DNA of 64,000 nucleotides from Zhongshania aquatica (lineage in GTDB: Bacteria; Pseudomonadota; Gammaproteobacteria; Pseudomonadales; Spongiibacteraceae), in NCBI RefSeq assembly GCF_027257955.1, contig NZ_JANZNQ010000011.1, positions 62,001-126,000 of the forward strand, read 5' to 3'. The notes under the pieces were generated by a model, which did not search any database, was not told where the DNA came from, and was given only the letters and a program-made list of their open reading frames with translations. Shown piece by piece: positions 1 through 64,000 of the stretch; position 1 is the stretch's first letter; each line of letters opens with the position of its first letter. Made by a program: the position numbers and the translations under genes.

Positions 1-135
1 AACGTTGGATGCACACCAGAGGAAATAGTCGAAATCATTATTCAAATGTCTGTCTACGCTGGGTTTCCAGCTGCATTAAATGCAGCATCTGCTGCTAAAA
101 TAGTGTTTGTTGAGCGGGGAATAATCAATGTATAA
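1..135 (+). CDS. carboxymuconolactone decarboxylase family protein, C-terminal fragment
   Basis: An open frame runs in from the left edge and ends in TAA at 133-135. Its 44 residues carry the family C-terminal signature: [11 protein letters not shown], then an AGFPAALNA-type segment, then a short AKIVFVERG tail. Members are small helical AhpD-like proteins acting as decarboxylases or as peroxidase-type alkylhydroperoxidases. The catalytic Cys/His region lies outside the window, so the precise reaction cannot be told. The gene abuts an attC-like site that begins inside its stop region, as in integron cassettes, where the reading frame usually ends at the start of attC. Only the 3' end is visible. 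Confidence 0.75.
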
Positions 136-177
136 CAAAGCGTTGCACCGGACAAGCCGGTGAACGCGACGTTAGGT
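130..177 (+). other. attC-like site (integron cassette recombination site)
   Basis: A TAAC core (133-136) and a right R' box GTTAGGT (171-177, matching GTTRRRY) bracket a hairpin. Arm GCGTTGCACCGG pairs with CCGGTGAACGCG over a 4-nt loop, leaving one unpaired C on the left arm. The unpaired aaa/gac spacers between the R boxes and the inner stem, plus the extrahelical base, match the R-spacer-L architecture of attC sites. The left box deviates from RYYYAAC at one position. The site sits exactly at the 3' end of one gene and before the next, both on the same strand. Confidence 0.6.
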
Positions 178-214
178 TGCAAAGGATTTATATACATACA
201 AGGAACAATCGCAG

Positions 215-655
215 ATGCTCATTCTTGAAATCATCGCATTGCTGTCGTGCTCTCTGTTTGCGGGTGCTGCAATTTACATAAACATCGCGGAACATCCGGC
301 CCGATTAGAATGTGGTACCGAACTTGCCGCAAGCGTCTTTGGGCCAAGCTATCGCCGAGCGGCAGCAATGCAGGCGTCACTAGCATTGATCGCAACGATT
401 AGCGGTTTAGCCGTTGCTACTACCGCCGGCTCATATCTTTGGTATTTGGGCTCCGCACTAATATTCTCGGTGGTGCCTTTCACGTTCATTGCAATCATGC
501 CAACGAACAAGCAATTGCTTGATCTAGAGCGGGACCGAGCATCAGACGATACCCTCAAGCTGTTGCGGAAGTGGGGCCGATTGCATGCAGTTCGAAGTGG
601 CCTAAGTATTGTCTCAGCAATCTTGTTTTCATATGCCGCAATCGCCGCAACCTAA
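215..655 (+). CDS. DUF1772 (anthrone-oxygenase-like) membrane protein
   Basis: A 146-residue protein with four predicted hydrophobic segments (about 3-22, 50-70, 75-93 and 125-144). The central stretch FGPSYRRAAAMQASLA is typical of DUF1772, a family of small integral membrane proteins related to fungal anthrone oxygenases. Its role in bacteria is unknown. ATG at 215 follows a good AAGGAA ribosome binding site with 9-nt spacing. The gene lies directly after an attC-like site and is unrelated to its neighbours, which fits a cassette gene. The family assignment is by motif recognition and the function is open. Confidence 0.65.
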   Translation: MLILEIIALLSCSLFAGAAIYINIAEHPARLECGTELAASVFGPSYRRAAAMQASLALIATISGLAVATTAGSYLWYLGSALIFSVVPFTFIAIMPTNKQLLDLERDRASDDTLKLLRKWGRLHAVRSGLSIVSAILFSYAAIAAT

Positions 656-890
656 CAATCCAGGGCAGTGGGACGCTCTTATTGTGCGTCGGTTTTCCGC
701 TCTTGTTGCTGTTGCATGCGTGGCGCACATATAGCCGTAGGCCAGCAAAAATCGCGGTAGTATTTCGGGCTTTATCCATCAATGGCTTCACTTCATGGTT
801 ACTTGTCATTCAAACCTGAGTTCTAGAAAATGGTAGTTCCCAAAGCCAAGTTCAATCGCCTGCAAAAAAAGCATCCTAGCAGCGTTATAT
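649..890 (+). other. intergenic region with weak attC resemblance
   Basis: The 3' end of the DUF1772 gene reads CCTAAC, an attC-like left box, and the stretch before the next gene ends in AGCGTTATAT, an attC-like right end. Between them are scattered complementary blocks, for example GGCTT near 785 with AAGCC near 845. The 240-nt span is too long for one ordinary attC site. It may be a decayed site or may carry a lost cassette. I see no convincing gene in it. Confidence 0.25.
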
Positions 891-902
891 TTCAAGGAAA
901 CT

Positions 903-1307
903 ATGTACTACGAATATGAAGATTATCGTATAAGTGATGATCATGAAGAGATTCAGCTAGAGATCGTAGAATCTCTATTAAGATCGTCATACTGGGCCAG
1001 TGAGAGAAGCTTAGAAACTATGAAAATATCCATAGAAAATAGCATTTGCTTTTCACTTTTCTTCAATGGTGATCAAGTTGGTTTTGCACGAGTAGTAACC
1101 GATTTTGCTTCGGTCGCCTATATCGCTGATCTAATAATTCATCCCGATCACCGTTCTAAGGGCATAGGGAAATGGATGTTCGGAGTTATAGTTAATGACC
1201 CACGTTGGTGTTCCATGTTCCAATTTTTAGCTACAGATGATGCTCATGGTTTATATGAGCAGTTCGGCTTTTCGGGCAGCACTAAATTAATGAGTACAAA
1301 AATATAG
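903..1307 (+). CDS. GNAT family N-acetyltransferase
   Basis: A 134-residue protein with a GNAT fold. The acetyl-CoA pyrophosphate-binding segment is visible as IADLIIHPDHRSKGIGKWM (about residues 75-93, R/Q-x-x-G-x-G/A type). The C-terminal part ends HGLYEQFGFSG, the usual GLYExFGF motif of motif B. The substrate cannot be deduced. ATG at 903 follows AAGGAA at 6-nt spacing. The gene is noticeably AT-richer than the downstream chromosome and lies between attC-like repeats. Acetyltransferases are very common integron cassette cargo, so lateral acquisition is likely. Confidence 0.8.
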   Translation: MYYEYEDYRISDDHEEIQLEIVESLLRSSYWASERSLETMKISIENSICFSLFFNGDQVGFARVVTDFASVAYIADLIIHPDHRSKGIGKWMFGVIVNDPRWCSMFQFLATDDAHGLYEQFGFSGSTKLMSTKI

Positions 1308-1402
1308 CGGCTGCACTGGACAAATTTCCGTTGCCACCTTTTGTGCAAAAATACCCACAAAAGCCGCCATCAAAAATTTTCTCGGTGACCCTAGCGTTAT
1401 GT
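1303..1402 (+). other. imperfect palindrome, attC-like
   Basis: Between the GNAT stop and the next gene lies an imperfect palindrome of about 90 nt. The arms are CTTTTGTG near 1340 with CACAAAAG near 1356, and AAATTT near 1322 with AAATTT near 1375. It ends in AGCGTTATGT at 1394-1402, the kind of right end often seen just before the next cassette gene. The left box is degenerate because no AAC core is seen. Size and shape fit a medium-length attC site. Confidence 0.4.
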
Positions 1403-1426
1403 ATTTAATGCCCAAAGGAGTGATAT

Positions 1427-2182
1427 GTGAAAAGAAGTAATTCAACAACAGAAAGGCTGTTTAGGTCTGCAGGAATTTCTGAGGGCATGAAAGTCCTTGA
1501 ACTGGGAAGTGGCCCCGGAGAGATATCTGAACTTCTGAGTGATATTGTCGGTCCTGCTGGCAGTGTGCTAGCCATTGATCGCAGTGAAGATATGATATCT
1601 TTCGCCTCGAAAAGTCTCGAGAAATCAGGAAGGAGCAATGTACGTTTTTTACAAGCCGATTTGAATGATGCTCCGAAGTACTTGGAAAGCATTGATCTTT
1701 TGTCTTTTGATGCAGTGGTTGGCCGTCGGGTTCTGATGTATTTGCCCCGCCCTGATAGAGTTCTTTCCAGTTTGTTACCTTGGTTGCGAGAGGGTGGCTT
1801 AGTCGTTTTTGAGGAGCACGACTCTACTATTTGTCCGGGTTTTGTTACTGCTATGCCAGCACACGAACGAGGCGTATCTTTGCTCGAAAAAATGCTTGCC
1901 GAAGAAGGTGTTGATACGTCTATGGGATTCCATTTGCCGGCTACTTTTTCTAAAGCCGGACTAAAGTTTGAGGCAATTTGGGCAGAGGCGGTTATCGACG
2001 GGCAAGGCGACCAATATTCCCTTGGGGAGCTTTTGGAATTGCTTAAATCACGTATGGAGTCGTCGAATGTTGCCGTCGCGTCTGAAATTGATGAGCTGAT
2101 AGCACAAATTGAAATAGAGAGGGAGCCGACGACGGTATTTGTTAGTGGAATGCGTTTCTGTTCCAAGGCTATAAAAAGGTGA
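1427..2182 (+). CDS. class I SAM-dependent methyltransferase
   Basis: A 251-residue Rossmann methyltransferase. Motif I is VLELGSGPGE (about residues 20-29), the acidic residue of motif II lies in VLAIDRSEDM, and motif III is near DAVVGRRVLMYLP. This resembles UbiE/arsM-like small-molecule methyltransferases, but the substrate is unknown. The start is GTG at 1427, 6 nt after AAAGGAG. The ATG two bases earlier runs straight into TGA and cannot be used. It lies on the same strand as the other small genes of the left edge and follows an attC-like palindrome, so it is probably cassette-borne. A long open frame on the opposite strand is a shadow. Confidence 0.8.
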   Translation: MKRSNSTTERLFRSAGISEGMKVLELGSGPGEISELLSDIVGPAGSVLAIDRSEDMISFASKSLEKSGRSNVRFLQADLNDAPKYLESIDLLSFDAVVGRRVLMYLPRPDRVLSSLLPWLREGGLVVFEEHDSTICPGFVTAMPAHERGVSLLEKMLAEEGVDTSMGFHLPATFSKAGLKFEAIWAEAVIDGQGDQYSLGELLELLKSRMESSNVAVASEIDELIAQIEIEREPTTVFVSGMRFCSKAIKR

Positions 2183-2186
2183 AGCG

Positions 2187-2226
2187 TAACAAATTAGGCC
2201 AGCAGAAAATAAAATCAATCTTGTTA
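2187..2226. repeat. short inverted repeat after methyltransferase gene
   Basis: TAACAAATT at 2187-2195 is mirrored by AATCTTGTTA at 2217-2226, just after the methyltransferase stop and just before a small lipoprotein gene. The TAAC / GTTA cores recall a very short or decayed attC site, but the right box does not match GTTRRRY and the inner stem is weak. It could also act as a transcript hairpin. Confidence 0.3.
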
Positions 2227-2241
2227 GCGGATGGGTGCTAG

Positions 2242-2406
2242 ATGTTTAGACTTTATGGCGCTTTGTGCCTTTTTTGCGCTCTCAGTGCTTGTGCTGGCCA
2301 CCCGGATTGCGAGCAGTCCGATTTTTTGGGGCATTGCAAAAAGTGGAAGGGGCAGGAAAATTCGTGTGAGAAACCCGATTTTCTTGGTTTTTGTCCTCCA
2401 CAGTAG
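2242..2406 (+). CDS. small Cys-rich lipoprotein with internal repeat
   Basis: A 54-residue frame starting at ATG 2242 and ending in TAG at 2404-2406. The N-terminus MFRLYGALCLFCALSAC has a short positive end, a hydrophobic core and a lipobox LSAC, so Cys17 should be lipidated. The mature part holds two copies of a C-E-x-x-D-F-L-G-x-C motif (CEQSDFLGHC and CEKPDFLGFC), giving four cysteines besides Cys17. I do not recognise the family. The paired cysteines suggest disulfides or metal binding in the periplasm. An overlapping 60-residue frame starting at 2231 lacks any such organisation and is rejected. Confidence 0.55.
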   Translation: MFRLYGALCLFCALSACAGHPDCEQSDFLGHCKKWKGQENSCEKPDFLGFCPPQ

Positions 2407-2605
2407 AATGTGAATTAATTGAGGATGTATTGCTTGAGCTTATTTAGGTAAAAGTGCGAGCTTGTGTATTATTCTTTGCCGACAAGATTTTTTTTTAAAT
2501 AGCGCATGATAGGCGGGAGGAATATTATAGCTTGGTTCGGGGGCCTCAATCTGGCCTTCTATTTAAAGTGTTTAAATTATTCTAAGGCGATTAAAAAACT
2601 CAAAA

Positions 2606-3163
2606 ATGAAACATCCTAAACATCAAGTCATTATTAAATTTCTAATCTTATGTTCAATTTTAATATCTTATTTTGCGTATTTGACCTACCAGTATGATTT
2701 GCTAACGGGTGGCGTCGCCGCCTTAATTACTTGGAGTTTCTTCGTGTTGTGCACACCAGTGGCGGATGCTGGTTTTCTCTTGGATTTCCCCTTGCGGCTG
2801 CTGTTCGGTATTCGTATGGTGGTATCGGAAGTGGTGGTTTGGGCTATTGCTATCTCGGTTAACACCTTGGCATTGTTGTATTTTCGTGACTTTTATCAGA
2901 CCACGATGCTCACTCGTTTAATGGAGGCGATATTAACCACGCCGTTCCCGTATTGGTTCGTTATTATTCTTTCGGGAATAGGCACATTTTTATCTATTCG
3001 TTTTGGTGATGAGCTAATGGATGTTCTGCATCATAGAGATCGTGAATACTTCCATAGCAATCATTTTAAGTACGAGCTTGTTTTGGTGGTGTTCTTTATT
3101 TTTGTACTATTTGGCTATTACGAACTTATTGCTTCCTTGGGTATTAATATTAAAGGCGAGTAG
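2606..3163 (+). CDS. multi-pass membrane protein of unknown function
   Basis: A 185-residue protein with about five hydrophobic segments (10-28, 33-52, 70-95, 115-132 and 155-175). A conserved-looking block LCTPVADAGFLLDFPLRLLFG precedes the third segment. A charged loop DELMDVLHHRDREYFHSNHFKYE lies between the last two segments and has three histidines and several acids. I do not recognise a characterised family. It stands alone between the cassette-like region and the AraC gene on the other strand, after an AT-rich 200-nt stretch with no clear ribosome binding site. Confidence 0.6.
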   Translation: MKHPKHQVIIKFLILCSILISYFAYLTYQYDLLTGGVAALITWSFFVLCTPVADAGFLLDFPLRLLFGIRMVVSEVVVWAIAISVNTLALLYFRDFYQTTMLTRLMEAILTTPFPYWFVIILSGIGTFLSIRFGDELMDVLHHRDREYFHSNHFKYELVLVVFFIFVLFGYYELIASLGINIKGE

Positions 3164-3292
3164 TGTTGTTCGGTTTATCGTAGAGCCAGGGTGCCAGACA
3201 AATAAAGCCTATTAGTTATTCTGCGTAAGTTATTGCTAGTCAGATTTTTGCGGGCCAAGTCTGATAAGTGCAGTGAACGTAGCTCGCTTGTG

Positions 3293-4117
3293 TTACTCGC
3301 AGTTAACTAATTTTATGTAAGACGGGTCTATGACGGTCGATGGGTTCATGCCGAAGACTTCATTAAATGCTCTGTCAACATGGGCGAGATCGTGGAAGCC
3401 TGCCTCAATCGCTAGATCGGTGAACTTAAGACCTCGTTTCCATAGTAAGGCTCCCCTCCAAACGCCCCGCCAGCGAGCGTATTGTCCGATAGTGAAACCA
3501 GTGTTCTTTTTGAAGAGCTCGCGTAGACGCGAGGGGGAGAGGTGTACTTGTTCTGCTATCGCTTCCGCTCGAACTTCATCAAATGGCAAATCATCTAAGA
3601 TTTTGCAGGCCCGGATAATTCGGTCATCCATATCGGCTTGAGTCTTGCCGCTATCCCCGGTGATGGTTTGTACGACATCTCTGAGCAATGTCTTGATAAC
3701 GTCGGGCGAGGCAGTCTCAGTCATGGCCTTGCGAATAATGGGCAGTAAGTGTTCAAAGTCCTCAATGGCAAGATCAAGAATATCCTGCTTACCCAGTATG
3801 TTTTTCAACGCTGAATATTCGGGCATGTCGAGCGGGATATAAAACAATGCGATATGGCTGTTCAGTGCCTGCACTTTTTTTCGACCCGCGCGAGGTGCGA
3901 CAAGAGAGGCGCGTGTGACTAGCGTTTTGCCTTCGACCTCAATCGTATAGGGCTCGTTGCAGGCGATTCGAATTGTCGCGCAAAGTGGGCTCGTGGGTCG
4001 ATCTAGTAATAAGGTCGGTGCCAACAATACCAAGCTACATGGCCAGTAGTAGATGGTCACTCCGGCTGGCGTAGGGTGGGTGGCGCCATGACTTTTCTCG
4101 TTATTTTGCGATGTCAC
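3293..4117 (-). CDS. AraC family transcriptional regulator
   Basis: A 274-residue regulator. The C-terminal 100 residues hold two helix-turn-helix units of the AraC/XylS DNA-binding domain: AEAIAEQVHLSPSRLRELFKKNTG and FTDLAIEAGFHDLAHVDRAFNEVFGM. The N-terminal half (about 1-150) is a cupin-like sensing part with no clear ligand. The start is GTG at 4117, preceded on the minus strand by GGAG at 8-9 nt. The gene is divergent from the lipoprotein pair at 4239-6076 across a 120-nt intergenic region, so it is the likely local regulator of that operon. This is inferred from position. Confidence 0.85.
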   Translation of the reverse strand: MTSQNNEKSHGATHPTPAGVTIYYWPCSLVLLAPTLLLDRPTSPLCATIRIACNEPYTIEVEGKTLVTRASLVAPRAGRKKVQALNSHIALFYIPLDMPEYSALKNILGKQDILDLAIEDFEHLLPIIRKAMTETASPDVIKTLLRDVVQTITGDSGKTQADMDDRIIRACKILDDLPFDEVRAEAIAEQVHLSPSRLRELFKKNTGFTIGQYARWRGVWRGALLWKRGLKFTDLAIEAGFHDLAHVDRAFNEVFGMNPSTVIDPSYIKLVNCE

Positions 4118-4238
4118 TGATATCGCTCCGCCTATTCAAATACCGTCGTTTCATACAAGCGTGATCGTACGTCGAAGCGCTAGAGTAGGCAATGTTATAT
4201 ATACCTGACAACAATAATATCAAAGATAGGGGAATGTG

Positions 4239-4799
4239 ATGGTTCGTGTAGTATTTTTATCTCTGATTGTTTTTATCATTGCAGCGTGCGGTGGTAAAGA
4301 GAGTTCAATAGACGAGGACGCGCTCAGTGTCGCCGCTGGTGAGGAAGGTGCAGCGCCTTGTCCGATTGCCAATGAGTCAAGTGCGAGAGGCATGCCTTCA
4401 GAATCAAGAATCTTCGGCTGGATTGAGGACTTAGTGGGTATCGGTTTTAGACGCACTGGAACGCCGGCTGGCTATGCTGCCGCAGCCTACGTGAAATGCC
4501 AGTTCGAAAGTCTGGGGCTTGAGAATGTTCACTATATAAAAGCAATTTCTTGGAAGTGGGAAGCCACGAATAGTAGCGTGGAAATTGGCGGTGAGCCAGT
4601 TGATACCTTTCCATCGGTCTTTTTATCCGTTACGCCTGACGAAGGTTTTGTCTTTTCAACAGACCGAAGGGTACTGGCAGCACAGTTGATTGATATTGCT
4701 ACTGCGTTTATTGATGCTATAGATGTGACGCCTTCTGATCAGATTGGGCTACCTTTAGCAGCCCTCGATTCAGAATTTGGTTTGCAGGTAATGTTATGA
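4239..4799 (+). CDS. lipoprotein, truncated M28-peptidase-like
   Basis: A 186-residue exported protein with lipobox IAAC (Cys near residue 17). Residues about 50-130 resemble the N-terminal start of secreted M28 aminopeptidases (SRIFGWIEDLVGIGFRRTGTP, then a segment on a sequence near a carrier domain). The zinc-binding catalytic core expected next is absent. Instead a 50-residue tail follows (STDRRVLAAQLIDIATAF...), so the gene looks internally deleted. ATG 4239 is chosen because AGGGG lies 6 nt upstream; a GTG one codon earlier is also open. Its stop overlaps the next gene by 4 nt (ATGA), so the two are translationally coupled. Confidence 0.55.
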   Translation: MVRVVFLSLIVFIIAACGGKESSIDEDALSVAAGEEGAAPCPIANESSARGMPSESRIFGWIEDLVGIGFRRTGTPAGYAAAAYVKCQFESLGLENVHYIKAISWKWEATNSSVEIGGEPVDTFPSVFLSVTPDEGFVFSTDRRVLAAQLIDIATAFIDAIDVTPSDQIGLPLAALDSEFGLQVML

Positions 4800-6076
4800 A
4801 TAAATATCTCATAATATTTTTATTCTCCCTGTTAACTGCTTGTCGCGGAGGAGATAGTCCCGTTAACGACAACTCTGATTCAGGAGTTGGGGTAGAGGAA
4901 AACGGTAATGAAGAGTCAGCGTACGCGGTTCCAAGTACCCCGCATGCTTACATCCCGCCGGTTGCTGTTGTCGGTTGGCAATTTATGGAGCCCGGTCTGA
5001 TAGTTGAGGTGTTTGATGCGCCTGAATTTAGCCAACTCGACGGTGCAGAAAGTGCATTGTTTGTGAGGTATACGACGACGGATGTACAGGGGAATCCGGC
5101 GCTAGCTTCGGGGCTAGTGCTTTTTCCTGATCAGCAGCCTTTTGCGGAAGGTGATTGGCCGCTTGTGGTCTACGGGCATATGACGACGGGTGCGGCTGAT
5201 GCCTGCGCGCCAAGCCATATATCTCCAGATTCTACCGAACTGCAAAAGATGCAGCAGGGTGATGAGATTGCTAGGCGTTTGTTGGCGTCGGGTGTGGTGG
5301 TTGCGCGTCCTGACTACGAGGGTATAGGAGAGGCCGGGCCACACCCGTATTTGCGGGGCGATTCCTTGGCGCGCTCCATGAGAGATATGGCTTCAGCGGT
5401 GGCAACGCACTGGCAAGACATAGGGGATCGCTGGGTCGCCGCTGGACATTCAGAGGGTGGGGTTGCTGCACTAAATACAGGTAGTCGCATGCATCCGGAG
5501 GCTCGGGGTTTAACTTTGGTTGGTGTTGCCGCCGTTACCCCTGTGACGCAATTAGAGAATCTGGTGCTGATAGCAGAATCTCTGCCGGTTACCGGGCCCG
5601 GTATTAATGAGTCGGTTGCTTTGGCTGCATTGGTTGCTCATGGCATTGCCGCAGTCGATCCGGCATTCAAACGTCTGCTTTTGGAAGAGGGAGGTTTGTC
5701 AGAGCGGGCACTTGAGCTGTGGCCGGATATTGAACGCCTGTGTCTTGCCGATTTATCCAGAGCAGAATCTTGGGGGGGCTTGCCGCCTGATCAAGCAAAA
5801 GGGCCCAAGGGAGATGAGGCCCTAGCAGAATTGCGTCGTGCGCTGGCAGAGGATGATGTGCGCCATCTGCCAATGCGATTTGATGTGCCGATTCGGATTG
5901 ACGCAGGTATTCTGGATTTGGTTGCACATCTGCCCTATACAGAACAATTAGTAGAAACCTATCGGAATAACGGTTATTCGGTGACCTACGGGCGCTGGCC
6001 TGCTCCGCATTCTCCTACTGCCGATATGGCCGCGCCAAGCATCGTATCCTGGATAATTCAGCAATTTCAGGATTGA
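4796..6076 (+). CDS. secreted alpha/beta hydrolase lipoprotein, secretory-lipase-like
   Basis: A 426-residue protein with signal peptide and lipobox LLTAC (Cys16), followed by a low-complexity acidic linker. The hydrolase body has the nucleophile elbow G-H-S-E-G-G with Ser219. A late PHSPT motif probably carries the catalytic His, and an ILDLVAHLPYTEQ segment is in the place of the usual acid loop. This matches the secretory lipase / LIP-type family. It probably hydrolyses esters at the outer membrane or in the periplasm; the substrate is unknown. It overlaps the preceding truncated peptidase-like gene by 4 nt. A decayed copy of its 5' end lies 240 nt downstream. Confidence 0.75.
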   Translation: MNKYLIIFLFSLLTACRGGDSPVNDNSDSGVGVEENGNEESAYAVPSTPHAYIPPVAVVGWQFMEPGLIVEVFDAPEFSQLDGAESALFVRYTTTDVQGNPALASGLVLFPDQQPFAEGDWPLVVYGHMTTGAADACAPSHISPDSTELQKMQQGDEIARRLLASGVVVARPDYEGIGEAGPHPYLRGDSLARSMRDMASAVATHWQDIGDRWVAAGHSEGGVAALNTGSRMHPEARGLTLVGVAAVTPVTQLENLVLIAESLPVTGPGINESVALAALVAHGIAAVDPAFKRLLLEEGGLSERALELWPDIERLCLADLSRAESWGGLPPDQAKGPKGDEALAELRRALAEDDVRHLPMRFDVPIRIDAGILDLVAHLPYTEQLVETYRNNGYSVTYGRWPAPHSPTADMAAPSIVSWIIQQFQD

Positions 6077-6206
6077 TAAATGCACTTTTATGATCCGGAG
6101 TGTTTTATTCGCTGAGGTTGTTTTTACATTTAGCCTTTTGAGTTGAACTCTCGGAGGTGATTGAAATATTGCGGCTGATAATCAAATGCCGTGTTATTAA
6201 GTAACG

Positions 6207-6279
6207 AGGCTTGAATCTCTTTGTTTTGACTCTGTTTGGCCGTACATATAATTGTGATAACTTGTTGAGATTCAAGCCT
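6207..6279 (+). repeat. 13-bp perfect inverted repeat with T-rich tail
   Basis: AGGCTTGAATCTC at 6207-6219 is exactly complementary to GAGATTCAAGCCT at 6267-6279, with 47 nt between and TTTTA following. It lies in the 497-nt stretch after the hydrolase gene. It could be the terminator of the hydrolase operon, with a long loop, or the ends of a very small mobile-element relic. No target duplication is obvious. Confidence 0.5.
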
Positions 6280-6318
6280 TTTTATGTCCCATTTGCGGGG
6301 CCAAAATGAGGTAGTAGT

Positions 6319-6480
6319 GTGAATAGATATCTCGTGATATTCATATTCTGCTTTTAGGGAGAGTATGCTTTTGGGGAAATACTGACAGGAGTTAAAGGGG
6401 CGGCAAAACCATAACGATGAGTTAGAGTTTCCGGCTACAAGTGGCCTCGACGGCTATGCGACTAGCCATGACAACTTACC
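6319..6480 (+). pseudogene. degenerate 5' end of a second hydrolase lipoprotein gene
   Basis: From GTG 6319 the DNA runs parallel to the start of the hydrolase gene at 4796. TGAATAGATATCTCGTGATAT corresponds to TGAATAAATATCTCATAATAT. Further on, a CAGGAGTT block and a GCAAAACCATAACGATGAGT block match CAGGAGTT and GGAAAACGGTAATGAAGAGT of the intact gene in the same order. The frame would read MNRYLVIFIFCF and then hits a stop, so this is a decayed partial duplication. The rest of the 6077-6573 stretch holds only the inverted repeat and, presumably, the promoter of the next gene. Confidence 0.5.
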
Positions 6481-6573
6481 ATATATTCAATTTTGTGTAC
6501 TTTCTTCGTGACGTGATAGTGAAATGGAAATAATATTGCTGACTACTACATTTAGCTGTTAAAGGAACGTCAC

Positions 6574-7482
6574 TTGAAAATAATAACCTTAACTACTGCG
6601 TGCATGTTGCTTTTTACACCGCTTGTTCACGCTAAAGTTTTTTCACCAAGTTTTGCGTTGAAAGGTATCCCGGAAGTTGAAAAAAGTGCCTATGACGCCC
6701 AGTTGGCAGACATTACTAAGCAAGCGCGTACTAAATTGGTTGGAACTGGAACCTATGAAGTATTTGAGGATGAACTAGAAGTTGCACCATTAGTCATTGT
6801 CATTGATTTTCAGGATAGGCAGAAAGTAGATCAAAATGTGAGTGTAGTAGGTGAGTACCGCGCTTGGATGAGTGATTCAGATTATCAAGAGTTAGCGACG
6901 GAAGCCGATATTAGATTCACGAAGAAACTCAGAGAATCACTAAATGAAGTCTACTCGCTCAGTGAAGCTCCGCAACGCGTCGCCGAGAATCCTAAGAAAC
7001 CATACAACGTTTCTTTCCCCGTTTCGCCGTCAGGATTAAACAGTAAAATGCCGTCAGAGAAACATACGGCGGTTGCAGATGGCCAAGGTGGCTTTAGTAG
7101 TGAAAAGGCATTGAAAGCAACCGAGCTTGCTTCGGAAGACGGGGATTCGGTTATCTTCTTTCCCTATGTGAACATGGTTTTTCATAAGCAAAATGCCGGT
7201 GTTTCTCAAATGAGTGGCGAGGTGCTGATCAATTATGTTGTGGAAATGAATGGCTATTTTTTATTGTGCGTTCCACAGAACTGTTTATCCGCTAAATTGG
7301 CTGATAAAAACTACATTAATTTTATTGCGCCACTAGTACATTTTAGATCTATCACCTCAGACGAAACACAAAAAGAGGTGTTTTGGTACGGTCAAGAATT
7401 GCTAGCGCAAATGGTCAGTAATTTTGTTGTAGAAGGCTTCGATGTACTTGCCGATTTTGGTGATGAAATCGAAGATGAATGA
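6574..7482 (+). CDS. exported protein of unknown function
   Basis: A 302-residue protein with a clear signal peptide (MKIITLTTACMLLFTPLVHA, cleavage predicted after residue 20). The start is TTG at 6574 with AAAGGAACG just upstream. The mature protein is acidic and soluble, with one Cys pair near residues 230-235 (LLCVPQNC). I do not recognise the family. A central variable stretch (about 130-180, rich in S, E, K and A) separates two halves. It is followed by a small CACCT/AGGTG hairpin at 7526-7540 and a stronger terminator at 7589. It is probably a periplasmic or secreted protein. Confidence 0.65.
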   Translation: MKIITLTTACMLLFTPLVHAKVFSPSFALKGIPEVEKSAYDAQLADITKQARTKLVGTGTYEVFEDELEVAPLVIVIDFQDRQKVDQNVSVVGEYRAWMSDSDYQELATEADIRFTKKLRESLNEVYSLSEAPQRVAENPKKPYNVSFPVSPSGLNSKMPSEKHTAVADGQGGFSSEKALKATELASEDGDSVIFFPYVNMVFHKQNAGVSQMSGEVLINYVVEMNGYFLLCVPQNCLSAKLADKNYINFIAPLVHFRSITSDETQKEVFWYGQELLAQMVSNFVVEGFDVLADFGDEIEDE

Positions 7483-7588
7483 GCTTCGAGTTGGGAATAA
7501 TCTTGCCAATGGTGAGTCGTATTGCCACCTGAAGCAGGTGTTTAAATATTGGTTGTTGGTTTGATGTGTTAGATCACTAAAATCAAAA

Positions 7589-7621
7589 AGGCATCCACAT
7601 ACTAAATGGATGCCTAATTTT
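7589..7621. terminator. bidirectional Rho-independent terminator
   Basis: AGGCATCCA (7589-7597) pairs perfectly with TGGATGCCT (7607-7615). The stem is flanked by AAAAA upstream and AATTTTT downstream, so it can end transcripts from both the exported-protein gene (+) and the antiporter gene (-). The rest of the 7483-7886 stretch shows no gene I can support. A 114-residue minus-strand frame there overlaps the upstream coding region and looks like a shadow. Confidence 0.7.
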
Positions 7622-7886
7622 TCTTCGATAGGCCACTTTCTTCCCATTTCCAAAAGTAGGTCAGCAATTGATCTGAGGCTAAACGTGCACGAATGGGCAA
7701 GAAAACCGGATACTGAATACAATCCAACTATCTGAACCGTGGTCACAATAGGGTTCTGATTAGATGGCGGTTGTCTCTGGAGGCTTAGTAGTTTTATGCA
7801 TTTGACGTATCGTCGCTATCATGTTCAAAAACTGCAATGTTTGATATTCGCTATCGTAAAAAGCAGCAAACACCATCTCACTTGCG

Positions 7887-9623
7887 TTACTTTTGGGGCA
7901 ACAACTTTAAACCAACCGACAGAATACGATCTCCCTCAAGACTTTGCACAATGAGTTTTACCGGCCCTATTCGAACGTTATCGCCAATGACGGGTTTGCC
8001 GTGAAAGTGCTTAACAATAAATTGTGCTACTGATATATCGCCCACGTTAGGATCGGGATCGAAACCATAGGCTTGGGCGATGTCGGCTAATTTCGCGTCG
8101 GGCTGTAGCGAAAACTCGCCAAAGAAGTAGCTTGTGTTAGGTGAGGGTGACGGCGTGCTAGCTGCAAATACCCGAGCGAGTCCAGTTTTGGCACTGGTTG
8201 ACGATAAGATGACAACTTGGTCGTCGTCTTTTAGCGTTTGTTCCTCTTTGTTCTCTACCAGTATTCCGTGTCTAATAATTCCGAGGAATTGGCTGCCTTC
8301 TTTCATGGGTAAGTTTTTTGCTGCCAAACCGGCTGCGCGACTTTCTGCCACTACGCTGTATATCAATAGTTCTTTGTCGTTGTCGTGCATAAGCGTTAAG
8401 TGCTGGTGTTTAGGCTCTTTGTTGGATGGTGGCAGTTCTATCTGCAGCCATTTCGCAATCGGCGCGATTGTCCAGCCTTGTAGAATGAGAGAGATCAAAA
8501 CCACGAAAAATACCAGCTCGAAATAGGTTTGTGTGTGCTCTAATCCCGCCAGGGAGGGAAACAAGGCAAGAATGATGGGGACTGCACCGCGCAGGCCGCA
8601 CCAGCCGATAAAAACTTGCTCGCGCCAGGGGAAGTGGAATGGCAGCAGAGACAGCCAAACCGCTATGGGTCGAGCAATGAATATGAGTACGAATGCGATG
8701 GCCAAGCCGGGTAATATAAAGGGAATCAGGTTGCTCGGTGTAATAAGTAAGCCGAGCATTAGAAACATACCTATTTGGCTTAACCAAGCCATGCCGTCAT
8801 GAAAACGACGAACGTCATTACTGAAGGGCAGGGGGGTATTGCCAATCATGACGCCCGTGATAAAAATGGCCAGAAAACCACTTCCATCGAGAACGGTGGT
8901 TCCGCCGAATATACTGAGCCCACCCGCGAGGGTTAGCAAAGGATAAAGTGACGGAGTGAGGCGCAGCGTTTTGAGTAGAAGCGTCAATAGATAGCCACCG
9001 GCAAGGCCAATGGCTAAACCTAGACCTATTTGGCTGAGCAGCTCTTGGACTACCGTCCAACCTAGACTGGCGCCACTGTCGCTTATTTGCAGTATTTGCA
9101 CCATGGTAATGGTCAAGAAAATTGCCATCGGGTCGTTTGATCCCGACTCAATTTCGAGCGTCGCACTGGTACGTTCTTTTAATTCTAGCCCCGCTGTTCT
9201 CAGCAGCCCAAATACTGCTGCGGCATCGGTGGATCCGACAATAGCGCCAATTAGCAGCCCCTCTTGCCAAGATAAATTTAATATCCAGTGCGCTGCGAAG
9301 CCGGTGATCGCGGCTGTTGCGAATACGCCCAGCGTAGCCAGCGACAGTGCGGGTTTTAGACTGACCCGGAAGGTATCCTTTCGGGTGCCTAGACCGCCGT
9401 CAAATATGATAATAGCTAGGGCTAAGTTGCCATATAGAAATGCTAGGCTGAAATCATCAAATGTGATGCCGCCAAAACCATCTTCGCCAGCGAGCATGCC
9501 TAGTAATAGGAATACCAACAGCAGGGGTGCGCCGATGCGTCGTGATAGCACGCTCGCTATAACGCAGAGAAACGCGAGGACTGCGCCACCGAAAATGTAT
9601 TGGTATATAAGCTCTATAGTCAC
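7887..9623 (-). CDS. nhaP2: potassium/proton antiporter (NhaP2/CvrA family)
   Basis: A 578-residue inner-membrane antiporter exchanging K+ (or Na+) for H+. The first ~390 residues hold about 12 membrane segments of the CPA1 family, with the DGGLGTR segment near residue 75 and the SGSNDP motif near 160 carrying the ion-binding acidic residue. A TrkA-C/RCK_C domain follows (about 400-480, containing GSQFLGIIRHG), then a CorC/HlyC-type C-terminal domain (about 490-575). Length and order match NhaP2. The start ATG at 9623 is close to a GGATCA-type weak site. It is monocistronic, probably ending at the terminator near 7600. Confidence 0.9.
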   Translation of the reverse strand: MTIELIYQYIFGGAVLAFLCVIASVLSRRIGAPLLLVFLLLGMLAGEDGFGGITFDDFSLAFLYGNLALAIIIFDGGLGTRKDTFRVSLKPALSLATLGVFATAAITGFAAHWILNLSWQEGLLIGAIVGSTDAAAVFGLLRTAGLELKERTSATLEIESGSNDPMAIFLTITMVQILQISDSGASLGWTVVQELLSQIGLGLAIGLAGGYLLTLLLKTLRLTPSLYPLLTLAGGLSIFGGTTVLDGSGFLAIFITGVMIGNTPLPFSNDVRRFHDGMAWLSQIGMFLMLGLLITPSNLIPFILPGLAIAFVLIFIARPIAVWLSLLPFHFPWREQVFIGWCGLRGAVPIILALFPSLAGLEHTQTYFELVFFVVLISLILQGWTIAPIAKWLQIELPPSNKEPKHQHLTLMHDNDKELLIYSVVAESRAAGLAAKNLPMKEGSQFLGIIRHGILVENKEEQTLKDDDQVVILSSTSAKTGLARVFAASTPSPSPNTSYFFGEFSLQPDAKLADIAQAYGFDPDPNVGDISVAQFIVKHFHGKPVIGDNVRIGPVKLIVQSLEGDRILSVGLKLLPQK

Positions 9624-9777
9624 TAATTGATCCTGGTTAGCGTTTAAATTGCCCTTTATGGACAGATTTTTTCGGATTTTGATCTCAAGTAAGATGAATA
9701 TTGTTTATCGTATTTATATACGCGCTAGCGATTACTTCGCAAGATTGCTGCGCGCTTGAAATGTTACTATCTAAGCT

Positions 9778-9939
9778 TCATAGAGGAATATCTTGCTTAA
9801 ATAACCCGTGGATGGCGAATTGATATTGTAATGCAATAGTTTGCGCTAGTGATGCGCTCTGCGTTAGTTTGTTTCTGAACATAAGCGTTTGTTCGTTTTG
9901 CAGTTCTTTCGTCTCAGGACCTCGTTGCAACACAGGCAT
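9778..9939 (-). CDS. possible small protein, 53 residues
   Basis: The 492-nt stretch between the antiporter and the DJ-1-like gene contains one protein-like frame on the minus strand, ATG at 9939 to TGA at 9778-9780. It begins MPVLQRGPETKELQNEQ and ends HGLFKQDIPL. The composition is hydrophilic and helical, unlike random translation. There is no good ribosome binding site, and the frame is open only a short way upstream, so it could also be the tail of a decayed gene. The rest of the stretch should carry promoters of the flanking genes. Confidence 0.3.
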   Translation of the reverse strand: MPVLQRGPETKELQNEQTLMFRNKLTQSASLAQTIALQYQFAIHGLFKQDIPL

Positions 9940-10115
9940 GATAGTCAGATCTAGCCATACGCGTGGCGCGTTTTAACAACCCACACTAAATGCAAGAAAT
10001 CTAGCGTTTACTTATACTTTCTCCCAATTACCATCTGATTGATAAACGTGTCTTAATAGTCGATTGACTTACGTTGCAATAGCAACAAGCCATTTTTGAA
10101 GACTGGAGAGTATTA

Positions 10116-10787
10116 ATGAAAAAAGTTCTGATTCCCGTCACAAATCACGCCACGCTAGGTGATACAGATAAAACAAACGGGACGTATGCCCCGGAGCTTA
10201 CTCATGCCCTGCAGGTATTGTTAGAAGCAGGGCTAGACTACGACATTGCCTCGATAAAAGGCGGCAAAGCGCCGCTTTACGGCACCGATATCGAGGGTGA
10301 TTCGGTTAACGAGGCCATTCTAAATAATGAAGAATTTCAAAATCGTATCAACAATACGCTAGCGGTTTCGCAGGTGAATATTGATGACTATGCTGCCGTA
10401 TTCTATCCTGGTGGCTTCGGTCTGTTGTCGGATTTAGCAATGAATGAAGACTTTGCCAAACTCAGCGCCAAGCATTATGAGGGCGGTGGAATCTTGGCTG
10501 CGGTGTGTCATGGTCCAGGTGCTTTATTGCCGATTACACTGAGTAGTGGTGAAAAGCTATTAGCCAGTAAATTTGTTACTGGCTTTACACGGGAAGAGGA
10601 GATCGATTTTGGCACTCTTGCCGATATTCCTTTCCTGCTTGAGGAATCGCTTGCTCGAAGCGCTGCGCGTTACAGTAAAGTTCAGCCTTGGGGGGTGTTT
10701 GTAATTGAGGACGAACGGGTGATAACTGGACAAAACCCGGCAAGCGCTCATGCTGTTGGTGAGGCGCTCGTTCGGCATCTGGCTTAG
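10116..10787 (+). CDS. DJ-1/PfpI superfamily, type 1 glutamine amidotransferase domain protein
   Basis: A 223-residue protein with the nucleophile elbow AVCHGPGALL (Cys131) and an upstream VFYPGGFG segment, as in Hsp31/HchA-like and other class I amidotransferase-like proteins. It ends with a GQNPASAHAVGEAL segment typical of the group. Relatives act as chaperone/glyoxalase III or protein deglycase-like enzymes against reactive carbonyls. The exact activity here is inferred only to family level. A GGAGAG-type site precedes ATG 10116. It is a single gene followed by an unrelated same-strand gene after 130 nt. Confidence 0.85.
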   Translation: MKKVLIPVTNHATLGDTDKTNGTYAPELTHALQVLLEAGLDYDIASIKGGKAPLYGTDIEGDSVNEAILNNEEFQNRINNTLAVSQVNIDDYAAVFYPGGFGLLSDLAMNEDFAKLSAKHYEGGGILAAVCHGPGALLPITLSSGEKLLASKFVTGFTREEEIDFGTLADIPFLLEESLARSAARYSKVQPWGVFVIEDERVITGQNPASAHAVGEALVRHLA

Positions 10788-10919
10788 TCTAACAAGTGCT
10801 AATTGTGCTTGATTTCAATCTGTTTGTATTAACAGTTTGGGCTCGTCGCAATGCTGTATTTTCATCACCGTATATCTTAAATTGTTGTTTGTTTTTAAGC
10901 TAAAAAGGAACCCCCTGTT

Positions 10920-11375
10920 ATGACCGCAATTAAGCTTCCAGATTATCTCCCTGCGTGGATGAGTGAGCATGTAAATACTTATCTTGAAGACGGTGAGGCC
11001 GGTCATTTGTGGGATGCTAGCTTGGGTGGTGGCAAAGGCAAGCTAACCACATTATTACTGACAACCAAGGGGCGTAAGTCGGGTAAGACTTTAATACTTC
11101 CGTTAATTTACCGACCTACAGATAATGGCGGTTTTTGTGTTATTGCCTCTAAAGGCGGCGCGCCCGAGCATCCGGCTTGGTTCCTGAATTTACAAGCGAA
11201 TCAAGACATACAGCTAAAAGTGATAAATGACGAGTTTAAAGCCGTAGCTAAAGTTGCTACCGGGGCGCAGCGTGAAGAGTTGTGGAATTTGATGGAGGAT
11301 TATTTTCCTCCGTACGCAAATTATAAAGCAGCTACGGATAGGGAAATTCCCGTTGTGGTTTTTTATCCTGCTTAA
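10920..11375 (+). CDS. nitroreductase/deazaflavin-dependent oxidoreductase family (Ddn-like)
   Basis: A 151-residue protein with the split-barrel fold signature of the DUF385/Ddn family: LLTTKGRKSGKTLILPLIYRP (about 44-64) followed by a VIASKGGAPEHPAWFLNLQAN block. In actinobacteria these proteins bind the deazaflavin F420 or flavins. Related proteins occur in marine gammaproteobacteria, where the cofactor is unsettled. ATG 10920 lies after AAAAGGAACCCCC. It probably acts as a cytosolic reductase of unknown substrate. No F420 biosynthesis gene is visible in this window. Confidence 0.8.
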   Translation: MTAIKLPDYLPAWMSEHVNTYLEDGEAGHLWDASLGGGKGKLTTLLLTTKGRKSGKTLILPLIYRPTDNGGFCVIASKGGAPEHPAWFLNLQANQDIQLKVINDEFKAVAKVATGAQREELWNLMEDYFPPYANYKAATDREIPVVVFYPA

Positions 11376-11693
11376 ATGACTTAGAGAATGGCCGGGAATT
11401 GAAATCCATACGTATTACAAAGTGTGCGGCGAAACCTGTATGTAGTACCGTTAGAAGCATTGCCCTCGGCCTGAGGCTGCGGGCCCTAGTGTTAATTTAG
11501 TGTTTGGACTAAGTGCCGCGTATCTTTAGCGTAAATTTATTTTGGATGCTACGTATACGAGATGTGCGAATATTTTATGTCGTTTATTGGCTAAGCTTAG
11601 GTTTTAAACATTTAGAATGTAAGATATCAAATATACTATTTTCGCATTCTTGGAATATCTCCGTTTGTTGATGAGAACACCGTTTTTTGTAAA
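11376..11693. other. 318-nt intergenic stretch without a gene
   Basis: I see no supportable gene. A GC-rich hairpin (GCCC 11462-11465 with GGGC 11481-11484, plus an inner CCTC/GAGG) lies about 90 nt after the Ddn-like gene and may weaken read-through, but it has no T-run. The rest is AT-rich and lies at the 3' end of the EAL gene on the minus strand. Confidence 0.4.
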
Positions 11694-12887
11694 CTAGTAG
11701 ATTTGCGCGGACTCACCATTCGTGGTCGAGCGAAATGAAAATTGCTTTAAGAGGCCTTGTTGACACTCTTTTGAGTAGACTTCTTGTAGCAGCGAACTAA
11801 CCGTGCTGCTCATTTCGAAAAAGTCAGGTAACAATTTGTCAATTAGCGCCTGATCTCCGGCACATTTTGCACTTAACATTATTTTGGCAATTTCATAGCA
11901 GTTTTTGTACACAGTATTAAGCTGGTTATAGGCTTCAATATCGACACTGTCCGTTACTTCAAGTAGGAATATTCCTGTTGCCGCGTCTTCAGGCTCGAAA
12001 GGCACAATATTAATGTTTGCATTTGACATGTAGAGGGAGCAATGAACCTTTCGAACCCACTCAATGTAGTCCACCATGGCCTTGTAAACATGTCCATGGA
12101 TAAACGTGCGCCAAACGAGTTTTTTATTTAAAAACTCGATTAGTGTCGGAAGCGCTAGTGGTTTACTGATGTAATAGCCTTGGGCGTGTTCGCATCCGAC
12201 TCCCATCAAGTAACCAACAAGGTCTTGGTTATCTACGCCTTCTGCAATAGAGTCCATTTTAAGTTGGTGGGCGAGTTTAATACTATGATCTAGTAGCGTA
12301 AGACCATCAGGCGTTGCCATAGCATCTTTAGTAATGCTGTAGTCTATCTTTAAGCAGGTAAATGGCAGATTACGTAGTTGGTCAAAAGTCGCGTGTGCCG
12401 TTCCAAAGTCATCAATCGCTAGTCCAATATTATTTGCTTTTAGTTCTGCTATTTGTAGTAAGCCCGTGTCACTAAGCGATAAGGCCGAGCTTTCGGTTAA
12501 CTCGATTTTAATCTTAGAGCGATCGATGCCAGAGTCGTCTATAAGGCTAAATAATGTTGGAATAAAAGTATCATCACTAAGATCTTTGGCTGATATATTG
12601 AACGATGAAACAATAGTTTCATTTGCTAGAAGTATACTTTTTTGATCGTCGAGGAAGCGCGGGATCATTGCTTTGGTGATTTCTGTTATAAAGCCGGTTT
12701 CTTCAGCAAAAGGTATGAACTCCGAAGGCGCGATCAAATCGCCATTGTTTTTTTTCCACCGGATAAGTGCTTCGACACCGTCTATCTTGCCTGTCCGTAA
12801 CGAAAGTATAGGTTGGTAATGGAAAAGAAATTCATTATTTTTTAGTGCGTCTGATAGTTGTTCTACAGTTAAATTTTCGACAGCCAT
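11694..12887 (-). CDS. EAL domain cyclic-di-GMP phosphodiesterase with unknown C-terminal region
   Basis: A 397-residue protein. Residues about 10-245 form an EAL domain with the hallmark residues: EAL in VEALIRW, N in FNISAKDL, E in IELTES, the DDFGT loop, K in LKIDYS and E in AEGVDNQD. It should therefore hydrolyse c-di-GMP to pGpG. About 150 C-terminal residues are of unknown fold and contain dispersed Cys and His. No GGDEF or membrane segment is present, so it is probably cytosolic and regulated through the C-terminal part. It is a single gene. Its likely partners are the FleQ-like activator and the cellulose locus in this window. Confidence 0.85.
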   Translation of the reverse strand: MAVENLTVEQLSDALKNNEFLFHYQPILSLRTGKIDGVEALIRWKKNNGDLIAPSEFIPFAEETGFITEITKAMIPRFLDDQKSILLANETIVSSFNISAKDLSDDTFIPTLFSLIDDSGIDRSKIKIELTESSALSLSDTGLLQIAELKANNIGLAIDDFGTAHATFDQLRNLPFTCLKIDYSITKDAMATPDGLTLLDHSIKLAHQLKMDSIAEGVDNQDLVGYLMGVGCEHAQGYYISKPLALPTLIEFLNKKLVWRTFIHGHVYKAMVDYIEWVRKVHCSLYMSNANINIVPFEPEDAATGIFLLEVTDSVDIEAYNQLNTVYKNCYEIAKIMLSAKCAGDQALIDKLLPDFFEMSSTVSSLLQEVYSKECQQGLLKQFSFRSTTNGESAQIY

Positions 12888-13272
12888 TTTATCTTCCTCG
12901 ATATTTTCTATGCCAAAGCATTGGAAAGCCGAGCGCGCTCGCTATCAGGCTAGGTGCTTTGCTAAATTCGACGCAACTCATTAACTTTATAGAGAAAAAT
13001 GTGGGGAATAATGTTTAGGGCTGTTTTGAGAAAATGAGCATACCTGCCGCAGTATCGAGCATATCCCTAGATGGTAAAGAAGTATACGTATTTGTTTGTT
13101 GCTATATCAATTTATTAGGATGTTGTTTATGTGATGACGCAAGCGTTCGGTCGCTAACTCGATTAGTTTGATAAATGTTGCTGCGAATTGTGTGGCGAGT
13201 TTCGCATTTTAAGTGCTGGCGTTATTCATATTCTATGTGGCGCTCAGGGGCTTTCAGCTCGCTTGACTCCAT
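12888..13272. other. 385-nt intergenic stretch without a clear gene
   Basis: It lies between the EAL gene start and the 3' end of the YcaQ-like gene, both on the minus strand, so it should carry the EAL promoter. A 44-codon plus-strand frame near 13032 has no ribosome binding site and an odd composition. I do not support it. Confidence 0.4.
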
Positions 13273-14472
13273 TCATAGCGCGATATTAACGAGTTCAACT
13301 TGAAATTTTTCCGCGTAAATTTGGGGCTGTGTTTTATGCAGACTCACTGTCGCGCAGCCGTTAAATTTCAAAAATGCGGGAAGCCTTTGACATAGCAGGT
13401 TAAAAAACTTGTCAGTATTATTTAGGGATGTTTCTAAGGCTAAATGATGGATATATAAGTGGGATTTCTGTCGGTCGGCTTTGCAATCCATTCTTGCTAC
13501 AAGATTACCGTTACACAATAGGGGTAGTGAGAAATAGCCGTACTGACGTTTCGATTCAGGTACGTAGCACTCAATTAAATAGTCAAAATCGAACAGCGCT
13601 TTGGTGCGCTTGCGCTGAATTAGTAAATTGTCGAAGGGGGATAATATTGTCAATCTATCGCGAGGCAGCGGTTTGTTTATCAGCTTCATTGAGTTGCTTA
13701 GTGCATAGTATGTATTGCCAGCGACCTCGACTTGCTCTAGTTCGCCGCTGGATATCATCTCCCTGAGCATCGAGGTGATGAGTGGCTTTGTATTCTTTAG
13801 CAAATAACCTATTTCGTTAGCTTGACCCAGTCCATTTGCCTGTAGATAACGCTTAATAAGAAACCGTGCATGTTCGTCTGGTGTCGGAGTTGATGTGTTT
13901 ATATTCACTGGCAGTACGCGTTCAGTTAGGTCGTAAACTTTATGGAAATTGACGCGGCTTGCGATCATCAATTCACCCTGCATATAAAGGCTTTCCAGTG
14001 CACGTTTTGCAGGTTTGGCGCTCCAATCCTGACGTTTTTTACCCGTATGCTCAAAGTCCTTGGCCTTTAACGGGCCTTCTTCCCTTATGCGTTTTAGTAC
14101 TTCCTTCATGAGTTTAGGTTCGGGTGCATACCAGTGACGTTGATCGCCGTTGGCGATGGCGTGCTTGCGCGGCAAACTGTGGCGATAGTCACGCATAGGC
14201 AAATATGCGGCTGCGTGTGACCAGTATTCGAAGACTTTCTTGTCGGCGACTAGTTGGTCGAGTTGCTCAGCTTTGTAGCGCGGGTTGCGATTCCACAAGG
14301 TGTGGTGATGTGCGCGCTGAATGGCAGAGATGGTATCTATTTGCACATAACCGAGGTGCTCGATAGCTGCCAAGGTAGCTTCTTGTGCACTCCCACTTTG
14401 TTTGGTGGCGGGCAGCCGCTGGGAGTGTAATACGAGCTTTCTGGCTTCTTGTTCTGAAAGCTGGAATGTCAT
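13273..14472 (-). CDS. YcaQ-like winged-helix DNA glycosylase (HTH_42 family)
   Basis: A 399-residue protein of the YcaQ/AlkX family, which unhooks interstrand DNA crosslinks and removes bulky alkyl-purine adducts. The N-terminal LSEQEARKLVLHSQRL start, the catalytic-type QID motif (GYVQIDTI, about residues 36-43) and the HHTLWNRNPRY segment are visible. Tandem winged helices follow. ATG 14472 is followed by a typical start. It lies 15 nt downstream of the metal-sensor-like repressor gene on the same strand, so the two may be cotranscribed. Confidence 0.85.
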   Translation of the reverse strand: MTFQLSEQEARKLVLHSQRLPATKQSGSAQEATLAAIEHLGYVQIDTISAIQRAHHHTLWNRNPRYKAEQLDQLVADKKVFEYWSHAAAYLPMRDYRHSLPRKHAIANGDQRHWYAPEPKLMKEVLKRIREEGPLKAKDFEHTGKKRQDWSAKPAKRALESLYMQGELMIASRVNFHKVYDLTERVLPVNINTSTPTPDEHARFLIKRYLQANGLGQANEIGYLLKNTKPLITSMLREMISSGELEQVEVAGNTYYALSNSMKLINKPLPRDRLTILSPFDNLLIQRKRTKALFDFDYLIECYVPESKRQYGYFSLPLLCNGNLVARMDCKADRQKSHLYIHHLALETSLNNTDKFFNLLCQRLPAFLKFNGCATVSLHKTQPQIYAEKFQVELVNIAL

Positions 14473-14487
14473 TTTTGCGGTCTTGCC

Positions 14488-14760
14488 TTAAGCATACTTT
14501 GCCAGTATTCGGGTGATGTCTTCTACGCCGGTTTCCATGTCGTCGGTCATGACAGCGTGTTTTTCCAGTTCTTGAGACATTGCGCAGGACATCATAGTGA
14601 AAAAGGCCTTGTCCATCGCCTTACGCGCCGCCGCCATTTGCGCCGCAATGGCTTCGCACTCTTCGCCATTTTCAAGTTGGCGTTGAATACCACGAATCTG
14701 GCCTTCAATACGACGGAGTCTGTTAGTGAGGTCTTTGCGTTTCTTTACCCATTTGTCCAC
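14488..14760 (-). CDS. CsoR/RcnR/FrmR family (DUF156) transcriptional repressor
   Basis: A 90-residue all-helical repressor with the family core LTNRLRRIEGQIRGIQRQL. I choose GTG at 14760 because GAGAGGAAA lies just upstream and the resulting length is that of the family; the frame is open another 70 codons without resemblance. The conserved first-ligand Cys is present (Cys35, in EECEAI). The usual His about 25 residues later is Ala60, with a Cys at 59 instead. The sensed signal (metal, formaldehyde or sulfur species) therefore cannot be assigned. It precedes the YcaQ-like gene on the same strand. Confidence 0.8.
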   Translation of the reverse strand: MDKWVKKRKDLTNRLRRIEGQIRGIQRQLENGEECEAIAAQMAAARKAMDKAFFTMMSCAMSQELEKHAVMTDDMETGVEDITRILAKYA

Positions 14761-15032
14761 GATGAGTTTCCTCTCGTTGTTTGCATTGGTGTGTTGGATA
14801 GTATTGCGTTCAGCAAATACGACGTTCTTAGTGTACCTCATCAGGTATACGCCTACGGGTATATTTTTGATGTTCAAACGAGTGATTTTATAGGTGTATG
14901 GCGAGTCGTTCTGGGTGAACGGCTGTCCGGTAATCGTATTGTCTCGGCGGCGAGGAATGGTACTATGCAATTGAAATACTATGTGTCAGCGCACCTAGAT
15001 GGTGTCGCTGCTGATGTTGAGAAAAGCTATTT

Positions 15033-15548
15033 ATGCGTTTGCCCGCTTTTATTTTGCACCGTCTACAGGCTAGAGCCGAAAAGATTTCCCTCCGTACACC
15101 CAGTAAAATCATTGGTACTGACTATTTGACGCGCTGGTATGTTATCCCGCGCAACCGCCTGTTCAATGTGTATCTGCATCATGTTACTGGCGATGACCCA
15201 GATACTAATTTGCACGACCATCCTTGGATATTCAATTCATCGATAGTTTTGCGTGGCCGGATACTAGAGGAAATGCCGGTTAAGGATAGAGTATTGGAGA
15301 CTGGTAGTTTTACGACCCGTATGGGAAGAGCGCCGCACCGTTTGGTGTTGAATACACCCGATAGTCTCACACTGTTTATTACCGGACCAAAAATGCGGAA
15401 ATGGGGGTTTTACACGCCTGCTGGCTGGGTGGATAGCAAGTCTTATTTACGTGCAGATGGCAACGGTCGAAATGTGACGACATTGTATTCTTTACCTGCA
15501 AAAAATGACGCCGCAGTACAGCTAGATACTAAAAAACGGTCAGCGTAA
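15033..15548 (+). CDS. cupin-like protein of unknown function
   Basis: A 171-residue protein with a small cupin-type barrel. TNLHDHPWIFNSSIVLRG (about 63-80) carries an H-x-H pair suited to metal binding, and a later GRAPHRLVL segment supplies a third His. The family is widespread but uncharacterised. ATG 15033 gives a plausible N-terminus; no strong ribosome binding site is seen. It is followed after 60 nt by an esterase gene on the same strand, but nothing shows a shared pathway. Confidence 0.65.
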   Translation: MRLPAFILHRLQARAEKISLRTPSKIIGTDYLTRWYVIPRNRLFNVYLHHVTGDDPDTNLHDHPWIFNSSIVLRGRILEEMPVKDRVLETGSFTTRMGRAPHRLVLNTPDSLTLFITGPKMRKWGFYTPAGWVDSKSYLRADGNGRNVTTLYSLPAKNDAAVQLDTKKRSA

Positions 15549-15608
15549 TACCACGCTAGTTTTGTGGGAACTGATCGTAATATTTATCATTAATAATAAG
15601 AATGACAT

Positions 15609-16505
15609 ATGAAAACAAAAATTAAAGCAGCAGTGATACGGCGAGTGATCAAAGCGGACACTCTATTTCGTTGGTTAGGTAAGACCGCCAAACATATTCT
15701 TGTTCGCAAATGCGATATTGAAACCGGACATGGCCGTATTCCTCTGCGGATTTATCAGCCACCGGGTGATGGCCCGTATCCGGTTGTGGTTTACTATCAC
15801 GGCGGTGGCTGGGTAATTGGTGACCTCGTCGTCTATGATCCGCTGTGTCGAGATCTCTGTAATCACAGCGATTGCATTGTTGTCGCGGTGGATTATCGGC
15901 TCGCTCCAGAACACCCGTTTCCAGCTGCACCCGAAGACTGTTTGGCTGCTCTCAAATGGACCTACGAACATATTGCGCAATATGGTGGCCTGCCAAATTC
16001 TATTGTAGTGGCTGGAGATAGTGCAGGTGGTAATTTGGCTGCGGTTACCGCGCTTCAGGCCAGGGAATGTTTGCCGGGAGTGGTTAAGGGACAGGTCTTA
16101 ATATATCCCGTGACTGACCATTACGATCCGGGCACGCCTTCTTATGTAGAGAATGCTAAAGGCCCGGTGCTCACCCGTAATTTAATGGTATGGTTTTGGG
16201 ATACTTATCTACAAAACAGTCCCTTGCTAGACGTTGGGCAAACCCGTCATCCACGTGCAACGCCGCTTACCCGCAGTGATTTAAATGACTTACCGCCAAC
16301 CCTATTACTTACGGCAGAGCGAGATCCCTTGCGGGATGATGGCGCAAACTATGCTGCCCGCTTACAGCAGTATGACAATGAGGTGCAGTACAGTTTATAT
16401 CCTGGTGCCTGCCACGGTTTTGTTGGTTTGCAGGGGGCAAATCCGGACCATAATAAAGCGATGGAAGAAATCAGTGCTTGGTTAGCAGCCCTGTTTATAA
16501 GGTAG
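15609..16505 (+). CDS. alpha/beta hydrolase, HSL (family IV) esterase
   Basis: A 298-residue esterase of the hormone-sensitive-lipase group. The oxyanion motif YHGGGW lies near residue 65, the nucleophile elbow GDSAGG (Ser ~139) follows, and the acid/His are in TAERDPLRDDG and GACHGFVG. It probably cleaves short- to medium-chain acyl esters in the cytosol. The leader is a plain AATAATAAGA stretch before ATG 15609. It converges with the acyl-CoA synthetase gene, whose terminator lies in between. Confidence 0.9.
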   Translation: MKTKIKAAVIRRVIKADTLFRWLGKTAKHILVRKCDIETGHGRIPLRIYQPPGDGPYPVVVYYHGGGWVIGDLVVYDPLCRDLCNHSDCIVVAVDYRLAPEHPFPAAPEDCLAALKWTYEHIAQYGGLPNSIVVAGDSAGGNLAAVTALQARECLPGVVKGQVLIYPVTDHYDPGTPSYVENAKGPVLTRNLMVWFWDTYLQNSPLLDVGQTRHPRATPLTRSDLNDLPPTLLLTAERDPLRDDGANYAARLQQYDNEVQYSLYPGACHGFVGLQGANPDHNKAMEEISAWLAALFIR

Positions 16506-16558
16506 GCAGCGAACATATAAACAAGCGGAACATAGGCAGTTAGAACGACGTTTTAGCG

Positions 16559-16589
16559 TAAAAAAATAGGCAGTACTGGTACTGCCTAT
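16559..16589 (-). terminator. Rho-independent terminator of acyl-CoA synthetase gene
   Basis: ATAGGCAGTAC (16566-16576) and GTACTGCCTAT (16579-16589) form a perfect 11-bp stem. On the minus strand it is followed by a run of T (A-run at 16560-16566 on plus). It sits 30 nt past the stop of the synthetase gene. Confidence 0.85.
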
Positions 16590-16619
16590 CTCGAATCAAT
16601 TTGCTTGAAAAAGCATTGG

Positions 16620-18188
16620 CTAATTTATTTGCCGATCGCGATTTTGCCAAAATGGTTCTCGCAAAATTTTCTTCAGTAATTTACCCGACGGATTACGGGG
16701 CAAAATGTCATAGTGCTCTACGCGACGAGGTATTTTGAATCCGGCGAGTTTGTCGCGGCAGTAGCTGATTAACTCTTCACTGCTGATTGTTTGGCCTTCT
16801 GCGCAAACAATGCATGCCAGTGGAGTTTCTCCATATTTATCGTCGGGTATGCCAACAACAGCCACATCTGAAATGGCGGGGTGTTTGCTGAGCACGTTTT
16901 CTATTTCAATAGGATAGATATTTTCGCCACCACTGACGATCATGTCCTTGATGCGATCGCGCAGGAATACATAGCCATCTTTATCGATCATGGCGGAGTC
17001 GCCGGTATGTACCCAGCCGTTAACGACGGTGTCGCGGCTGGCCTGTTCTAAATTAAAGTAGCCCGTCATATTGGATTCGGACCGGATAAGTAATTCACCG
17101 GTTTGTCCGCTCGGCATTGATTCGCCTTGTTTGTTCACCACTTTAACTTCTACACCCGCGTATGGCCGCCCGCAGGACTGCAGTAATTCCGGTCTGCCGT
17201 TTAGCGCCAAAATATGGTCGGCCGGTGATAGTGAAACCACCGTCCCCGTGGTTTCAGTCATGCCGTAGCACTGATAAAAGTCACACTTGAAGATACTCGC
17301 TGCTTTTTCAAGTAAGCCGGTACTGATTGGCGACGCACCATAGAGTAGTTGCTTTAGGTGGCTAAAATCACGTTGTTCTATATTGGGCACATACTCGATG
17401 ATTGCCAAAATCATCGCTGGCACAATAAACATGTTATCTATTTTTAGTTGTTCAAGATCGTTCACAACGGCAATTGGATTAAAGCTGCTGTGCAGTACTA
17501 CGCTGGCGCCCGCTAATATCGGCAGTATCAGGGTGCCAGAGCCGCCGATGTGAAAGTTCGGCGCGCATACCAAGTCACGGACTCCAGGGCCAGATTTTAT
17601 TGGCATGGAGGTTTGACTCATTGTGTATAGGGCGATGATGTTGTGATGGCTGATCACCACGCCCTTGGGGTTGCCGGTGGTACCGCTGGTATACAATTGT
17701 AAAAAGGCTGAATAAGTGTTTGGCTGGCATACATCGTCGTTCGCAACATTGCATGAGTCACTGTTTTCTAGCCATTCTTGCCAGTTATGGCTCCCCAGGT
17801 CGGTGGTGGATATTACTGTTAAATCGCCAATTAGAGGCCGCAAGCCGTCGACTAACTCCGTTAGTTTGCCATCAGGGGCGAGTAGGATGCTGGCTTGGGA
17901 GTCTTTAAGAACAAACAAGACTTCTGCCGGCGCCAAACGGTAATTAATCGGTACGAGAACGGTGCCAATGCGACTACAGGCTATCATCAGGGCTAAATAT
18001 TCGGGGCAGTTCTCACAGAGCACCGCAACGCGGTCGCCGTAGGCGATGCCTTGATTGCGCAAGGCTCGAACTAATTGCTGTGATTGTTCTGCGATGTCTT
18101 GATAGCTGAATTGCTTGCCAGAAAAAGTGAGGCAGTTGTTATCGGGGGCGCGCTGGCAGTGAAAATCGAAGAACTGGTGAACTTGCAT
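16620..18188 (-). CDS. acyl-CoA synthetase (AMP-dependent ligase)
   Basis: A 522-residue class I adenylate-forming enzyme activating a carboxylic acid to its CoA thioester with ATP. The P-loop LYTSGTTGNPKGVV (about 167-180), the A5 motif YGMTE, the A7 region HTGDSAMIDKDGY and the C-terminal Lys loop NPSGKLLK are all present, so it should be active. Length and motifs fit medium/long-chain or aromatic acid:CoA ligases. Together with the acyl-CoA genes downstream it probably feeds the same catabolic route. It is divergent from an AraC-type regulator at 18422, which probably controls it. Confidence 0.9.
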   Translation of the reverse strand: MQVHQFFDFHCQRAPDNNCLTFSGKQFSYQDIAEQSQQLVRALRNQGIAYGDRVAVLCENCPEYLALMIACSRIGTVLVPINYRLAPAEVLFVLKDSQASILLAPDGKLTELVDGLRPLIGDLTVISTTDLGSHNWQEWLENSDSCNVANDDVCQPNTYSAFLQLYTSGTTGNPKGVVISHHNIIALYTMSQTSMPIKSGPGVRDLVCAPNFHIGGSGTLILPILAGASVVLHSSFNPIAVVNDLEQLKIDNMFIVPAMILAIIEYVPNIEQRDFSHLKQLLYGASPISTGLLEKAASIFKCDFYQCYGMTETTGTVVSLSPADHILALNGRPELLQSCGRPYAGVEVKVVNKQGESMPSGQTGELLIRSESNMTGYFNLEQASRDTVVNGWVHTGDSAMIDKDGYVFLRDRIKDMIVSGGENIYPIEIENVLSKHPAISDVAVVGIPDDKYGETPLACIVCAEGQTISSEELISYCRDKLAGFKIPRRVEHYDILPRNPSGKLLKKILREPFWQNRDRQIN

Positions 18189-18421
18189 AAGGTGCTTCCC
18201 GCAGGTTTTTTTTATTTATTACTGCGCTTGATTGTACTGCAATTGGGGGTAGCGACAAGAGTGAATGCGGCCTATCGTTCATTGCTCGTAGGTAGTGATT
18301 AGCGCTGTGCCAAACTGCAATACTTGCTATTCTTTGTCGTCGAATAGAGGGAGGAAGGATATCGCTTATCCTAGTAGACGTTGCTGCCCTCCTTTAAAGT
18401 ATCAATACATGAGGTGAATTC

Positions 18422-19450
18422 GTGCGTACACCAACAGTGTGCTCGGAATATTTGGTCGATTTACTGCAGTACATAGAAAATCATGGGGTAGATGCGAAAG
18501 CGCTGATCACTGAAGTGGGGTTTACCCCAGAGCAGCATTTAACGGTGCAGGGGCGTTTTCCGCTGCGGCTATTTGAAGTAATTCTAGATGTGGCGAGCGT
18601 CTTATTGGATGATCCCTTCCTGGGTGCACATGCTGGGGCCGACTCATCGCCATCAGCCTGGGGTATGGTTAGTTACCTAGGTATGAGTGCGCCGAATTCT
18701 CGGGCTGCATTCGATGCGGTAGTACATTTTTCACGCTTGCTTATTGATCACGGCGATGTGATGTACACCGAAGCGGACGATGAATGGACCCGACTGACGT
18801 GGGTCGTGCCAGAGCGTAAGCCGGTGTCTCGACAATTGACCGAGTTCTTTTTTACGAGCTGGTATCGTGCAAATAAAGTTATTTTAGATCGTTGGTGTAA
18901 TCAGCGGGAGGTCTATTTTCAGCACGCTGGCCCTGAGGATCGAAGCGAGATAGAGCGTATTCTCGAAGCGCCGGTGAAATATAAAAGTGATGCCAACTTT
19001 GTAAAATTTGATAGCCATTTCCTAGAACGCCCAACCCGTTTTCCGCATACAGGCATCCATGATTCACTGGTGCAAACCGCGCGCTCAGAGTTAGCCAAAT
19101 TGCAGTTGGAAGACCGCATAGTAAATGACGTTATGGCCTGTGTCGTGCGCCAGCTACCTGAGGGCGTACCTAAGCTAGATGATGTTGCCGCAGAGCTGGG
19201 TATGGCGGCCCGAACCCTGCAGAGACGATTGAATAACACGGATACTAATTTTAAATACTTGCTGGATGATGCACGGAAGCAGCGGGCAAAAGTCTTGGTG
19301 AATGAGGGGGAGTTAGAGCTTCTCGACATTGCGGCAGAGCTTGGGTTTAGTGATCAAAGCTCGTTTCAAAAAGCCTTTAAACGCTGGTACGGCTTGGCGC
19401 CCGGTCGCTATCGCTTGAGCCGGCAGTTGTCCAAGGGGTTAGATAGTTAG
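18422..19450 (+). CDS. AraC family regulator, OruR/arabinose-binding-like N-terminal domain
   Basis: A 342-residue regulator. The first ~190 residues match the ligand domain common in lipid-catabolism AraC proteins (YLGMSAPNSRAAFDAVVHFSRL). The C-terminal 90 hold two helix-turn-helix units (LDDVAAELGMAARTLQRRL and LLDIAAELGFSDQSSFQKAF). The start is GTG at 18422 after GAGGTGAA. It is divergent from the acyl-CoA synthetase gene, its likely target. Its end overlaps by 4 nt the end of the convergent LysR gene. Confidence 0.9.
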   Translation: MRTPTVCSEYLVDLLQYIENHGVDAKALITEVGFTPEQHLTVQGRFPLRLFEVILDVASVLLDDPFLGAHAGADSSPSAWGMVSYLGMSAPNSRAAFDAVVHFSRLLIDHGDVMYTEADDEWTRLTWVVPERKPVSRQLTEFFFTSWYRANKVILDRWCNQREVYFQHAGPEDRSEIERILEAPVKYKSDANFVKFDSHFLERPTRFPHTGIHDSLVQTARSELAKLQLEDRIVNDVMACVVRQLPEGVPKLDDVAAELGMAARTLQRRLNNTDTNFKYLLDDARKQRAKVLVNEGELELLDIAAELGFSDQSSFQKAFKRWYGLAPGRYRLSRQLSKGLDS

Positions 19451-20340
19451 TGGGCCTGTGCTAGCTTCATGGTGAATTGACGCAGCCATAGCAAGGCGGG
19501 GTCGTGCTCAACGCTTTTATGCCAGAATAATTGCAGTTCTAGTTTCGGGGAATCGAAGGGCAGAGGGCGACTGACGAGGTGCCAGTGTTTAGCAACGGTC
19601 GCCGGCACAGCAGCAATGAACTTAGATTGAGCAAGCAGTGAGGGGAGGGCTGCATAGTGCTGTAGACGAATGGCGACGCGTCGTTTGCAGCCGATTGACC
19701 GCAGAGCTAAATCTACGTGACCAGCCCCCTTCACTCGACTAGATACGTGGATGTGTTCCTGCTCCAGAAATTGTTCTAGGGTTAATATCTCGGTGCTCAG
19801 GGGGTGCGTGGCCTGCATAACGCAAACATAGTCATCGCTGAGCAGCGGGTGACTTGCAAGTTCTGGATGACTCAGCAGCGGTGCATCGAAGGCCAGATGC
19901 ACGTTACCACTTGCCATCTCATACGCTACTTCGCGTCGGTCAATGAAAACCACTTCTAAATTGATTCCCGGTGCCGATTGTTTGAGATGCGTTATCAGGG
20001 TGGGCAATAAAATGATTTCGGCATTTTCAGTGGCATGAATACGGAAAGTACGGCTTGCTGTGCTCGGGTCAAAGGGGATGCGGGTAGCGACACAATTATC
20101 CAGATTTTTAAGAGAATCACGTACCGTGCCGACAAGCTGTCGCGCCAATGGCGTAGGTGTCATCCCTGCGCTGGTGCGGACGAAAAGAGGGTCGTCGAAA
20201 ATGCTACGTAGTTTTGCTAGCGAGCTACTGACAGCGGGCTGGCTAACATGCAGTACCCCGGCAGCACGAGTCAGGCTTTGTTGTGAATAAATAGCGTCGA
20301 AAACGGTAAATAAATTCAGGTCAATCTTTGCTGAGCTCAT
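19447..20340 (-). CDS. LysR family transcriptional regulator
   Basis: A regulator of about 297 residues with the LysR N-terminal helix-turn-helix (LNLFTVFDAIYSQQSLTRAAGVL and HVSQPAVSSSLAKLR) and a substrate-binding domain of about 210 residues. I prefer ATG 20340; a GTG seven codons upstream is also open. It is divergent from the histidine phosphatase / acyl-CoA dehydrogenase operon with 190 nt between, the classical LysR arrangement, so that operon is the likely target. Confidence 0.9.
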   Translation of the reverse strand: MSSAKIDLNLFTVFDAIYSQQSLTRAAGVLHVSQPAVSSSLAKLRSIFDDPLFVRTSAGMTPTPLARQLVGTVRDSLKNLDNCVATRIPFDPSTASRTFRIHATENAEIILLPTLITHLKQSAPGINLEVVFIDRREVAYEMASGNVHLAFDAPLLSHPELASHPLLSDDYVCVMQATHPLSTEILTLEQFLEQEHIHVSSRVKGAGHVDLALRSIGCKRRVAIRLQHYAALPSLLAQSKFIAAVPATVAKHWHLVSRPLPFDSPKLELQLFWHKSVEHDPALLWLRQFTMKLAQAH

Positions 20341-20530
20341 ATAGTTTAGGTCCGTAGGCACCGCTCACATATTGGTGACGTATAAGTTATGCTTATTATG
20401 CATGATAAGAATAATAGATTTCAATAATGTTGTTGCGAACGTTATGATGCTGCTCAACATTTGTCGGCGGTGACGTCTTCGCTACCGGCGAGACCCTATT
20501 TTGTGTGATCAGTTTAAGGAGAGGCTCGCA

Positions 20531-21217
20531 TTGGCTGAAGTTATAGTAGTCCGGCATGGGCAGGCCGCCTTTGGAACAGATGATTACGACCGCCTGACGG
20601 GAATAGGTTGGGAGCAGGCGCGTCTTTTGGGGGCGCATTTTGCGGATATTGAGCAGGGGTTTGACGCCGTATTCACTGGCACTATGCGTCGTCACCGTGA
20701 AACGCTGGCGGGCATAAGTGAAGTGCTTGCGCAGGCCGATATTCATCTGCCTGATGCGGTTGAACTGCCGGGTTTAAATGAGTATGACTTTCATAGCTTG
20801 GTTGCTAGCTATGTTGCGGCTAAGGAGGATGTACCAGAAGAACCGCAGCCCGACCTTGCTAACGCTAAGAATTTCTACCGTGTCTTACGACTTGCTTTAT
20901 TAGCCTGGAGTAGAGGCGAATTGCTCAATGTCGCTGAACCGTGGCAGAGATTTGAGCAGCGGGTGCGCGGCACGTTGGCGGCAACATCCGCTATTCGCGG
21001 TAGAGTGCTGGTGGTGACTTCTGGTGGTCCCATAAGCGCAATGCTGAGAGAGGTGTTAAAGCTCGATGTGGAAACGATGGTGAATACCAATTTGCAGGCC
21101 AAAAATACCGGTGTCACGCGTTATTTCACCCGAGGATCGCAGTTTAATTTAAATATGTTCAATGCCGTCCCACATTTAGAAAACGTGAGTCATCGTCATT
21201 TGATCACTTATACCTAA
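20531..21217 (+). CDS. histidine phosphatase (phosphoglycerate-mutase-like) family protein
   Basis: A 228-residue member of the branch-1 histidine phosphatase superfamily with the phosphoacceptor motif VVRHGQA (His about residue 8) at the very N-terminus and a GTMRRHRET segment further on. TTG 20531 is chosen because AAGGAGAGG lies 7 nt upstream and the catalytic strand starts there; the frame is open 10 codons more. It is the first gene of a tight operon with acyl-CoA dehydrogenase, APH-type kinase and SDR (gaps of 58, 10 and 18 nt). Its partnership with a kinase suggests a phosphorylated small-molecule intermediate. Confidence 0.85.
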   Translation: MAEVIVVRHGQAAFGTDDYDRLTGIGWEQARLLGAHFADIEQGFDAVFTGTMRRHRETLAGISEVLAQADIHLPDAVELPGLNEYDFHSLVASYVAAKEDVPEEPQPDLANAKNFYRVLRLALLAWSRGELLNVAEPWQRFEQRVRGTLAATSAIRGRVLVVTSGGPISAMLREVLKLDVETMVNTNLQAKNTGVTRYFTRGSQFNLNMFNAVPHLENVSHRHLITYT

Positions 21218-21275
21218 TTATTTTTAACGACTAATGACGTGGCCTCGGTCGCGCACAGTAAAAGAGGATTTAATC

Positions 21276-22499
21276 ATGGATCTTACGCCAAGCCCAAAAG
21301 CTCAGGAATTACTCAAAAAGCTCACAACCTTTATGGATGAGCATATTTATCCAAATGAGAAAGCTTACGCCGAACAATTACATGCGGCTAAGGATCGCTA
21401 CGCGATACTACCCTTGATGGACGAACTTAAAAGTGAGGCAAAGAAAGCGGGCTTGTGGAATTTATTCTGCCCCGAAGAATATCCGCAGTATTGCGATCAC
21501 GGCGGCTTGAGCTTTGTTGATTATGCACCACTCGCCGAATTGATGGGCCGGGTTTTATGGTCGCCAGAGGTGTTTAACTGCAATGCGCCCGATACCGGCA
21601 ACATGGAAGTATTTATGAAATACGCCACCGACGCACAGCGCGAAACGTGGTTAACGCCCTTACTAAATGGTGATATTCGTTCTTCTTACGCTATGACCGA
21701 GCCCCAGGTTGCGTCCAGCGACGCGACGAATATTGAACTCAGTATCGTAAAAGACGGTGATGAGTGGGTGTTGAATGGTCGTAAATGGTTTATTACCGGC
21801 GCGATGAATGAGCGTACTAAAATCTTTATCGTCATGGGTAAATCTGATCCTGAGAATGCCAGTCGCCACAAGCAACAAACACAGGTGTTGGTGCCTAAAG
21901 ATACCGCAGGTGTCTCTATCATTCGTCCGCTTACAACCTTGGGATATGACGATGCACCTATCGGCCATGCCGAAATAGTTTTTGACAATGTGCGTGTACC
22001 TCTAGAAAACGTATTGCTAGGTGAAGGTAGAGGCTTTGAAATAGCTCAAGGCCGTTTGGCCCCCGGACGTATGCACCATTGTATGCGTTTGATCGGCGCT
22101 GCTCAGCGCTCGCTCGAACTTGCCTGTCAACGCGCGGTGTCTCGCACAACATTTGGTAAGCCACTGAGTAAGCATCAATCAGTGCGTGAAGAAATTTCGC
22201 GTAGCTTCTCGGAAATCGAAATGGCACGTTTGCTGGTTATGAAAACCTGTAAGCAGATTGATGAACAGGGGCCTATGCAAACCACCGATATGATTGCGGC
22301 AACGAAAACCACTGTGCCACTATTGGTGCAAAATATTATTGATCGTTGCATGCAGTTGCATGGCGCAGGCGGTTTAACCGAAGATTATTTCATGGCTGAG
22401 GCGTTTAACTACGCGCGCTGGTGTCGTCAGGCGGATGGTCCAGATCAAGTGCATCAGATGGCTCTGGGTAAACAAATTATCGATCGTTACGCTGGTTGA
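21276..22499 (+). CDS. acyl-CoA dehydrogenase family protein, ACAD10/11- or LvaC-like by context
   Basis: A 407-residue FAD enzyme with the N-terminal helical domain, the central signature SYAMTEPQVASSDATN (about 133-148) and the C-terminal helices, including GAAQRSLELACQRAVSRTTFGKPL and a QLHGAGGLTEDY end motif. ATG 21276 follows AAAGAGGA; the frame is open 14 codons upstream without similarity. It is followed 10 nt later by an APH-type kinase. This dehydrogenase-kinase pairing is known in mammalian ACAD10/ACAD11 and in the Pseudomonas levulinate (lva) pathway, where it converts 4-phosphoacyl-CoA to enoyl-CoA. A role on 4-hydroxyacyl-CoA is inferred. Confidence 0.9.
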   Translation: MDLTPSPKAQELLKKLTTFMDEHIYPNEKAYAEQLHAAKDRYAILPLMDELKSEAKKAGLWNLFCPEEYPQYCDHGGLSFVDYAPLAELMGRVLWSPEVFNCNAPDTGNMEVFMKYATDAQRETWLTPLLNGDIRSSYAMTEPQVASSDATNIELSIVKDGDEWVLNGRKWFITGAMNERTKIFIVMGKSDPENASRHKQQTQVLVPKDTAGVSIIRPLTTLGYDDAPIGHAEIVFDNVRVPLENVLLGEGRGFEIAQGRLAPGRMHHCMRLIGAAQRSLELACQRAVSRTTFGKPLSKHQSVREEISRSFSEIEMARLLVMKTCKQIDEQGPMQTTDMIAATKTTVPLLVQNIIDRCMQLHGAGGLTEDYFMAEAFNYARWCRQADGPDQVHQMALGKQIIDRYAG

Positions 22500-22509
22500 G
22501 GGACGGGTT

Positions 22510-23538
22510 ATGGCAGATGTATTTGAGCTAGATATCGCCGCGTTAACGGCGTATCTCGAAAAGCATATCGACGGATTTAAAGGGCCTTTGAGCGCAGAAA
22601 AATTCGCAGGTGGTCAGTCTAATCCTACTTATTTACTTGCGGCGGCTAGTGGCAAGTATGTGCTGCGACGTAAGCCGCCAGGTGAGTTACTAAAGTCGGC
22701 GCATGCGGTAGATCGTGAGTTCAGGGTGATGAAGGCCCTAGAAAATACTGATGTTCCTGTACCTAAAATGCGGGTGCTGTGTGACGACGATAGTATTATT
22801 GGGTCCATGTTTTATGTGATGGATTTTCTCGATGGTCGCATTTTTTGGAATGCCGCCTTACCTGAACAAACCCCGGCTGAACGCAGCGCTATTTATGACG
22901 CCATGAACAAAGTGTTAGCGGATCTGCACAATGTTGATGTAGAGAAAGTCGGTTTAAGTGATTACGGTAAACCCGGTAATTATTTTGAGCGTCAGATTAG
23001 TCGTTGGACAACACAGTACCGCGCTAGCGAAACCGAAACTATTCCAGCGATGGAAAAAATGATGGTGTGGTTGAATGACAATTTACCGCCTGATGATGGC
23101 TTGGTGTGTATCAATCACGGGGATTTTCGTCTCGATAATATGATGTTTTCCCATGACAGTAGCGATGTTTTAGCGTTGTTGGATTGGGAACTATCCACCT
23201 TGGGACATCCCTATGCGGATCTAGCTTATCAGTGCATGCAGCTTCGTATTCCCGAAGATTCGGCGATTCCCGGTTTGGGTGATATTGATCGTGAGGCGCT
23301 GGGTATTCCCTCAGAAAAAGCCTACGTGAAACAGTATTGTGAGCGTCGCGGTATTTCCGGTATTGATAACTGGGTTTTCTATTTGGCATTTGCGTTCTTC
23401 CGTTTAAGTGCGATTTTACAGGGTGTTTACAAGCGCGCCTTGTATGGTAATGCCTCTAGTCAGAAAGCATTGGATTATGGTGCGCTCGCTGCCCCATTGG
23501 CAGAGTTGGGCTTGGCCCTTATTGAGAAAGGCGAGTAA
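22510..23538 (+). CDS. APH-type phosphotransferase (ACAD10/11- or LvaA-like kinase)
   Basis: A 342-residue kinase of the aminoglycoside phosphotransferase fold. YVLRRKPPG (about residue 55) holds the ATP-binding Lys region. The catalytic loop is INHGDFRLDNMMF (about 200-212), and the metal-binding Asp is in ALLDWELSTLGHPYADLAY. This last block is characteristic of the acyl-CoA-linked branch rather than antibiotic kinases. ATG 22510 is chosen; upstream codons belong to the dehydrogenase tail. It probably phosphorylates the hydroxyl of a hydroxyacyl-CoA. The 10-nt gap to the dehydrogenase supports cotranscription. Confidence 0.9.
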   Translation: MADVFELDIAALTAYLEKHIDGFKGPLSAEKFAGGQSNPTYLLAAASGKYVLRRKPPGELLKSAHAVDREFRVMKALENTDVPVPKMRVLCDDDSIIGSMFYVMDFLDGRIFWNAALPEQTPAERSAIYDAMNKVLADLHNVDVEKVGLSDYGKPGNYFERQISRWTTQYRASETETIPAMEKMMVWLNDNLPPDDGLVCINHGDFRLDNMMFSHDSSDVLALLDWELSTLGHPYADLAYQCMQLRIPEDSAIPGLGDIDREALGIPSEKAYVKQYCERRGISGIDNWVFYLAFAFFRLSAILQGVYKRALYGNASSQKALDYGALAAPLAELGLALIEKGE

Positions 23539-23556
23539 GGGAAGGGTGTTTGGTTT

Positions 23557-24336
23557 ATGAATGATGCAATGTTAAAGACCCTGGATCTATCGGGACAGGT
23601 TGCTCTAGTGACTGGTGCATCCAGCGGTTTAGGTGCCCATTTTGCAAAGGTATTATCGCAGGCTGGGGCAACTGTGGTGGCGGCGGCAAGGCGCATTGAT
23701 AGGCTTGAAAGTTTGGTGGCGAATATTGCCGCGACGGGTGGAAAGGCAATCGCCGTTGAAATGGATGTGAACAATAGTGACTCAGTTGTTGCGGCGTTTG
23801 ATACGGTGCAAGCGTCGGAAGGTGTCATCTCTATTGTGGTGAACAATGCCGGTGTCGCCGATCCCAGCCGCTTTATAGACAGCACAGAGGAAAACTGGGA
23901 CTTCACCGTTGACACCAATTTGAAGGCAGTGTGGCGAGTGTCTCGGGAAGCCTCGGCGCGGATGATTCAGGCTGGCGTGGCTGGCAGCATTGTCAATATT
24001 TCATCAATTCTCGGCTTACATCCAAGTGCGAATAATACGTTGTACGCAACGGCCAAGGCCGGGGTTATTCAGTTGACCAAAAATAGCGCTCAAGAGCTGT
24101 GGCGTCATAATATCCGGGTCAATGCATTGTGCCCCGGCTATTTTGAGACTGAAATTAATGCCGACTTTTTCAAGTCAGAAAAAGGGGTGCAATACCTTAA
24201 AAAAATACCACCGCGTCGATTAGGTCAAATGGATGAATTAACGATGCCATTGCTCATGTTAGCGAGTAATGCGGGCTCCTTTATTAGCGGTATTGCCTTG
24301 CCAGTAGATGGTGGTCATTTGGTTCAGTCTTTATAA
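23557..24336 (+). CDS. SDR family NAD(P)-dependent oxidoreductase
   Basis: A 259-residue classical short-chain dehydrogenase: cofactor motif TGASSGLG (about residues 17-24), NNAG near 92, catalytic Ser in NISSI, and Y-x-x-x-K in YATAKAG (about 163-169). It would interconvert a hydroxyl and a keto group. It is the last gene of the phosphatase / dehydrogenase / kinase operon, 18 nt after the kinase. There it could reduce a ketoacyl-CoA to the hydroxyacyl-CoA that the kinase uses, as LvaD-type reductases do. Transcription ends at a hairpin at 24364. Confidence 0.9.
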   Translation: MNDAMLKTLDLSGQVALVTGASSGLGAHFAKVLSQAGATVVAAARRIDRLESLVANIAATGGKAIAVEMDVNNSDSVVAAFDTVQASEGVISIVVNNAGVADPSRFIDSTEENWDFTVDTNLKAVWRVSREASARMIQAGVAGSIVNISSILGLHPSANNTLYATAKAGVIQLTKNSAQELWRHNIRVNALCPGYFETEINADFFKSEKGVQYLKKIPPRRLGQMDELTMPLLMLASNAGSFISGIALPVDGGHLVQSL

Positions 24337-24363
24337 GAGACGGTATTGACCTCCGTCTTCTCA

Positions 24364-24388
24364 CCCGCGGCGTGCCGCCGTGGGTTTT
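24364..24388 (+). terminator. Rho-independent terminator of the SDR operon
   Basis: CCCGCGGC and GCCGTGGG form a GC-rich stem (24364-24384) followed by TTTT. The T-run overlaps the stop codon of the convergent LysR gene. Confidence 0.7.
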
Positions 24389-25313
24389 ACATTAATCCCA
24401 TCTTTTTTCTCAGTATAAGCGCGTCTTCATTACTCATTCGTCCCTCGATAAGTGGGATATAGGGTTGGATGGCCTCTAGCATAAAGTCTCGGAATATTCG
24501 GATTCTTGCTGTGGTGCGCAGGTCGATGTGAGACAGCAGCCAAAAGTCCATGCCCGGCTCAATATAATCGCTGTCTATTCGGGTTAAGCTTGGGTCTGAA
24601 TCGCCTAAGCCACAGGGAAGAAGGGAAAAGCCGAATCCTTGAACTACAAGGTCGTAGGCGATAGTTAAAGAGTTTACCCGGTAGCGCACCTGCATATTGG
24701 GGAAGGTTTTTTGAAGCCACGGCGGCAGGGTGTGGCCGTCTCCCATCCATGTAATACCGCTAATTCCGTGGTCACCGTTTAAGTAGCGATCATAGAGTTC
24801 TTTATTGCCGTAAATAGCGTAGGCAAATTTTGCTATTTTTGTGCCTAACACGTTTGGTGGTGGCTCGTTAGTGGTGCGAAATGCAATGTCAGCCTCGTGG
24901 CCCGCTAGGTTAAATGTGCTTTCTGAGGCGATTAGTTCAATGCTAATGTCTGGATAACGATCTGAGAAGGCTTTAAGGCCGGGCATTAATATACGTTGAA
25001 TACAGACGTCCAGCGCGGTGATTCTTAGTTTGCCACTTAACTCCTGACGGTCGACCTGCACCGTGCGTTGAATGCCAAGTACCTGTTCGTGTATTCGCTC
25101 TGCGGAGATAAGCACGGCCTCGCCCACGGGAGTGATTAACCAGCCGCTGGTTGAACGGTCAAAAAGAGGGGCGCCTAGCACGGCTTCTAATCCGCTAATC
25201 CGGCGGGATACTGTGGCATGATTCACATCAAGCTTTCTTGCGGCTGCGGTTACAGAACCTTCTGTAATGACCGCAAGGCAATAACGAATATCGTCCCAGT
25301 TGATGTTTTCCAT
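24387..25313 (-). CDS. LysR family transcriptional regulator
   Basis: A 308-residue LysR protein with helix-turn-helix (YCLAVITEGSVTAAARKLDVNHATVSRRI, about 11-39) and effector domain. The VNHATVSRR form is typical of the group regulating oxidoreductase or quinone-related genes. It is convergent with the SDR operon. It is divergent from the small exported protein gene at 25468 across a 150-nt AT-rich region, which may be its target. Confidence 0.9.
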   Translation of the reverse strand: MENINWDDIRYCLAVITEGSVTAAARKLDVNHATVSRRISGLEAVLGAPLFDRSTSGWLITPVGEAVLISAERIHEQVLGIQRTVQVDRQELSGKLRITALDVCIQRILMPGLKAFSDRYPDISIELIASESTFNLAGHEADIAFRTTNEPPPNVLGTKIAKFAYAIYGNKELYDRYLNGDHGISGITWMGDGHTLPPWLQKTFPNMQVRYRVNSLTIAYDLVVQGFGFSLLPCGLGDSDPSLTRIDSDYIEPGMDFWLLSHIDLRTTARIRIFRDFMLEAIQPYIPLIEGRMSNEDALILRKKMGLM

Positions 25314-25467
25314 GCCGGCAAACCCTTTATTTAGATTGTCTAATTTTGCACAATCAATGTGCTTTTTTGATATTCCTGTGCATCAATGTAGATCTTAAAC
25401 TGCCTCCTGTGTTTGAGCAACTCATCAACGAACGCAGTTAATGACATCTAAGGTGAAGGGGAAGGAT

Positions 25468-25824
25468 ATGAAACATCGTCAAATTACAGTGAAATCTGCA
25501 TTGCTACTTTTGGTTTTGTCTTTAGGTTTGGGGCAGCACGCCTACGCCGGATCGCATCTTAGCCGCGTGTCTGAAATGTGTAAGGCTGAGCTTAGCGCGA
25601 AATATGGAAGCGAGAGCGAACCTGTGCGTATAAAGTTTAAGGCCGCGTCAGGCAGCCAGGTAAGTCCGCGTCTATTGATGCAGGTTTTACCCCTCAATGG
25701 TGACTCTTTTAAGGTTTTTTGCAATGTGGATGGCAGAGCGTGGCAGGTGGTCTCTGTTGAGCGGGAGGATGGGCTGGGAAATGTTCAACTTGTTGGCGCC
25801 CGCAACAACAATATGGCGCCATAG
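25468..25824 (+). CDS. small exported protein of unknown function
   Basis: A 118-residue protein with signal peptide (VKSALLLLVLSLGLGQHAYA, cleavage after about residue 29). The mature part is about 90 residues with two cysteines (near SEMCKAEL and VFCNVDG) that may form a disulfide. ATG 25468 follows AAGGGGAAGG; an upstream in-frame ATG has no site. I do not recognise the family. It lies divergent from a LysR gene and is closed by its own terminator. Confidence 0.65.
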   Translation: MKHRQITVKSALLLLVLSLGLGQHAYAGSHLSRVSEMCKAELSAKYGSESEPVRIKFKAASGSQVSPRLLMQVLPLNGDSFKVFCNVDGRAWQVVSVEREDGLGNVQLVGARNNNMAP

Positions 25825-25900
25825 TATTTGGAGTCATGCCTGACAGTCACTCATAATTATTGTTTGATAATACGTGGATGTTAGTAGCGGTGAAGAGGCG

Positions 25901-25930
25901 GGGGCTCTATTTTGAAGGAGTCCCTTTTTT
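25901..25930 (+). terminator. Rho-independent terminator
   Basis: GGGGCTC (25901-25907) pairs with GAGTCCC (25918-25924, one G-U pair) and is followed by TTTTTT. It lies about 75 nt after the small exported protein gene. Confidence 0.75.
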
Positions 25931-26099
25931 GACTTAACTGTAAGCAATTAGGCATTTTGTTACATTGGATTAAGCGAATCAAAATCCTTGTTTCTTTACC
26001 GGTTGACTGAGTTTCCGGTAAGTAATGTGTGAGCTGTCAATTCAATTCCTGCGCTATACCGCTACACTGAACACCAATAATGACTAATGAGGAAATCTT

Positions 26100-27629
26100 G
26101 TGGCCAATACAACGCCCATTTTAGTAGCGTCAGGACAATATGTATTCCGAGGCGAGGTGACCGCAGAGACCGCGATGTCACCGGTTGATATTGCTGCAAA
26201 GGCGGCCTCTGTAGCGATTGCTGCTGCGAATGCTGAAAAAGACGTGGTTTCGCAGATCGATACCATCGCATTTATTCGTGGTTTTATTGATTCTATTCCA
26301 GGTGGTGCGGGGCCTTTTGGTGCCAGCAATAATGTTCCGCGCTCTTTGGCTAAGCGCATTGGCGCGAATCCACGCCACGCCATTTATGGTCGAGAAGGCG
26401 GGCAATCTCCCCAGCGTTTCGTTAATGAATTCGCAGAGAAAATTGCCGCGGGTGAAATGTCGCTAGGCATGATTGCCGGCGCAGAAGCTACCGGAATCAT
26501 GAAACAAGTCGGCCGTGCGGGCTTAACCGTGGACTGGAGTGAAACGGTTGACGGTGATTTAGATGATCGAGGCTGCCATTGGCTGTTTACCGAGCATGAA
26601 GTGGCCCACGGTATAACCTTTCCGACTCAGGTCTACCCCCTGTTCGAGAATGCCTGGCGAGCACGACATGGTTTGAGTGTTAAGGAACATCGGCAATTGG
26701 CGTCTGAGCTGTTTTCTGCTTTCTCGAACGTCGCAGCGAATAATCCTTACTCGCAATTTCCAGTAGCCCGCAGTGCTGAATTTTTAAATACCGTGTCTGA
26801 CGAGAATTACTGGGTCGCCCATCCCCATACAAAGTGGATGGTGGCGCAGGACGCAGTCAATCAGGGCGCCGCGCTGTTAATGTGTTCGGTTGATAAAGCG
26901 GTTGAGCTCGGAATTCCCGAGTCGCAATGGATCTATTTACATAGCTATGCAGATGTTGATGATCGCTTTGTTTCCGCACGACCTGATTTGGCGGTGTCTG
27001 AGTCCATGAAGTTGACTTTGAATGGCGTACTTAATGCGGCGGGAAAAACGATTGCTGACATTGACGTTATGGATATTTATAGCTGTTTCCCAATTGCAGT
27101 GTTAGCCGCTTGCGAAGCAATGGGATTAGACTGGCATACCAAAGCACCGCTAACTGTGACCGGCGGTTTGCCCTTTTTCGGTGGCGCGGGAAATAGCTAT
27201 AGCACCCACGCGATAGCGAGTTTAACCGATAGTCTGCGCCAGTCGCCATCGGCGTTTGGATTGATCACCGCGAATGGCGGCTTTTTGTCTAAGCAGTCAG
27301 TGGGCTTATATTCTGCTCAGGCTCCACATATACCCTGTCACAATGCTGATCCGGCTTTGCAAGCACAGTTCGATAGTTTGCCGATAGCGGAGTTGGCGGA
27401 ACAAGCTAACGGCCGGGGCATAGTCGAAACCTTCACGCTCACCTATAAGCGCGGCAAACCTGATTTAGGGATTGTGATTGGCCGATTGGAGGATGGCCGA
27501 CGTTTTCTGTCTAATACAGCGCCAGATGATGAGGCGGCAATTGCCATTTTACAGGGAGATAGCGAGGTAATCGGTCGACAAATAGAGGTCAGTCACAGGG
27601 ACGGCAAAAATACAGTGCGCTTTGTCTAA
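26100..27629 (+). CDS. thiolase-like protein (acetyl-CoA acetyltransferase family), nucleophile Cys not seen
   Basis: A 509-residue thiolase-superfamily protein of the SCP2-thiolase-like branch. Where ordinary thiolases have the nucleophilic Cys in an N-x-x-C-x-S-G loop, this has YGREGGQSPQRFVNE (about 96-110) with no Cys, followed by MIAGAEATGIM. The C-terminal half has DIYSCFPIAVLAACEAMG and a GGLPFFGGAGNSYSTHA block with the conserved His. It may catalyse a different CoA reaction or be non-catalytic. The start is GTG 26100 after GAGGA. It is a single gene upstream of a convergent AraC regulator. Confidence 0.85.
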   Translation: MANTTPILVASGQYVFRGEVTAETAMSPVDIAAKAASVAIAAANAEKDVVSQIDTIAFIRGFIDSIPGGAGPFGASNNVPRSLAKRIGANPRHAIYGREGGQSPQRFVNEFAEKIAAGEMSLGMIAGAEATGIMKQVGRAGLTVDWSETVDGDLDDRGCHWLFTEHEVAHGITFPTQVYPLFENAWRARHGLSVKEHRQLASELFSAFSNVAANNPYSQFPVARSAEFLNTVSDENYWVAHPHTKWMVAQDAVNQGAALLMCSVDKAVELGIPESQWIYLHSYADVDDRFVSARPDLAVSESMKLTLNGVLNAAGKTIADIDVMDIYSCFPIAVLAACEAMGLDWHTKAPLTVTGGLPFFGGAGNSYSTHAIASLTDSLRQSPSAFGLITANGGFLSKQSVGLYSAQAPHIPCHNADPALQAQFDSLPIAELAEQANGRGIVETFTLTYKRGKPDLGIVIGRLEDGRRFLSNTAPDDEAAIAILQGDSEVIGRQIEVSHRDGKNTVRFV

Positions 27630-27697
27630 CCTAAATTATGATTAGCTAAAGATTGTCTAGCCGAATTTTTGGTAGCTAACTTTTGCCTTAGCGCTAA

Positions 27698-28717
27698 TTA
27701 CATTCGTCGTCGGTAGTGCTGGGGCGTCATCCCTGTCCAGCCCTTAAAAGCACGGGTAAAGGCGCTGGATTCTGAAAAGCCAGTGCGCTGCGCGATACTT
27801 TCTACAGAGAGTTTAGAACGGCCAAGATAGTAAAGCGCAGTGTCGTAGCGGCACTGCGTTTTTACATCATTAAAGGTGGTGCCTTCCTGCGCCAGCCTTC
27901 TGCGCAAAGTTTGCGGGTGTAAATGCAATTGCTCCGCTATTTCTTCAATGCCCGGTGTGTCGATTAGGCGCTTGTTAACAATCATCCTGACCTGAGCTGT
28001 CCAACTCTTTTCTTTGTACTGTTGGATTAGCAAGACCAAGTTTGGATGTTGCAAAAATCGGTCTAGCGATTGCGGAGTTTGTTCGACGGGTAATTCGGTT
28101 AGGCTGCGGTGAAATATAATTTCAGTGCGCGGTTTATTGAAGAATACCGCTTGGCCTAAAAATAAATGACGATATTCTTGGGCGTGAGTCGGTGCGGGGT
28201 ACTCAAGATTGACGGCAATAAGGGGTAGGTGCTGTCTTACCATCCAGCTGCAGAAGCGGTGGAGGTTAAACATGACCAACTCGAAACCGTACTCACCAAT
28301 AGGGTGCTGGGTATTATCGTGTTCAATAATTATTTTTGCCTCGTCACCGTTGATTTCTAAGCGAGGCTGCAGGCCCCATTCGAACATTTGGTAAAAGCGA
28401 CAATATCTTGCCATGACATGGCCGAGGGTGGCGCAGTGAATAACGGAGTGGCACATGTTTGTCCATGTTCCGAGCACATAGCGGGAGGAGCCGTAACCAA
28501 GAAATTCGTCCTTCATTTCCCGCGCGACTATCGTCTGTAGGCGACCAAGGTTTACCGCCGGCACACGGGCATTACTTTCCTTTAGCAGCTCGGAGGAAAT
28601 TCCTGCGGCCTTTAATAAAACCTCGGAATCGAGACCATTTTTTTCGACATTCTTCAATACGGCATGGATGAAGTAGTTGCCGACGGAAATGTTGCGCATT
28701 GATGAAATGCTGCTCAT
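27698..28717 (-). CDS. AraC family regulator, OruR-like
   Basis: A 339-residue regulator with a ligand domain of about 220 residues and a C-terminal AraC domain (IEEIAEQLHLHPQTLRRRLAQEGTTFNDVK, then VESIAQRTGFSESSAFTRAFKGWTGMTP). It is the same architecture as the regulators at 18422 and 48066. The start ATG is at 28717. It converges on the thiolase-like gene and lies downstream of tRNA-Arg on the same strand. Confidence 0.9.
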   Translation of the reverse strand: MSSISSMRNISVGNYFIHAVLKNVEKNGLDSEVLLKAAGISSELLKESNARVPAVNLGRLQTIVAREMKDEFLGYGSSRYVLGTWTNMCHSVIHCATLGHVMARYCRFYQMFEWGLQPRLEINGDEAKIIIEHDNTQHPIGEYGFELVMFNLHRFCSWMVRQHLPLIAVNLEYPAPTHAQEYRHLFLGQAVFFNKPRTEIIFHRSLTELPVEQTPQSLDRFLQHPNLVLLIQQYKEKSWTAQVRMIVNKRLIDTPGIEEIAEQLHLHPQTLRRRLAQEGTTFNDVKTQCRYDTALYYLGRSKLSVESIAQRTGFSESSAFTRAFKGWTGMTPQHYRRRM

Positions 28718-28798
28718 GCTACGGAGCCTCTGGTAACGCTGTCTTTCAAAAGGCAGGCGAGGAGCTAGTCTGATTCGCGTGAATTATAGCGTTTAAAA

Positions 28799-28875
28799 TG
28801 GTGTCCCCGACAGGATTCGAACCTGTGACCTGCCCCTTAGGAGGGGGCCGCGCTATCCAGCTGTGCCACGGGGAC
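28799..28875 (-). tRNA. tRNA-Arg (anticodon CCT)
   Basis: On the minus strand a 77-nt cloverleaf starts GTCCCCG and ends CGGGGAC-A-CCA, with the CCA encoded. The anticodon arm is GCCCC-CTCCTAA-GGGGC, giving CCT, which reads AGG. The T-arm has GGTTCGAATCC. All four stems pair well. Confidence 0.95.
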
Positions 28876-28970
28876 ATGTTTGAGCAGAGTGGTCTGCTTA
28901 AAGCGAGACGGATTCTATAGGTAATACTGTTTTGAATCAAAAAGGCGTCTCGCGATGTTCGTTGTGCTTT

Positions 28971-29435
28971 TTATTTTACTAAAGGTTGGCTATACGTGGG
29001 TTCTATATCCCAAGGGAAATGAATCCAAGTATTTTGCGGAAATTCGCGCACGTAGTGCTCGGCAAGTGCCATAGCCTGTGGTTTGGCATAGATTGTTACA
29101 AAGCAGGCTTTAGGTAGTAATTCTTTGGCGATCTTTGCTGTACCGCCGGTATCGACCAAGTCATCAACCAAGAGGTAGCCATCGCCATCACCTTCTACCG
29201 TTTTTAAAATGCTGATTTTTCCCTGTTGGTCGTGGTCGTAGCTGGCGATACAAAGGGTATCAACGACGCGTAAATTTAGTTCCCTTGCCAAGATGGCGCC
29301 CGGAACCAAACCGCCGCGAGCGATACTGATAATACCTTTCCAGGGTTGTGCTGTGAGCTTGCGGGCTAAATCCCGGGTGTCACGATGCAGCTCATCCCAT
29401 GATAAATAGTAAACGGGGGTATCGCTGTCTGACAT
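28971..29435 (-). CDS. gpt: xanthine-guanine phosphoribosyltransferase
   Basis: A 154-residue type I phosphoribosyltransferase transferring ribose-5-phosphate from PRPP to xanthine or guanine (purine salvage, cytosol or inner membrane periphery). The PRPP loop LLVDDLVDTGGTA (about 84-96) and the start SWDELHRDTRDLARKL are typical of Gpt; E. coli Gpt is 152 residues. ATG 29435 is preferred because AAGGG lies 8-9 nt upstream and the family begins there; the frame is open 41 codons further. It is a single gene next to the tRNA. Confidence 0.92.
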   Translation of the reverse strand: MSDSDTPVYYLSWDELHRDTRDLARKLTAQPWKGIISIARGGLVPGAILARELNLRVVDTLCIASYDHDQQGKISILKTVEGDGDGYLLVDDLVDTGGTAKIAKELLPKACFVTIYAKPQAMALAEHYVREFPQNTWIHFPWDIEPTYSQPLVK

Positions 29436-29653
29436 GTTGATGCCCTTTCTGAGTCTGGAAAAGGTGGCAGATTGTGCCGTATGGCTGCGTCCATCGCAAG
29501 GTTTTAGATATCGCAGCAACGTTTTCATGGCGGCAATATAATTCGTTACTGCTGTCAATTTTTTGACTTATTTTGTGGGTTCAGGCTGGTTTCTGTGTTT
29601 TTGCTGGTATAGTCAACAAAATGACAAAATATTGAATTTAAGGCAGTGATTAA

Positions 29654-31012
29654 ATGACTGATAAGCTTGGCTCTCCCTCCGGTAATCCTCGCTTTCTTAT
29701 TTTGGCCCCTAGCGACGTCAGCCTTCGATTACAAAACTTGTTAATGTCCTTGGGTGAATATGATGTACTAAGTGATCTCAAAGACCTTAATCCAAACGAA
29801 GTGGATGCCATATTCAGTAGCGGATTAACCGCGGATCAGCAACGATGGTTGAACTCGGTGCCTGTGCCTGTGCCTGTGGTCGACATACAGCCGTCGTTAT
29901 CTTCAGCGACCAAAGACCTTGATGGATTGGTTTTAGGCGCAGAGCTCTACTACCAAGATGTTTTAGAGGTCTTATACCGTTTGCATTTGGGGCGCGGGAC
30001 ACCGGTGCAGCTTGGCAAGCATGATCGCTTAGTTGGCATGAGCTCAGCGGTAGCAGAGCTTCGACGTCTGTCTGTGCAAGTGGCGGATAAGGCGGTGACA
30101 GTGTTAATTACCGGACCATCCGGCGCAGGTAAAGAGGTTGTTGCCCGCGCCTTGCATGACTTATCCCCTCGGCGTGACGCGCCCTTTGTTCCCATTAATT
30201 GCGGCGCTATTCCACGGGAACTGCTAGAAAGTGAACTCTTCGGTCACGAACGCGGCGCGTTTACGGGCGCCATCTCAAGTAGAGCAGGGCGCTTTGAATT
30301 AGCCGAGGGCGGTACATTATTTTTAGACGAAATCGGGGATATGCCCCTTGAGATGCAGGTGAAAATTCTGCGGGTTATACAGGAGCGTCAGTTTGAGCGA
30401 GTGGGGTCTGATAAAACGCGTACCACCGATGTCAGGATTATCGCCGCGACCCACAGAAATCTTGAGGCGATGATTGAAAAAGGGCAATTCCGTGAAGATC
30501 TATACTACCGAATAAATGTATTTCCGCTGCAGGTACCCGCTTTAGCAGAGAGACGGGAAGACATCCCCCATTTAATCCGCGTGCTGACAAAGCAACTAGA
30601 GTCCGAAGGTTTGGGGCGCTTGCGTTTGGCCGACTCGGCGTTGACCTCACTGTGTGCTCACGGATGGCCGGGTAATATTCGTGAATTGGCGAATTTACTT
30701 GAGCGCTTGGCGATTATGTTTCCTGACGTTGTGGTTGGCGTCGCCGATTTACCAGAAAACTACCGTTATGGTGATGATGTATGGCAGCCACCATCTCAGC
30801 CAGACAGCGCTAATAGGGTTGAGCACGGAGGCCTGCCCACCTTGCCCACAGAGGGTGTTGATATGAAGGGCTATCTTCAATCAGTGGAACGAGAATGGAT
30901 TGGCGAAGCGTTACGTTTGCATGGTGGTGTCGTCAGTAAAGCAGCGACGCATTTAGGGCTAAGAAGAACAACCCTGATTGAGAAAATGCGCAAGCTTGAT
31001 ATTCAAAGCTAG
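29654..31012 (+). CDS. fleQ: FleQ-like sigma-54-dependent activator
   Basis: A 452-residue enhancer-binding protein. It has a FleQ-type N-terminal domain (about 10-120) and an AAA+ core with Walker A GPSGAGKE (154-161), the sigma-54 contact loop GAFTGA (201-206) and Walker [12 protein letters not shown] Fis-type helix-turn-helix ends it ([13 protein letters not shown]). The C-terminal half follows Pseudomonas FleQ closely. FleQ controls flagellar and exopolysaccharide genes and binds c-di-GMP partly through an LFRS motif before the AAA+ core. Here the matching residues before LVG read KHDR, so ligand binding may differ. No flagellar genes are in the window; the cellulose locus is a possible target. 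Confidence 0.85.
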
Positions 31013-31028
31013 GCTTACGCGTATTACA

Positions 31029-31430
31029 TTAAAGTATACCAAAGACCTCGATCCAGTTGCCGTCAGGGTCAGCTATAAAGCCAAACCCAATGCCATCTGC
31101 AAAGGCAGTAACGTCGACGGGAATGTCTACGCCGTTGGCTTTTAGCTCTTTAAACCATGCCGATAAGCCATTTACACCCATCGAAATATAACGGTAGCCC
31201 CTGGCACTATGGCCTCCGCCCGGAATGACCTCATTGGCGGGGGCTGTATCGTAGCTTACCAGTTTTATAATGGCGCCGCCCAGATGATAGCGATGCATAT
31301 GACCACCGGGGAACGCCAATTCTGATTCGTATTTGAGGCCCAATAATTCGCCATAAAATGCGCGCATGTCGCTCATATTGGTGGTGACAATACCAATTTC
31401 GACACTGTCGCTGAGTAGCGGTGGATGCAT
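31029..31430 (-). CDS. VOC family (glyoxalase/dioxygenase fold) protein
   Basis: A 133-residue protein of one paired beta-alpha-beta-beta-beta unit. It starts VEIGIVTTNMSDMRAFYGELLGLKYE and ends FIADPDGNWIEVFG, where the last Glu is the usual metal ligand; HMHRYHL may supply His. The function could be a lyase, isomerase or resistance-type binding protein and cannot be fixed. It is convergent with the FleQ-like gene. Confidence 0.85.
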   Translation of the reverse strand: MHPPLLSDSVEIGIVTTNMSDMRAFYGELLGLKYESELAFPGGHMHRYHLGGAIIKLVSYDTAPANEVIPGGGHSARGYRYISMGVNGLSAWFKELKANGVDIPVDVTAFADGIGFGFIADPDGNWIEVFGIL

Positions 31431-31566
31431 AAGCTAGTCCTTTGGTTTGTTATTGTTGTGGGCGTGCCTGCGGAATATTAATTGAATATGGCGTTCGGCA
31501 CTAAGCTTGCTATCCCGCGATGACTCAACAGCGCGGCAAGGACTAAACTATTAAACCGATTGAGTG

Positions 31567-31914
31567 TTAACCGCCCGCTAATTTAACCGTGAATCCCATG
31601 TTCTCCAGAAGCGTTTTGAGTGCCTGTCGCTGATCACCTTGAAATTCCATCTCGTGGCCTTTCACTGCACCGCCAGTGCTGAGTTTTTGGCGCAGCTCTT
31701 TGCCAAGTGTTTTTAATTCATTGGCGGAAAGCGGTACGCCGCTAACAATACTCACCCCTTTGCCTTTGCGGCCCTTTGTTTCCCGCCGAATACGAACAAT
31801 ACCGTCACCGCTGGGGGCGCAGGCATCGGCTTGCTTACATACGCAGTCGGTGCTGGCTTGTCCGCAATCTGGGCAGCGGCGGCCAAGGTCGGTTGAATAA
31901 ACAAGTCTGGACAC
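31567..31914 (-). CDS. yciH: SUI1/eIF1-like translation factor YciH
   Basis: A 115-residue protein. The N-terminal four-Cys motif (RRCPDCGQASTDCVCK) resembles a zinc knuckle, and the SUI1 domain follows (RIRRETKGRKGKGVSIVSG ... LKTLLENMGFTVKLAGG). Bacterial YciH is an eIF1 homologue proposed to affect initiation fidelity. Length and motif order match. It is divergent from slyX. Confidence 0.9.
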   Translation of the reverse strand: MSRLVYSTDLGRRCPDCGQASTDCVCKQADACAPSGDGIVRIRRETKGRKGKGVSIVSGVPLSANELKTLGKELRQKLSTGGAVKGHEMEFQGDQRQALKTLLENMGFTVKLAGG

Positions 31915-32001
31915 GATTTTCTCCTATTTCATGCTGTGACGATTATAATAGCTTCGCCCGTCTATGGGCGATCTGTGACTGAGTTTTTAAGGGAGCCTTT
32001 A

Positions 32002-32220
32002 ATGGCCGATGAGATGTCTGCCCAACTTGTTGATGTTCAAACCCAATTGGCGTTTCAGGAGGATATGCTGACGGCGTTGAATGACCGGGTTGTTGCACAA
32101 GATCTTGAGATTCGTAATTTAAGACGGACTCTAGAGCTACTGCACGAGGAAATGAAACAAAAGAATAGTACAGGTGAGGATGCGCAATTGATGGATATGG
32201 AGCGCCCTCCGCATTATTGA
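32002..32220 (+). CDS. slyX: SlyX family protein
   Basis: A 72-residue coiled-coil protein (LVDVQTQLAFQEDMLTALNDRV, heptads to about residue 50) ending in the conserved RPPHY tail of SlyX. Its function is unknown. ATG 32002 follows AAGGGAG at 6 nt. It is a single small gene followed by a 12-bp inverted repeat. Confidence 0.9.
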   Translation: MADEMSAQLVDVQTQLAFQEDMLTALNDRVVAQDLEIRNLRRTLELLHEEMKQKNSTGEDAQLMDMERPPHY

Positions 32221-32263
32221 AAATAACGTTGGGCCTAATGTGAGAGCCCGGCACTTTATAGAG

Positions 32264-32301
32264 GCGCTATGACATTTGCCGCTGTGGCCATGTCATAGCG
32301 C
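32264..32301. repeat. 12-bp perfect inverted repeat between slyX and a cold-shock-domain gene
   Basis: GCGCTATGACAT (32264-32275) is perfectly mirrored by ATGTCATAGCGC (32290-32301) over a 14-nt loop that itself contains GCC/GGC. It lies between two convergent genes and is the likely transcript end for one or both, although a T-run is missing. A protein-binding site is the alternative. Confidence 0.6.
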
Positions 32302-32314
32302 AGATACTGCAGAT

Positions 32315-32707
32315 TTACTTAACGATAGACACTTCTTCGGCCTGCGGGCCTTTCTCACCTTCGGTAAGCACAAACTCCACAGCTTGTCCCTCGTTTAAGC
32401 TGCGGCGTCCGCGCCCCTGGCCGCGAATGGAACGAAAGTGGACAAAAACATCGCCACCGGCGTCACGGGTAATAAAACCGTAGCCTTTGCTCACGTTAAA
32501 CCATTTAACCGTGCCGCGTTCCCGCTGACTTTTGAACTTGTCAGCCATTGCCGGAAGGTTTGGCGACAGTAACATTCCAAGTAATATTGCAACCGTGATA
32601 ATGGCAGCAGACAGTGGGTTAGCTGCTTCAACACCTGTAAATTGAAGTGCTGCGATACTTAAAAAGCTTAAGATGGCCAAAAATATAATTCTAATTATCA
32701 GTAACAT
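32315..32707 (-). CDS. membrane-anchored cold-shock-domain protein
   Basis: About 130 residues. The first ~55 carry two hydrophobic segments ([20 protein letters not shown] and [14 protein letters not shown]). A complete cold-shock domain follows ([18 protein letters not shown] with RNP1, then DVFVHFRSI with RNP2). It therefore looks like a nucleic-acid-binding domain tethered to the inner membrane. ATG 32707 has GGA upstream; an ATG 13 codons earlier is open but lacks a site. It resembles the free CspA-type protein at 35677 in its domain. Confidence 0.8.
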
Positions 32708-32999
32708 AAAGATCCAAAAATAGCTGAAAGTGGAAAAAAATTGCATTTAGTTAACGGGGCTGATGTTTTGCCCGCGCCGTATTATAGCACTGGTACACGA
32801 TAACGTCGCGGCGACTGGGGTTTGCCACGATAGCGCCGCATTACCGCGATATTCCAATAGAAAAACAGGGCATTTAAAGCGCGAAGAGAGGATGCTAGGG
32901 GAAAATACGAATATCTTGCTGGCGAGCTAAAAAGCACTATAGCGGTTCGTTGAAAGTCGAGGTTGACTATTCGCACGCCTGATGGATAAGGGGATATTG

Positions 33000-35618
33000 A
33001 TGCGTGACTGGGTGGAGACCGCGGAAAGTAATCTCAGTGTTAAAAGACATCGAGCTCTACTTGATGTTGCCATTGTATTGCTAGGTGGCTTGATATTTGT
33101 ATTATTAATCTCCGAGGCTGTTTTCCTATTTAAGAAAGAGAATGCTGATTCTCTTTCATTAGCAGCAATGGCGCAGTTTCAAGCTAGGGAGACAGCGTTG
33201 CTCAAGTTAGATGAGATTCTGGCTCAGGGTGACGTTATCCAAGAGTTTGCTGCGACCAATTTTGTTAATGATGCTTTCCGAGTTGACGCCATTCGGACTC
33301 GGCTAACCGCTGCGCGCGAATTACTACTTGGTGATGAATTCCAGTCATTTCCTCAAAGTGTTGTGCAAGACTTGGTCCGCCTTCTTGGTTATTACTTATC
33401 TTATCAGGCGAATTCGGCCGACAGCCTAGTTGCTGTTTCTGTGCCATTAAACCCTAATGCAGATAGTCAGTCTGTGGTTAATAGCATACATGCGCTGCGG
33501 GTTTTTCAGCGTGATTTCTCTGTCGAGTTTGCCAATGTGGCGCTTGAACAGCGTCAGCTATGGCGCAAACAGAATGAGTTGGTCTTTGCGATACTTCTCC
33601 TGTGTTTAATCCCGCTGATATTTGGTGCTTATTTGGCGAAAAAATTTGCGAGAGAACACAAGGATATCCTCAAGACCCGAACGTATTTCAATCGGTTCAT
33701 TGATGCCTTGCCGGGTGTTGTACTGTTAACTGATCATTCGGGGAAAATAGTTTCCGCTAGCCAGTCGGCGGCTAATTTTTTAATGTATTCCCGTAATCAA
33801 TTGTCCGACATGGATATGTCTTCGTTGTTGCCGAAGCGATTTCGACAGCAGTATCAATTATTTAGTAAGAACTATATTGAATCATTGGGCGATGCTCGTG
33901 GACAGCAAGTTAAAGGGCGTGAATTACTGGTAATGAACGCCGATGGTGTTGAAATACCTGTAGAGGTCCATTTTGGCGATTTCGATACGACAGAGGGCGG
34001 CATATTAGTTGTCTGTTTCGCAGATGTTACCGAGCGCCGCCATTTGTATCAGCAGTATCAGCATTCTCAAAAGCGCTTTGAAATGGCAATGATGGCATCC
34101 CGAGATGGTCTCTGGGATTGGGACATGATTTCGAATTCGGTGTTTTTCAGCCCAGCGTGGTTGAAGATGATGGGGATTAGAGGAGGGCAGCCTCTGGATA
34201 GTCGTGTGGTGTTTGAAGACAGTATTCACCCAGATGACCGCGCGCGTCTTAGGGCGTCGATACAGACATTTATAAAGAGCGACCAGATATTATTTAGAGA
34301 CGAGCATCGCTTACGTCGGCGAGACGGGAGCATGTGTGATGCGGTGACACGTGCCTGCGCGCAACGAGATAATACCGGCAAGGTTATTCGTATTGTCGGT
34401 ATGCACTCTGACGTTACCCATTTCAAGGAAGCGGAGCGGGAGGTGCGACGTCTAAACAGGAATCTGGAAGATCGAGTCCGTTTGCGGACGCAACAGTTAG
34501 AAACCGCTCTGCTGCAGGCCGAGGCGGCGAATCGCACTAAGGCCACGTTCTTGGCGGTTATGGGCCATGAAATCCGCACGCCAATGAACGGTATTATTGG
34601 CATGGCTGATTTGTTAAGCAAGACCAAAATAGACCGGGAACAGGGGATGATGGTCGATACCGTGCGACGATCCTCTATGAGTTTGCTGGGGACGCTAGAT
34701 AATATCCTAGACTATTCTGCCCTCGAATCTGGCGATGTTGAATTAGATACTCAGAGCATACAGCTTGTTGAGTTTGTTGAAGGCGTGGCAGATGAATTTG
34801 CTGACCGAGCGTATAAAAATAAACTTCACTTTATTTTGCATGTGGATCCCGACGTACCTGTCATGGTTACCGCCGACGCGACGCGGTTGCGCAAAATTTT
34901 GGTTAATTTGCTAGATAATGCCATGAAGTTTACCAATTCAGTTGCTGGCCAAGGGCTTGTTCAACTGCGTCTCGGTGTTTCAACGCGGTCGGCGGGACCC
35001 CGTCAACGAGTGGAATTTGAGGTTATCGATAATGGCATCGGTGTCTCGAGGGAAATGCGTAAGCAACTGTTTAAGCCCTTTATGCTAGAGGAAAATAGTC
35101 GTGCTCGCCGGTTTGGTGGGACAGGCTTAGGCTTGGCAATTACTACGCGGCTGTTGCGAATTATGGGCGGTGACATAGCGCTAGACGAGGAGCGAGATCG
35201 GGGTAGTCGTTTTATTTTTTCGATTCCGTTTACTGTCGATGACACCGTAAAGCGTATTCCACTAGCCGACGGGGTAACTGTGCTGGCTAGGGTGAGTGAT
35301 CCGCTACTAAAAGAGTCGGTGCAATCCGCCCTAGCACTCGTTGGGCAGCAGCTTACGTGGATTAAGTCCAGCCAAGAATTGGATGAACAGGTATCCGCTC
35401 ATGGTGCCGATAAATTGGTACTTATTGTCTGTGCGGGTGAAGATGGTGATTTGGTCGACTATTGCGAAAATCACGAGATAGAAGTGATTTCCATCACTAA
35501 TAGGTCGACCCGAGCAACGACGATTGATCATACCAAAGTATATCGTGACCCCTTACTACCATCTGCCCTTGCTAGAGCGGTGGAATATAAGTCGCGGTTT
35601 ACCTATGAAAAGCTATAA
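33000..35618 (+). CDS. PAS-containing membrane sensor histidine kinase with degenerate receiver-like C-terminus
   Basis: An 872-residue kinase. It has TM1 at about 22-42, a periplasmic domain of about 150 residues and TM2 at about 195-214. Two PAS domains follow (about 230-345 and 358-478, the second with a PAC-like end VGMHSDVTHFKEAE), then a coiled coil. HisKA has phospho-His523 (MGHEIRTPMNG), and HATPase has N in NAMKFTN and the G1/G2 boxes DNGIGV and GTGLGLAI. The last ~115 residues resemble a receiver fold, but no DD pocket or phospho-Asp is evident. ATG 33000 follows AAGGGG. No cognate regulator is adjacent. Confidence 0.88.
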   Translation: MRDWVETAESNLSVKRHRALLDVAIVLLGGLIFVLLISEAVFLFKKENADSLSLAAMAQFQARETALLKLDEILAQGDVIQEFAATNFVNDAFRVDAIRTRLTAARELLLGDEFQSFPQSVVQDLVRLLGYYLSYQANSADSLVAVSVPLNPNADSQSVVNSIHALRVFQRDFSVEFANVALEQRQLWRKQNELVFAILLLCLIPLIFGAYLAKKFAREHKDILKTRTYFNRFIDALPGVVLLTDHSGKIVSASQSAANFLMYSRNQLSDMDMSSLLPKRFRQQYQLFSKNYIESLGDARGQQVKGRELLVMNADGVEIPVEVHFGDFDTTEGGILVVCFADVTERRHLYQQYQHSQKRFEMAMMASRDGLWDWDMISNSVFFSPAWLKMMGIRGGQPLDSRVVFEDSIHPDDRARLRASIQTFIKSDQILFRDEHRLRRRDGSMCDAVTRACAQRDNTGKVIRIVGMHSDVTHFKEAEREVRRLNRNLEDRVRLRTQQLETALLQAEAANRTKATFLAVMGHEIRTPMNGIIGMADLLSKTKIDREQGMMVDTVRRSSMSLLGTLDNILDYSALESGDVELDTQSIQLVEFVEGVADEFADRAYKNKLHFILHVDPDVPVMVTADATRLRKILVNLLDNAMKFTNSVAGQGLVQLRLGVSTRSAGPRQRVEFEVIDNGIGVSREMRKQLFKPFMLEENSRARRFGGTGLGLAITTRLLRIMGGDIALDEERDRGSRFIFSIPFTVDDTVKRIPLADGVTVLARVSDPLLKESVQSALALVGQQLTWIKSSQELDEQVSAHGADKLVLIVCAGEDGDLVDYCENHEIEVISITNRSTRATTIDHTKVYRDPLLPSALARAVEYKSRFTYEKL

Positions 35619-35628
35619 AAATTAATAT

Positions 35629-35658
35629 CCGCTTGCTGCAATATGCTGAGCGGGTTTT
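35629..35658 (+). terminator. weak Rho-independent terminator
   Basis: CCGCT (35629-35633) and AGCGG (35649-35653) close an imperfect hairpin followed by GTTTTA, just after the kinase stop and before the convergent cold-shock gene. Confidence 0.45.
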
Positions 35659-35676
35659 ATAGCTCCTTGGCTGGCT

Positions 35677-35886
35677 TTAGACTTTAGTCACATCTTCTGC
35701 TTGCAGCCCCTTGGGGCCATCTATCATAGTAAATTCAACGGTTTGTCCTTCGTCTAGCGTGCGGTATCCCTCGCCGCGTATTGAACGGAAATGAACAAAC
35801 ACATCACTGCCTTCGCTGTGAGTAATAAACCCAAAGCCTTTGGCATTGTTGAACCACTTAACCGTACCGGAGACTCGGTCGCTCAT
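35677..35886 (-). CDS. cold-shock protein, CspA family
   Basis: A 69-residue cold-shock domain with RNP1 (KGFGFITH) and RNP2 (VFVHFRSI), binding single-stranded nucleic acid as an RNA chaperone. Length is that of free CspA-type proteins. The [17 protein letters not shown] segment is closely parallel to the cold-shock domain at 32315. ATG 35886 has GAGGAA 5 nt upstream on its strand. Confidence 0.93.
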
Positions 35887-36111
35887 TGCTCTTCCTCATT
35901 GAGTTGTTAAACAGATCGGGTAAAAAAGGGGTAAGCGATTTACTTCGGACACTGGCGTGTCCTAGAAAAATAATCGCATTATATAGTTTAGATTTAGAGA
36001 GAGGATTGACGCATGGGCAGTGAATACTGCTAAGCGCGGGCGCTGTGAATATAAGCGCGTTGTATCTGCGTGCAATCATTACATTACTGCGGATATCGGA
36101 CTTGACGTGAG

Positions 36112-36166
36112 TTCTACTATAACGGCTTTGGTAGCTTTGTCTATGCCTTCGGGCGTTATAGTAGAA
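36112..36166. repeat. 13-bp perfect inverted repeat downstream of valS
   Basis: TTCTACTATAACG (36112-36124) is exactly complementary to CGTTATAGTAGAA (36154-36166). The 29-nt loop contains a nested GCC-TTCG-GGC hairpin (36145-36154). It lies 13 nt beyond the valS stop, so it may end the pepA-holC-valS transcript, but it lacks a T-run. The remaining 225 nt up to the cspA-type gene show no gene. Confidence 0.6.
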
Positions 36167-36178
36167 TCTCGTCGGCGC

Positions 36179-39046
36179 TTACAGCGCGTTGATGACTTGA
36201 ATTTGCTCGCTGAGCTTTGTTAGCGCGGCTTGTTGTCCGGCAAGCTTTTCTTGCTCTTTGGCGACCACATCGGCGGGGGCTTTGTCTAAAAATCCGGCGT
36301 TGCCGAGTTTGCCGCTTAAGCGCTGGATCTCCTTGTCTAGCTTCTGGATCTCCTTTTCTAAACGAGCAATTTCTGCCGCCTTATCAATTAAGCCGGACAT
36401 GGGAACCAGAACTTCCATCGCGCCGACTAGCTGCGTTGCTGACATGGGAGCTTCATCGCTCTCAGCTAGCCATTGAATATCGTCCAATTTTGCGAGCTTG
36501 CTAAGTGACTGACGATTGGCCGTCAGACGACGAAGATCCTCTTCGCTGCCGTTTTTTAATAGCAGGGTTAACGCTTTCGATGGCGGTACATTCATTTCGC
36601 CACGAATATTTCGAATAGCCAGAATAACTTGCTTTAGCCATTCGACATCGGCAACGGCGAGTTCATCCACCTTCTCATCTGCTGACACAGGGTAGGCTTG
36701 CAGCATGATGGTGTCGTCATCTGGTTTGAAATCAACCCCCGCAATAGGCGCAACCCGTTGCCAAATTTCTTCGGTGATGAAAGGCATGAAGGGGTGGGCC
36801 ATGCGTAGGGTGGCTTCAAGTACGCGGATTAGCGTTCTGCGTGTGCCGCGCTTTGCTTCGTCACGGGCGTTGTCGTCCCATAGCACGGGCTTAGACAGCT
36901 CTAAATACCAGTCGCAGTATTCGTTCCAGATAAATTCGTAAATCGCTTGGGACGCAAGATCCAGTCGGTATTGGCCCATTGCGTTGGCTACTGCTTGCTC
37001 GGTTTGTTGTAGCTTAGAAATAATCCAGCGATCAGCGAGACTAAGTTCCACGGCTTCGCCGTTGATACCGCAGTCTTGCTCTTCGGTGTTCATCAGCACG
37101 TAGCGTGCGGCGTTCCAAATTTTGTTACAGAAGTTGCGATAGCCCTCTAGGCGTCGCATATCCCAATTGATGTCGCGACCTGTAGATGCCAGTGAAAACA
37201 GGGTGAAGCGCAGTGCGTCAGTACCATGTGCGCCAATGCCATCTGGGAAGGTGCTACGGGTGGCTTTGGCAATTTTTTCGGCGAGCTGAGGCTGCATCAT
37301 ATTGCCGCAGCGCTTTTCTAGCAGCGCGTCTAATTCGATACCGTCGATCATATCTAAGGGGTCGAGAACGTTGCCCTTAGATTTGGACATTTTCTGACCC
37401 TGCTCATCGCGAATCAGGCCGGTGACGTACACGGTTTTAAAGGGCACTTGCGCCTCGCCGTTTTCGTCTTTATTGAAGTGCATGGTCATCATAATCATTC
37501 TGGCAACCCAGAAGAAAATAATGTCAAAACCGGTGACTAGAACGTCGGTAGGGTGGAAGGTTTTTAGACGTTCTGTTTGTTCCGGCCACCCCAGTGTGCC
37601 GAAGGTCCACAGCGCTGAGCTAAACCAGGTGTCGAGTACATCGTCGTCTTGTTTTAGTGGCAAGTCGGTGCTCAATGCGTATTTTTTACGGGCTTCGTTT
37701 TCATTGCGAGCGACGTAGATATTTCCCTCTTCGTCGTACCAAGCGGGAATTCTATGGCCCCACCATAGTTGGCGGGAAATACACCAGTCTTGAATGTCGC
37801 GCATCCAGCTGAAATACATGTTTTCGTATTGTTTGGGCACAAATTCAATACGACCGTCCTCAACCGCTTCTATAGCGGGTTTTGCCAATGCGGCGGTCGC
37901 GACAAACCATTGATCGGTTAGCATAGGTTCGATGACCAAGCCTGAGCGGTCTCCACGCGGCACTTTTAACGCGTGGTCGTCGATCTTTTCAAGTAGTCCG
38001 GCGGTCTCTAAATCGGCGACGATGGCCTTGCGCGCCGCGTAGCGATCTAGGTTTGCATAATTTGTCGGTAAGGCCCTGTCGATGTCGGTGTTCTCTGAGC
38101 TATCGCTATTGAATATTTCTGCTTCGCTGCGAATGGCGGCGTCTTTGTCGAGGATGTTGATCATCGGCAATTTGTGACGTTGACCTACGGCGTAGTCATT
38201 AAAGTCATGTGCTGGAGTGATTTTCACGCAGCCGGTGCCGAAGTCGCGATCGACATAGTCGTCGGCAATAATAGGTATGAGTCGCCCCACCAAGGGTAGG
38301 GTGATGAACTTGCCGATTAGTGAGGCATAGCGTTCATCCCTCGGGTTCACCGCGACGGCGCTATCACCGAGCATGGTCTCTGGTCTGGTGGTGGCAACAA
38401 CTAAATAGGATTTGCCGTCGGCGGTAGTCGCGCCATCTGCCAGCGGGTAGCGGAAGTGCCACATAAAGCCTTTTTCGTCGGTGTTTTCGACTTCAAGGTC
38501 AGAGATGGCGGTGTGGAGTTTTGGGTCCCAGTTAACGAGGCGTTTGCCGCGGTAGATGAGCTTGTCGTCGTAGAGACGAACAAACACTTCTTGAACGGCT
38601 TTGTAAAAACCGTCGTCCATGGTGAAGCGCTCGTGGTTCCAGTCAACAGAGGCGCCAAGGCGACGCAACTGGCGAGTAATGGTGCCGCCAGATTCTTCTT
38701 TCCACTCCCAGACTTTGTCTAAAAAGGCGTCGCGGCCGAGATCGTGCCGAGTTTGCCCGGTTTCTGCTGCTAGTTTGCGTTCAACCAACATTTGCGTGGC
38801 AATACCGGCATGGTCGGTGCCGACCTGCCAGAGGGTGTTGTTTCCTTGCATACGGTGATAGCGGGTGAGGGCATCCATGATCGAATCTTGAAACGCGTGG
38901 CCCATGTGCAGGCTGCCGGTGACGTTCGGCGGTGGAATCATGATGCTGTAGGATTCGCCTTTTCCTTGGGGTGAAAAATAGCCTTTTTCTTCCCAGTTTT
39001 TGTACCACTTGGTTTCGATGTCTACTGGCTGAAATGTCTTATCCAT
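36179..39046 (-). CDS. valS: valyl-tRNA synthetase
   Basis: A 955-residue class Ia synthetase charging tRNA-Val. The HIGH motif appears as HMGH (residues 47-50) and the KMSKS loop at 552-556. The editing domain lies between ([15 protein letters not shown] region). The anticodon-binding helical domain and the C-terminal coiled coil (from about residue 885, rich in E, K and L) are complete. It is the last gene of the pepA-holC-(39219)-valS cluster on the minus strand, the common gammaproteobacterial order. Confidence 0.97.
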
Positions 39047-39218
39047 TGTTTCTCTACGGCGCAGTGGCCTAATTTTTAATTCGTGTTTAGGGTGGCCGTG
39101 CTAGGCTGAACGATATAAAAGGTCAGCGCGGAGTGGCGGCGATTTAAAAGGGGGCAAGTATACTGAGTTTTAGGCAGGCTGGCTAAAAAGAAGGTTTATT
39201 TTTCATCAACTTGGCTAT

Positions 39219-39632
39219 TCATTTGTCTGACTGGAGTTGGGCGTACCAGCGTTCTAAAATGCTCTCGTCTAAACTAAGTAACCTTATGCGTAGCTCGGAT
39301 TCTATTTCTGGCATCATTGAATCGATAACTTCCTGCATGAAAATTTCACGCTCGTAATTCCCGTCATCAGCATAGCCGGACTTTGACTGGGGCTGTGCCA
39401 CTTCTTCGAACATCAACTCGTCGCTAGACTCGGTGTGATCGTCGGTAACAATGACGTCGTCGTTGTCGGCAACAAACTCCGCTTCCGTTTCCGCATCGTC
39501 TACGAATTCCGGATACTCGGTGATAATGTCGTCAAGCAGCGGGATGGCTGACAAATCGACGCCGCGAGGTTTACGCAGCACGGCTTTTAGTTCTTCTAAC
39601 TCACCCAGCAATGGGCCTTTATCCTTTGCCAT
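39219..39632 (-). CDS. acidic conserved protein between holC and valS
   Basis: A 137-residue very acidic protein. The N-terminus (KDKGPLLGELEELKAVLRKP) and the C-terminal helix region (FMQEVIDSMMPEIESELRIRLLSLDESILERWYAQL) look conserved, with an acidic variable middle. Proteins of this type occur between holC and valS in pseudomonads and relatives. The function is unknown. It starts 7 nt after holC ends, so it is cotranscribed with it. Confidence 0.75.
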   Translation of the reverse strand: MAKDKGPLLGELEELKAVLRKPRGVDLSAIPLLDDIITEYPEFVDDAETEAEFVADNDDVIVTDDHTESSDELMFEEVAQPQSKSGYADDGNYEREIFMQEVIDSMMPEIESELRIRLLSLDESILERWYAQLQSDK

Positions 39633-39638
39633 GGTGAA

Positions 39639-40061
39639 TTAACCTTTGATGGTGTGGGTTTTTAAGGGATAGCCGCGGTTTTTGTAAAAGCTATAGCGCT
39701 CCCTAGACGCGCTTAGACAGTTGTCTTCTTGGTTAACGATTTCCGCTAGGCGTTTAAAGCGACTAAAAAAAGTGGGTGTCTCTTTTGCTAGGTTGACCAA
39801 CACATCACAATGCTCACCAGCGTGATCACCGCAGCCGACTAATACTGGGTGCTGGTCCGCTGGGTGGCGACTGTGAGGGATAAAGCTTTCGTCGCGATAC
39901 TGCCAAAGCATGACATCTAAGGCTTCGGTCATCTCGACATCATCGCAGTGCAGATAGACTTGATGACCGGCACGCCACGCTTTTTCAGTAAAGCGGCAGG
40001 CGTAATGCATGGCCGCTTCGCTGCTGTTGAGACTGAGAATGTGAAAATCAATCCGCGTCAT
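39639..40061 (-). CDS. holC: DNA polymerase III subunit chi
   Basis: A 140-residue chi subunit linking the clamp loader to single-strand binding protein. It starts TRIDFHILSLNSSEAAMHYACRFTEKAW and has the VYLHCDD and LWQYRDESFIPHS segments of the family. ATG 40061 is chosen because similarity begins there, 4 nt after the pepA stop; the frame is open far upstream inside pepA. It is cotranscribed with pepA and the 39219 gene. Confidence 0.93.
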   Translation of the reverse strand: MTRIDFHILSLNSSEAAMHYACRFTEKAWRAGHQVYLHCDDVEMTEALDVMLWQYRDESFIPHSRHPADQHPVLVGCGDHAGEHCDVLVNLAKETPTFFSRFKRLAEIVNQEDNCLSASRERYSFYKNRGYPLKTHTIKG

Positions 40062-40065
40062 TTTC

Positions 40066-41547
40066 CTAACTGCCAGCTTTGCTCGATAGATATTGACATA
40101 ACAAGCCAACGGGCCGCCCGGTGGCGCCCTTGTTTGCACCGCCATTCCACGCTGCACCCGCGATATCAAGATGAGCCCAGCGATAATCTTTGGTGAATCG
40201 AGATAGGAAGCAGGCCGCTGTGACGCTGCCGGCTTCTGGGCCGCCGATATTGGCCATGTCTGCGAAGTTACTGTCAAGTTGACCTTGGTAGTCGTCCCAG
40301 AGAGGCATATGCCACGCGCGATCTTGTGCTAATTTGCCCTGCTCAAGTAATTCAGCCGCAAAGCCGTCATCATTGCTAAATAGGCCCGCGGCATGTTTAC
40401 CTAGAGCGACCACGCAGGCACCGGTGAGTGTGGCTATATCAATGACTGACTCAGGTTTGAATTTGCCCGCGTAAGTGAGTGCATCGCATAGCACTAGGCG
40501 GCCCTCAGCGTCGGTGTTCAGAATTTCGATGGTTTGTCCCGACATACTGGTGACAACGTCGCCAGGTTTGGTTGCGCTACCGCTGGGCATATTCTCGGCG
40601 GCAGCGATAATACCCACCACGTTGAGTTTTAAATCCATTTCGGCGACGGCGCTCATTGTGCCGACAACGCTGGCTGCGCCACACATGTCGTACTTCATCT
40701 CATCCATTTTTGCGCCGGGCTTCAAACTGATACCGCCAGTGTCGAAGGTGACGCCTTTGCCAACTATAACGTGGGGTTTGTCCGCTTTTTTGCCGCCGTT
40801 GTATTCAATAACAATGAGCCGTGCCGGTTGATCGCTGCCAGCCGTCACTGACAGCAGCGAGTGCATGCCGAGCTGCGCCATTTTCTTCTCGTCTAATACG
40901 CTTACGCTAACAGAATCGTATTTGCGGCCCAGCGCGCGTGCTTCGCTAGCGAGGTAGTTGGGGGTGCAAATATTACCTGGTAGATCGCCTAAGTCGCAGG
41001 CGATATTTATCCCTTTGCCGGTACTCGCACCGATGTGGACGGCGCGGCGGTTGGCGTCATTGTTTGCGCCCTGAAGCGTGACACGACGAATTGAAAGTGG
41101 GGGTTTAGGTTTGCTAACTGTCGCGGTGTAGCGATAACCCGCAGTGGTGATTAGCTGCGCAATTCGCTGGTATTGCCACGCAGTTTTTCGGTCTGTTACG
41201 TTAACGTTGTCGAGCATAACGCTAATATCTTTGCAGCCGGCAACTGATGCGCTGTTAATACCTGCATTAATAATCTTGTCAAATTCGCTGTCTTTAATTT
41301 CTGCGTTTTCGCCTTTGCCAATAAGCACTATTCTTTGCGCCTTCAAGCCAGTTACCGCAGGAAGGTAAAGAACTTCGCCTGTTTTGGCCTTAAAATCGCC
41401 CCGTTTGATGAGTTGGCTAATTGTGCTGCCACAGGCTGCGTCTGTCGCTTTGGCGATGCTAGCACTGAGTGTGCTATCTACAATGAGAATTAAACAATCG
41501 GTGTTTACCGTGGTGACATCTTTACAGGGCTTGAGGCTTATTTGCAT
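40066..41547 (-). CDS. pepA: leucyl aminopeptidase (M17)
   Basis: A 493-residue dinuclear metallo-aminopeptidase. The family signature NTDAEGRLVL (about 346-355) and the metal/active-site segment VGKGVTFDTGGISLKPGAKMDEMK (about 259-282) are intact. It acts in the cytosol on N-terminal Leu and other residues. In some bacteria PepA also binds DNA. It is the first gene of the holC-valS cluster and divergent from lptF, as in many gammaproteobacteria. Confidence 0.96.
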   Translation of the reverse strand: MQISLKPCKDVTTVNTDCLILIVDSTLSASIAKATDAACGSTISQLIKRGDFKAKTGEVLYLPAVTGLKAQRIVLIGKGENAEIKDSEFDKIINAGINSASVAGCKDISVMLDNVNVTDRKTAWQYQRIAQLITTAGYRYTATVSKPKPPLSIRRVTLQGANNDANRRAVHIGASTGKGINIACDLGDLPGNICTPNYLASEARALGRKYDSVSVSVLDEKKMAQLGMHSLLSVTAGSDQPARLIVIEYNGGKKADKPHVIVGKGVTFDTGGISLKPGAKMDEMKYDMCGAASVVGTMSAVAEMDLKLNVVGIIAAAENMPSGSATKPGDVVTSMSGQTIEILNTDAEGRLVLCDALTYAGKFKPESVIDIATLTGACVVALGKHAAGLFSNDDGFAAELLEQGKLAQDRAWHMPLWDDYQGQLDSNFADMANIGGPEAGSVTAACFLSRFTKDYRWAHLDIAGAAWNGGANKGATGRPVGLLCQYLSSKAGS

Positions 41548-41766
41548 GGATACACTCGCAGACTATGGACAGATTGGCGATAATTCACGCCGTTATGTTC
41601 TCGTTAAATAGCTGAACTATTCATCGCATTAGTAGTAATGCGCTATAAGGCAGTATTCTCGCCTTAGTGTAAAGGGTATCATCGGCGCGTGAAATAGTTA
41701 GGCATAAAGACATGATGCTCTCGCTGAATATGAGAGGGCGGAAAGTGGTGGTGGAGATATGACTGT

Positions 41767-42879
41767 TTGATTTTATTTAGGTACCTAGCTAGCGAAATGT
41801 TAAAGACGGTGTTTGCCGTCACGCTGACCCTGCTTGTTATTATTATGAGCGGACGTTTTGTAAAGTATCTCGGTCAGGTAGCGTCGGGTGATTTTGCCCC
41901 CGATGTGCTGTTCTTGGTGATGATGTACCGACTACCTAATTTTCTAGAAGTGGTACTGCCGCTCGGTTTGTTTATTGGCATACTCCTGTCGTACGGACGC
42001 TTTTATGTCGACAGTGAAATGACGGTGATGAGTGCCTGTGGCATGAGTCGTCGACGCTTGCTTTCTTACACAATGATCCCCGCTATGATCACAGCAGGTG
42101 TTGTTGGCTACATTAGCTTGGTGGTAACCCCGTCCGGCATTCAGGCTTATATTGAATTACTCGCTGAAAGCAGCTCTGAAATTGGTGTTAAGGCGGCGGT
42201 GGAGGGGCGTTTTCGGCTTGATAAAGCCAGTGGCAGAGTCACGTATATTGAAAAAGCAAACCGTGATGACCAGACCATGCAGGGCGTGTTTATTGCCCAG
42301 CCGGAGCCTGTCATTGCTGGCGGTCGGCCCTTGGTGTCTGTGGTGACTGCGGCCCAAGGCCGTTTTGAAATAGATAAAAATTCCGGTCAGCGCTATCTGG
42401 TATTGGACGATGGCGTGCGCTATGTCGGTGAGCCAGGCTTCATGGACTATCAGGTCACCACCTTTGCACAGCTAGATCAGTTAATTCGGGACTCCGAGGT
42501 TAAGACCTACCGTCAGGAACTTGATGGTAAAGACAGTGCTGAGTTGTGGGGTTCGCCAGCGTTAGAAGATATCGCCGCTATTCAATGGCGTGTTTCCCTA
42601 GGTCTGTTAGTCCCGATTGCGGCACTTATCGCCGTGTCTTTAAGTAAAACTAATCACCGCCGTGGTCGATACGGCAAAATGTTTCCCGCCTTTATGATTT
42701 ATATGGTGTATCTGGTTTGTTTAAATGCGATTCGTGACGCCATTGCGAAAGGGGCGTGGCCGGTATTCCCGGGAATGTGGATAGTCCATGTCGCATTTTT
42801 ATTATTGGGTTTAGTCCTGCTTTACTGGGACAGCATGATGCGGCACTGGTGGCTGAGCTGGAGACGCAATCGTGACTAA
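41767..42879 (+). CDS. lptF: LPS export permease LptF
   Basis: A 370-residue inner-membrane permease of the LptB2FG lipopolysaccharide transporter. It has membrane segments near 10-30, 50-72 and 98-120, a periplasmic beta-jellyroll (about 125-265) and three C-terminal segments. The start is TTG at 41767 with GGAG about 10 nt upstream. It overlaps lptG by 8 nt and is divergent from pepA, the classical arrangement. Confidence 0.95.
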   Translation: MILFRYLASEMLKTVFAVTLTLLVIIMSGRFVKYLGQVASGDFAPDVLFLVMMYRLPNFLEVVLPLGLFIGILLSYGRFYVDSEMTVMSACGMSRRRLLSYTMIPAMITAGVVGYISLVVTPSGIQAYIELLAESSSEIGVKAAVEGRFRLDKASGRVTYIEKANRDDQTMQGVFIAQPEPVIAGGRPLVSVVTAAQGRFEIDKNSGQRYLVLDDGVRYVGEPGFMDYQVTTFAQLDQLIRDSEVKTYRQELDGKDSAELWGSPALEDIAAIQWRVSLGLLVPIAALIAVSLSKTNHRRGRYGKMFPAFMIYMVYLVCLNAIRDAIAKGAWPVFPGMWIVHVAFLLLGLVLLYWDSMMRHWWLSWRRNRD

Positions 42880-43933
42880 ACTCAACCGCTACATAGGCCG
42901 AACCGTTGCGGGTTCAATCATTTTGGTGCTGATGGTTATTGTTGGCCTCGATATGTTGTCTGAGCTTATCGATGGGCTGAAAGAGGTTCGCGGTGACTAC
43001 ACGTTTATGGCGGTCATTAAATATGTTGCCCTGACATCCCCTGGTAGTTTTTCTGATTATCTTCCTTTTGCGGCCTTAGTGGGGTGTTTAGCGGGTTTAG
43101 GCTCTTTGGCGAGCAGCAGCGAATTAATCGTAATGCGAGCGGCGGGGGTGTCTACCCGTCAATTAGTGTTTGCGGTTATCAAACCGACCTTGGCGTTAAC
43201 GCTTTTGGGGCTTTGTATTTCCGAATATGTAGCGCCGGTGTCGCAGCAAATTGCGGAAAGCCAGCGTGCGGTGGCGCTTCAAAAATCACCGACCATGCAT
43301 TCTCCGCACGGCATGTGGCACCGCGAAGGGCCGCAATTTATGCATTTTAATGCCGTGCAGCCAAACGGAGTTTTGTACGGGGTCAGTATTTTTAGTTTTA
43401 ATCAAGACCGCCAACTCGAACGTAATATTTTTGCCGAGCGGGCTTATTACATAGATGACAACTGGACCTTGGAAACGGCAAAAGTAGTTGATTTGGGCGA
43501 TAAGGGGGCGAAGCAGGAGCTTGTAGCGCAAATGCCTTGGGATACAGGTTTGTCCCCAGAGTTGTTAAATATATTGGTTCTAGATGCTAAAGATTTATCG
43601 ATTAGCGGTTTGTGGCGCTACGCTGGCTATCTGAGCAAGCAGGGTTTGAATGCCGGTGATTATGAACTGGCATTTTGGAATAAGCTGCTTCAGCCACTAA
43701 CCATTATGGGGATGGTGTTAGTGGCTATTTCGTTTATTTTTGGGCCATTGCGTAATGTGACGATGGGCTTTCGCGTGTTTGTTGGGGTGATGGTTGGTAT
43801 TGTCTTTCGTACTCTGCAAGACATTTTGGGACCATCCAGTATGGTCTATGGTTTTGATCCCATTTACGCCAGTATTCTGCCCATTGCGATTTGTTTTGTC
43901 GTGGGAACCTATTTATTAATGAAAAAGGCTTAG
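42872..43933 (+). CDS. lptG: LPS export permease LptG
   Basis: A 353-residue partner of LptF with the same six-segment plus periplasmic jellyroll layout. It starts at GTG 42872 inside the lptF end (8-nt overlap). The IGRTVAGSIILVLMVIVGLDML N-terminus is typical. Its last codons (KKA-stop) form one arm of a bidirectional terminator shared with the convergent RDD gene. Confidence 0.95.
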   Translation: MTKLNRYIGRTVAGSIILVLMVIVGLDMLSELIDGLKEVRGDYTFMAVIKYVALTSPGSFSDYLPFAALVGCLAGLGSLASSSELIVMRAAGVSTRQLVFAVIKPTLALTLLGLCISEYVAPVSQQIAESQRAVALQKSPTMHSPHGMWHREGPQFMHFNAVQPNGVLYGVSIFSFNQDRQLERNIFAERAYYIDDNWTLETAKVVDLGDKGAKQELVAQMPWDTGLSPELLNILVLDAKDLSISGLWRYAGYLSKQGLNAGDYELAFWNKLLQPLTIMGMVLVAISFIFGPLRNVTMGFRVFVGVMVGIVFRTLQDILGPSSMVYGFDPIYASILPIAICFVVGTYLLMKKA

Positions 43934-43948
43934 GTTCTAAGCCTTTTT
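43922..43948. terminator. bidirectional terminator built from two coding ends
   Basis: AAAAAGGCTTAG (43922-43933) and CTAAGCCTTTTT (43937-43948) form a perfect 12-bp stem with a GTT loop. The left arm is the last codons and stop of lptG, and the right arm is the last codons and stop of the convergent RDD gene. Confidence 0.88.
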
Positions 43949-44524
43949 CTTGTCTTTTGGTATAGAGCGCAACACTGTATTTGATGCTCGGTCGTGCCAA
44001 GAGCGACTATCTTTGTCGATCCAAATCCACCAGTAACCCAATCCGCCGGCGGCCAGCGATACACCTGCGATCAGGACTCGAATAATGCACTGCGTCCAGC
44101 TAGGTTTGTCACCGCTAAGGCTTTCCAATTTAATTCGCCATGCTTGCATGCCAAGAGTTTGTCCGCTTTTACGCCAAAACCAACCATAGAAAATAATGAT
44201 TAATACCACGAGGTAGGCGCGATATAGCCAACCCTGCAGCGGTATGTCCAGCTCGTGAACAACGCTATTATTGGCTGGATTTGCCACAAAGGACTCAGGA
44301 CTCAGAAAAAAAGCAGGGATTAGCGTAGCCACAAAAAGAACCGCAAATAATAGAAATGCGTCATAGACAATCACGGCGATGCGACGGAACACGCCAGGGG
44401 CCGCTTCGTGGGTGGCGGACGAATTGTTTTTAGACGTTTTTGGCGCTGAATCGTTATTGAGTTCAGCGCTTGGTGTTTTGGGTTTTGCGGGCATTGGCGG
44501 CAGATCCACGACGTAATCGGCCAT
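43937..44524 (-). CDS. RDD family membrane protein
   Basis: A 195-residue protein with an N-terminal hydrophilic tail (about 1-45, Pro/Ser/Lys rich) and an RDD domain of three membrane segments (VIVYDAFLLFAVLFVATL, AYLVVLIIIFYGWF and VLIAGVSLAAGGLGYWW). The conserved Arg is in FRRIAVIVYD and the late D in SWHDRAS. Some RDD proteins act as Na+/H+ antiporters, but the role here is unknown. It is convergent with lptG. Confidence 0.88.
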   Translation of the reverse strand: MADYVVDLPPMPAKPKTPSAELNNDSAPKTSKNNSSATHEAAPGVFRRIAVIVYDAFLLFAVLFVATLIPAFFLSPESFVANPANNSVVHELDIPLQGWLYRAYLVVLIIIFYGWFWRKSGQTLGMQAWRIKLESLSGDKPSWTQCIIRVLIAGVSLAAGGLGYWWIWIDKDSRSWHDRASNTVLRSIPKDKKKA

Positions 44525-44560
44525 ATTGTATCAGGGGCAGGCCCGCGAGGTGTAGTTGGA

Positions 44561-45049
44561 TTAGAAAGCGAGAGCAATCCCGAGGGTGAGAGAATCGCTG
44601 CGCACGTGTACGCTGTAATCAGTTTTGTACCCATCGAAATTAGATACTGCCACCCGTCCTTCTTCGTCGGGGAGATAGCGCTTTGCGCCATCGCTGCGGT
44701 CGTGAAATGACTTATAAAGCGCTTTCAACCCCATTTTTAGGAGAGCCTTGGTCGCGTCATTCCCTTGTTTTGCGCTGTTTTGATCCATCCATACACGATT
44801 GAATCGCGCTTCGTTGGCATTAAACGCCTGAAAATTGCCGGTTGCTTCATCGCGTTCAATACAAAAGCTAATGGTGGGCTGGTAGCTAAGTTTTTGGTTA
44901 AGGGGCAAGGTGATGTCATTCACAGATTCACGTCCCCAAGTATCGCTAAATGCAGCGCAGGGCATCAGGCCACAAGACAGTAGAATCAAATAATGCAGTT
45001 TACTTACACAATGAGTAAGACAGGCGTAGGCATTTTTTATATTATTCAT
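44561..45049 (-). CDS. exported protein of unknown function
   Basis: A 162-residue protein with signal peptide (about 1-35, ending CAAFS). The mature part contains an N-rich region with ERDEATGNFQAFNANEARFNRVW and ends TLGIALAF, the terminal Phe and alternating pattern suggesting a beta-strand. I do not recognise the family. It is divergent from the response regulator gene at 45236 across 186 nt, so it may be controlled by that two-component system. Confidence 0.6.
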   Translation of the reverse strand: MNNIKNAYACLTHCVSKLHYLILLSCGLMPCAAFSDTWGRESVNDITLPLNQKLSYQPTISFCIERDEATGNFQAFNANEARFNRVWMDQNSAKQGNDATKALLKMGLKALYKSFHDRSDGAKRYLPDEEGRVAVSNFDGYKTDYSVHVRSDSLTLGIALAF

Positions 45050-45235
45050 TGCTGATAGTCTCCCTTGCCGGAGCTGAAGCTGTTGGAAAAAAGTCTACTC
45101 GCCCCCATACTAAGGGTGAATAAGTAGATGTACTTCACCAACATAGGTCTTTCATCGATGGCTGTTTCGCTTGATAAGTGGCGAGAAGTGGTTATGAAGG
45201 TGGAACATAATAAAAGTGGAAGGGATGAGCAGTAG

Positions 45236-45913
45236 ATGCGGGTTTTATTGATAGAAGATGATACTAGCGTAGCTGAGTATATCGTGAAGGGCCTGCGCGA
45301 GAGCGGGTATCAGGTTGAGCATGCCGCCGATGGAAAAACCGGTTTGGTTAAAGCGACGACCGAGCAATATGACGCACTCATAGTGGATCGTATGTTGCCC
45401 CACGTAGATGGGCTAACCATTATTCAGACTCTTCGTGCGTCCAACGATACTACCCCAGCACTCATCTTGAGTGCACTTGGTGAAGTAGATGACCGAGTTA
45501 AGGGCTTGAAGGCCGGTGGCGACGATTATCTGGTGAAGCCCTTTGCCTTTGCTGAGTTATTAGCGCGAATAGAAGTTATTTTGCGTAGAAAGGAGGCGGG
45601 TTCTGCGGTCACTCGTTTAAAGGTCGCCGATTTAGAGATGGATTTACTCGCTCACAAAGTATCCCGCGCTGGGCAGCCCTTTAATTTGCAGCCTAGAGAG
45701 TACAAATTACTTGAATATTTGATGCGTCATGCCGGTCAGGTCGTTACCCGAACCATGCTGCTAGAAAATGTGTGGGATTATCATTTTGATCCTCAAACAA
45801 ACGTCATCGATGTGCATATCAGTCGCTTGCGTCAAAAAATCGACAAAGGTTTTGATAAACCCCTGCTGAACACCGTTCGCGGCGCTGGATATATGTTGGA
45901 TGATTCTCAGTAA
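45236..45913 (+). CDS. OmpR-family response regulator
   Basis: A 225-residue regulator with receiver (IEDD acidic pocket at 7-9, phospho-Asp51 in VDRML, Lys in YLVKPF) and a winged-helix DNA-binding domain (about 127-222, with LLENVWDYHFDPQTNVIDVHISRLR). It is the QseB/CusR-like type often tuned to metals or envelope stress. It overlaps the partner kinase gene by 14 nt. Confidence 0.93.
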   Translation: MRVLLIEDDTSVAEYIVKGLRESGYQVEHAADGKTGLVKATTEQYDALIVDRMLPHVDGLTIIQTLRASNDTTPALILSALGEVDDRVKGLKAGGDDYLVKPFAFAELLARIEVILRRKEAGSAVTRLKVADLEMDLLAHKVSRAGQPFNLQPREYKLLEYLMRHAGQVVTRTMLLENVWDYHFDPQTNVIDVHISRLRQKIDKGFDKPLLNTVRGAGYMLDDSQ

Positions 45914-47279
45914 AATCTTCACCAGCTTCACCTTTCGCTTTCTGGTTAGCTATGTCGCTTGGCTAAGTGTCGCTGTATTTATGGTGCTTGCGCTGATCTA
46001 TGCGTTCATTGCCTATGACTTTTTCGCTGAGGTGCATCATTCCGTTACCGACGAGCTTGAATCCCTCAGTCAGGCTTATCAAAGCGGCGGTGAAGAGGCG
46101 GTCGACGAGTTTGTTAAACTCCATAGCGGCCCAGATAGGCTCATTCGTTTCTTCTATTTTGTGGGCGATGAAAATCTCAATAAAATCGCAGGCAACTTGG
46201 ATCAGTGGCCAGATAGCAAAGAGTATCGTAATGGTTGGTTGGGCTTTAATTTTGAGTCTTTGACCAATTCGGCAGACTCTATCGGGACGGAGTTTGTAGC
46301 TCGATCTAAGCAGCTAGAAGGTGGCGAGCATGTGCTTGTTGCCCGTCATTATGCCGACGTTCTCAATAGTACGAAGTTGGTAGGCGGTGCATTGACCCGC
46401 AGTATGGTTGCGACCATTTTGTTGGGAACCATAGGCGGCGCCATTGTTGCAGCCCTCAGTCTACGAAGGGTTGAGCATATTAACGTGACGGTGCGCCGCA
46501 TTATGGCGGGGGATTTGTCTGAGCGTATTGATACCCACAGCAGCAGTGGTGATTTTTTGCGCTTATCTGAGAGCGTGAACCAGATGTTGGATCGGATCGA
46601 GGTCTTGATGACCGGGGTTCGGCAGGTCTCAGACAATATTGCCCACGATTTGCGAACGCCACTTACCAGGCTTAGAAACAGGCTGAGTGACCTTCATGAA
46701 AACTGTGAAGATAGCGCTAATCGAGAGCAGCTAGAGTTACTGATTGAGGAGGCTGACGGTTTATTAGGAACCTTTAGCGCCTTGCTGCGAATCGCTCAGG
46801 TCGAAACCGGCCATCGCCGTTCTGGTTTTGCCGAGGTTGATTTATGTACGTTGGTGTCAGACGTTATAGAACTTTACGAACCTTTGGCAGCGGAAAAAGG
46901 GCAGACCTTTCACACCGGCTTGGCGAAGGTAGGGAGTTTTAACGGCGATCGAAATTTGCTGTTTCAAGCCGTCGCAAATTTGGTGGATAACGCGATTAAG
47001 TACACTCCCGAGGGTGGTCGTGTGCAGGTGAATCTCGCGGTCGAGGGTGGTGTAGTTAGAATTGAAGTGGCTGATAGTGGTATCGGTATTCCAGAAGAGG
47101 ATCGCGAAAAAGTGTTTCAGCGCTTCTTCCGCGTTGAGCACAGCCGCAGTCGTCATCCAGGAAATGGTTTGGGGCTAAGTTTGGTGCAGGCGGTTGTGCG
47201 GCTGCACGACGGTTATATTGAATTAAAAGATAATAATCCTGGTTTGCGTATAGTATTGCGATTCCCACGAGTGACGTGA
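45900..47279 (+). CDS. sensor histidine kinase
   Basis: A 459-residue kinase with TM1 about 12-36, a periplasmic sensor of about 120 residues, TM2 about 165-185 and HAMP. HisKA has phospho-His249 (NIAHDLRTPLTRL), and HATPase has N in NLVDNAIKYTP, DSGIGIPE and GNGLGLSL. ATG 45900 lies inside the response regulator end. It phosphorylates the adjacent OmpR-type regulator; the signal is unknown. Confidence 0.93.
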   Translation: MILSKIFTSFTFRFLVSYVAWLSVAVFMVLALIYAFIAYDFFAEVHHSVTDELESLSQAYQSGGEEAVDEFVKLHSGPDRLIRFFYFVGDENLNKIAGNLDQWPDSKEYRNGWLGFNFESLTNSADSIGTEFVARSKQLEGGEHVLVARHYADVLNSTKLVGGALTRSMVATILLGTIGGAIVAALSLRRVEHINVTVRRIMAGDLSERIDTHSSSGDFLRLSESVNQMLDRIEVLMTGVRQVSDNIAHDLRTPLTRLRNRLSDLHENCEDSANREQLELLIEEADGLLGTFSALLRIAQVETGHRRSGFAEVDLCTLVSDVIELYEPLAAEKGQTFHTGLAKVGSFNGDRNLLFQAVANLVDNAIKYTPEGGRVQVNLAVEGGVVRIEVADSGIGIPEEDREKVFQRFFRVEHSRSRHPGNGLGLSLVQAVVRLHDGYIELKDNNPGLRIVLRFPRVT

Positions 47280-47304
47280 GGCATAAATTTAAGCAGAAAA
47301 TGCG

Positions 47305-47922
47305 CTATAGCAAGTCGAGGTGTTCGGTATTGGGAATCCGGTATTCAACCTTGGGCCTAGGGTCCAATAGCGGGGTTCCCGTGCCGCAAAGACTGAGCTG
47401 GCTAGTCTGTATTACCGGTGGTGTGACCGCCGACCTTGTTTCAGGCAGCAATGCCGTGCCAGTGGCTGCAAGGCTTAGGTGCTCAGTATCGGGAGCCGGT
47501 AGTGGAGGCATTCCACCATTATCAGAGAGATTTTGGCCAAGTTCTACTACGCTAAGGTGAGCTGTTTCGGGGGCGGCGACGGGAGGGTGCTGACGCTCAT
47601 CATCGCTCAGTACCGGTGTGCCATTGGGACAAAGCGATAAGTGGGGAGTTGACGATGGGATATTACTTGTTGACGTTTCCAGTTTGGGCGCAGCGGGTAG
47701 CACTTTAGTCACGACGCCGATGGCATTAAATGCCTGCTGGTAGCGCTGTAGCTCGGTTTCGTTCAGGTCTTTACGCACTCGGCTGGCTTTACCACTAAGT
47801 AACGGTTCTACTTGTTCAATAGAGCGTTTGAATAGTGCTGCGAGCTTACTGATGGCAGCGTCGCGCGACACGCCCGGGGCGAGATTGCCAGTGAGGATTA
47901 GATCAAAGCGTGATTCCGTCAT
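47305..47922 (-). CDS. protein with C-terminal short repeats (HLSLxxxGTxLL)
   Basis: A 205-residue protein. The N-terminal ~75 residues form a compact alpha/beta-like unit (FDLILTGNLAPGVSRDAAISKL ... LQRYQQAFNAIGVVTKV) seen in several pseudomonad hypothetical proteins. The rest is Pro-rich with five spaced copies of a motif: HLSLCPNGTPVL, HLSVVELGQNL, HLSLAATGTALL, QLSLCGTGTPLL and a final HLDLL. ATG 47922 is preferred over an upstream start. The function is unknown; the repeats look like short binding motifs on a flexible tail. Confidence 0.65.
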   Translation of the reverse strand: MTESRFDLILTGNLAPGVSRDAAISKLAALFKRSIEQVEPLLSGKASRVRKDLNETELQRYQQAFNAIGVVTKVLPAAPKLETSTSNIPSSTPHLSLCPNGTPVLSDDERQHPPVAAPETAHLSVVELGQNLSDNGGMPPLPAPDTEHLSLAATGTALLPETRSAVTPPVIQTSQLSLCGTGTPLLDPRPKVEYRIPNTEHLDLL

Positions 47923-48065
47923 GTCATTGATTATGGCTAGCTTGATGAATGTATTCAAGTTAGCAGACATTTTATTGCTATACCGAGTATCTATCGTGGT
48001 TTTTGACGTGGATGCTAAAATAAAAAACTTACATTTAGGCGCATTGGAGAAATCTGCTGAGTAAT

Positions 48066-49121
48066 ATGGATCTTGAAACGGTACCGACTAAATTTGCACG
48101 GTCGCTGTTAAGTCTTGCTGCCGAACGTGGCTACGACCACGGTGGTATTCTGACGGTGGCGGGGATTGGTTTTAATCCGCTAAATAGTCGTTCGGCTGGT
48201 TATCAGGCCAATATATCCGCGATGCAATACACAAAATTGTATCAGCAAGTAATGAACCTCCTTCAGGATGAAGCGTTTGGCTTAATGCTAGGTCAAAGTG
48301 TGACACCCGGTGCATTTCGAATGATGTGTTATTGCATTATCGGTTGCGAAAATTTAGGCAAGGCAATCAAACGTGCCTGTGAATTCTTCAGAACGTTCTA
48401 CGATGCCGATGCACAGATATACTTAGATACTCGAAAAGACAGTGCGATTGTAGGTTACGGCAGCGTAAAAAAGGGCTTTGCCGGTGATAAGGTAGATGCC
48501 GCTGACTTGTACGGATTATCAATTTGGCATCGATTTTTCTGCTGGTTGGTCGGCAGCAATATCGAACTGAAAGAAGTGCGTTTTGCTGGGCAAGCACCGT
48601 CGGGAAAAGGGCGAGTCGAAAAATACCAGCAGTTATTCTCTTGCCCGGTGTATTACGGCCAACTTAGGGATGAGTTTGTTTTCGACACCCGCTATTTGGG
48701 CTATCCATTGGTCCACAATGAGCGAACCCTGAAAGACTTTTTACGTGCTGCCCCTTATCCCTTGATGGTAATGAGCGGTGGTCGTGATGATGGTAGTTTG
48801 GTTGCGCGGGTAAGGGCGATGATTGGGCACGACTTTTCCCAAGGCTTTCCAAGTTTTGAGCGTATCACCGACGCCTTAAATATGTCAGCGCCAACCTTGC
48901 GTCGTCGGCTCAAGAAGGAAGGTACGACCTTTCAGCAGCTTAAAGACGAATGTCGTCGCGATGCCGCAATGGCTTATTTGGGGAATTCGGAATTATCTAT
49001 CAATGCCGTTGCGGCGCTGATGGGATTTACTGATCCATCTGCATTCCACCGATGCTTCAAAAAATGGACGGGTACTACGCCCGGCGAATATCGTCAGACC
49101 GAGCGCGAAAGTTTACGTTAA
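48066..49121 (+). CDS. AraC family regulator, OruR-like
   Basis: A 351-residue regulator with a ligand domain (about 15-200) and two C-terminal helix-turn-helix units (ITDALNMSAPTLRRRLKKEG and INAVAALMGFTDPSAFHRCFKKWTGTTP). It lies 230 nt upstream of the thiolase / multifunctional beta-oxidation pair on the same strand and may regulate it in response to an acyl compound. The position-based target is inferred. Confidence 0.9.
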   Translation: MDLETVPTKFARSLLSLAAERGYDHGGILTVAGIGFNPLNSRSAGYQANISAMQYTKLYQQVMNLLQDEAFGLMLGQSVTPGAFRMMCYCIIGCENLGKAIKRACEFFRTFYDADAQIYLDTRKDSAIVGYGSVKKGFAGDKVDAADLYGLSIWHRFFCWLVGSNIELKEVRFAGQAPSGKGRVEKYQQLFSCPVYYGQLRDEFVFDTRYLGYPLVHNERTLKDFLRAAPYPLMVMSGGRDDGSLVARVRAMIGHDFSQGFPSFERITDALNMSAPTLRRRLKKEGTTFQQLKDECRRDAAMAYLGNSELSINAVAALMGFTDPSAFHRCFKKWTGTTPGEYRQTERESLR

Positions 49122-49356
49122 ATAGAATGTGGACAGCGTGAATCGTCAGATGATGGTGTGGTCTTAAAGCGATTTTGTTGGCCACATCACCCCCCTTCCT
49201 GTTTTGTAACTCTCTGTTTTTTATTATTTTTATAAAATTCTGCCAGTGTGTTGACCCGAAATGCCATTGTCTTAAAAGGGCCTGACAGTCCATTGTGCCA
49301 GCCGTGGTTGCTCAAGCGACCCAATGACTTTCATCCCAAGTTTGGCAGGAAATACC

Positions 49357-50556
49357 ATGGCAGAAGCTTTTATTTACGATGCGATTCGCACCCCGAGGGG
49401 CAAAGGTAAGCGCGGCGGTTCGCTTTATGAGGTTAAACCCATCGACTTGGTGACTAACCTGTTAGAGGCGCTCAAAGAGCGCCATGATTTAGATACCACA
49501 AAAGTGGAAGATTTAATTCTCGCCTGCGGTGAACCGGTCAAAGAGCAGGGGCAAAATATTGCTAAAGCAGCCCTTGTGTATTCCAGCTGGGATGATGTGA
49601 CTACAGGTGCACAGCTTCACCGCTTTTGTGCTGGCGGTTTAGACGCCGTTAATATGGCCGCCGCAAAAATTGCTGCGGGCTATGAAGATCTAGTTGCCGC
49701 AGGCGGTGTCGAGTCCATGTCTCGTTTGGGTATTGGTGCCAGCGGTGGTGCGACCGGCGATCCTTGGGTGGCAATGAAAAGTTATTTCATTTCTCAGGGC
49801 TTGGGCGCCGACATGATCGCTACCATGGACGGATTTAGTCGTGAAGATGTTGACCGCTACGCGGTGATGTCTCAGCAACGCGCGGCGCAGGCGAGGGAAT
49901 TGGGCTACTTTAAGTCAATTGTGCCAGTAAAGGATTTCAATGGCGTAACGATTTTGGACCACGACGAGTTTATTCGTGGCGATACCACGCTTGAAGGTCT
50001 AGCGAAGCTTAAACCCGCATTCCAAATGTTTAACGACTACGGTCACGGCGGTGTCGCAAAATTGAAATATCCTGAGCTAGAAAACATTCACTGTGTTCAT
50101 ACACCGGGAAATTCCTCGGGTATTGTCGACGGTGCAGGGCTCGTTCTAGTCGGCAGTGAACGGGCGGGTAAAGAACAGAACTTAAGCCCCAGAGCGCGCA
50201 TTTTAAGTTGTGCTTTAGTCGGCACTGAACCCACCATCATGTTAACTGGACCTGCGCCCGCCACGGAAAAAGCGTTGAAAAAGGCTGGCTTAACGGTTGA
50301 CGATATTGATTTATTCGAACTCAACGAAGCTTTCGCGTCTGTGGTTTTGCGCTACCAAAAAATATTGAATATTCCCGATGAGAAAATAAATGTAAACGGG
50401 GGTGCGATTGCAATGGGGCATCCCATCGGTGCAACTGGCGCGATGATTCTTGGCACCTTGCTCGACGAGCTCGAGCGCAGAAACCTAAAGCGAGGCGTCG
50501 TTACGTTGTGCGCCGGCGGCGGCATTGGTATCGCCACCGTTATCGAGCGGGTTTAA
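49357..50556 (+). CDS. acetyl-CoA C-acyltransferase (thiolase, FadI/FadA type)
   Basis: A 399-residue thiolase cleaving 3-ketoacyl-CoA in beta-oxidation. The nucleophile is Cys91 in [10 protein letters not shown], with His in GHPIGATGA and a second Cys in TLCAGGGIG, so all catalytic residues are present. ATG 49357 follows AGGA; 11 upstream in-frame codons have no site. It forms a pair with the multifunctional enzyme 123 nt downstream. Confidence 0.93.
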
Positions 50557-50679
50557 AGGCGTTTTGTCAAAATCAATGAACACGGTTGGGGCTGCGCGCA
50601 CACACGTGATTTAGCAAAAGAATAGCGATTAGCAGCTTTATGTAAATGCTGTTATCAGAATATAGAGAGATAAAATATC

Positions 50680-52842
50680 ATGACATATATTCGCTTAGAA
50701 AAAGACAGCGACGGTATTGTAGAGCTGATTTTTGATCAGCCGGGTAAAACTGTTAATACCATGGGCTATGAATATGACGAGGCAATGCGAAGCGCGGTTG
50801 CTGAGCTTGTACAGATGGTTGCCGATGGCGGTGTTACCGGAATTTACGTGCGCAGCGGTAAGCCGCAGCAGTTTTTTGCTGGTGGCGATATTAATGAAAT
50901 GCTGAATATGGATTTAAACCCCAGCGAAGCGGAAAAAGCAAAAATGTACGCGGGTGTTATGGCGACCAAAGCGCCTTTGCGTCAGCTAGAGACTCTCGGC
51001 GTGCCCGTCGCGGTTGGGCTCAATGGCCCCGCACTTGGTGGTGGCTTTGAAATCGCCTTGGCATGTCACTATCGAGTTGCAATCAACGGTATTCAAGTCG
51101 GTTTGCCTGAGGCCATGATTGGGTTGATGCCGGGCGCCGGTGGTGTGGTTCGGATGACCTATTTACTTGGTATGCAAGAAGCTATTGGCTTAATCAGTCA
51201 AGGGCGTCGTCTTAAAGCAGCCCAAGCATTAGAGAAAGGTTTGTTGCACGAATTAGCTACTGATGAAGCCGATATGCACGTAAAAGCGAAATCGTGGATC
51301 AAAGCGAATGCTGAGGCTAAGCAGCCGTGGGATAAAGACGGCTATGCTATTCCCGGAGGTCGCCCAGATGAACCTGCTAATCAGGGACTGACGTTCTTTG
51401 GCCCAGCCAATGTCATGGTGCAAACAAAAAATTTAATGCCGGCACAAAATGCCATTTTTGCTTGCGTGGTTGATTGTGCACGAGTCGATTTTGATACCGC
51501 ACAAAAGATAGAGGGGCGGTATTTCTTGAGATTGTTACTAGATCAAACCGCAAGAAATATGATGACCGCGTTTTTTGTACAAATGGAAGCTTTGAACAAA
51601 GGCGCGAGTCGCCCTAATGTGGCAGAGCGATATAAGTGTAAAAAACTCGGTATTCTAGGTGCGGGGCAGATGGGCGCTGGTATTGCGACGGTTGCTGCGC
51701 AAAAAGGTATTGACGTCGTTCTCAAAGATATTAGCCAAGAAAATGCCGATAGGGGGCGCGGCTACGCCGAAGCTTTTTATACCAAGGGTATTGCTAAGGG
51801 TAAGTTGACAGAAGAAGCGATGACTCAATGTATGGCGCGTATTCACGCCACCGCAGAATATGCCGATTTAGCAGGCTGCGATATGGTGATTGAAGCTGTT
51901 TTTGAAGACCGAGGCATTAAGGCTGCAGTAACAAAAGAGTGTGAAGCGGTCATGGCTGAAAATAGTGTTTTTGCGTCGAATACCTCAGCCTTGCCCATAT
52001 CTGACTTAGCAAAAGCCAGTGTTCGGGCGCAAAACTTTATCGGTATGCATTTCTTTTCGCCAGCGGAAAAAATGCCTTTGGTGGAAATTATTCGCGGTGA
52101 GCAAACCTCTGATGAGACCTTAGCCAAGGCCTTCGATTTGGCCCAACAGCTTGGCAAAACGCCGATAGTGGTCAACGACGCACCGGGATTTTTCACCACA
52201 CGGGTAATCAGTAAAACGGTTACTCAAGGCGCGATCATGTTGGAAGAAGGGGTGAATCCGGTATTGATTGAGTCTGCGGCTCGGGATAATGGCTCACCTG
52301 TTGGGCCTTTGGCGGCGATTGATGAGATTAGTCAAGAGACGGCTTATAAAAATGGCCAGCAAGCCAAGGCCGACACCATTGCCCAGGGGAAAGAATGGCA
52401 GGATAACGCGGCGTCTAGAATTCTCGACCGTATGGTGAATGAGTTTGGGCGTCGAGGAAAAGTGCACGGCGGTGGATATTATGAATACCCTGCTAGTGGT
52501 AAGAAGCAAATGTGGCCTGGGCTTAAGGACGCATTTGCGCCAACGGGTTATACCGATATTCCCTACCAAGACATAAAAGATCGTCTGACGTTTAGTCAGT
52601 GTTTGGAAGCGGTGCGAGCGATGGAAGAAGGCGTTATAGACATTGTAGGCGATGGCAATATTGGTTCGATCATGGGTATTGGCTTTCCCGCGCAAACTGG
52701 TGGCGTTTTTCAAGCGATCAATGCTTATGGTTTGAAGGCATTCGTTACTCGCGCTCGCGAACTTGAAGCCCGCTATGGAGCCGACTTTAGCGTGCCCTCA
52801 CTGCTGCTTAGTCGAGCTGAGAGCGGCGAGTTATTTATTTAA
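50680..52842 (+). CDS. 3-hydroxyacyl-CoA dehydrogenase / enoyl-CoA hydratase fusion (FadB/FadJ-like)
   Basis: A 720-residue multifunctional beta-oxidation enzyme. Residues about 1-200 are the crotonase domain, with the oxyanion block FAGGDINEM and a GLPEAMIGLMPGAGG segment holding the catalytic Glu. Residues about 320-500 are the NAD-binding dehydrogenase with GAGQMGAGIA, and GMHFFSPAEKMPLVEII carries the catalytic His. C-terminal dehydrogenase domains follow. It works with the upstream thiolase. Confidence 0.93.
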   Translation: MTYIRLEKDSDGIVELIFDQPGKTVNTMGYEYDEAMRSAVAELVQMVADGGVTGIYVRSGKPQQFFAGGDINEMLNMDLNPSEAEKAKMYAGVMATKAPLRQLETLGVPVAVGLNGPALGGGFEIALACHYRVAINGIQVGLPEAMIGLMPGAGGVVRMTYLLGMQEAIGLISQGRRLKAAQALEKGLLHELATDEADMHVKAKSWIKANAEAKQPWDKDGYAIPGGRPDEPANQGLTFFGPANVMVQTKNLMPAQNAIFACVVDCARVDFDTAQKIEGRYFLRLLLDQTARNMMTAFFVQMEALNKGASRPNVAERYKCKKLGILGAGQMGAGIATVAAQKGIDVVLKDISQENADRGRGYAEAFYTKGIAKGKLTEEAMTQCMARIHATAEYADLAGCDMVIEAVFEDRGIKAAVTKECEAVMAENSVFASNTSALPISDLAKASVRAQNFIGMHFFSPAEKMPLVEIIRGEQTSDETLAKAFDLAQQLGKTPIVVNDAPGFFTTRVISKTVTQGAIMLEEGVNPVLIESAARDNGSPVGPLAAIDEISQETAYKNGQQAKADTIAQGKEWQDNAASRILDRMVNEFGRRGKVHGGGYYEYPASGKKQMWPGLKDAFAPTGYTDIPYQDIKDRLTFSQCLEAVRAMEEGVIDIVGDGNIGSIMGIGFPAQTGGVFQAINAYGLKAFVTRARELEARYGADFSVPSLLLSRAESGELFI

Positions 52843-53004
52843 AGTAAATGATAATTTTGCGGCCAGTGCAACGCTGGCCAATTTTCTTGGCAAGGTCGTC
52901 TAAGTCATTGCTGATATTCTAATTTTTTCCGAAGATACACTTGTAAAACGTCTGTCTCTTGGTTACTTTGATAGCTCTTTCAATTCTTTGGGTGCGGAGA
53001 GCAG

Positions 53005-54219
53005 GTGCAGTATTTTCCGTTTTTTCAGCCCATTATAGACATTACAAGAATGTCGATAGTGGGCTATGAAGCACTTGCCAGGACTCGGTCTAAGGACGGT
53101 GAAGTTGTGTCTATCGGAGCGCTATTCAGCGATCCGAATTTCAATCGCCGAGATTTATTAACCATAGATCGCTCTGTGCGTGAGCAGGCTTTAGCGTATT
53201 TTGCAGACAGCAAGCAGGATGTTTTTCTGTCGTTGAATCTGTCTCCTGAATGGATGGATCATGTCGCCGACAATGCTCCAGTGCCAACCATTGAAATGGC
53301 TAAAAAGCTAAATGTTGATACCAGCCGGATATTAATCGAGTTTATTGAAGGTGCTGGCGACAACGGAAATATGCAAAAGCTGCTGTCTCGATATCGAGCT
53401 GCTGGAATGCGAATTGCTATTGATGATTTTGGCGCTGGCTCGTCACACTTAGACCGTATTATCGCCTTAGAACCCGACATTATTAAACTGGATATGAATT
53501 TGTTTAAACGCGCTATGTCAGGCGGTATATCCCAGGAGGTAGTGCAAAGTATTGCCTATTTGGCGAGACGCACAGGAAGTTCTTTGTTGTGCGAGGGTGT
53601 TGAGACAGAACAGGAGTTCTATTTTGCGCTGGAGTGTGGTGCGCGATTAGTCCAGGGCTATTTCTTCTGGCCAGCACTGCCGGAGTTTATCGATTCAGAT
53701 GCACCGAAAGACATCATTCGGAACTTGCTCGACGGCTATGTCGAGCGCAATTTAGACCGAGAAAAACAATTAATGTTGTACATGCAGAAGATGGAGTTAT
53801 ATTTTCTGACTGTGCAATCGGCAGTTTCCGGAGCCTGTTTACATCATGAGTCTTTGCCGGAAGCCCCCGACGGACTTCTGAGAGTTTTCTTGTGTCATGC
53901 CAACGGCGAGCAGATATCGCCTAACTACGAACTTCTCGATGAAGCCTCCAATGATTCAACGTCGCGAGTTTGGTTTGTCGATGACCGAAATTTGGGGTCA
54001 AATTGGTCGATGCGACCGTATTTTTATCAAGCACTCGCGGCGAAGCAGTTACGCCACAAAAATCAAGTTGCGTCCCAACCCTACCGTGATGTCCGTAGCG
54101 GTCGAATGTGCCAGACCATAGGAAAGGTGCTGTCGGGCGATAGAATTTTGTTTGCCGATGTTCTCTGCTTTGGTGAGGAAGATAAGGACATTTATGGCAA
54201 CAGTTTTTACCTACGGTAG
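53005..54219 (+). CDS. EAL domain cyclic-di-GMP phosphodiesterase
   Basis: A 404-residue protein with an EAL domain in residues about 1-240. It has EALAR, N in LNLSPEW, E in IEFIEG, DDFGAG, K in IKLDMN, EGVET and a YFFWP end, so it is catalytically complete. About 160 C-terminal residues are of unknown type, perhaps a sensory domain (with VWFVDDRN and PYRDVRSGRMCQT). The start is GTG 53005 with GGAGAG upstream. It overlaps the GGCT-like gene by 26 nt. Confidence 0.88.
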   Translation: MQYFPFFQPIIDITRMSIVGYEALARTRSKDGEVVSIGALFSDPNFNRRDLLTIDRSVREQALAYFADSKQDVFLSLNLSPEWMDHVADNAPVPTIEMAKKLNVDTSRILIEFIEGAGDNGNMQKLLSRYRAAGMRIAIDDFGAGSSHLDRIIALEPDIIKLDMNLFKRAMSGGISQEVVQSIAYLARRTGSSLLCEGVETEQEFYFALECGARLVQGYFFWPALPEFIDSDAPKDIIRNLLDGYVERNLDREKQLMLYMQKMELYFLTVQSAVSGACLHHESLPEAPDGLLRVFLCHANGEQISPNYELLDEASNDSTSRVWFVDDRNLGSNWSMRPYFYQALAAKQLRHKNQVASQPYRDVRSGRMCQTIGKVLSGDRILFADVLCFGEEDKDIYGNSFYLR

Positions 54220-54616
54220 TTTAATGTGTGAAGACATTATGGCTGCTGTGTCAGGGTTTAATAACTTGCATAGCGAGGCCGCAGTCTTAAAAGGGTTTGC
54301 GCGTTACGCGGTAATTGGTGAGGCGTATCCTGCGATTGTTCAGGATGCGTCAACAGCGGTGGAAGGTCGTATATACTTTGGTGTAGATCAACATGGCCTC
54401 GCCCGCTTAGACGTGTTTGAAGGCGATTGGTATACCCGTGAGACGCTTGCGGTTGAAACCCATGAAGGTGTTTTTGTTAGCGCGGAGACCTATGTTTTTC
54501 GTGATGAATGTGAACATCTAGTTGCCGATTGGCACTGGAACTTTGAGCATTTTTTAAAGACTGGGAAGCAGACGTTTATCGATCAATATTTAGGCTATAA
54601 GCGCCTTCTGAGTTGA
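54194..54616 (+). CDS. gamma-glutamylcyclotransferase-like (AIG2/YtfP) protein
   Basis: A 140-residue protein starting MATVFTYGSLM, the YGSLM substrate-loop motif of the GGCT fold. The candidate catalytic Glu lies in LDVFEGDWYTRE (about residue 75). It may cleave gamma-glutamyl amino acids to 5-oxoproline, but substrates vary in this family. ATG 54194 has AAGGA 5 nt upstream and lies inside the end of the EAL gene. Confidence 0.85.
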   Translation: MATVFTYGSLMCEDIMAAVSGFNNLHSEAAVLKGFARYAVIGEAYPAIVQDASTAVEGRIYFGVDQHGLARLDVFEGDWYTRETLAVETHEGVFVSAETYVFRDECEHLVADWHWNFEHFLKTGKQTFIDQYLGYKRLLS

Positions 54617-54682
54617 GTGTCTCTTCGGTATTTTTTTACCTTGAGTCACCTGTCGGACAACCAACAGTATACTAACAGTTGG

Positions 54683-55609
54683 TCATGCGAAATTAATAAA
54701 TTCCTCAGTAATGATATCCCTTGGTGATGCACCCAGCATAAAACATGTTTTTTTACACCGCCTTACAAAATCCTCTCCGCCGCAAATATAAATGCGCTGA
54801 CCACGTAAACTTGGATAATGGCTGTTGAGCACTGTTTCAATGTTATCTGTTCTTTCGGTGTGATATGAAAATTGCGATGCGCTATTTTGAATGCGTTGAA
54901 GGTGCTTTTCCTCGTAGCACTCATTGTTCTCGCTGCCTGCTAATAAACGTATTGTTGCTGCATGGCCGTGTTCAATGGCATCTCTAGCGATGCCTATGAG
55001 CGGCGCAATACCGGTGCCTGCACCGATGAGCAATAATTTCTGATCAGGTTTGTCGTGGTGGTATACAAAGCTGCCAAGTGGCCCTTGAAGTTGAAGTGTA
55101 TCGCCGGGGTGTGTTTGATTGTAGAGCAAACTGCTCATGGCGCCGTGTGGGTATACACGAATATGAAACTCAATGAATGGATCGAGTCTAGCGACGCTGG
55201 CGATGGAATAGCATCGCGCGATATCACCTATCCAAACCGTTACATATTGGCCCGCTACCCATCGTATTCTGCAGTTTAAGCGTAAGCGCAGGGTATGGTT
55301 GTCGAGTAAAAATTTTTCGCTGACGGTTGCTGGAATTTTTTGACTAGTAATATCAACTTCATGCAACTGCATGTCTTGGTCAGGAACGCAGCGGCATGCT
55401 AAAAAATATCCCTGACGAATTTGTTGTGGATTTAAGCCCGGTTGGCAGTCGTCCGGGATTTGACTAGCATCGCTTTGCAATATGCACGCTTGGCAAGCGC
55501 CCGCGCGACAGCCGTAGGGGATGGCAACCTTGTGTCGTAGTAGGGTGTCTAAAACTGTTTCTTCGCCTGCGATAGTATAGCGAGTATTTTTAAACTCAAT
55601 GTCGGTCAT
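54683..55609 (-). CDS. 2Fe-2S ferredoxin / FAD / NAD(P) reductase
   Basis: A 308-residue electron-transfer flavoprotein. The N-terminal ferredoxin domain has CRAGACQACIL (about 34-44) with the fourth Cys in FLACRC (about 70-75). The FAD domain has RCYSIAS, and the NAD(P) domain has GAGTGIAPLIGI and ICGGEDFV. It is like CDP-6-deoxy-delta-3,4-glucoseen reductase and oxygenase reductase components. The partner is not visible here. It lies 70 nt upstream of nothing else on its strand; rlmC precedes it. Confidence 0.88.
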   Translation of the reverse strand: MTDIEFKNTRYTIAGEETVLDTLLRHKVAIPYGCRAGACQACILQSDASQIPDDCQPGLNPQQIRQGYFLACRCVPDQDMQLHEVDITSQKIPATVSEKFLLDNHTLRLRLNCRIRWVAGQYVTVWIGDIARCYSIASVARLDPFIEFHIRVYPHGAMSSLLYNQTHPGDTLQLQGPLGSFVYHHDKPDQKLLLIGAGTGIAPLIGIARDAIEHGHAATIRLLAGSENNECYEEKHLQRIQNSASQFSYHTERTDNIETVLNSHYPSLRGQRIYICGGEDFVRRCKKTCFMLGASPRDIITEEFINFA

Positions 55610-55677
55610 AGAGGTGGCGCCTGCTCTCCCTCGGTGTAATAACTGTCCGTCGAAAGCACTTGAAGTCCCTGTGTAAG

Positions 55678-56844
55678 CTAGGGGGCGTTGTTCGAGTTAA
55701 CTAGCAAAACGAGAACTTCATAGTGGGCGGTATTTGGAAACATATCAAATATTTGCACCTGATGAATGCGATATTGCTCCAACTCCGCTAAATCTTTTGC
55801 CAAGGATTGGGGGTTGCAGCTTGAGTATAAAATATAAGGGGCATTAATGTTGGCGAGGTCTTGGCATAGTGCTTGGCCGAGGCCGCGTCTTGGTGGATTA
55901 ACAATTACGACATCGGGGCTTGCGGTTAAATTCACTGTGCTCGCGCTGTCGCCGCGATGTTCTGTGAAGTTGGCAGAGTCCAACGCTCTAAAACTTACCC
56001 GCGATGCTATGCCTAGTTCCTGTGCACTGCGGGACGCGCAGGCAATAGCTTCGGGCTCAATTTCAATGCCGATGAGTGATCGTTCCGCAGTGATGCAGTG
56101 CAGTCCGAAGCCACCAGATCCGCAGAAAAGATCCCAAATAACATTAATCTTCAGGTCTGCTAACCAGCTAGCAGCTGCGGCATATAACTGCGCTGCAATT
56201 AAAGGGTTCGTTTGAAAGAAACCCTTAGGCCGTTGATATAGCGGAATACCATTGAGGGTTTGGCATAGGAAATGCTCGCCATGCAATATATGCTCTTCGG
56301 GGCCTTCTAAAATGGCGGCATGAAGGGCTTGGATGTTGACGGATACCGTCTGTATCAGGGGCTGATTGGCGAGGAGTATGGGCAGTGCATTTTTGATCGT
56401 CGGTATGGCGTCAGTGCTTCGCACTACTAAACGGAGCATATACACGCCCTGTTCATTTCGGTTCAGTAGTAGGTATTTGAGCTCGCCACTGCGGCGTTTA
56501 ACATCATAGGGTGCAATGTGGAGTGTGCTCAGCCATGCCTCTAATTTATGCAATAACAACTGCATATCTTCTGGGTAGAGTGGGCAATCACAGAGGCTTA
56601 TTGGCTTTCCCTTGGGGGTAAGAATACCGAGAAGGGGACGGTCGGTGTTGCCGAGTACCACCATTTTTGCTTTATTTCGAAAACTGGATTGCGGTGACGA
56701 CACACTGGGCAGAAATAGCGGTGGTGAATAGGAGCTGAGTAGCTGGGCAAGACTGGTTTCTTTTTTTGCTAACTGCTGTTCATAGGGAGAGTCTAGCCAT
56801 TGGCATGAGCGGCATTGTTGCGATTCAAAGTAATGACAGTGCAC
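55678..56844 (-). CDS. rlmC: 23S rRNA (uracil-747-C5)-methyltransferase
   Basis: A 388-residue methyltransferase modifying U747 of 23S rRNA. The iron-sulfur cysteines start the protein (HCHYFESQQCRSCQWL, with a further CDC near residue 90). The SAM motif is DLFCGSGGFGLH (about 245-256), and the catalytic Cys is in YSSCNPQSL. It resembles RlmC (RumB) in length and N-terminus rather than RlmD. Confidence 0.9.
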   Translation of the reverse strand: MHCHYFESQQCRSCQWLDSPYEQQLAKKETSLAQLLSSYSPPLFLPSVSSPQSSFRNKAKMVVLGNTDRPLLGILTPKGKPISLCDCPLYPEDMQLLLHKLEAWLSTLHIAPYDVKRRSGELKYLLLNRNEQGVYMLRLVVRSTDAIPTIKNALPILLANQPLIQTVSVNIQALHAAILEGPEEHILHGEHFLCQTLNGIPLYQRPKGFFQTNPLIAAQLYAAAASWLADLKINVIWDLFCGSGGFGLHCITAERSLIGIEIEPEAIACASRSAQELGIASRVSFRALDSANFTEHRGDSASTVNLTASPDVVIVNPPRRGLGQALCQDLANINAPYILYSSCNPQSLAKDLAELEQYRIHQVQIFDMFPNTAHYEVLVLLVNSNNAP

Positions 56845-56969
56845 AGCAGATTCACAGTTAAATTAAACCGACTTTATAAGCTGCTAATCTAAGCTCTGCA
56901 AGTAAATTTAATGACGAATGATCATTGAGCCGCGAGTTGAATGCTGAGTGAGCATAGAGGGTATCTTGT

Positions 56970-57644
56970 ATGGACGACAGTAATTTTGAAGATGCGATCG
57001 TTAGCTCATGGCATAAAAATGTCGATGCATGGACATCCGCAGTGCGCGGGGCTGAAATTGCGAGTCGGGTTACTGTGACAGATGCGGCTATTGTTAATGC
57101 TGTTGTCGCGCAGGCGCCTAAGTCGGTTTTAGACTTGGGTTGCGGTGAGGGCTGGTTGGTACGTGCATTGGCTGATCTTGGTATCTCTGCACGGGGTGTT
57201 GATGTTGTTCCTGAGTTAGTCAACAAAGCGAGTGCACGCGGTGGTGAATTTAGTGTGATGTCCTATCAAGGTTTCGCTGACGGCCAATGGCTAACTAAAG
57301 TAGATTGTGTAGTGTGCAATTTCTCATTACTTGGTAAGGGTATCGTACGTGCTGTGTTGCTTGAAATTTCCAAAGCGCTCACTGCTAATGGTCACTGCAT
57401 CATACAAACTTTACATCCTTGTTATACCGGTGAACCCTATTGTGATGGCTGGCGCGAGGGAAGTTGGCAAGGTTTTAGCTTTGATTTCACTGAACCGGCG
57501 CCGTGGTACTTTAGGACGCTGTCGTCTTGGGTGACGTTATTTTCCGACAGCGGTTTAACGCTTAAAGAAATGCGTGAACCACTGAATGTTGAAACTGGGA
57601 AGCCCGTGTCGGTGATTTTTATCTTGTCCGTGGCGACTAGGTAG
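56970..57644 (+). CDS. class I SAM-dependent methyltransferase
   Basis: A 224-residue Rossmann methyltransferase: motif I VLDLGCGEGWLV (about 51-62), motif II GVDVVPELV, motif III VDCVVCNFSLL. Its substrate is unknown. ATG 56970 is preceded by GAGGGTATCTTGT, a moderate site. It is divergent from rlmC with 125 nt between. It is not similar in detail to the methyltransferase at 1427. Confidence 0.88.
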   Translation: MDDSNFEDAIVSSWHKNVDAWTSAVRGAEIASRVTVTDAAIVNAVVAQAPKSVLDLGCGEGWLVRALADLGISARGVDVVPELVNKASARGGEFSVMSYQGFADGQWLTKVDCVVCNFSLLGKGIVRAVLLEISKALTANGHCIIQTLHPCYTGEPYCDGWREGSWQGFSFDFTEPAPWYFRTLSSWVTLFSDSGLTLKEMREPLNVETGKPVSVIFILSVATR

Positions 57645-57795
57645 TAAGAATTTATAGTTATTCGAGCCGCTTTTAGTATAAATAGCTCGTTGTAATATCA
57701 CTTTCGGGCTTTAGCTCCCGATCATAATCCCCTACACTTTTGGGCCTTACAGCGCTTAATTTATGGCGTTTTGCTTGCAGGAGCCAAAAAAAGTA

Positions 57796-58191
57796 ATGAA
57801 CAATACCCATAGTAAAGTGGTCGGTTACATTTTGTGGATTTTTGGTTTTATGGGCGCGCATCGCTTCTATTTTGGCCGGCCCATTAGTGGAACGATTTAT
57901 TTTTTTACTCTTGGATTATTTTTTATTGGTTGGATAGTTGATCTATTTTTAATTCCAGGTATGGATCGTGATGCGGATTCAACATTTTCGACAGGAACAG
58001 TGAGTTACACATTTGCGTGGGTTTTACTGACATTTTTAGGGGTGTTTGGACTACACCGTTTTTATTTGGGGAAATGGGTGACAGGAGTTTTATACCTGCT
58101 GACCGGTGGTCTATTTTTGTTTGGTGTCATTTATGACTATTGGACGTTAAACCAACAGGTTAGTGAGAAGAACGCGTCTTTGTTTAGTTAA
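57796..58191 (+). CDS. TM2 domain membrane protein (duplicated)
   Basis: A 131-residue protein made of two TM2 units. Each unit has a glycine-rich hairpin of two membrane segments and the signature GxHRFYxGxxxxG: FMGAHRFYFGRPISG (about 18-32) and VFGLHRFYLGKWVTG (about 79-93). The function is unknown. ATG 57796 is chosen since similarity starts there; the frame is open 11 codons more. It is convergent with bcsG. Confidence 0.88.
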   Translation: MNNTHSKVVGYILWIFGFMGAHRFYFGRPISGTIYFFTLGLFFIGWIVDLFLIPGMDRDADSTFSTGTVSYTFAWVLLTFLGVFGLHRFYLGKWVTGVLYLLTGGLFLFGVIYDYWTLNQQVSEKNASLFS

Positions 58192-58211
58192 GCCCAGCCA
58201 ACGTCCAGGGG

Positions 58212-59834
58212 CTACTGTGTGGGGTAAGGGCTCCAGTTTTTCTGGTCTAAGGTAATAAAGAAATCCTCTTCAATTTTTATCACGGTACTTCCCTCGTTTT
58301 GCGAAACAAGCGCGGTTTGGGGGAGATTGGAAGAAAGCTGGGCCGCGCTGTAGCTCTTAGTGTCAAACACCTTCTGCTCGAAAATGTTAGCGAGTAATTG
58401 CGAGATAGCTTCATGGCTACTTGCTTCACTGATATGTGAAACGCCATCGCTGCGCTGCATTTCCGGCCCGATAAGCTTGACGGCCACTGGAATGTGGGTA
58501 ATAGACGGCGAAGGGAGCTCGCGCATACCCGAAATTTGCATTTTGTCACCGCGCAGGCCAGCGCCATGCTCGGGTATTAGCACCACGACAACATTGCGGC
58601 CTGACTTTTCTAGTTGGTCGATGAAGGTTGCTAGCTCGTCAAAAAGAAGTTTCGCCCGTTGCTGATAACTAGCAACCCCAAATACCGCCGGTTTATTAAG
58701 AATACGGTTACCGTCGTGCAGACTGGTAGTGTTATACAGCATGGCCACCTTGTCGCTCGATGAGTTGGTTCTCGCTTTCCACCACGCGTTTAACATTCCC
58801 GCATCGCTATAGATCAGGGCGCCCGTGAAATCTTTCTGAGTGGCTTCTATCCCGGTGTGTGGAAACGGTGCTGAACTAATTCCACTATAGCGTTGGGTCT
58901 TCTCTAGGAATGAATCAAATACGCCGTCATGGTTTAACATCAATTCTTTGTCGTAACCTAATTGCTCTAGTTGATGAAAGAGCTGGCATTCGGGTTGAAC
59001 TGGGCCATATAGCGTGCTGTGTTCTGCTTGCCCGCAGGTCGCGCGGCTCAAACGAATAACCGCGGGTCCACTATAGCTTGTCGCTGAATTAAATTGGTCG
59101 AATACAATATCGAATTTTTGAAATAGTGGATGATTGTCTAGCTTCGCTAGATTGATGTCGTCGACACCCAGGGAGCAAATACTCAGTAATAAAACATCGA
59201 AAGGGGCAGTTTGCGTATCGGTGCTTGGGAATTGGGTAACGCGGGATTTCTCGCTTTGGAAGAAGTTATCTAAATAGTTGCTTAATGCCGCATTGCTGGT
59301 GTCGTTTGGTGCGCTTGCTGCGCCATTTTTTGTTGAGCTCGCTACAGGTGTGGCAATGTTTATGGTCGTTGGCCCCGAGCTTAATGAGCTGATGCCACAA
59401 ACGATGATGGCCAGAAGCACCACCGAGGTTACCCGAAATACCTTTGCGGCGAAGTGGTATGTGATTGCTGCTGCGACAGCAGCCATAAGCATATTTAAAG
59501 AGATAAAACGACTGAGTAGCTCGATGATATAACTGAACTCGAAGGTCAGAACTTGATCCATTTGCGCGACTAGACGAGACAGCGGAGGCATGTAAGAGTC
59601 GTAATGGAGTAGCAGTAGACCGACTGGTATAGCCGCTATATGGCGCGCGAGATTGCCATAGTAGTTGCGGATGGGTAGTAATAAGCATGCTGCGAAGGTG
59701 AAGTTTTCAAGGCCGTGAAAATCTAATAGTCCCTGAAAGTACAAGCCAATTTTGCAAATAAAATACAGATTCCACCAGCCAAGACCAGAGGGAAGAACAA
59801 GGTCTTCAATAGGTGTATTCGTCTTGGCTTTCAT
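58212..59834 (-). CDS. bcsG: cellulose phosphoethanolamine transferase BcsG
   Basis: A 540-residue inner-membrane enzyme. Five N-terminal membrane segments (about 20-155) are followed by a periplasmic alkaline-phosphatase-fold domain. The nucleophile is Ser221 in SICSLGVDD, matching the Ser in the equivalent CSL motif of E. coli BcsG. Metal-binding candidates lie in ATCGQAEHS and PEHGAGL. It decorates nascent cellulose with phosphoethanolamine. It overlaps bcsF by 4 nt on the minus strand. Confidence 0.92.
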   Translation of the reverse strand: MKAKTNTPIEDLVLPSGLGWWNLYFICKIGLYFQGLLDFHGLENFTFAACLLLPIRNYYGNLARHIAAIPVGLLLLHYDSYMPPLSRLVAQMDQVLTFEFSYIIELLSRFISLNMLMAAVAAAITYHFAAKVFRVTSVVLLAIIVCGISSLSSGPTTINIATPVASSTKNGAASAPNDTSNAALSNYLDNFFQSEKSRVTQFPSTDTQTAPFDVLLLSICSLGVDDINLAKLDNHPLFQKFDIVFDQFNSATSYSGPAVIRLSRATCGQAEHSTLYGPVQPECQLFHQLEQLGYDKELMLNHDGVFDSFLEKTQRYSGISSAPFPHTGIEATQKDFTGALIYSDAGMLNAWWKARTNSSSDKVAMLYNTTSLHDGNRILNKPAVFGVASYQQRAKLLFDELATFIDQLEKSGRNVVVVLIPEHGAGLRGDKMQISGMRELPSPSITHIPVAVKLIGPEMQRSDGVSHISEASSHEAISQLLANIFEQKVFDTKSYSAAQLSSNLPQTALVSQNEGSTVIKIEEDFFITLDQKNWSPYPTQ

Positions 59835-60028
59835 GATTCCGCCTTGGTTTCTTCGTTCAAGGATTCGGTGTTTTTGTTGGTCTGATAAGGCTTGAGGAAT
59901 CTCGGCTTGATAAGGTACTTACGGATAAACTCTATTACAAATTGGCTAAAATCACGGAGTGTAAAACCAATAAACATACCGACGCTAAGTGACACGATCA
60001 GCGTAATTAAAAAGCTTCTGATATCCAT
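59831..60028 (-). CDS. bcsF: cellulose biosynthesis protein BcsF
   Basis: A 65-residue single-pass membrane protein: MDIRSFLITLIVSLSVGMFIGF anchor, then a basic cytosolic tail. BcsF helps recruit BcsE and BcsG to the cellulose synthase. Size and position between bcsE and bcsG identify it. It starts at ATG 60028, 16 nt after bcsE, and overlaps bcsG by 4 nt. Confidence 0.85.
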   Translation of the reverse strand: MDIRSFLITLIVSLSVGMFIGFTLRDFSQFVIEFIRKYLIKPRFLKPYQTNKNTESLNEETKAES

Positions 60029-60043
60029 GGATTTATTGTTTTT

Positions 60044-61657
60044 TCATCCCTGATTGATTACATATGGATTGGCAAGTGTCACCGAAATACGTTTATTGCC
60101 GCCGTTTTTCTGATTCTTTTCTGGGTTACTGGCTAGTAACTTTTGGCCAATATCGGCTGGAATACCGTCGGTAGACAGGTCAATAAGTTCTAGCTCGGCG
60201 ATGATGTCGTCTGCATCGTGAATGATAGATTGCGAGCCGAAGGAGTCCTGCACGGGTAATAGTAGTGAGTTCTTCAAGGCAATAGCAACATTGTTAAGAC
60301 GACAAGCGTGCAAAAATATGTAGATGAATCCTCGACAAACAGTGATTAGATCGCCGTCACGTTTGATATGGCAGAGATTGAGCGATTGCTCCATTGTTAT
60401 GCCGCGTAGAGGTTCAAACCGCACTAAAATATGTTCGATGCCGGAGTATCGCTGTGCATCCATTGTCTTGCCAACAGTTGCGGCGAAGGTGTGGGGTTCT
60501 GCATAGCCCCGGTAATCAGACGTTTGTCTGCTCTCTAGAAGCCCGTACAATGTTGGCGGCAGTTTGCGCCGGAGTTGGTCGCCTCGTATGGCTTCGATTT
60601 GGCTGATTAATCGCGTAGTGGTGATAATGTAAGGGATAATTTGGCTTGCCCCTGCCTTCAGTAAGAACTCTTCATCTGCGTAACGAAGGCACTGTACATT
60701 TTCCCGTATCAGTATTTTAATTTTGTGCTTGTAACGAGATCGCAGTTGATAGGTCATTGTGGCGAGTTCTACCACTTCGCTCGGCGAGGCACAGGCAAAG
60801 ATCACCGTTGCGTTGCCAAGCTCCTCGATCGAATTCATAATCAGATTGTTACTGGCAACGCTTACGCTAACTTGTAGTTCCGATGATATTTCATTGGCGA
60901 TACTAGTAGTGGTATATATCCCGCCATTCGATACGTTGCTATCTGGTGAGAAATCACTATGCGCTGTGTGCTCTGCAGGAATGTCCATAGCTTCTAGGGA
61001 GCCTACTGTGTTTGTAACGAGCAGGTATTCCTGGTCTGCAACAACACTGTTTGAAGAGCCCCAAAAGTGAATAAAGTAGCGGTAGTGGCTGGCATCAAGG
61101 GCGTAGAAACTAGTGAGACCAGACAAATAACTATTAGAGTGCAGTGCAGCGGACTCTAAGGTTTTAATTTCACCGTGACAAAGAAACAATACGCTGTGAT
61201 TGTATTTCCTAGCCCATTTCTGCCAAGCAGCTAGTACGTTGTTTAGCTTGGGATGCTGGTCACTAGGAAAGGCGGACGCTTTGATGAATATAATGTAAAG
61301 TGCAGGCTTAGCAGGCGACATCTTTTTTAAATCGCGTAACAAGGCGCTAGCTGTTGCGGGAATTTTTTGCTCTGGGTCATGCCAAAAATGTACGCGTTTA
61401 CATTTTTCACTAAGGCATTTTTCAAGTAATTGTTCGGCGTCATCATCATACCCGCGAAAGAGGTCCTCCGGTGAGCAAAGGCCGATGAGGTGAGGCGCGT
61501 CATTGCGATTGCAGATACTGTCGATCAACGCGGGGGCATGTTTTTTCCCTGCGCTTAGGCAGAAATACACACTACCGGGTGTCATTTCAGTGCCACTTAC
61601 CGGGATATTTGCCAGCCCCAGCCAGTGGGGCTTGATGTCAACGTTAGTATCTAGAAT
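60044..61657 (-). CDS. bcsE: cellulose biosynthesis c-di-GMP-binding protein BcsE
   Basis: A protein of about 537 residues (513 from the first ATG at 61585). It has a degenerate receiver-like middle (VIFACASPSEVVELATMTYQLRSRYKHKIKILIREN) and a GGDEF-like C-terminal domain. The c-di-GMP motif RDGD (R409-D412, counted from ATG 61585) matches RxGD of E. coli BcsE. The coding signal continues 24 codons upstream of ATG 61585 (including a PHWLGLANIPVSGTEM stretch like the BcsE N-terminus) with no ATG, GTG or TTG. An AAAGGA site lies 8 nt before an in-frame ATT at 61657, which I propose as start. Confidence 0.85.
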   Translation of the reverse strand: MLDTNVDIKPHWLGLANIPVSGTEMTPGSVYFCLSAGKKHAPALIDSICNRNDAPHLIGLCSPEDLFRGYDDDAEQLLEKCLSEKCKRVHFWHDPEQKIPATASALLRDLKKMSPAKPALYIIFIKASAFPSDQHPKLNNVLAAWQKWARKYNHSVLFLCHGEIKTLESAALHSNSYLSGLTSFYALDASHYRYFIHFWGSSNSVVADQEYLLVTNTVGSLEAMDIPAEHTAHSDFSPDSNVSNGGIYTTTSIANEISSELQVSVSVASNNLIMNSIEELGNATVIFACASPSEVVELATMTYQLRSRYKHKIKILIRENVQCLRYADEEFLLKAGASQIIPYIITTTRLISQIEAIRGDQLRRKLPPTLYGLLESRQTSDYRGYAEPHTFAATVGKTMDAQRYSGIEHILVRFEPLRGITMEQSLNLCHIKRDGDLITVCRGFIYIFLHACRLNNVAIALKNSLLLPVQDSFGSQSIIHDADDIIAELELIDLSTDGIPADIGQKLLASNPEKNQKNGGNKRISVTLANPYVINQG

Positions 61658-61665
61658 GTCTAATG

Positions 61666-61671
61666 TCCTTT
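61666..61671 (-). promoter_or_regulatory. ribosome binding site deciding the bcsE start
   Basis: AAAGGA on the minus strand (TCCTTT on plus), 8 nt before the in-frame ATT at 61657-61655. No comparable site precedes the first ATG at 61585. Confidence 0.5.
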
Positions 61672-61871
61672 ACTACCCGCCTGCTATTAGCGACGCGCTA
61701 GGTAGCAATGTGAATTGCAAGCCGTTGTTTGCGGAAATAGTAAACTATTTCAATGAAATGGTGTAGCGATGAGGCTTTGAATATGGAACCTTAGGCCGAA
61801 TATCGGTAATCTGTCTTTTAGCAGTTAACACGCTGCATGTGAACGTTGAGCGAAAAGCAAGGAACACCGTA

Positions 61872-62075
61872 TTGTCGATTAATAGTCGTGATGTAAGTAC
61901 TGCCTATAACGCATTTGGGGATGACTCTTCTGGGTATCAGGAGTTAAGTGAGGGCGAATACGTGTTGTCTATCCTCCTTAAATGGCCTGCCCTAGCGCAA
62001 ATGAACGGATTAGCGGCGAATGACGGGGTATCAGGCTTAAAAGGAAATAGCGAAATAAGCAAGGAAGAATCTTAG
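61872..62075 (+). CDS. bcsR: cellulose biosynthesis protein BcsR
   Basis: A 67-residue protein whose second half (GYQELSEGEYVLSILLKWPALAQMNG) matches the conserved end of E. coli BcsR, a regulatory partner of BcsQ. TTG 61872 is chosen because AAGGA lies 8 nt upstream and the size fits; an upstream in-frame GTG at 61839 lacks a site. Its stop overlaps the bcsQ start by 1 nt, so the genes are translationally coupled. Confidence 0.75.
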   Translation: MSINSRDVSTAYNAFGDDSSGYQELSEGEYVLSILLKWPALAQMNGLAANDGVSGLKGNSEISKEES

Positions 62076-62851
62076 TGCCTGTTGTCATTGTTTCTGGTTT
62101 TCGGGGAGGGGTTGGTTCGACCACAATAGTGTCGAATCTAGCATCTGCCTTGCAGCGCGCGGATTGCCAGACGCTCTCTATCGATCTGCACCCCGATAAT
62201 CAACTTTGTGTGCACTACGGTGTAGATCAGGAAATTCCAACAGGTTGGGCGCAGGCGATTGTCGACGGTGACGACTGGAAGCGATGTGCATTTCAGTCAG
62301 CGGATGGTCGTCGAATTTTGCCCTTCGGGGAGTTAAGCCATTTTCAGTTCGCGCAGTTTCGAGAAGCATTGCCTGCGTCAATCGCCGCGATGGCTAAAAT
62401 ATTAGCGCCACAGCCTGACGAATGGCTGCTAGTCGATATGCCGGTAGATCGTCATCGCGCGTTGGAAGAAAACACGATTACCAGACTTTACCAAGAAATT
62501 TATGCCTTGGCTGACATTACCTTATATGTGATCAATCCAGAGCTTGGTTGCTATCGGCTGTTAAAACAGGCGGCGTTAAATGGGGAATCCCTTAGTGACA
62601 AACAGCTCTATGTCATAAATGGCGTAAATACCAACTCCAGTTTGAGTATGGATATTGAATTGTTGTTGCGGGCGGAGTTTTCCCCCCAGATGCTACCCGT
62701 GTCTATTCATCAAGATACCGCCTTGCCTGAGGCAGCGGCGTTTATGGCTGCAGTGAGCGAATACATGCCTGACAGCAAATCAGCAAGCGATTTTCACTCT
62801 TTAGCCTTATGGTTATTGGGTCGATTTGGTAAGGGCGGCGCTGGTGAGTAA
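62075..62851 (+). CDS. bcsQ: cellulose biosynthesis ParA-like ATPase BcsQ
   Basis: A 258-residue MinD/ParA-type ATPase. The P-loop is GFRGGVGSTTI (about 7-17), lacking both lysines of the deviant Walker A (KGGxGKT) as in E. coli BcsQ, where it is RGGVGTTT. A later DMPVD segment is the Walker B site. It localises the cellulose synthase to the pole. The start is GTG 62075 with AAGGAAG upstream. It overlaps bcsA by 8 nt. Confidence 0.92.
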   Translation: MPVVIVSGFRGGVGSTTIVSNLASALQRADCQTLSIDLHPDNQLCVHYGVDQEIPTGWAQAIVDGDDWKRCAFQSADGRRILPFGELSHFQFAQFREALPASIAAMAKILAPQPDEWLLVDMPVDRHRALEENTITRLYQEIYALADITLYVINPELGCYRLLKQAALNGESLSDKQLYVINGVNTNSSLSMDIELLLRAEFSPQMLPVSIHQDTALPEAAAFMAAVSEYMPDSKSASDFHSLALWLLGRFGKGGAGE

Positions 62852-64000
62852 ATCAATTGACGTAAGCGAACTTAATATTGGCCAACTGGTAGATGTTGCG
62901 CGCCGATACTACAGTGCTCGCTTGCCGGCATTTCGGGGATTGAAACCCTACAGATTGATGGGCTATTTTATTGTTCCGCTGTGGCTGACGTTTTGTTTTC
63001 TGTTCTTAAAACCTAAAATTTCTGGCGTATATAGCTGGAAATTGCCGTTGATTTATTTCCCCCAGATTAATTTTAGCCGGCCTAGGTTTAGCGATCTTTT
63101 TCGTTTTTTGATCCAGCTGTGTTGGTTATTCTTGGTTAGGCAGCAGCCGGGTAGAAAAACGTCAGTGAATTTAGACGGAACGCGCTCAGATTCCATACCA
63201 AAGCCGACACCGATTCGTCTCGCCGCTAGTAGACTTAAAATACTGGTGTTTAGTAATCCACTAAGTCGGCTTTTTAGTAAGCGTCTACAAGAGCTTGAAT
63301 TGCAGGCTACGAATGGATCAAATACTAGCTCGAAAAAGCCATTCACCGCGACAACCCTTGGACGTTCAATATTTGGTTTCATCATTGTCGCCCTGGCGAT
63401 AATGAGCTTTACCGTCCCGCTGACGGTACAAGATCAGTTTATTTTTGTCAGCTTATTGTTTTTATTGTCTTACGTTTTAAATCGTGTTCCCGGCCATATT
63501 CCCTTAATGTTGATGGTTGGACTATCACTGATTACAACCGGCCGCTATGTTTGGTGGCGCTGTGGTTCTACCTTAAATTTCGACGACCCAGTAGGCTTGT
63601 TTTTTGGTATCGGTCTACTCATGGCAGAAGCTTACGCTTGGTTGGTGATGTTGCTTGGCTATATTCAAAATATTCGTCCGCTGCATCGTGGAACGGTGCC
63701 ACTGCCAGAAGATTCTCGTTTGTGGCCCAGCGTCGATGTGATGATCCCGTCGTATAATGAAGATCTCAGCGTAGTTCGTGCCACCGTCTATGCCTGTCTT
63801 GGCATGGACTGGCCGAAAGACAAGCTCCATATCCATATTCTGGACGATGGCAAGCGCGATAGTTTTAAAGACTTTGCCGCGGAGGTTGGTGTCGGTTATA
63901 TCCGCAGGCCAAAGAACAATCACGCTAAAGCCGGTAATATTAATTACGCTTTAGAGCGAACCAGTGGTGAGTATGTTGCGATATTTGATTGTGACCACAT
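62844..64000 (+). CDS. bcsA: cellulose synthase catalytic subunit BcsA, 5' part
   Basis: An open frame from GTG 62844 runs off the right edge after about 385 residues. Membrane segments lie near 36-50, 175-190 and 200-235, then the GT2 domain starts with SVDVMIPSYNED. The substrate-binding Asp is in ILDDGKRD and the second motif is FDCDH at the edge. The Q/R-x-x-R-W motif and the PilZ domain lie beyond the window. It uses UDP-glucose and is activated by c-di-GMP. The GTG start overlaps bcsQ by 8 nt; AAGGGCGG lies upstream. Confidence 0.93.
   Translation, partial: MSKSIDVSELNIGQLVDVARRYYSARLPAFRGLKPYRLMGYFIVPLWLTFCFLFLKPKISGVYSWKLPLIYFPQINFSRPRFSDLFRFLIQLCWLFLVRQQPGRKTSVNLDGTRSDSIPKPTPIRLAASRLKILVFSNPLSRLFSKRLQELELQATNGSNTSSKKPFTATTLGRSIFGFIIVALAIMSFTVPLTVQDQFIFVSLLFLLSYVLNRVPGHIPLMLMVGLSLITTGRYVWWRCGSTLNFDDPVGLFFGIGLLMAEAYAWLVMLLGYIQNIRPLHRGTVPLPEDSRLWPSVDVMIPSYNEDLSVVRATVYACLGMDWPKDKLHIHILDDGKRDSFKDFAAEVGVGYIRRPKNNHAKAGNINYALERTSGEYVAIFDCDH

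Follow-up and report, generated by a model that had tools for sequence, protein, structure and literature searches.

The window, by which we mean the whole 64,000-nucleotide stretch of Zhongshania aquatica DNA analysed here, comes from a 107-contig draft genome and carries a bcs locus in which bcsE forms an operon with bcsF and bcsG downstream, while bcsP, bcsQ and bcsA are divergent (Table 1). The bcsE product was identified by its match to the Pfam profile PF10995, which scored 267.8 bits against a cut-off of 25; with the BcsE equivalog model TIGR03369 the score was 233.1 bits, just under the cut-off of 244.65. A search against solved structures matched E. coli BcsE from residue 106 on only and so has no bearing on the N-terminus, which is the subject of this analysis. 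On the divergent side, in the region 61839-62075 (+ strand), TTG 61872 rather than GTG 61839 is probably the start of bcsP.

Table 1. Features of the bcsE region, in positions of the window
Feature	Position	Strand	Evidence
Probable bcsE start codon ATT (codon 0)	61655..61657	-	ATT/ATC in 4/4 orthologues; coding constraint starts there
Shine-Dalgarno (SD) sequence AAAGGA	61666..61671	-	exactly 8 nt before ATT; GGA equally spaced in 4/4
Tandem in-frame stops TAG TAA bounding the start region	61670..61675	-	window sequence
bcsE, 537 codons counted from ATT	60044..61657	-	PF10995, E 2.3e-79
Stretch of 24 codons preceding the first ATG, with the sequence ILDTNVDIKPHWLGLANIPVSGTE	61586..61657	-	pN/pS 0.35 over codons 1-23
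First in-frame ATG, probably internal Met25	61583..61585	-	weak or no SD; inside Pfam match
GAAATAGTTTACTATTT / GAAATAGTTTAnTATTT, conserved cis element, part of an imperfect palindrome, bcsE-bcsP intergenic	61735..61751	-	one match per genome, 4/4
bcsF, ATG start	59831..60028	-	ATG in 4/4; PF11120 20.9 bits, below gathering score 23
bcsG, ATG start	58212..59834	-	ATG in 4/4; PF11658, E 1.5e-190
bcsP, probable TTG start	61872..62075	+	TTG with SD in 4/4; NCBIfam BcsP 22.3 bits, below cut-off 55
bcsQ, GTG start	62075..62851	+	GTG in 4/4; TIGR03371 over cut-off

The bcsE frame of the window reads TAG TAA AGG ACA TTA GAC ATT CTA GAT ACT AAC ... GAA ATG. The preliminary description of this DNA had proposed that the gene starts at the ATT, with AAAGGA 8 nt before it, and both were found where described (61657-61655 and 61671-61666). 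It had also stated correctly that the frame is open to an in-frame stop. The open part, however, extends for 28 codons before ATG 61585 and not for 24, the latter number being the distance from the ATT to the ATG. None of the 28 codons is ATG, GTG or TTG, again as claimed, and counted from the ATT no frame contains an ATG between -120 and +71. In the window and in one close orthologue (G013), where a TAA likewise stands directly before AGG, just four codons separate the stop from the ATT or ATC, and none of the four is ATG, GTG, TTG, CTG or another AUN codon. The AGG among them is one base from ATG but is part of the SD sequence in both genomes. If the ATT is the start, the first residue of ILDTNVDIKPHWLGLANIPVSGTE would be fMet.

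Of the 18 Zhongshania genomes searched, 14 yielded a BcsE, as did 17 of the 21 genomes of the family, and a wider survey added five among 390 order-level genomes and one among 369 class-level genomes, giving 23 genomes in total. The bcsE type of the window is present in four of the 18 Zhongshania genomes: that of the window itself and those designated G013, G006 and G005, whose proteins are about 69-72% identical to the window BcsE (71, 70 and 69%, respectively, over the whole protein). G013 is a metagenome-assembled genome, 84% complete and 7% contaminated. The remaining 19 proteins are at most 34% identical to that of the window in the 18 cases with a reported value (all but G458), and a further search of contigs for relatives of the window type returned only the G013 locus again. 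In a tree of the 23 BcsE proteins the four fell on one branch with support of 100/100. For this tree each protein was trimmed to begin where its search match begins; the tree contained three long branches and drew a warning about joined long branches, and only the four-member clade was used from it. Because the four bcsE genes form one clade, a single origin of the ATT/ATC start is likely. One genus holds very different bcsE types (28-34% versus about 70% identity to the window), with none found in four of its 18 genomes (G000-G017), a distribution suggesting that the bcs cluster has been lost or transferred.

Codon 0, the position of the ATT, is ATT in the window, G006 and G005 and ATC in G013. 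Eight nucleotides before it stands AAAGGA in the window, G013 and G005 and TAGGGA in G006, so that all four genes have a conserved AUU or AUC codon with an SD sequence in register. The computed pairing of this sequence with the anti-SD ranges from -5.3 (the window) to -5.6 kcal/mol across the four, versus -3.0, +1.2, -1.8 and -2.0 kcal/mol at the ATG in the window, G013, G006 and G005, respectively. No canonical start occurs in any of the four from the upstream stop through codon 13, and within these limits, set by the nearest in-frame stops, all of them share a near-cognate codon at codon 0 only; the next such positions are codons 14, 17 and 24, the last being the ATG. The sole canonical codon between stop and ATG in the four genes is an in-frame GTG at codon 14 of G006, which lies inside the constrained region described below. 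Retention of ATT/ATC, taken alone, fits an internal isoleucine equally well, and only the missing upstream start argues otherwise. In the other 19 of the 23 BcsE genes an in-frame ATG, GTG or TTG precedes the beginning of the matched region or lies at most two codons away from it, which makes it a candidate start. In the sister-type genes (G009, G003, G014; L006, L007, L012) a conserved AAGGA stands 14 nt before the ATG; so long a spacing is unusual and is perhaps another route to weak initiation.

The residues ILDT at the beginning of the N-terminal stretch are invariant in the four orthologues. The bases TAGA just after the ATT are also the same in all four, and because of this a nucleotide-level element may be present there. 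The stretch upstream of the ATG had been said to fit the known BcsE N-terminus. This holds from residue 11, counted from the ATT, where the PF10995 match begins, upstream of ATG 61585; the first ten residues, in contrast, have no clear counterpart in the BcsE types at 34% identity or less.

Coding constraint was assessed as pN/pS, pooled over pairwise comparisons of the four orthologues, with column permutations. The value was 0.35 over codons 1-23, where none of 2000 permutations was as low, 0.32 over codons 24-50 and 1.35 over codons -4 to -1, which places the onset of constraint at codon 0, with a resolution finer than about 12 codons not being significant. Over codons 1-12 pN/pS was 0.36, a value reached or undercut by 5 of 1000 permutations, and over codons 1-6 it was 0.20, not a significant value (68 of 1000). 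For codons 1-12 the two other frames gave 1.13 and 1.12, for codons 1-23 they gave 1.17 and 1.42, and in the short intervals 1-6 and 1-8 one of them stood at about 0.8. Since codons 1-12 are constrained and the other frames are not, the start of translation most likely lies well upstream of codon 12, where the ATT/ATC is the sole codon that fits; as codons 1-6 alone are not significant, the exact start codon rests on the boundaries and the register of the SD sequence. With synonymous differences close to saturation (pS 0.76), codon 0 could easily have become ATG and yet did not, an absence that carries little weight because it concerns one clade of four. With ATT or ATC in four of four, GGA in register and purifying selection on codons 1-23, the proposed ATT start is well supported by the comparison. 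Lack of conservation of the upstream codons in relatives had been named as an observation that would speak against it, and in the four these codons are conserved.

The first alternative is a start at ATG 61585, with the 24 upstream codons untranslated or a relic. This ATG is kept in all four genomes, no canonical start comes before it except in G006 (the GTG at codon 14), and a gene finder restricted to ATG, GTG and TTG would pick it. Nevertheless, the codons upstream of it are under a coding constraint that the other two frames do not show, the Pfam match starts before it and its SD sequence is weak or absent in all four, which makes this start quite improbable. A later near-cognate start is less probable still. 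Codon 14 (CTG, ATA, GTG and ATT) and codon 17 (ATC, ATT, ATC and ATA) are both near-cognate in all four genes and lie near the place where the sister BcsE proteins begin, the ATG of G009, G003 and G014 aligning with about codon 11. For codon 17 the spacing to a G-rich stretch would allow this to act as an SD sequence, whereas the same stretch directly adjoins codon 14 and is too close to do so. Against both stand the constraint on codons 1-12 and the invariant ILDT upstream of them. That a sequencing or assembly error, a frameshift or readthrough from an upstream ORF provides the real start would fit the draft state of the genome but is very improbable, given the agreement of four genomes on this region, the tandem stops before the ATT of the window and the absence, within 120 bases upstream and in any frame, of an ATG, GTG or TTG at a position common to all four.

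A conserved RNA structure around the start was considered and rejected: RNAalifold gave 6 pairs, none of them changed on both sides, and a strong hairpin that the window forms around +26 to +44 had no counterpart in register in single folds of the other three sequences. In the bcsE-bcsP intergenic region, the element at 61735-61751 was found with 0 mismatches (1 allowed) in the four genomes, and the reversed pattern used as a control gave 0 matches in the four; it is possibly a locus-specific promoter or operator. A promoter scan of 61600-62000 returned no sigma-70-like site (0.7 expected from shuffles), and a terminator scan of the same interval gave a single hit, a terminator-like site of the + strand (0.2 expected).

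Other genes of the genus served as controls. In the 18 Zhongshania genomes infC reads GGAG...ATT in 17 and GGAG...ATC in one, and in none of the 18 is the upstream stop followed by a canonical start ahead of the conserved N-terminus. Since infC of the genus reads ATT or ATC, such starts plausibly work in Zhongshania. All 20 copies of bcsF, bcsG, bcsP, bcsQ and bcsA at the four loci have a canonical start where one is expected, that of bcsA being GTG in two loci and ATG in two. Non-AUG codons are kept at all four loci at the start of bcsP (TTG) and bcsQ (GTG) and at the probable start of bcsE (ATT/ATC). The pcnB gene was tried as a second case of an ATT start and gave no sign of one, as canonical candidates lie upstream in 18 of 18 loci, one per genome.

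The reading that we favor, with a probability of roughly 87%, is that translation of bcsE in this Zhongshania clade starts at a near-cognate AUU codon (AUC in one species) with a conserved SD sequence 8 nt upstream, and that BcsE output is kept low by IF3 discrimination. The four sequences from one clade directly establish the sequence of the start region, its conservation, the coding constraint, the register of the SD sequence and the lack of any canonical start either ahead of the conserved N-terminus or at it; from these we infer the use of the ATT/ATC codon, a low yield, sensitivity to IF3 and a physiological role. In such a mechanism, AUU would be decoded by the initiator fMet-tRNA with a mismatch at the third position, the conserved SD sequence would help initiation, and IF3, which opposes initiation at AUU and AUC, would lower the rate of BcsE production. 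By analogy with AUU and AUA sites of other genes whose output was measured (PMC13009471), it is reasonable to suppose that the ATT limits bcsE expression. Scarce BcsE would suit a c-di-GMP effector that brings BcsRQ to a low-copy cellulose synthase complex via BcsF, as in E. coli. There a BcsE2R2Q2 complex is reported to be recruited by a BcsF dimer through the N-terminal domain of BcsE (PMC11470070), and cellulose synthase is termed a low-copy system in a 2020 paper (PMC7439463). Because E. coli BcsE serves a low-copy system through this recruitment, keeping BcsE scarce is plausible here as well.

The rare ATT/ATC start that bcsE appears to have in this small marine Zhongshania group thus probably keeps BcsE scarce and is of a kind that ordinary gene finders would miss. 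One restricted to ATG, GTG and TTG would start the window bcsE 24 residues short, at the beginning of the domain that binds BcsF in E. coli. As a conserved AUU case, bcsE may be a gene whose dose is set by the fidelity of initiation. BcsE being a c-di-GMP effector of cellulose export, the output of biofilm matrix would then be tied to the balance between IF3 and ribosomes. A search of the open-access literature by title and abstract opening returned no account of a non-AUG start codon of BcsE, and among titles on Zhongshania and cellulose there was nothing on bcs.

The closest parallel is infC, whose start codon is AUU, AUC or AUA. Like bcsE, it has a near-cognate start after a good SD sequence, no canonical start nearby and the same ATT/ATC swap within the genus. 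The two differ in that the product of infC, IF3, discriminates against its own start codon and so regulates its own synthesis, whereas we know of no action of BcsE on initiation or role as an initiation factor. An infC-like autoregulation of bcsE, the loop of which needs IF3 acting on its own start, is therefore unsupported. It is improbable that cellulose secretion as a whole is gated by initiation fidelity, with bcsP TTG, bcsQ GTG and bcsE ATT/ATC as graded weak starts of which bcsE would be limiting and IF3-gated. In that case BcsE might feed back on its own start as a functional echo of infC, a thought prompted by the reported binding of ribosomal protein S10 to the N-terminal domain of BcsE in E. 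coli (PMC7439463).

Switches from AUG to AUU are very rare, with 1 of 61,358 ancestral AUG starts reported in one survey (PMC5622118). In E. coli pcnB an inefficient AUU start limits expression, according to the title of Binns and Masters 2002 (cited in PMC13009471); the start is of the same kind as in bcsE, but pcnB of Zhongshania has canonical candidates, so that this use is not shared by that gene. The Staphylococcus aureus genes cvfC1 (AUU), ccpN (AUA) and citZ are reported to give about 10% of the AUG yield in poor medium (PMC13009471). As in bcsE, the near-cognate starts and SD sequences of cvfC1 and ccpN are conserved across species in what are likely regulatory genes, but these starts were mapped by Ribo-Ret and reporters and have extended SD sequences (PMC13009471), whereas that of bcsE was deduced from comparison and its SD sequence is ordinary. 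The GTC start of Streptomyces sigR is described as repressed by IF3 and as setting the SigR:RsrA ratio (PMC5472188). It resembles the bcsE start in being rare, conserved within a genus, suited to setting how much of a regulator there is relative to its partner and, according to the authors, misannotated in the available genomes; it differs in its codon, in a very strong SD sequence and in the experimental demonstration of IF3 dependence (PMC5472188). The SD sequence of bcsE is good but not extended like that of sigR or those of the S. aureus sites. As a regulatory gene with a probable clade-conserved near-cognate start, bcsE belongs in the company of infC, pcnB, sigR, cvfC1 and ccpN.
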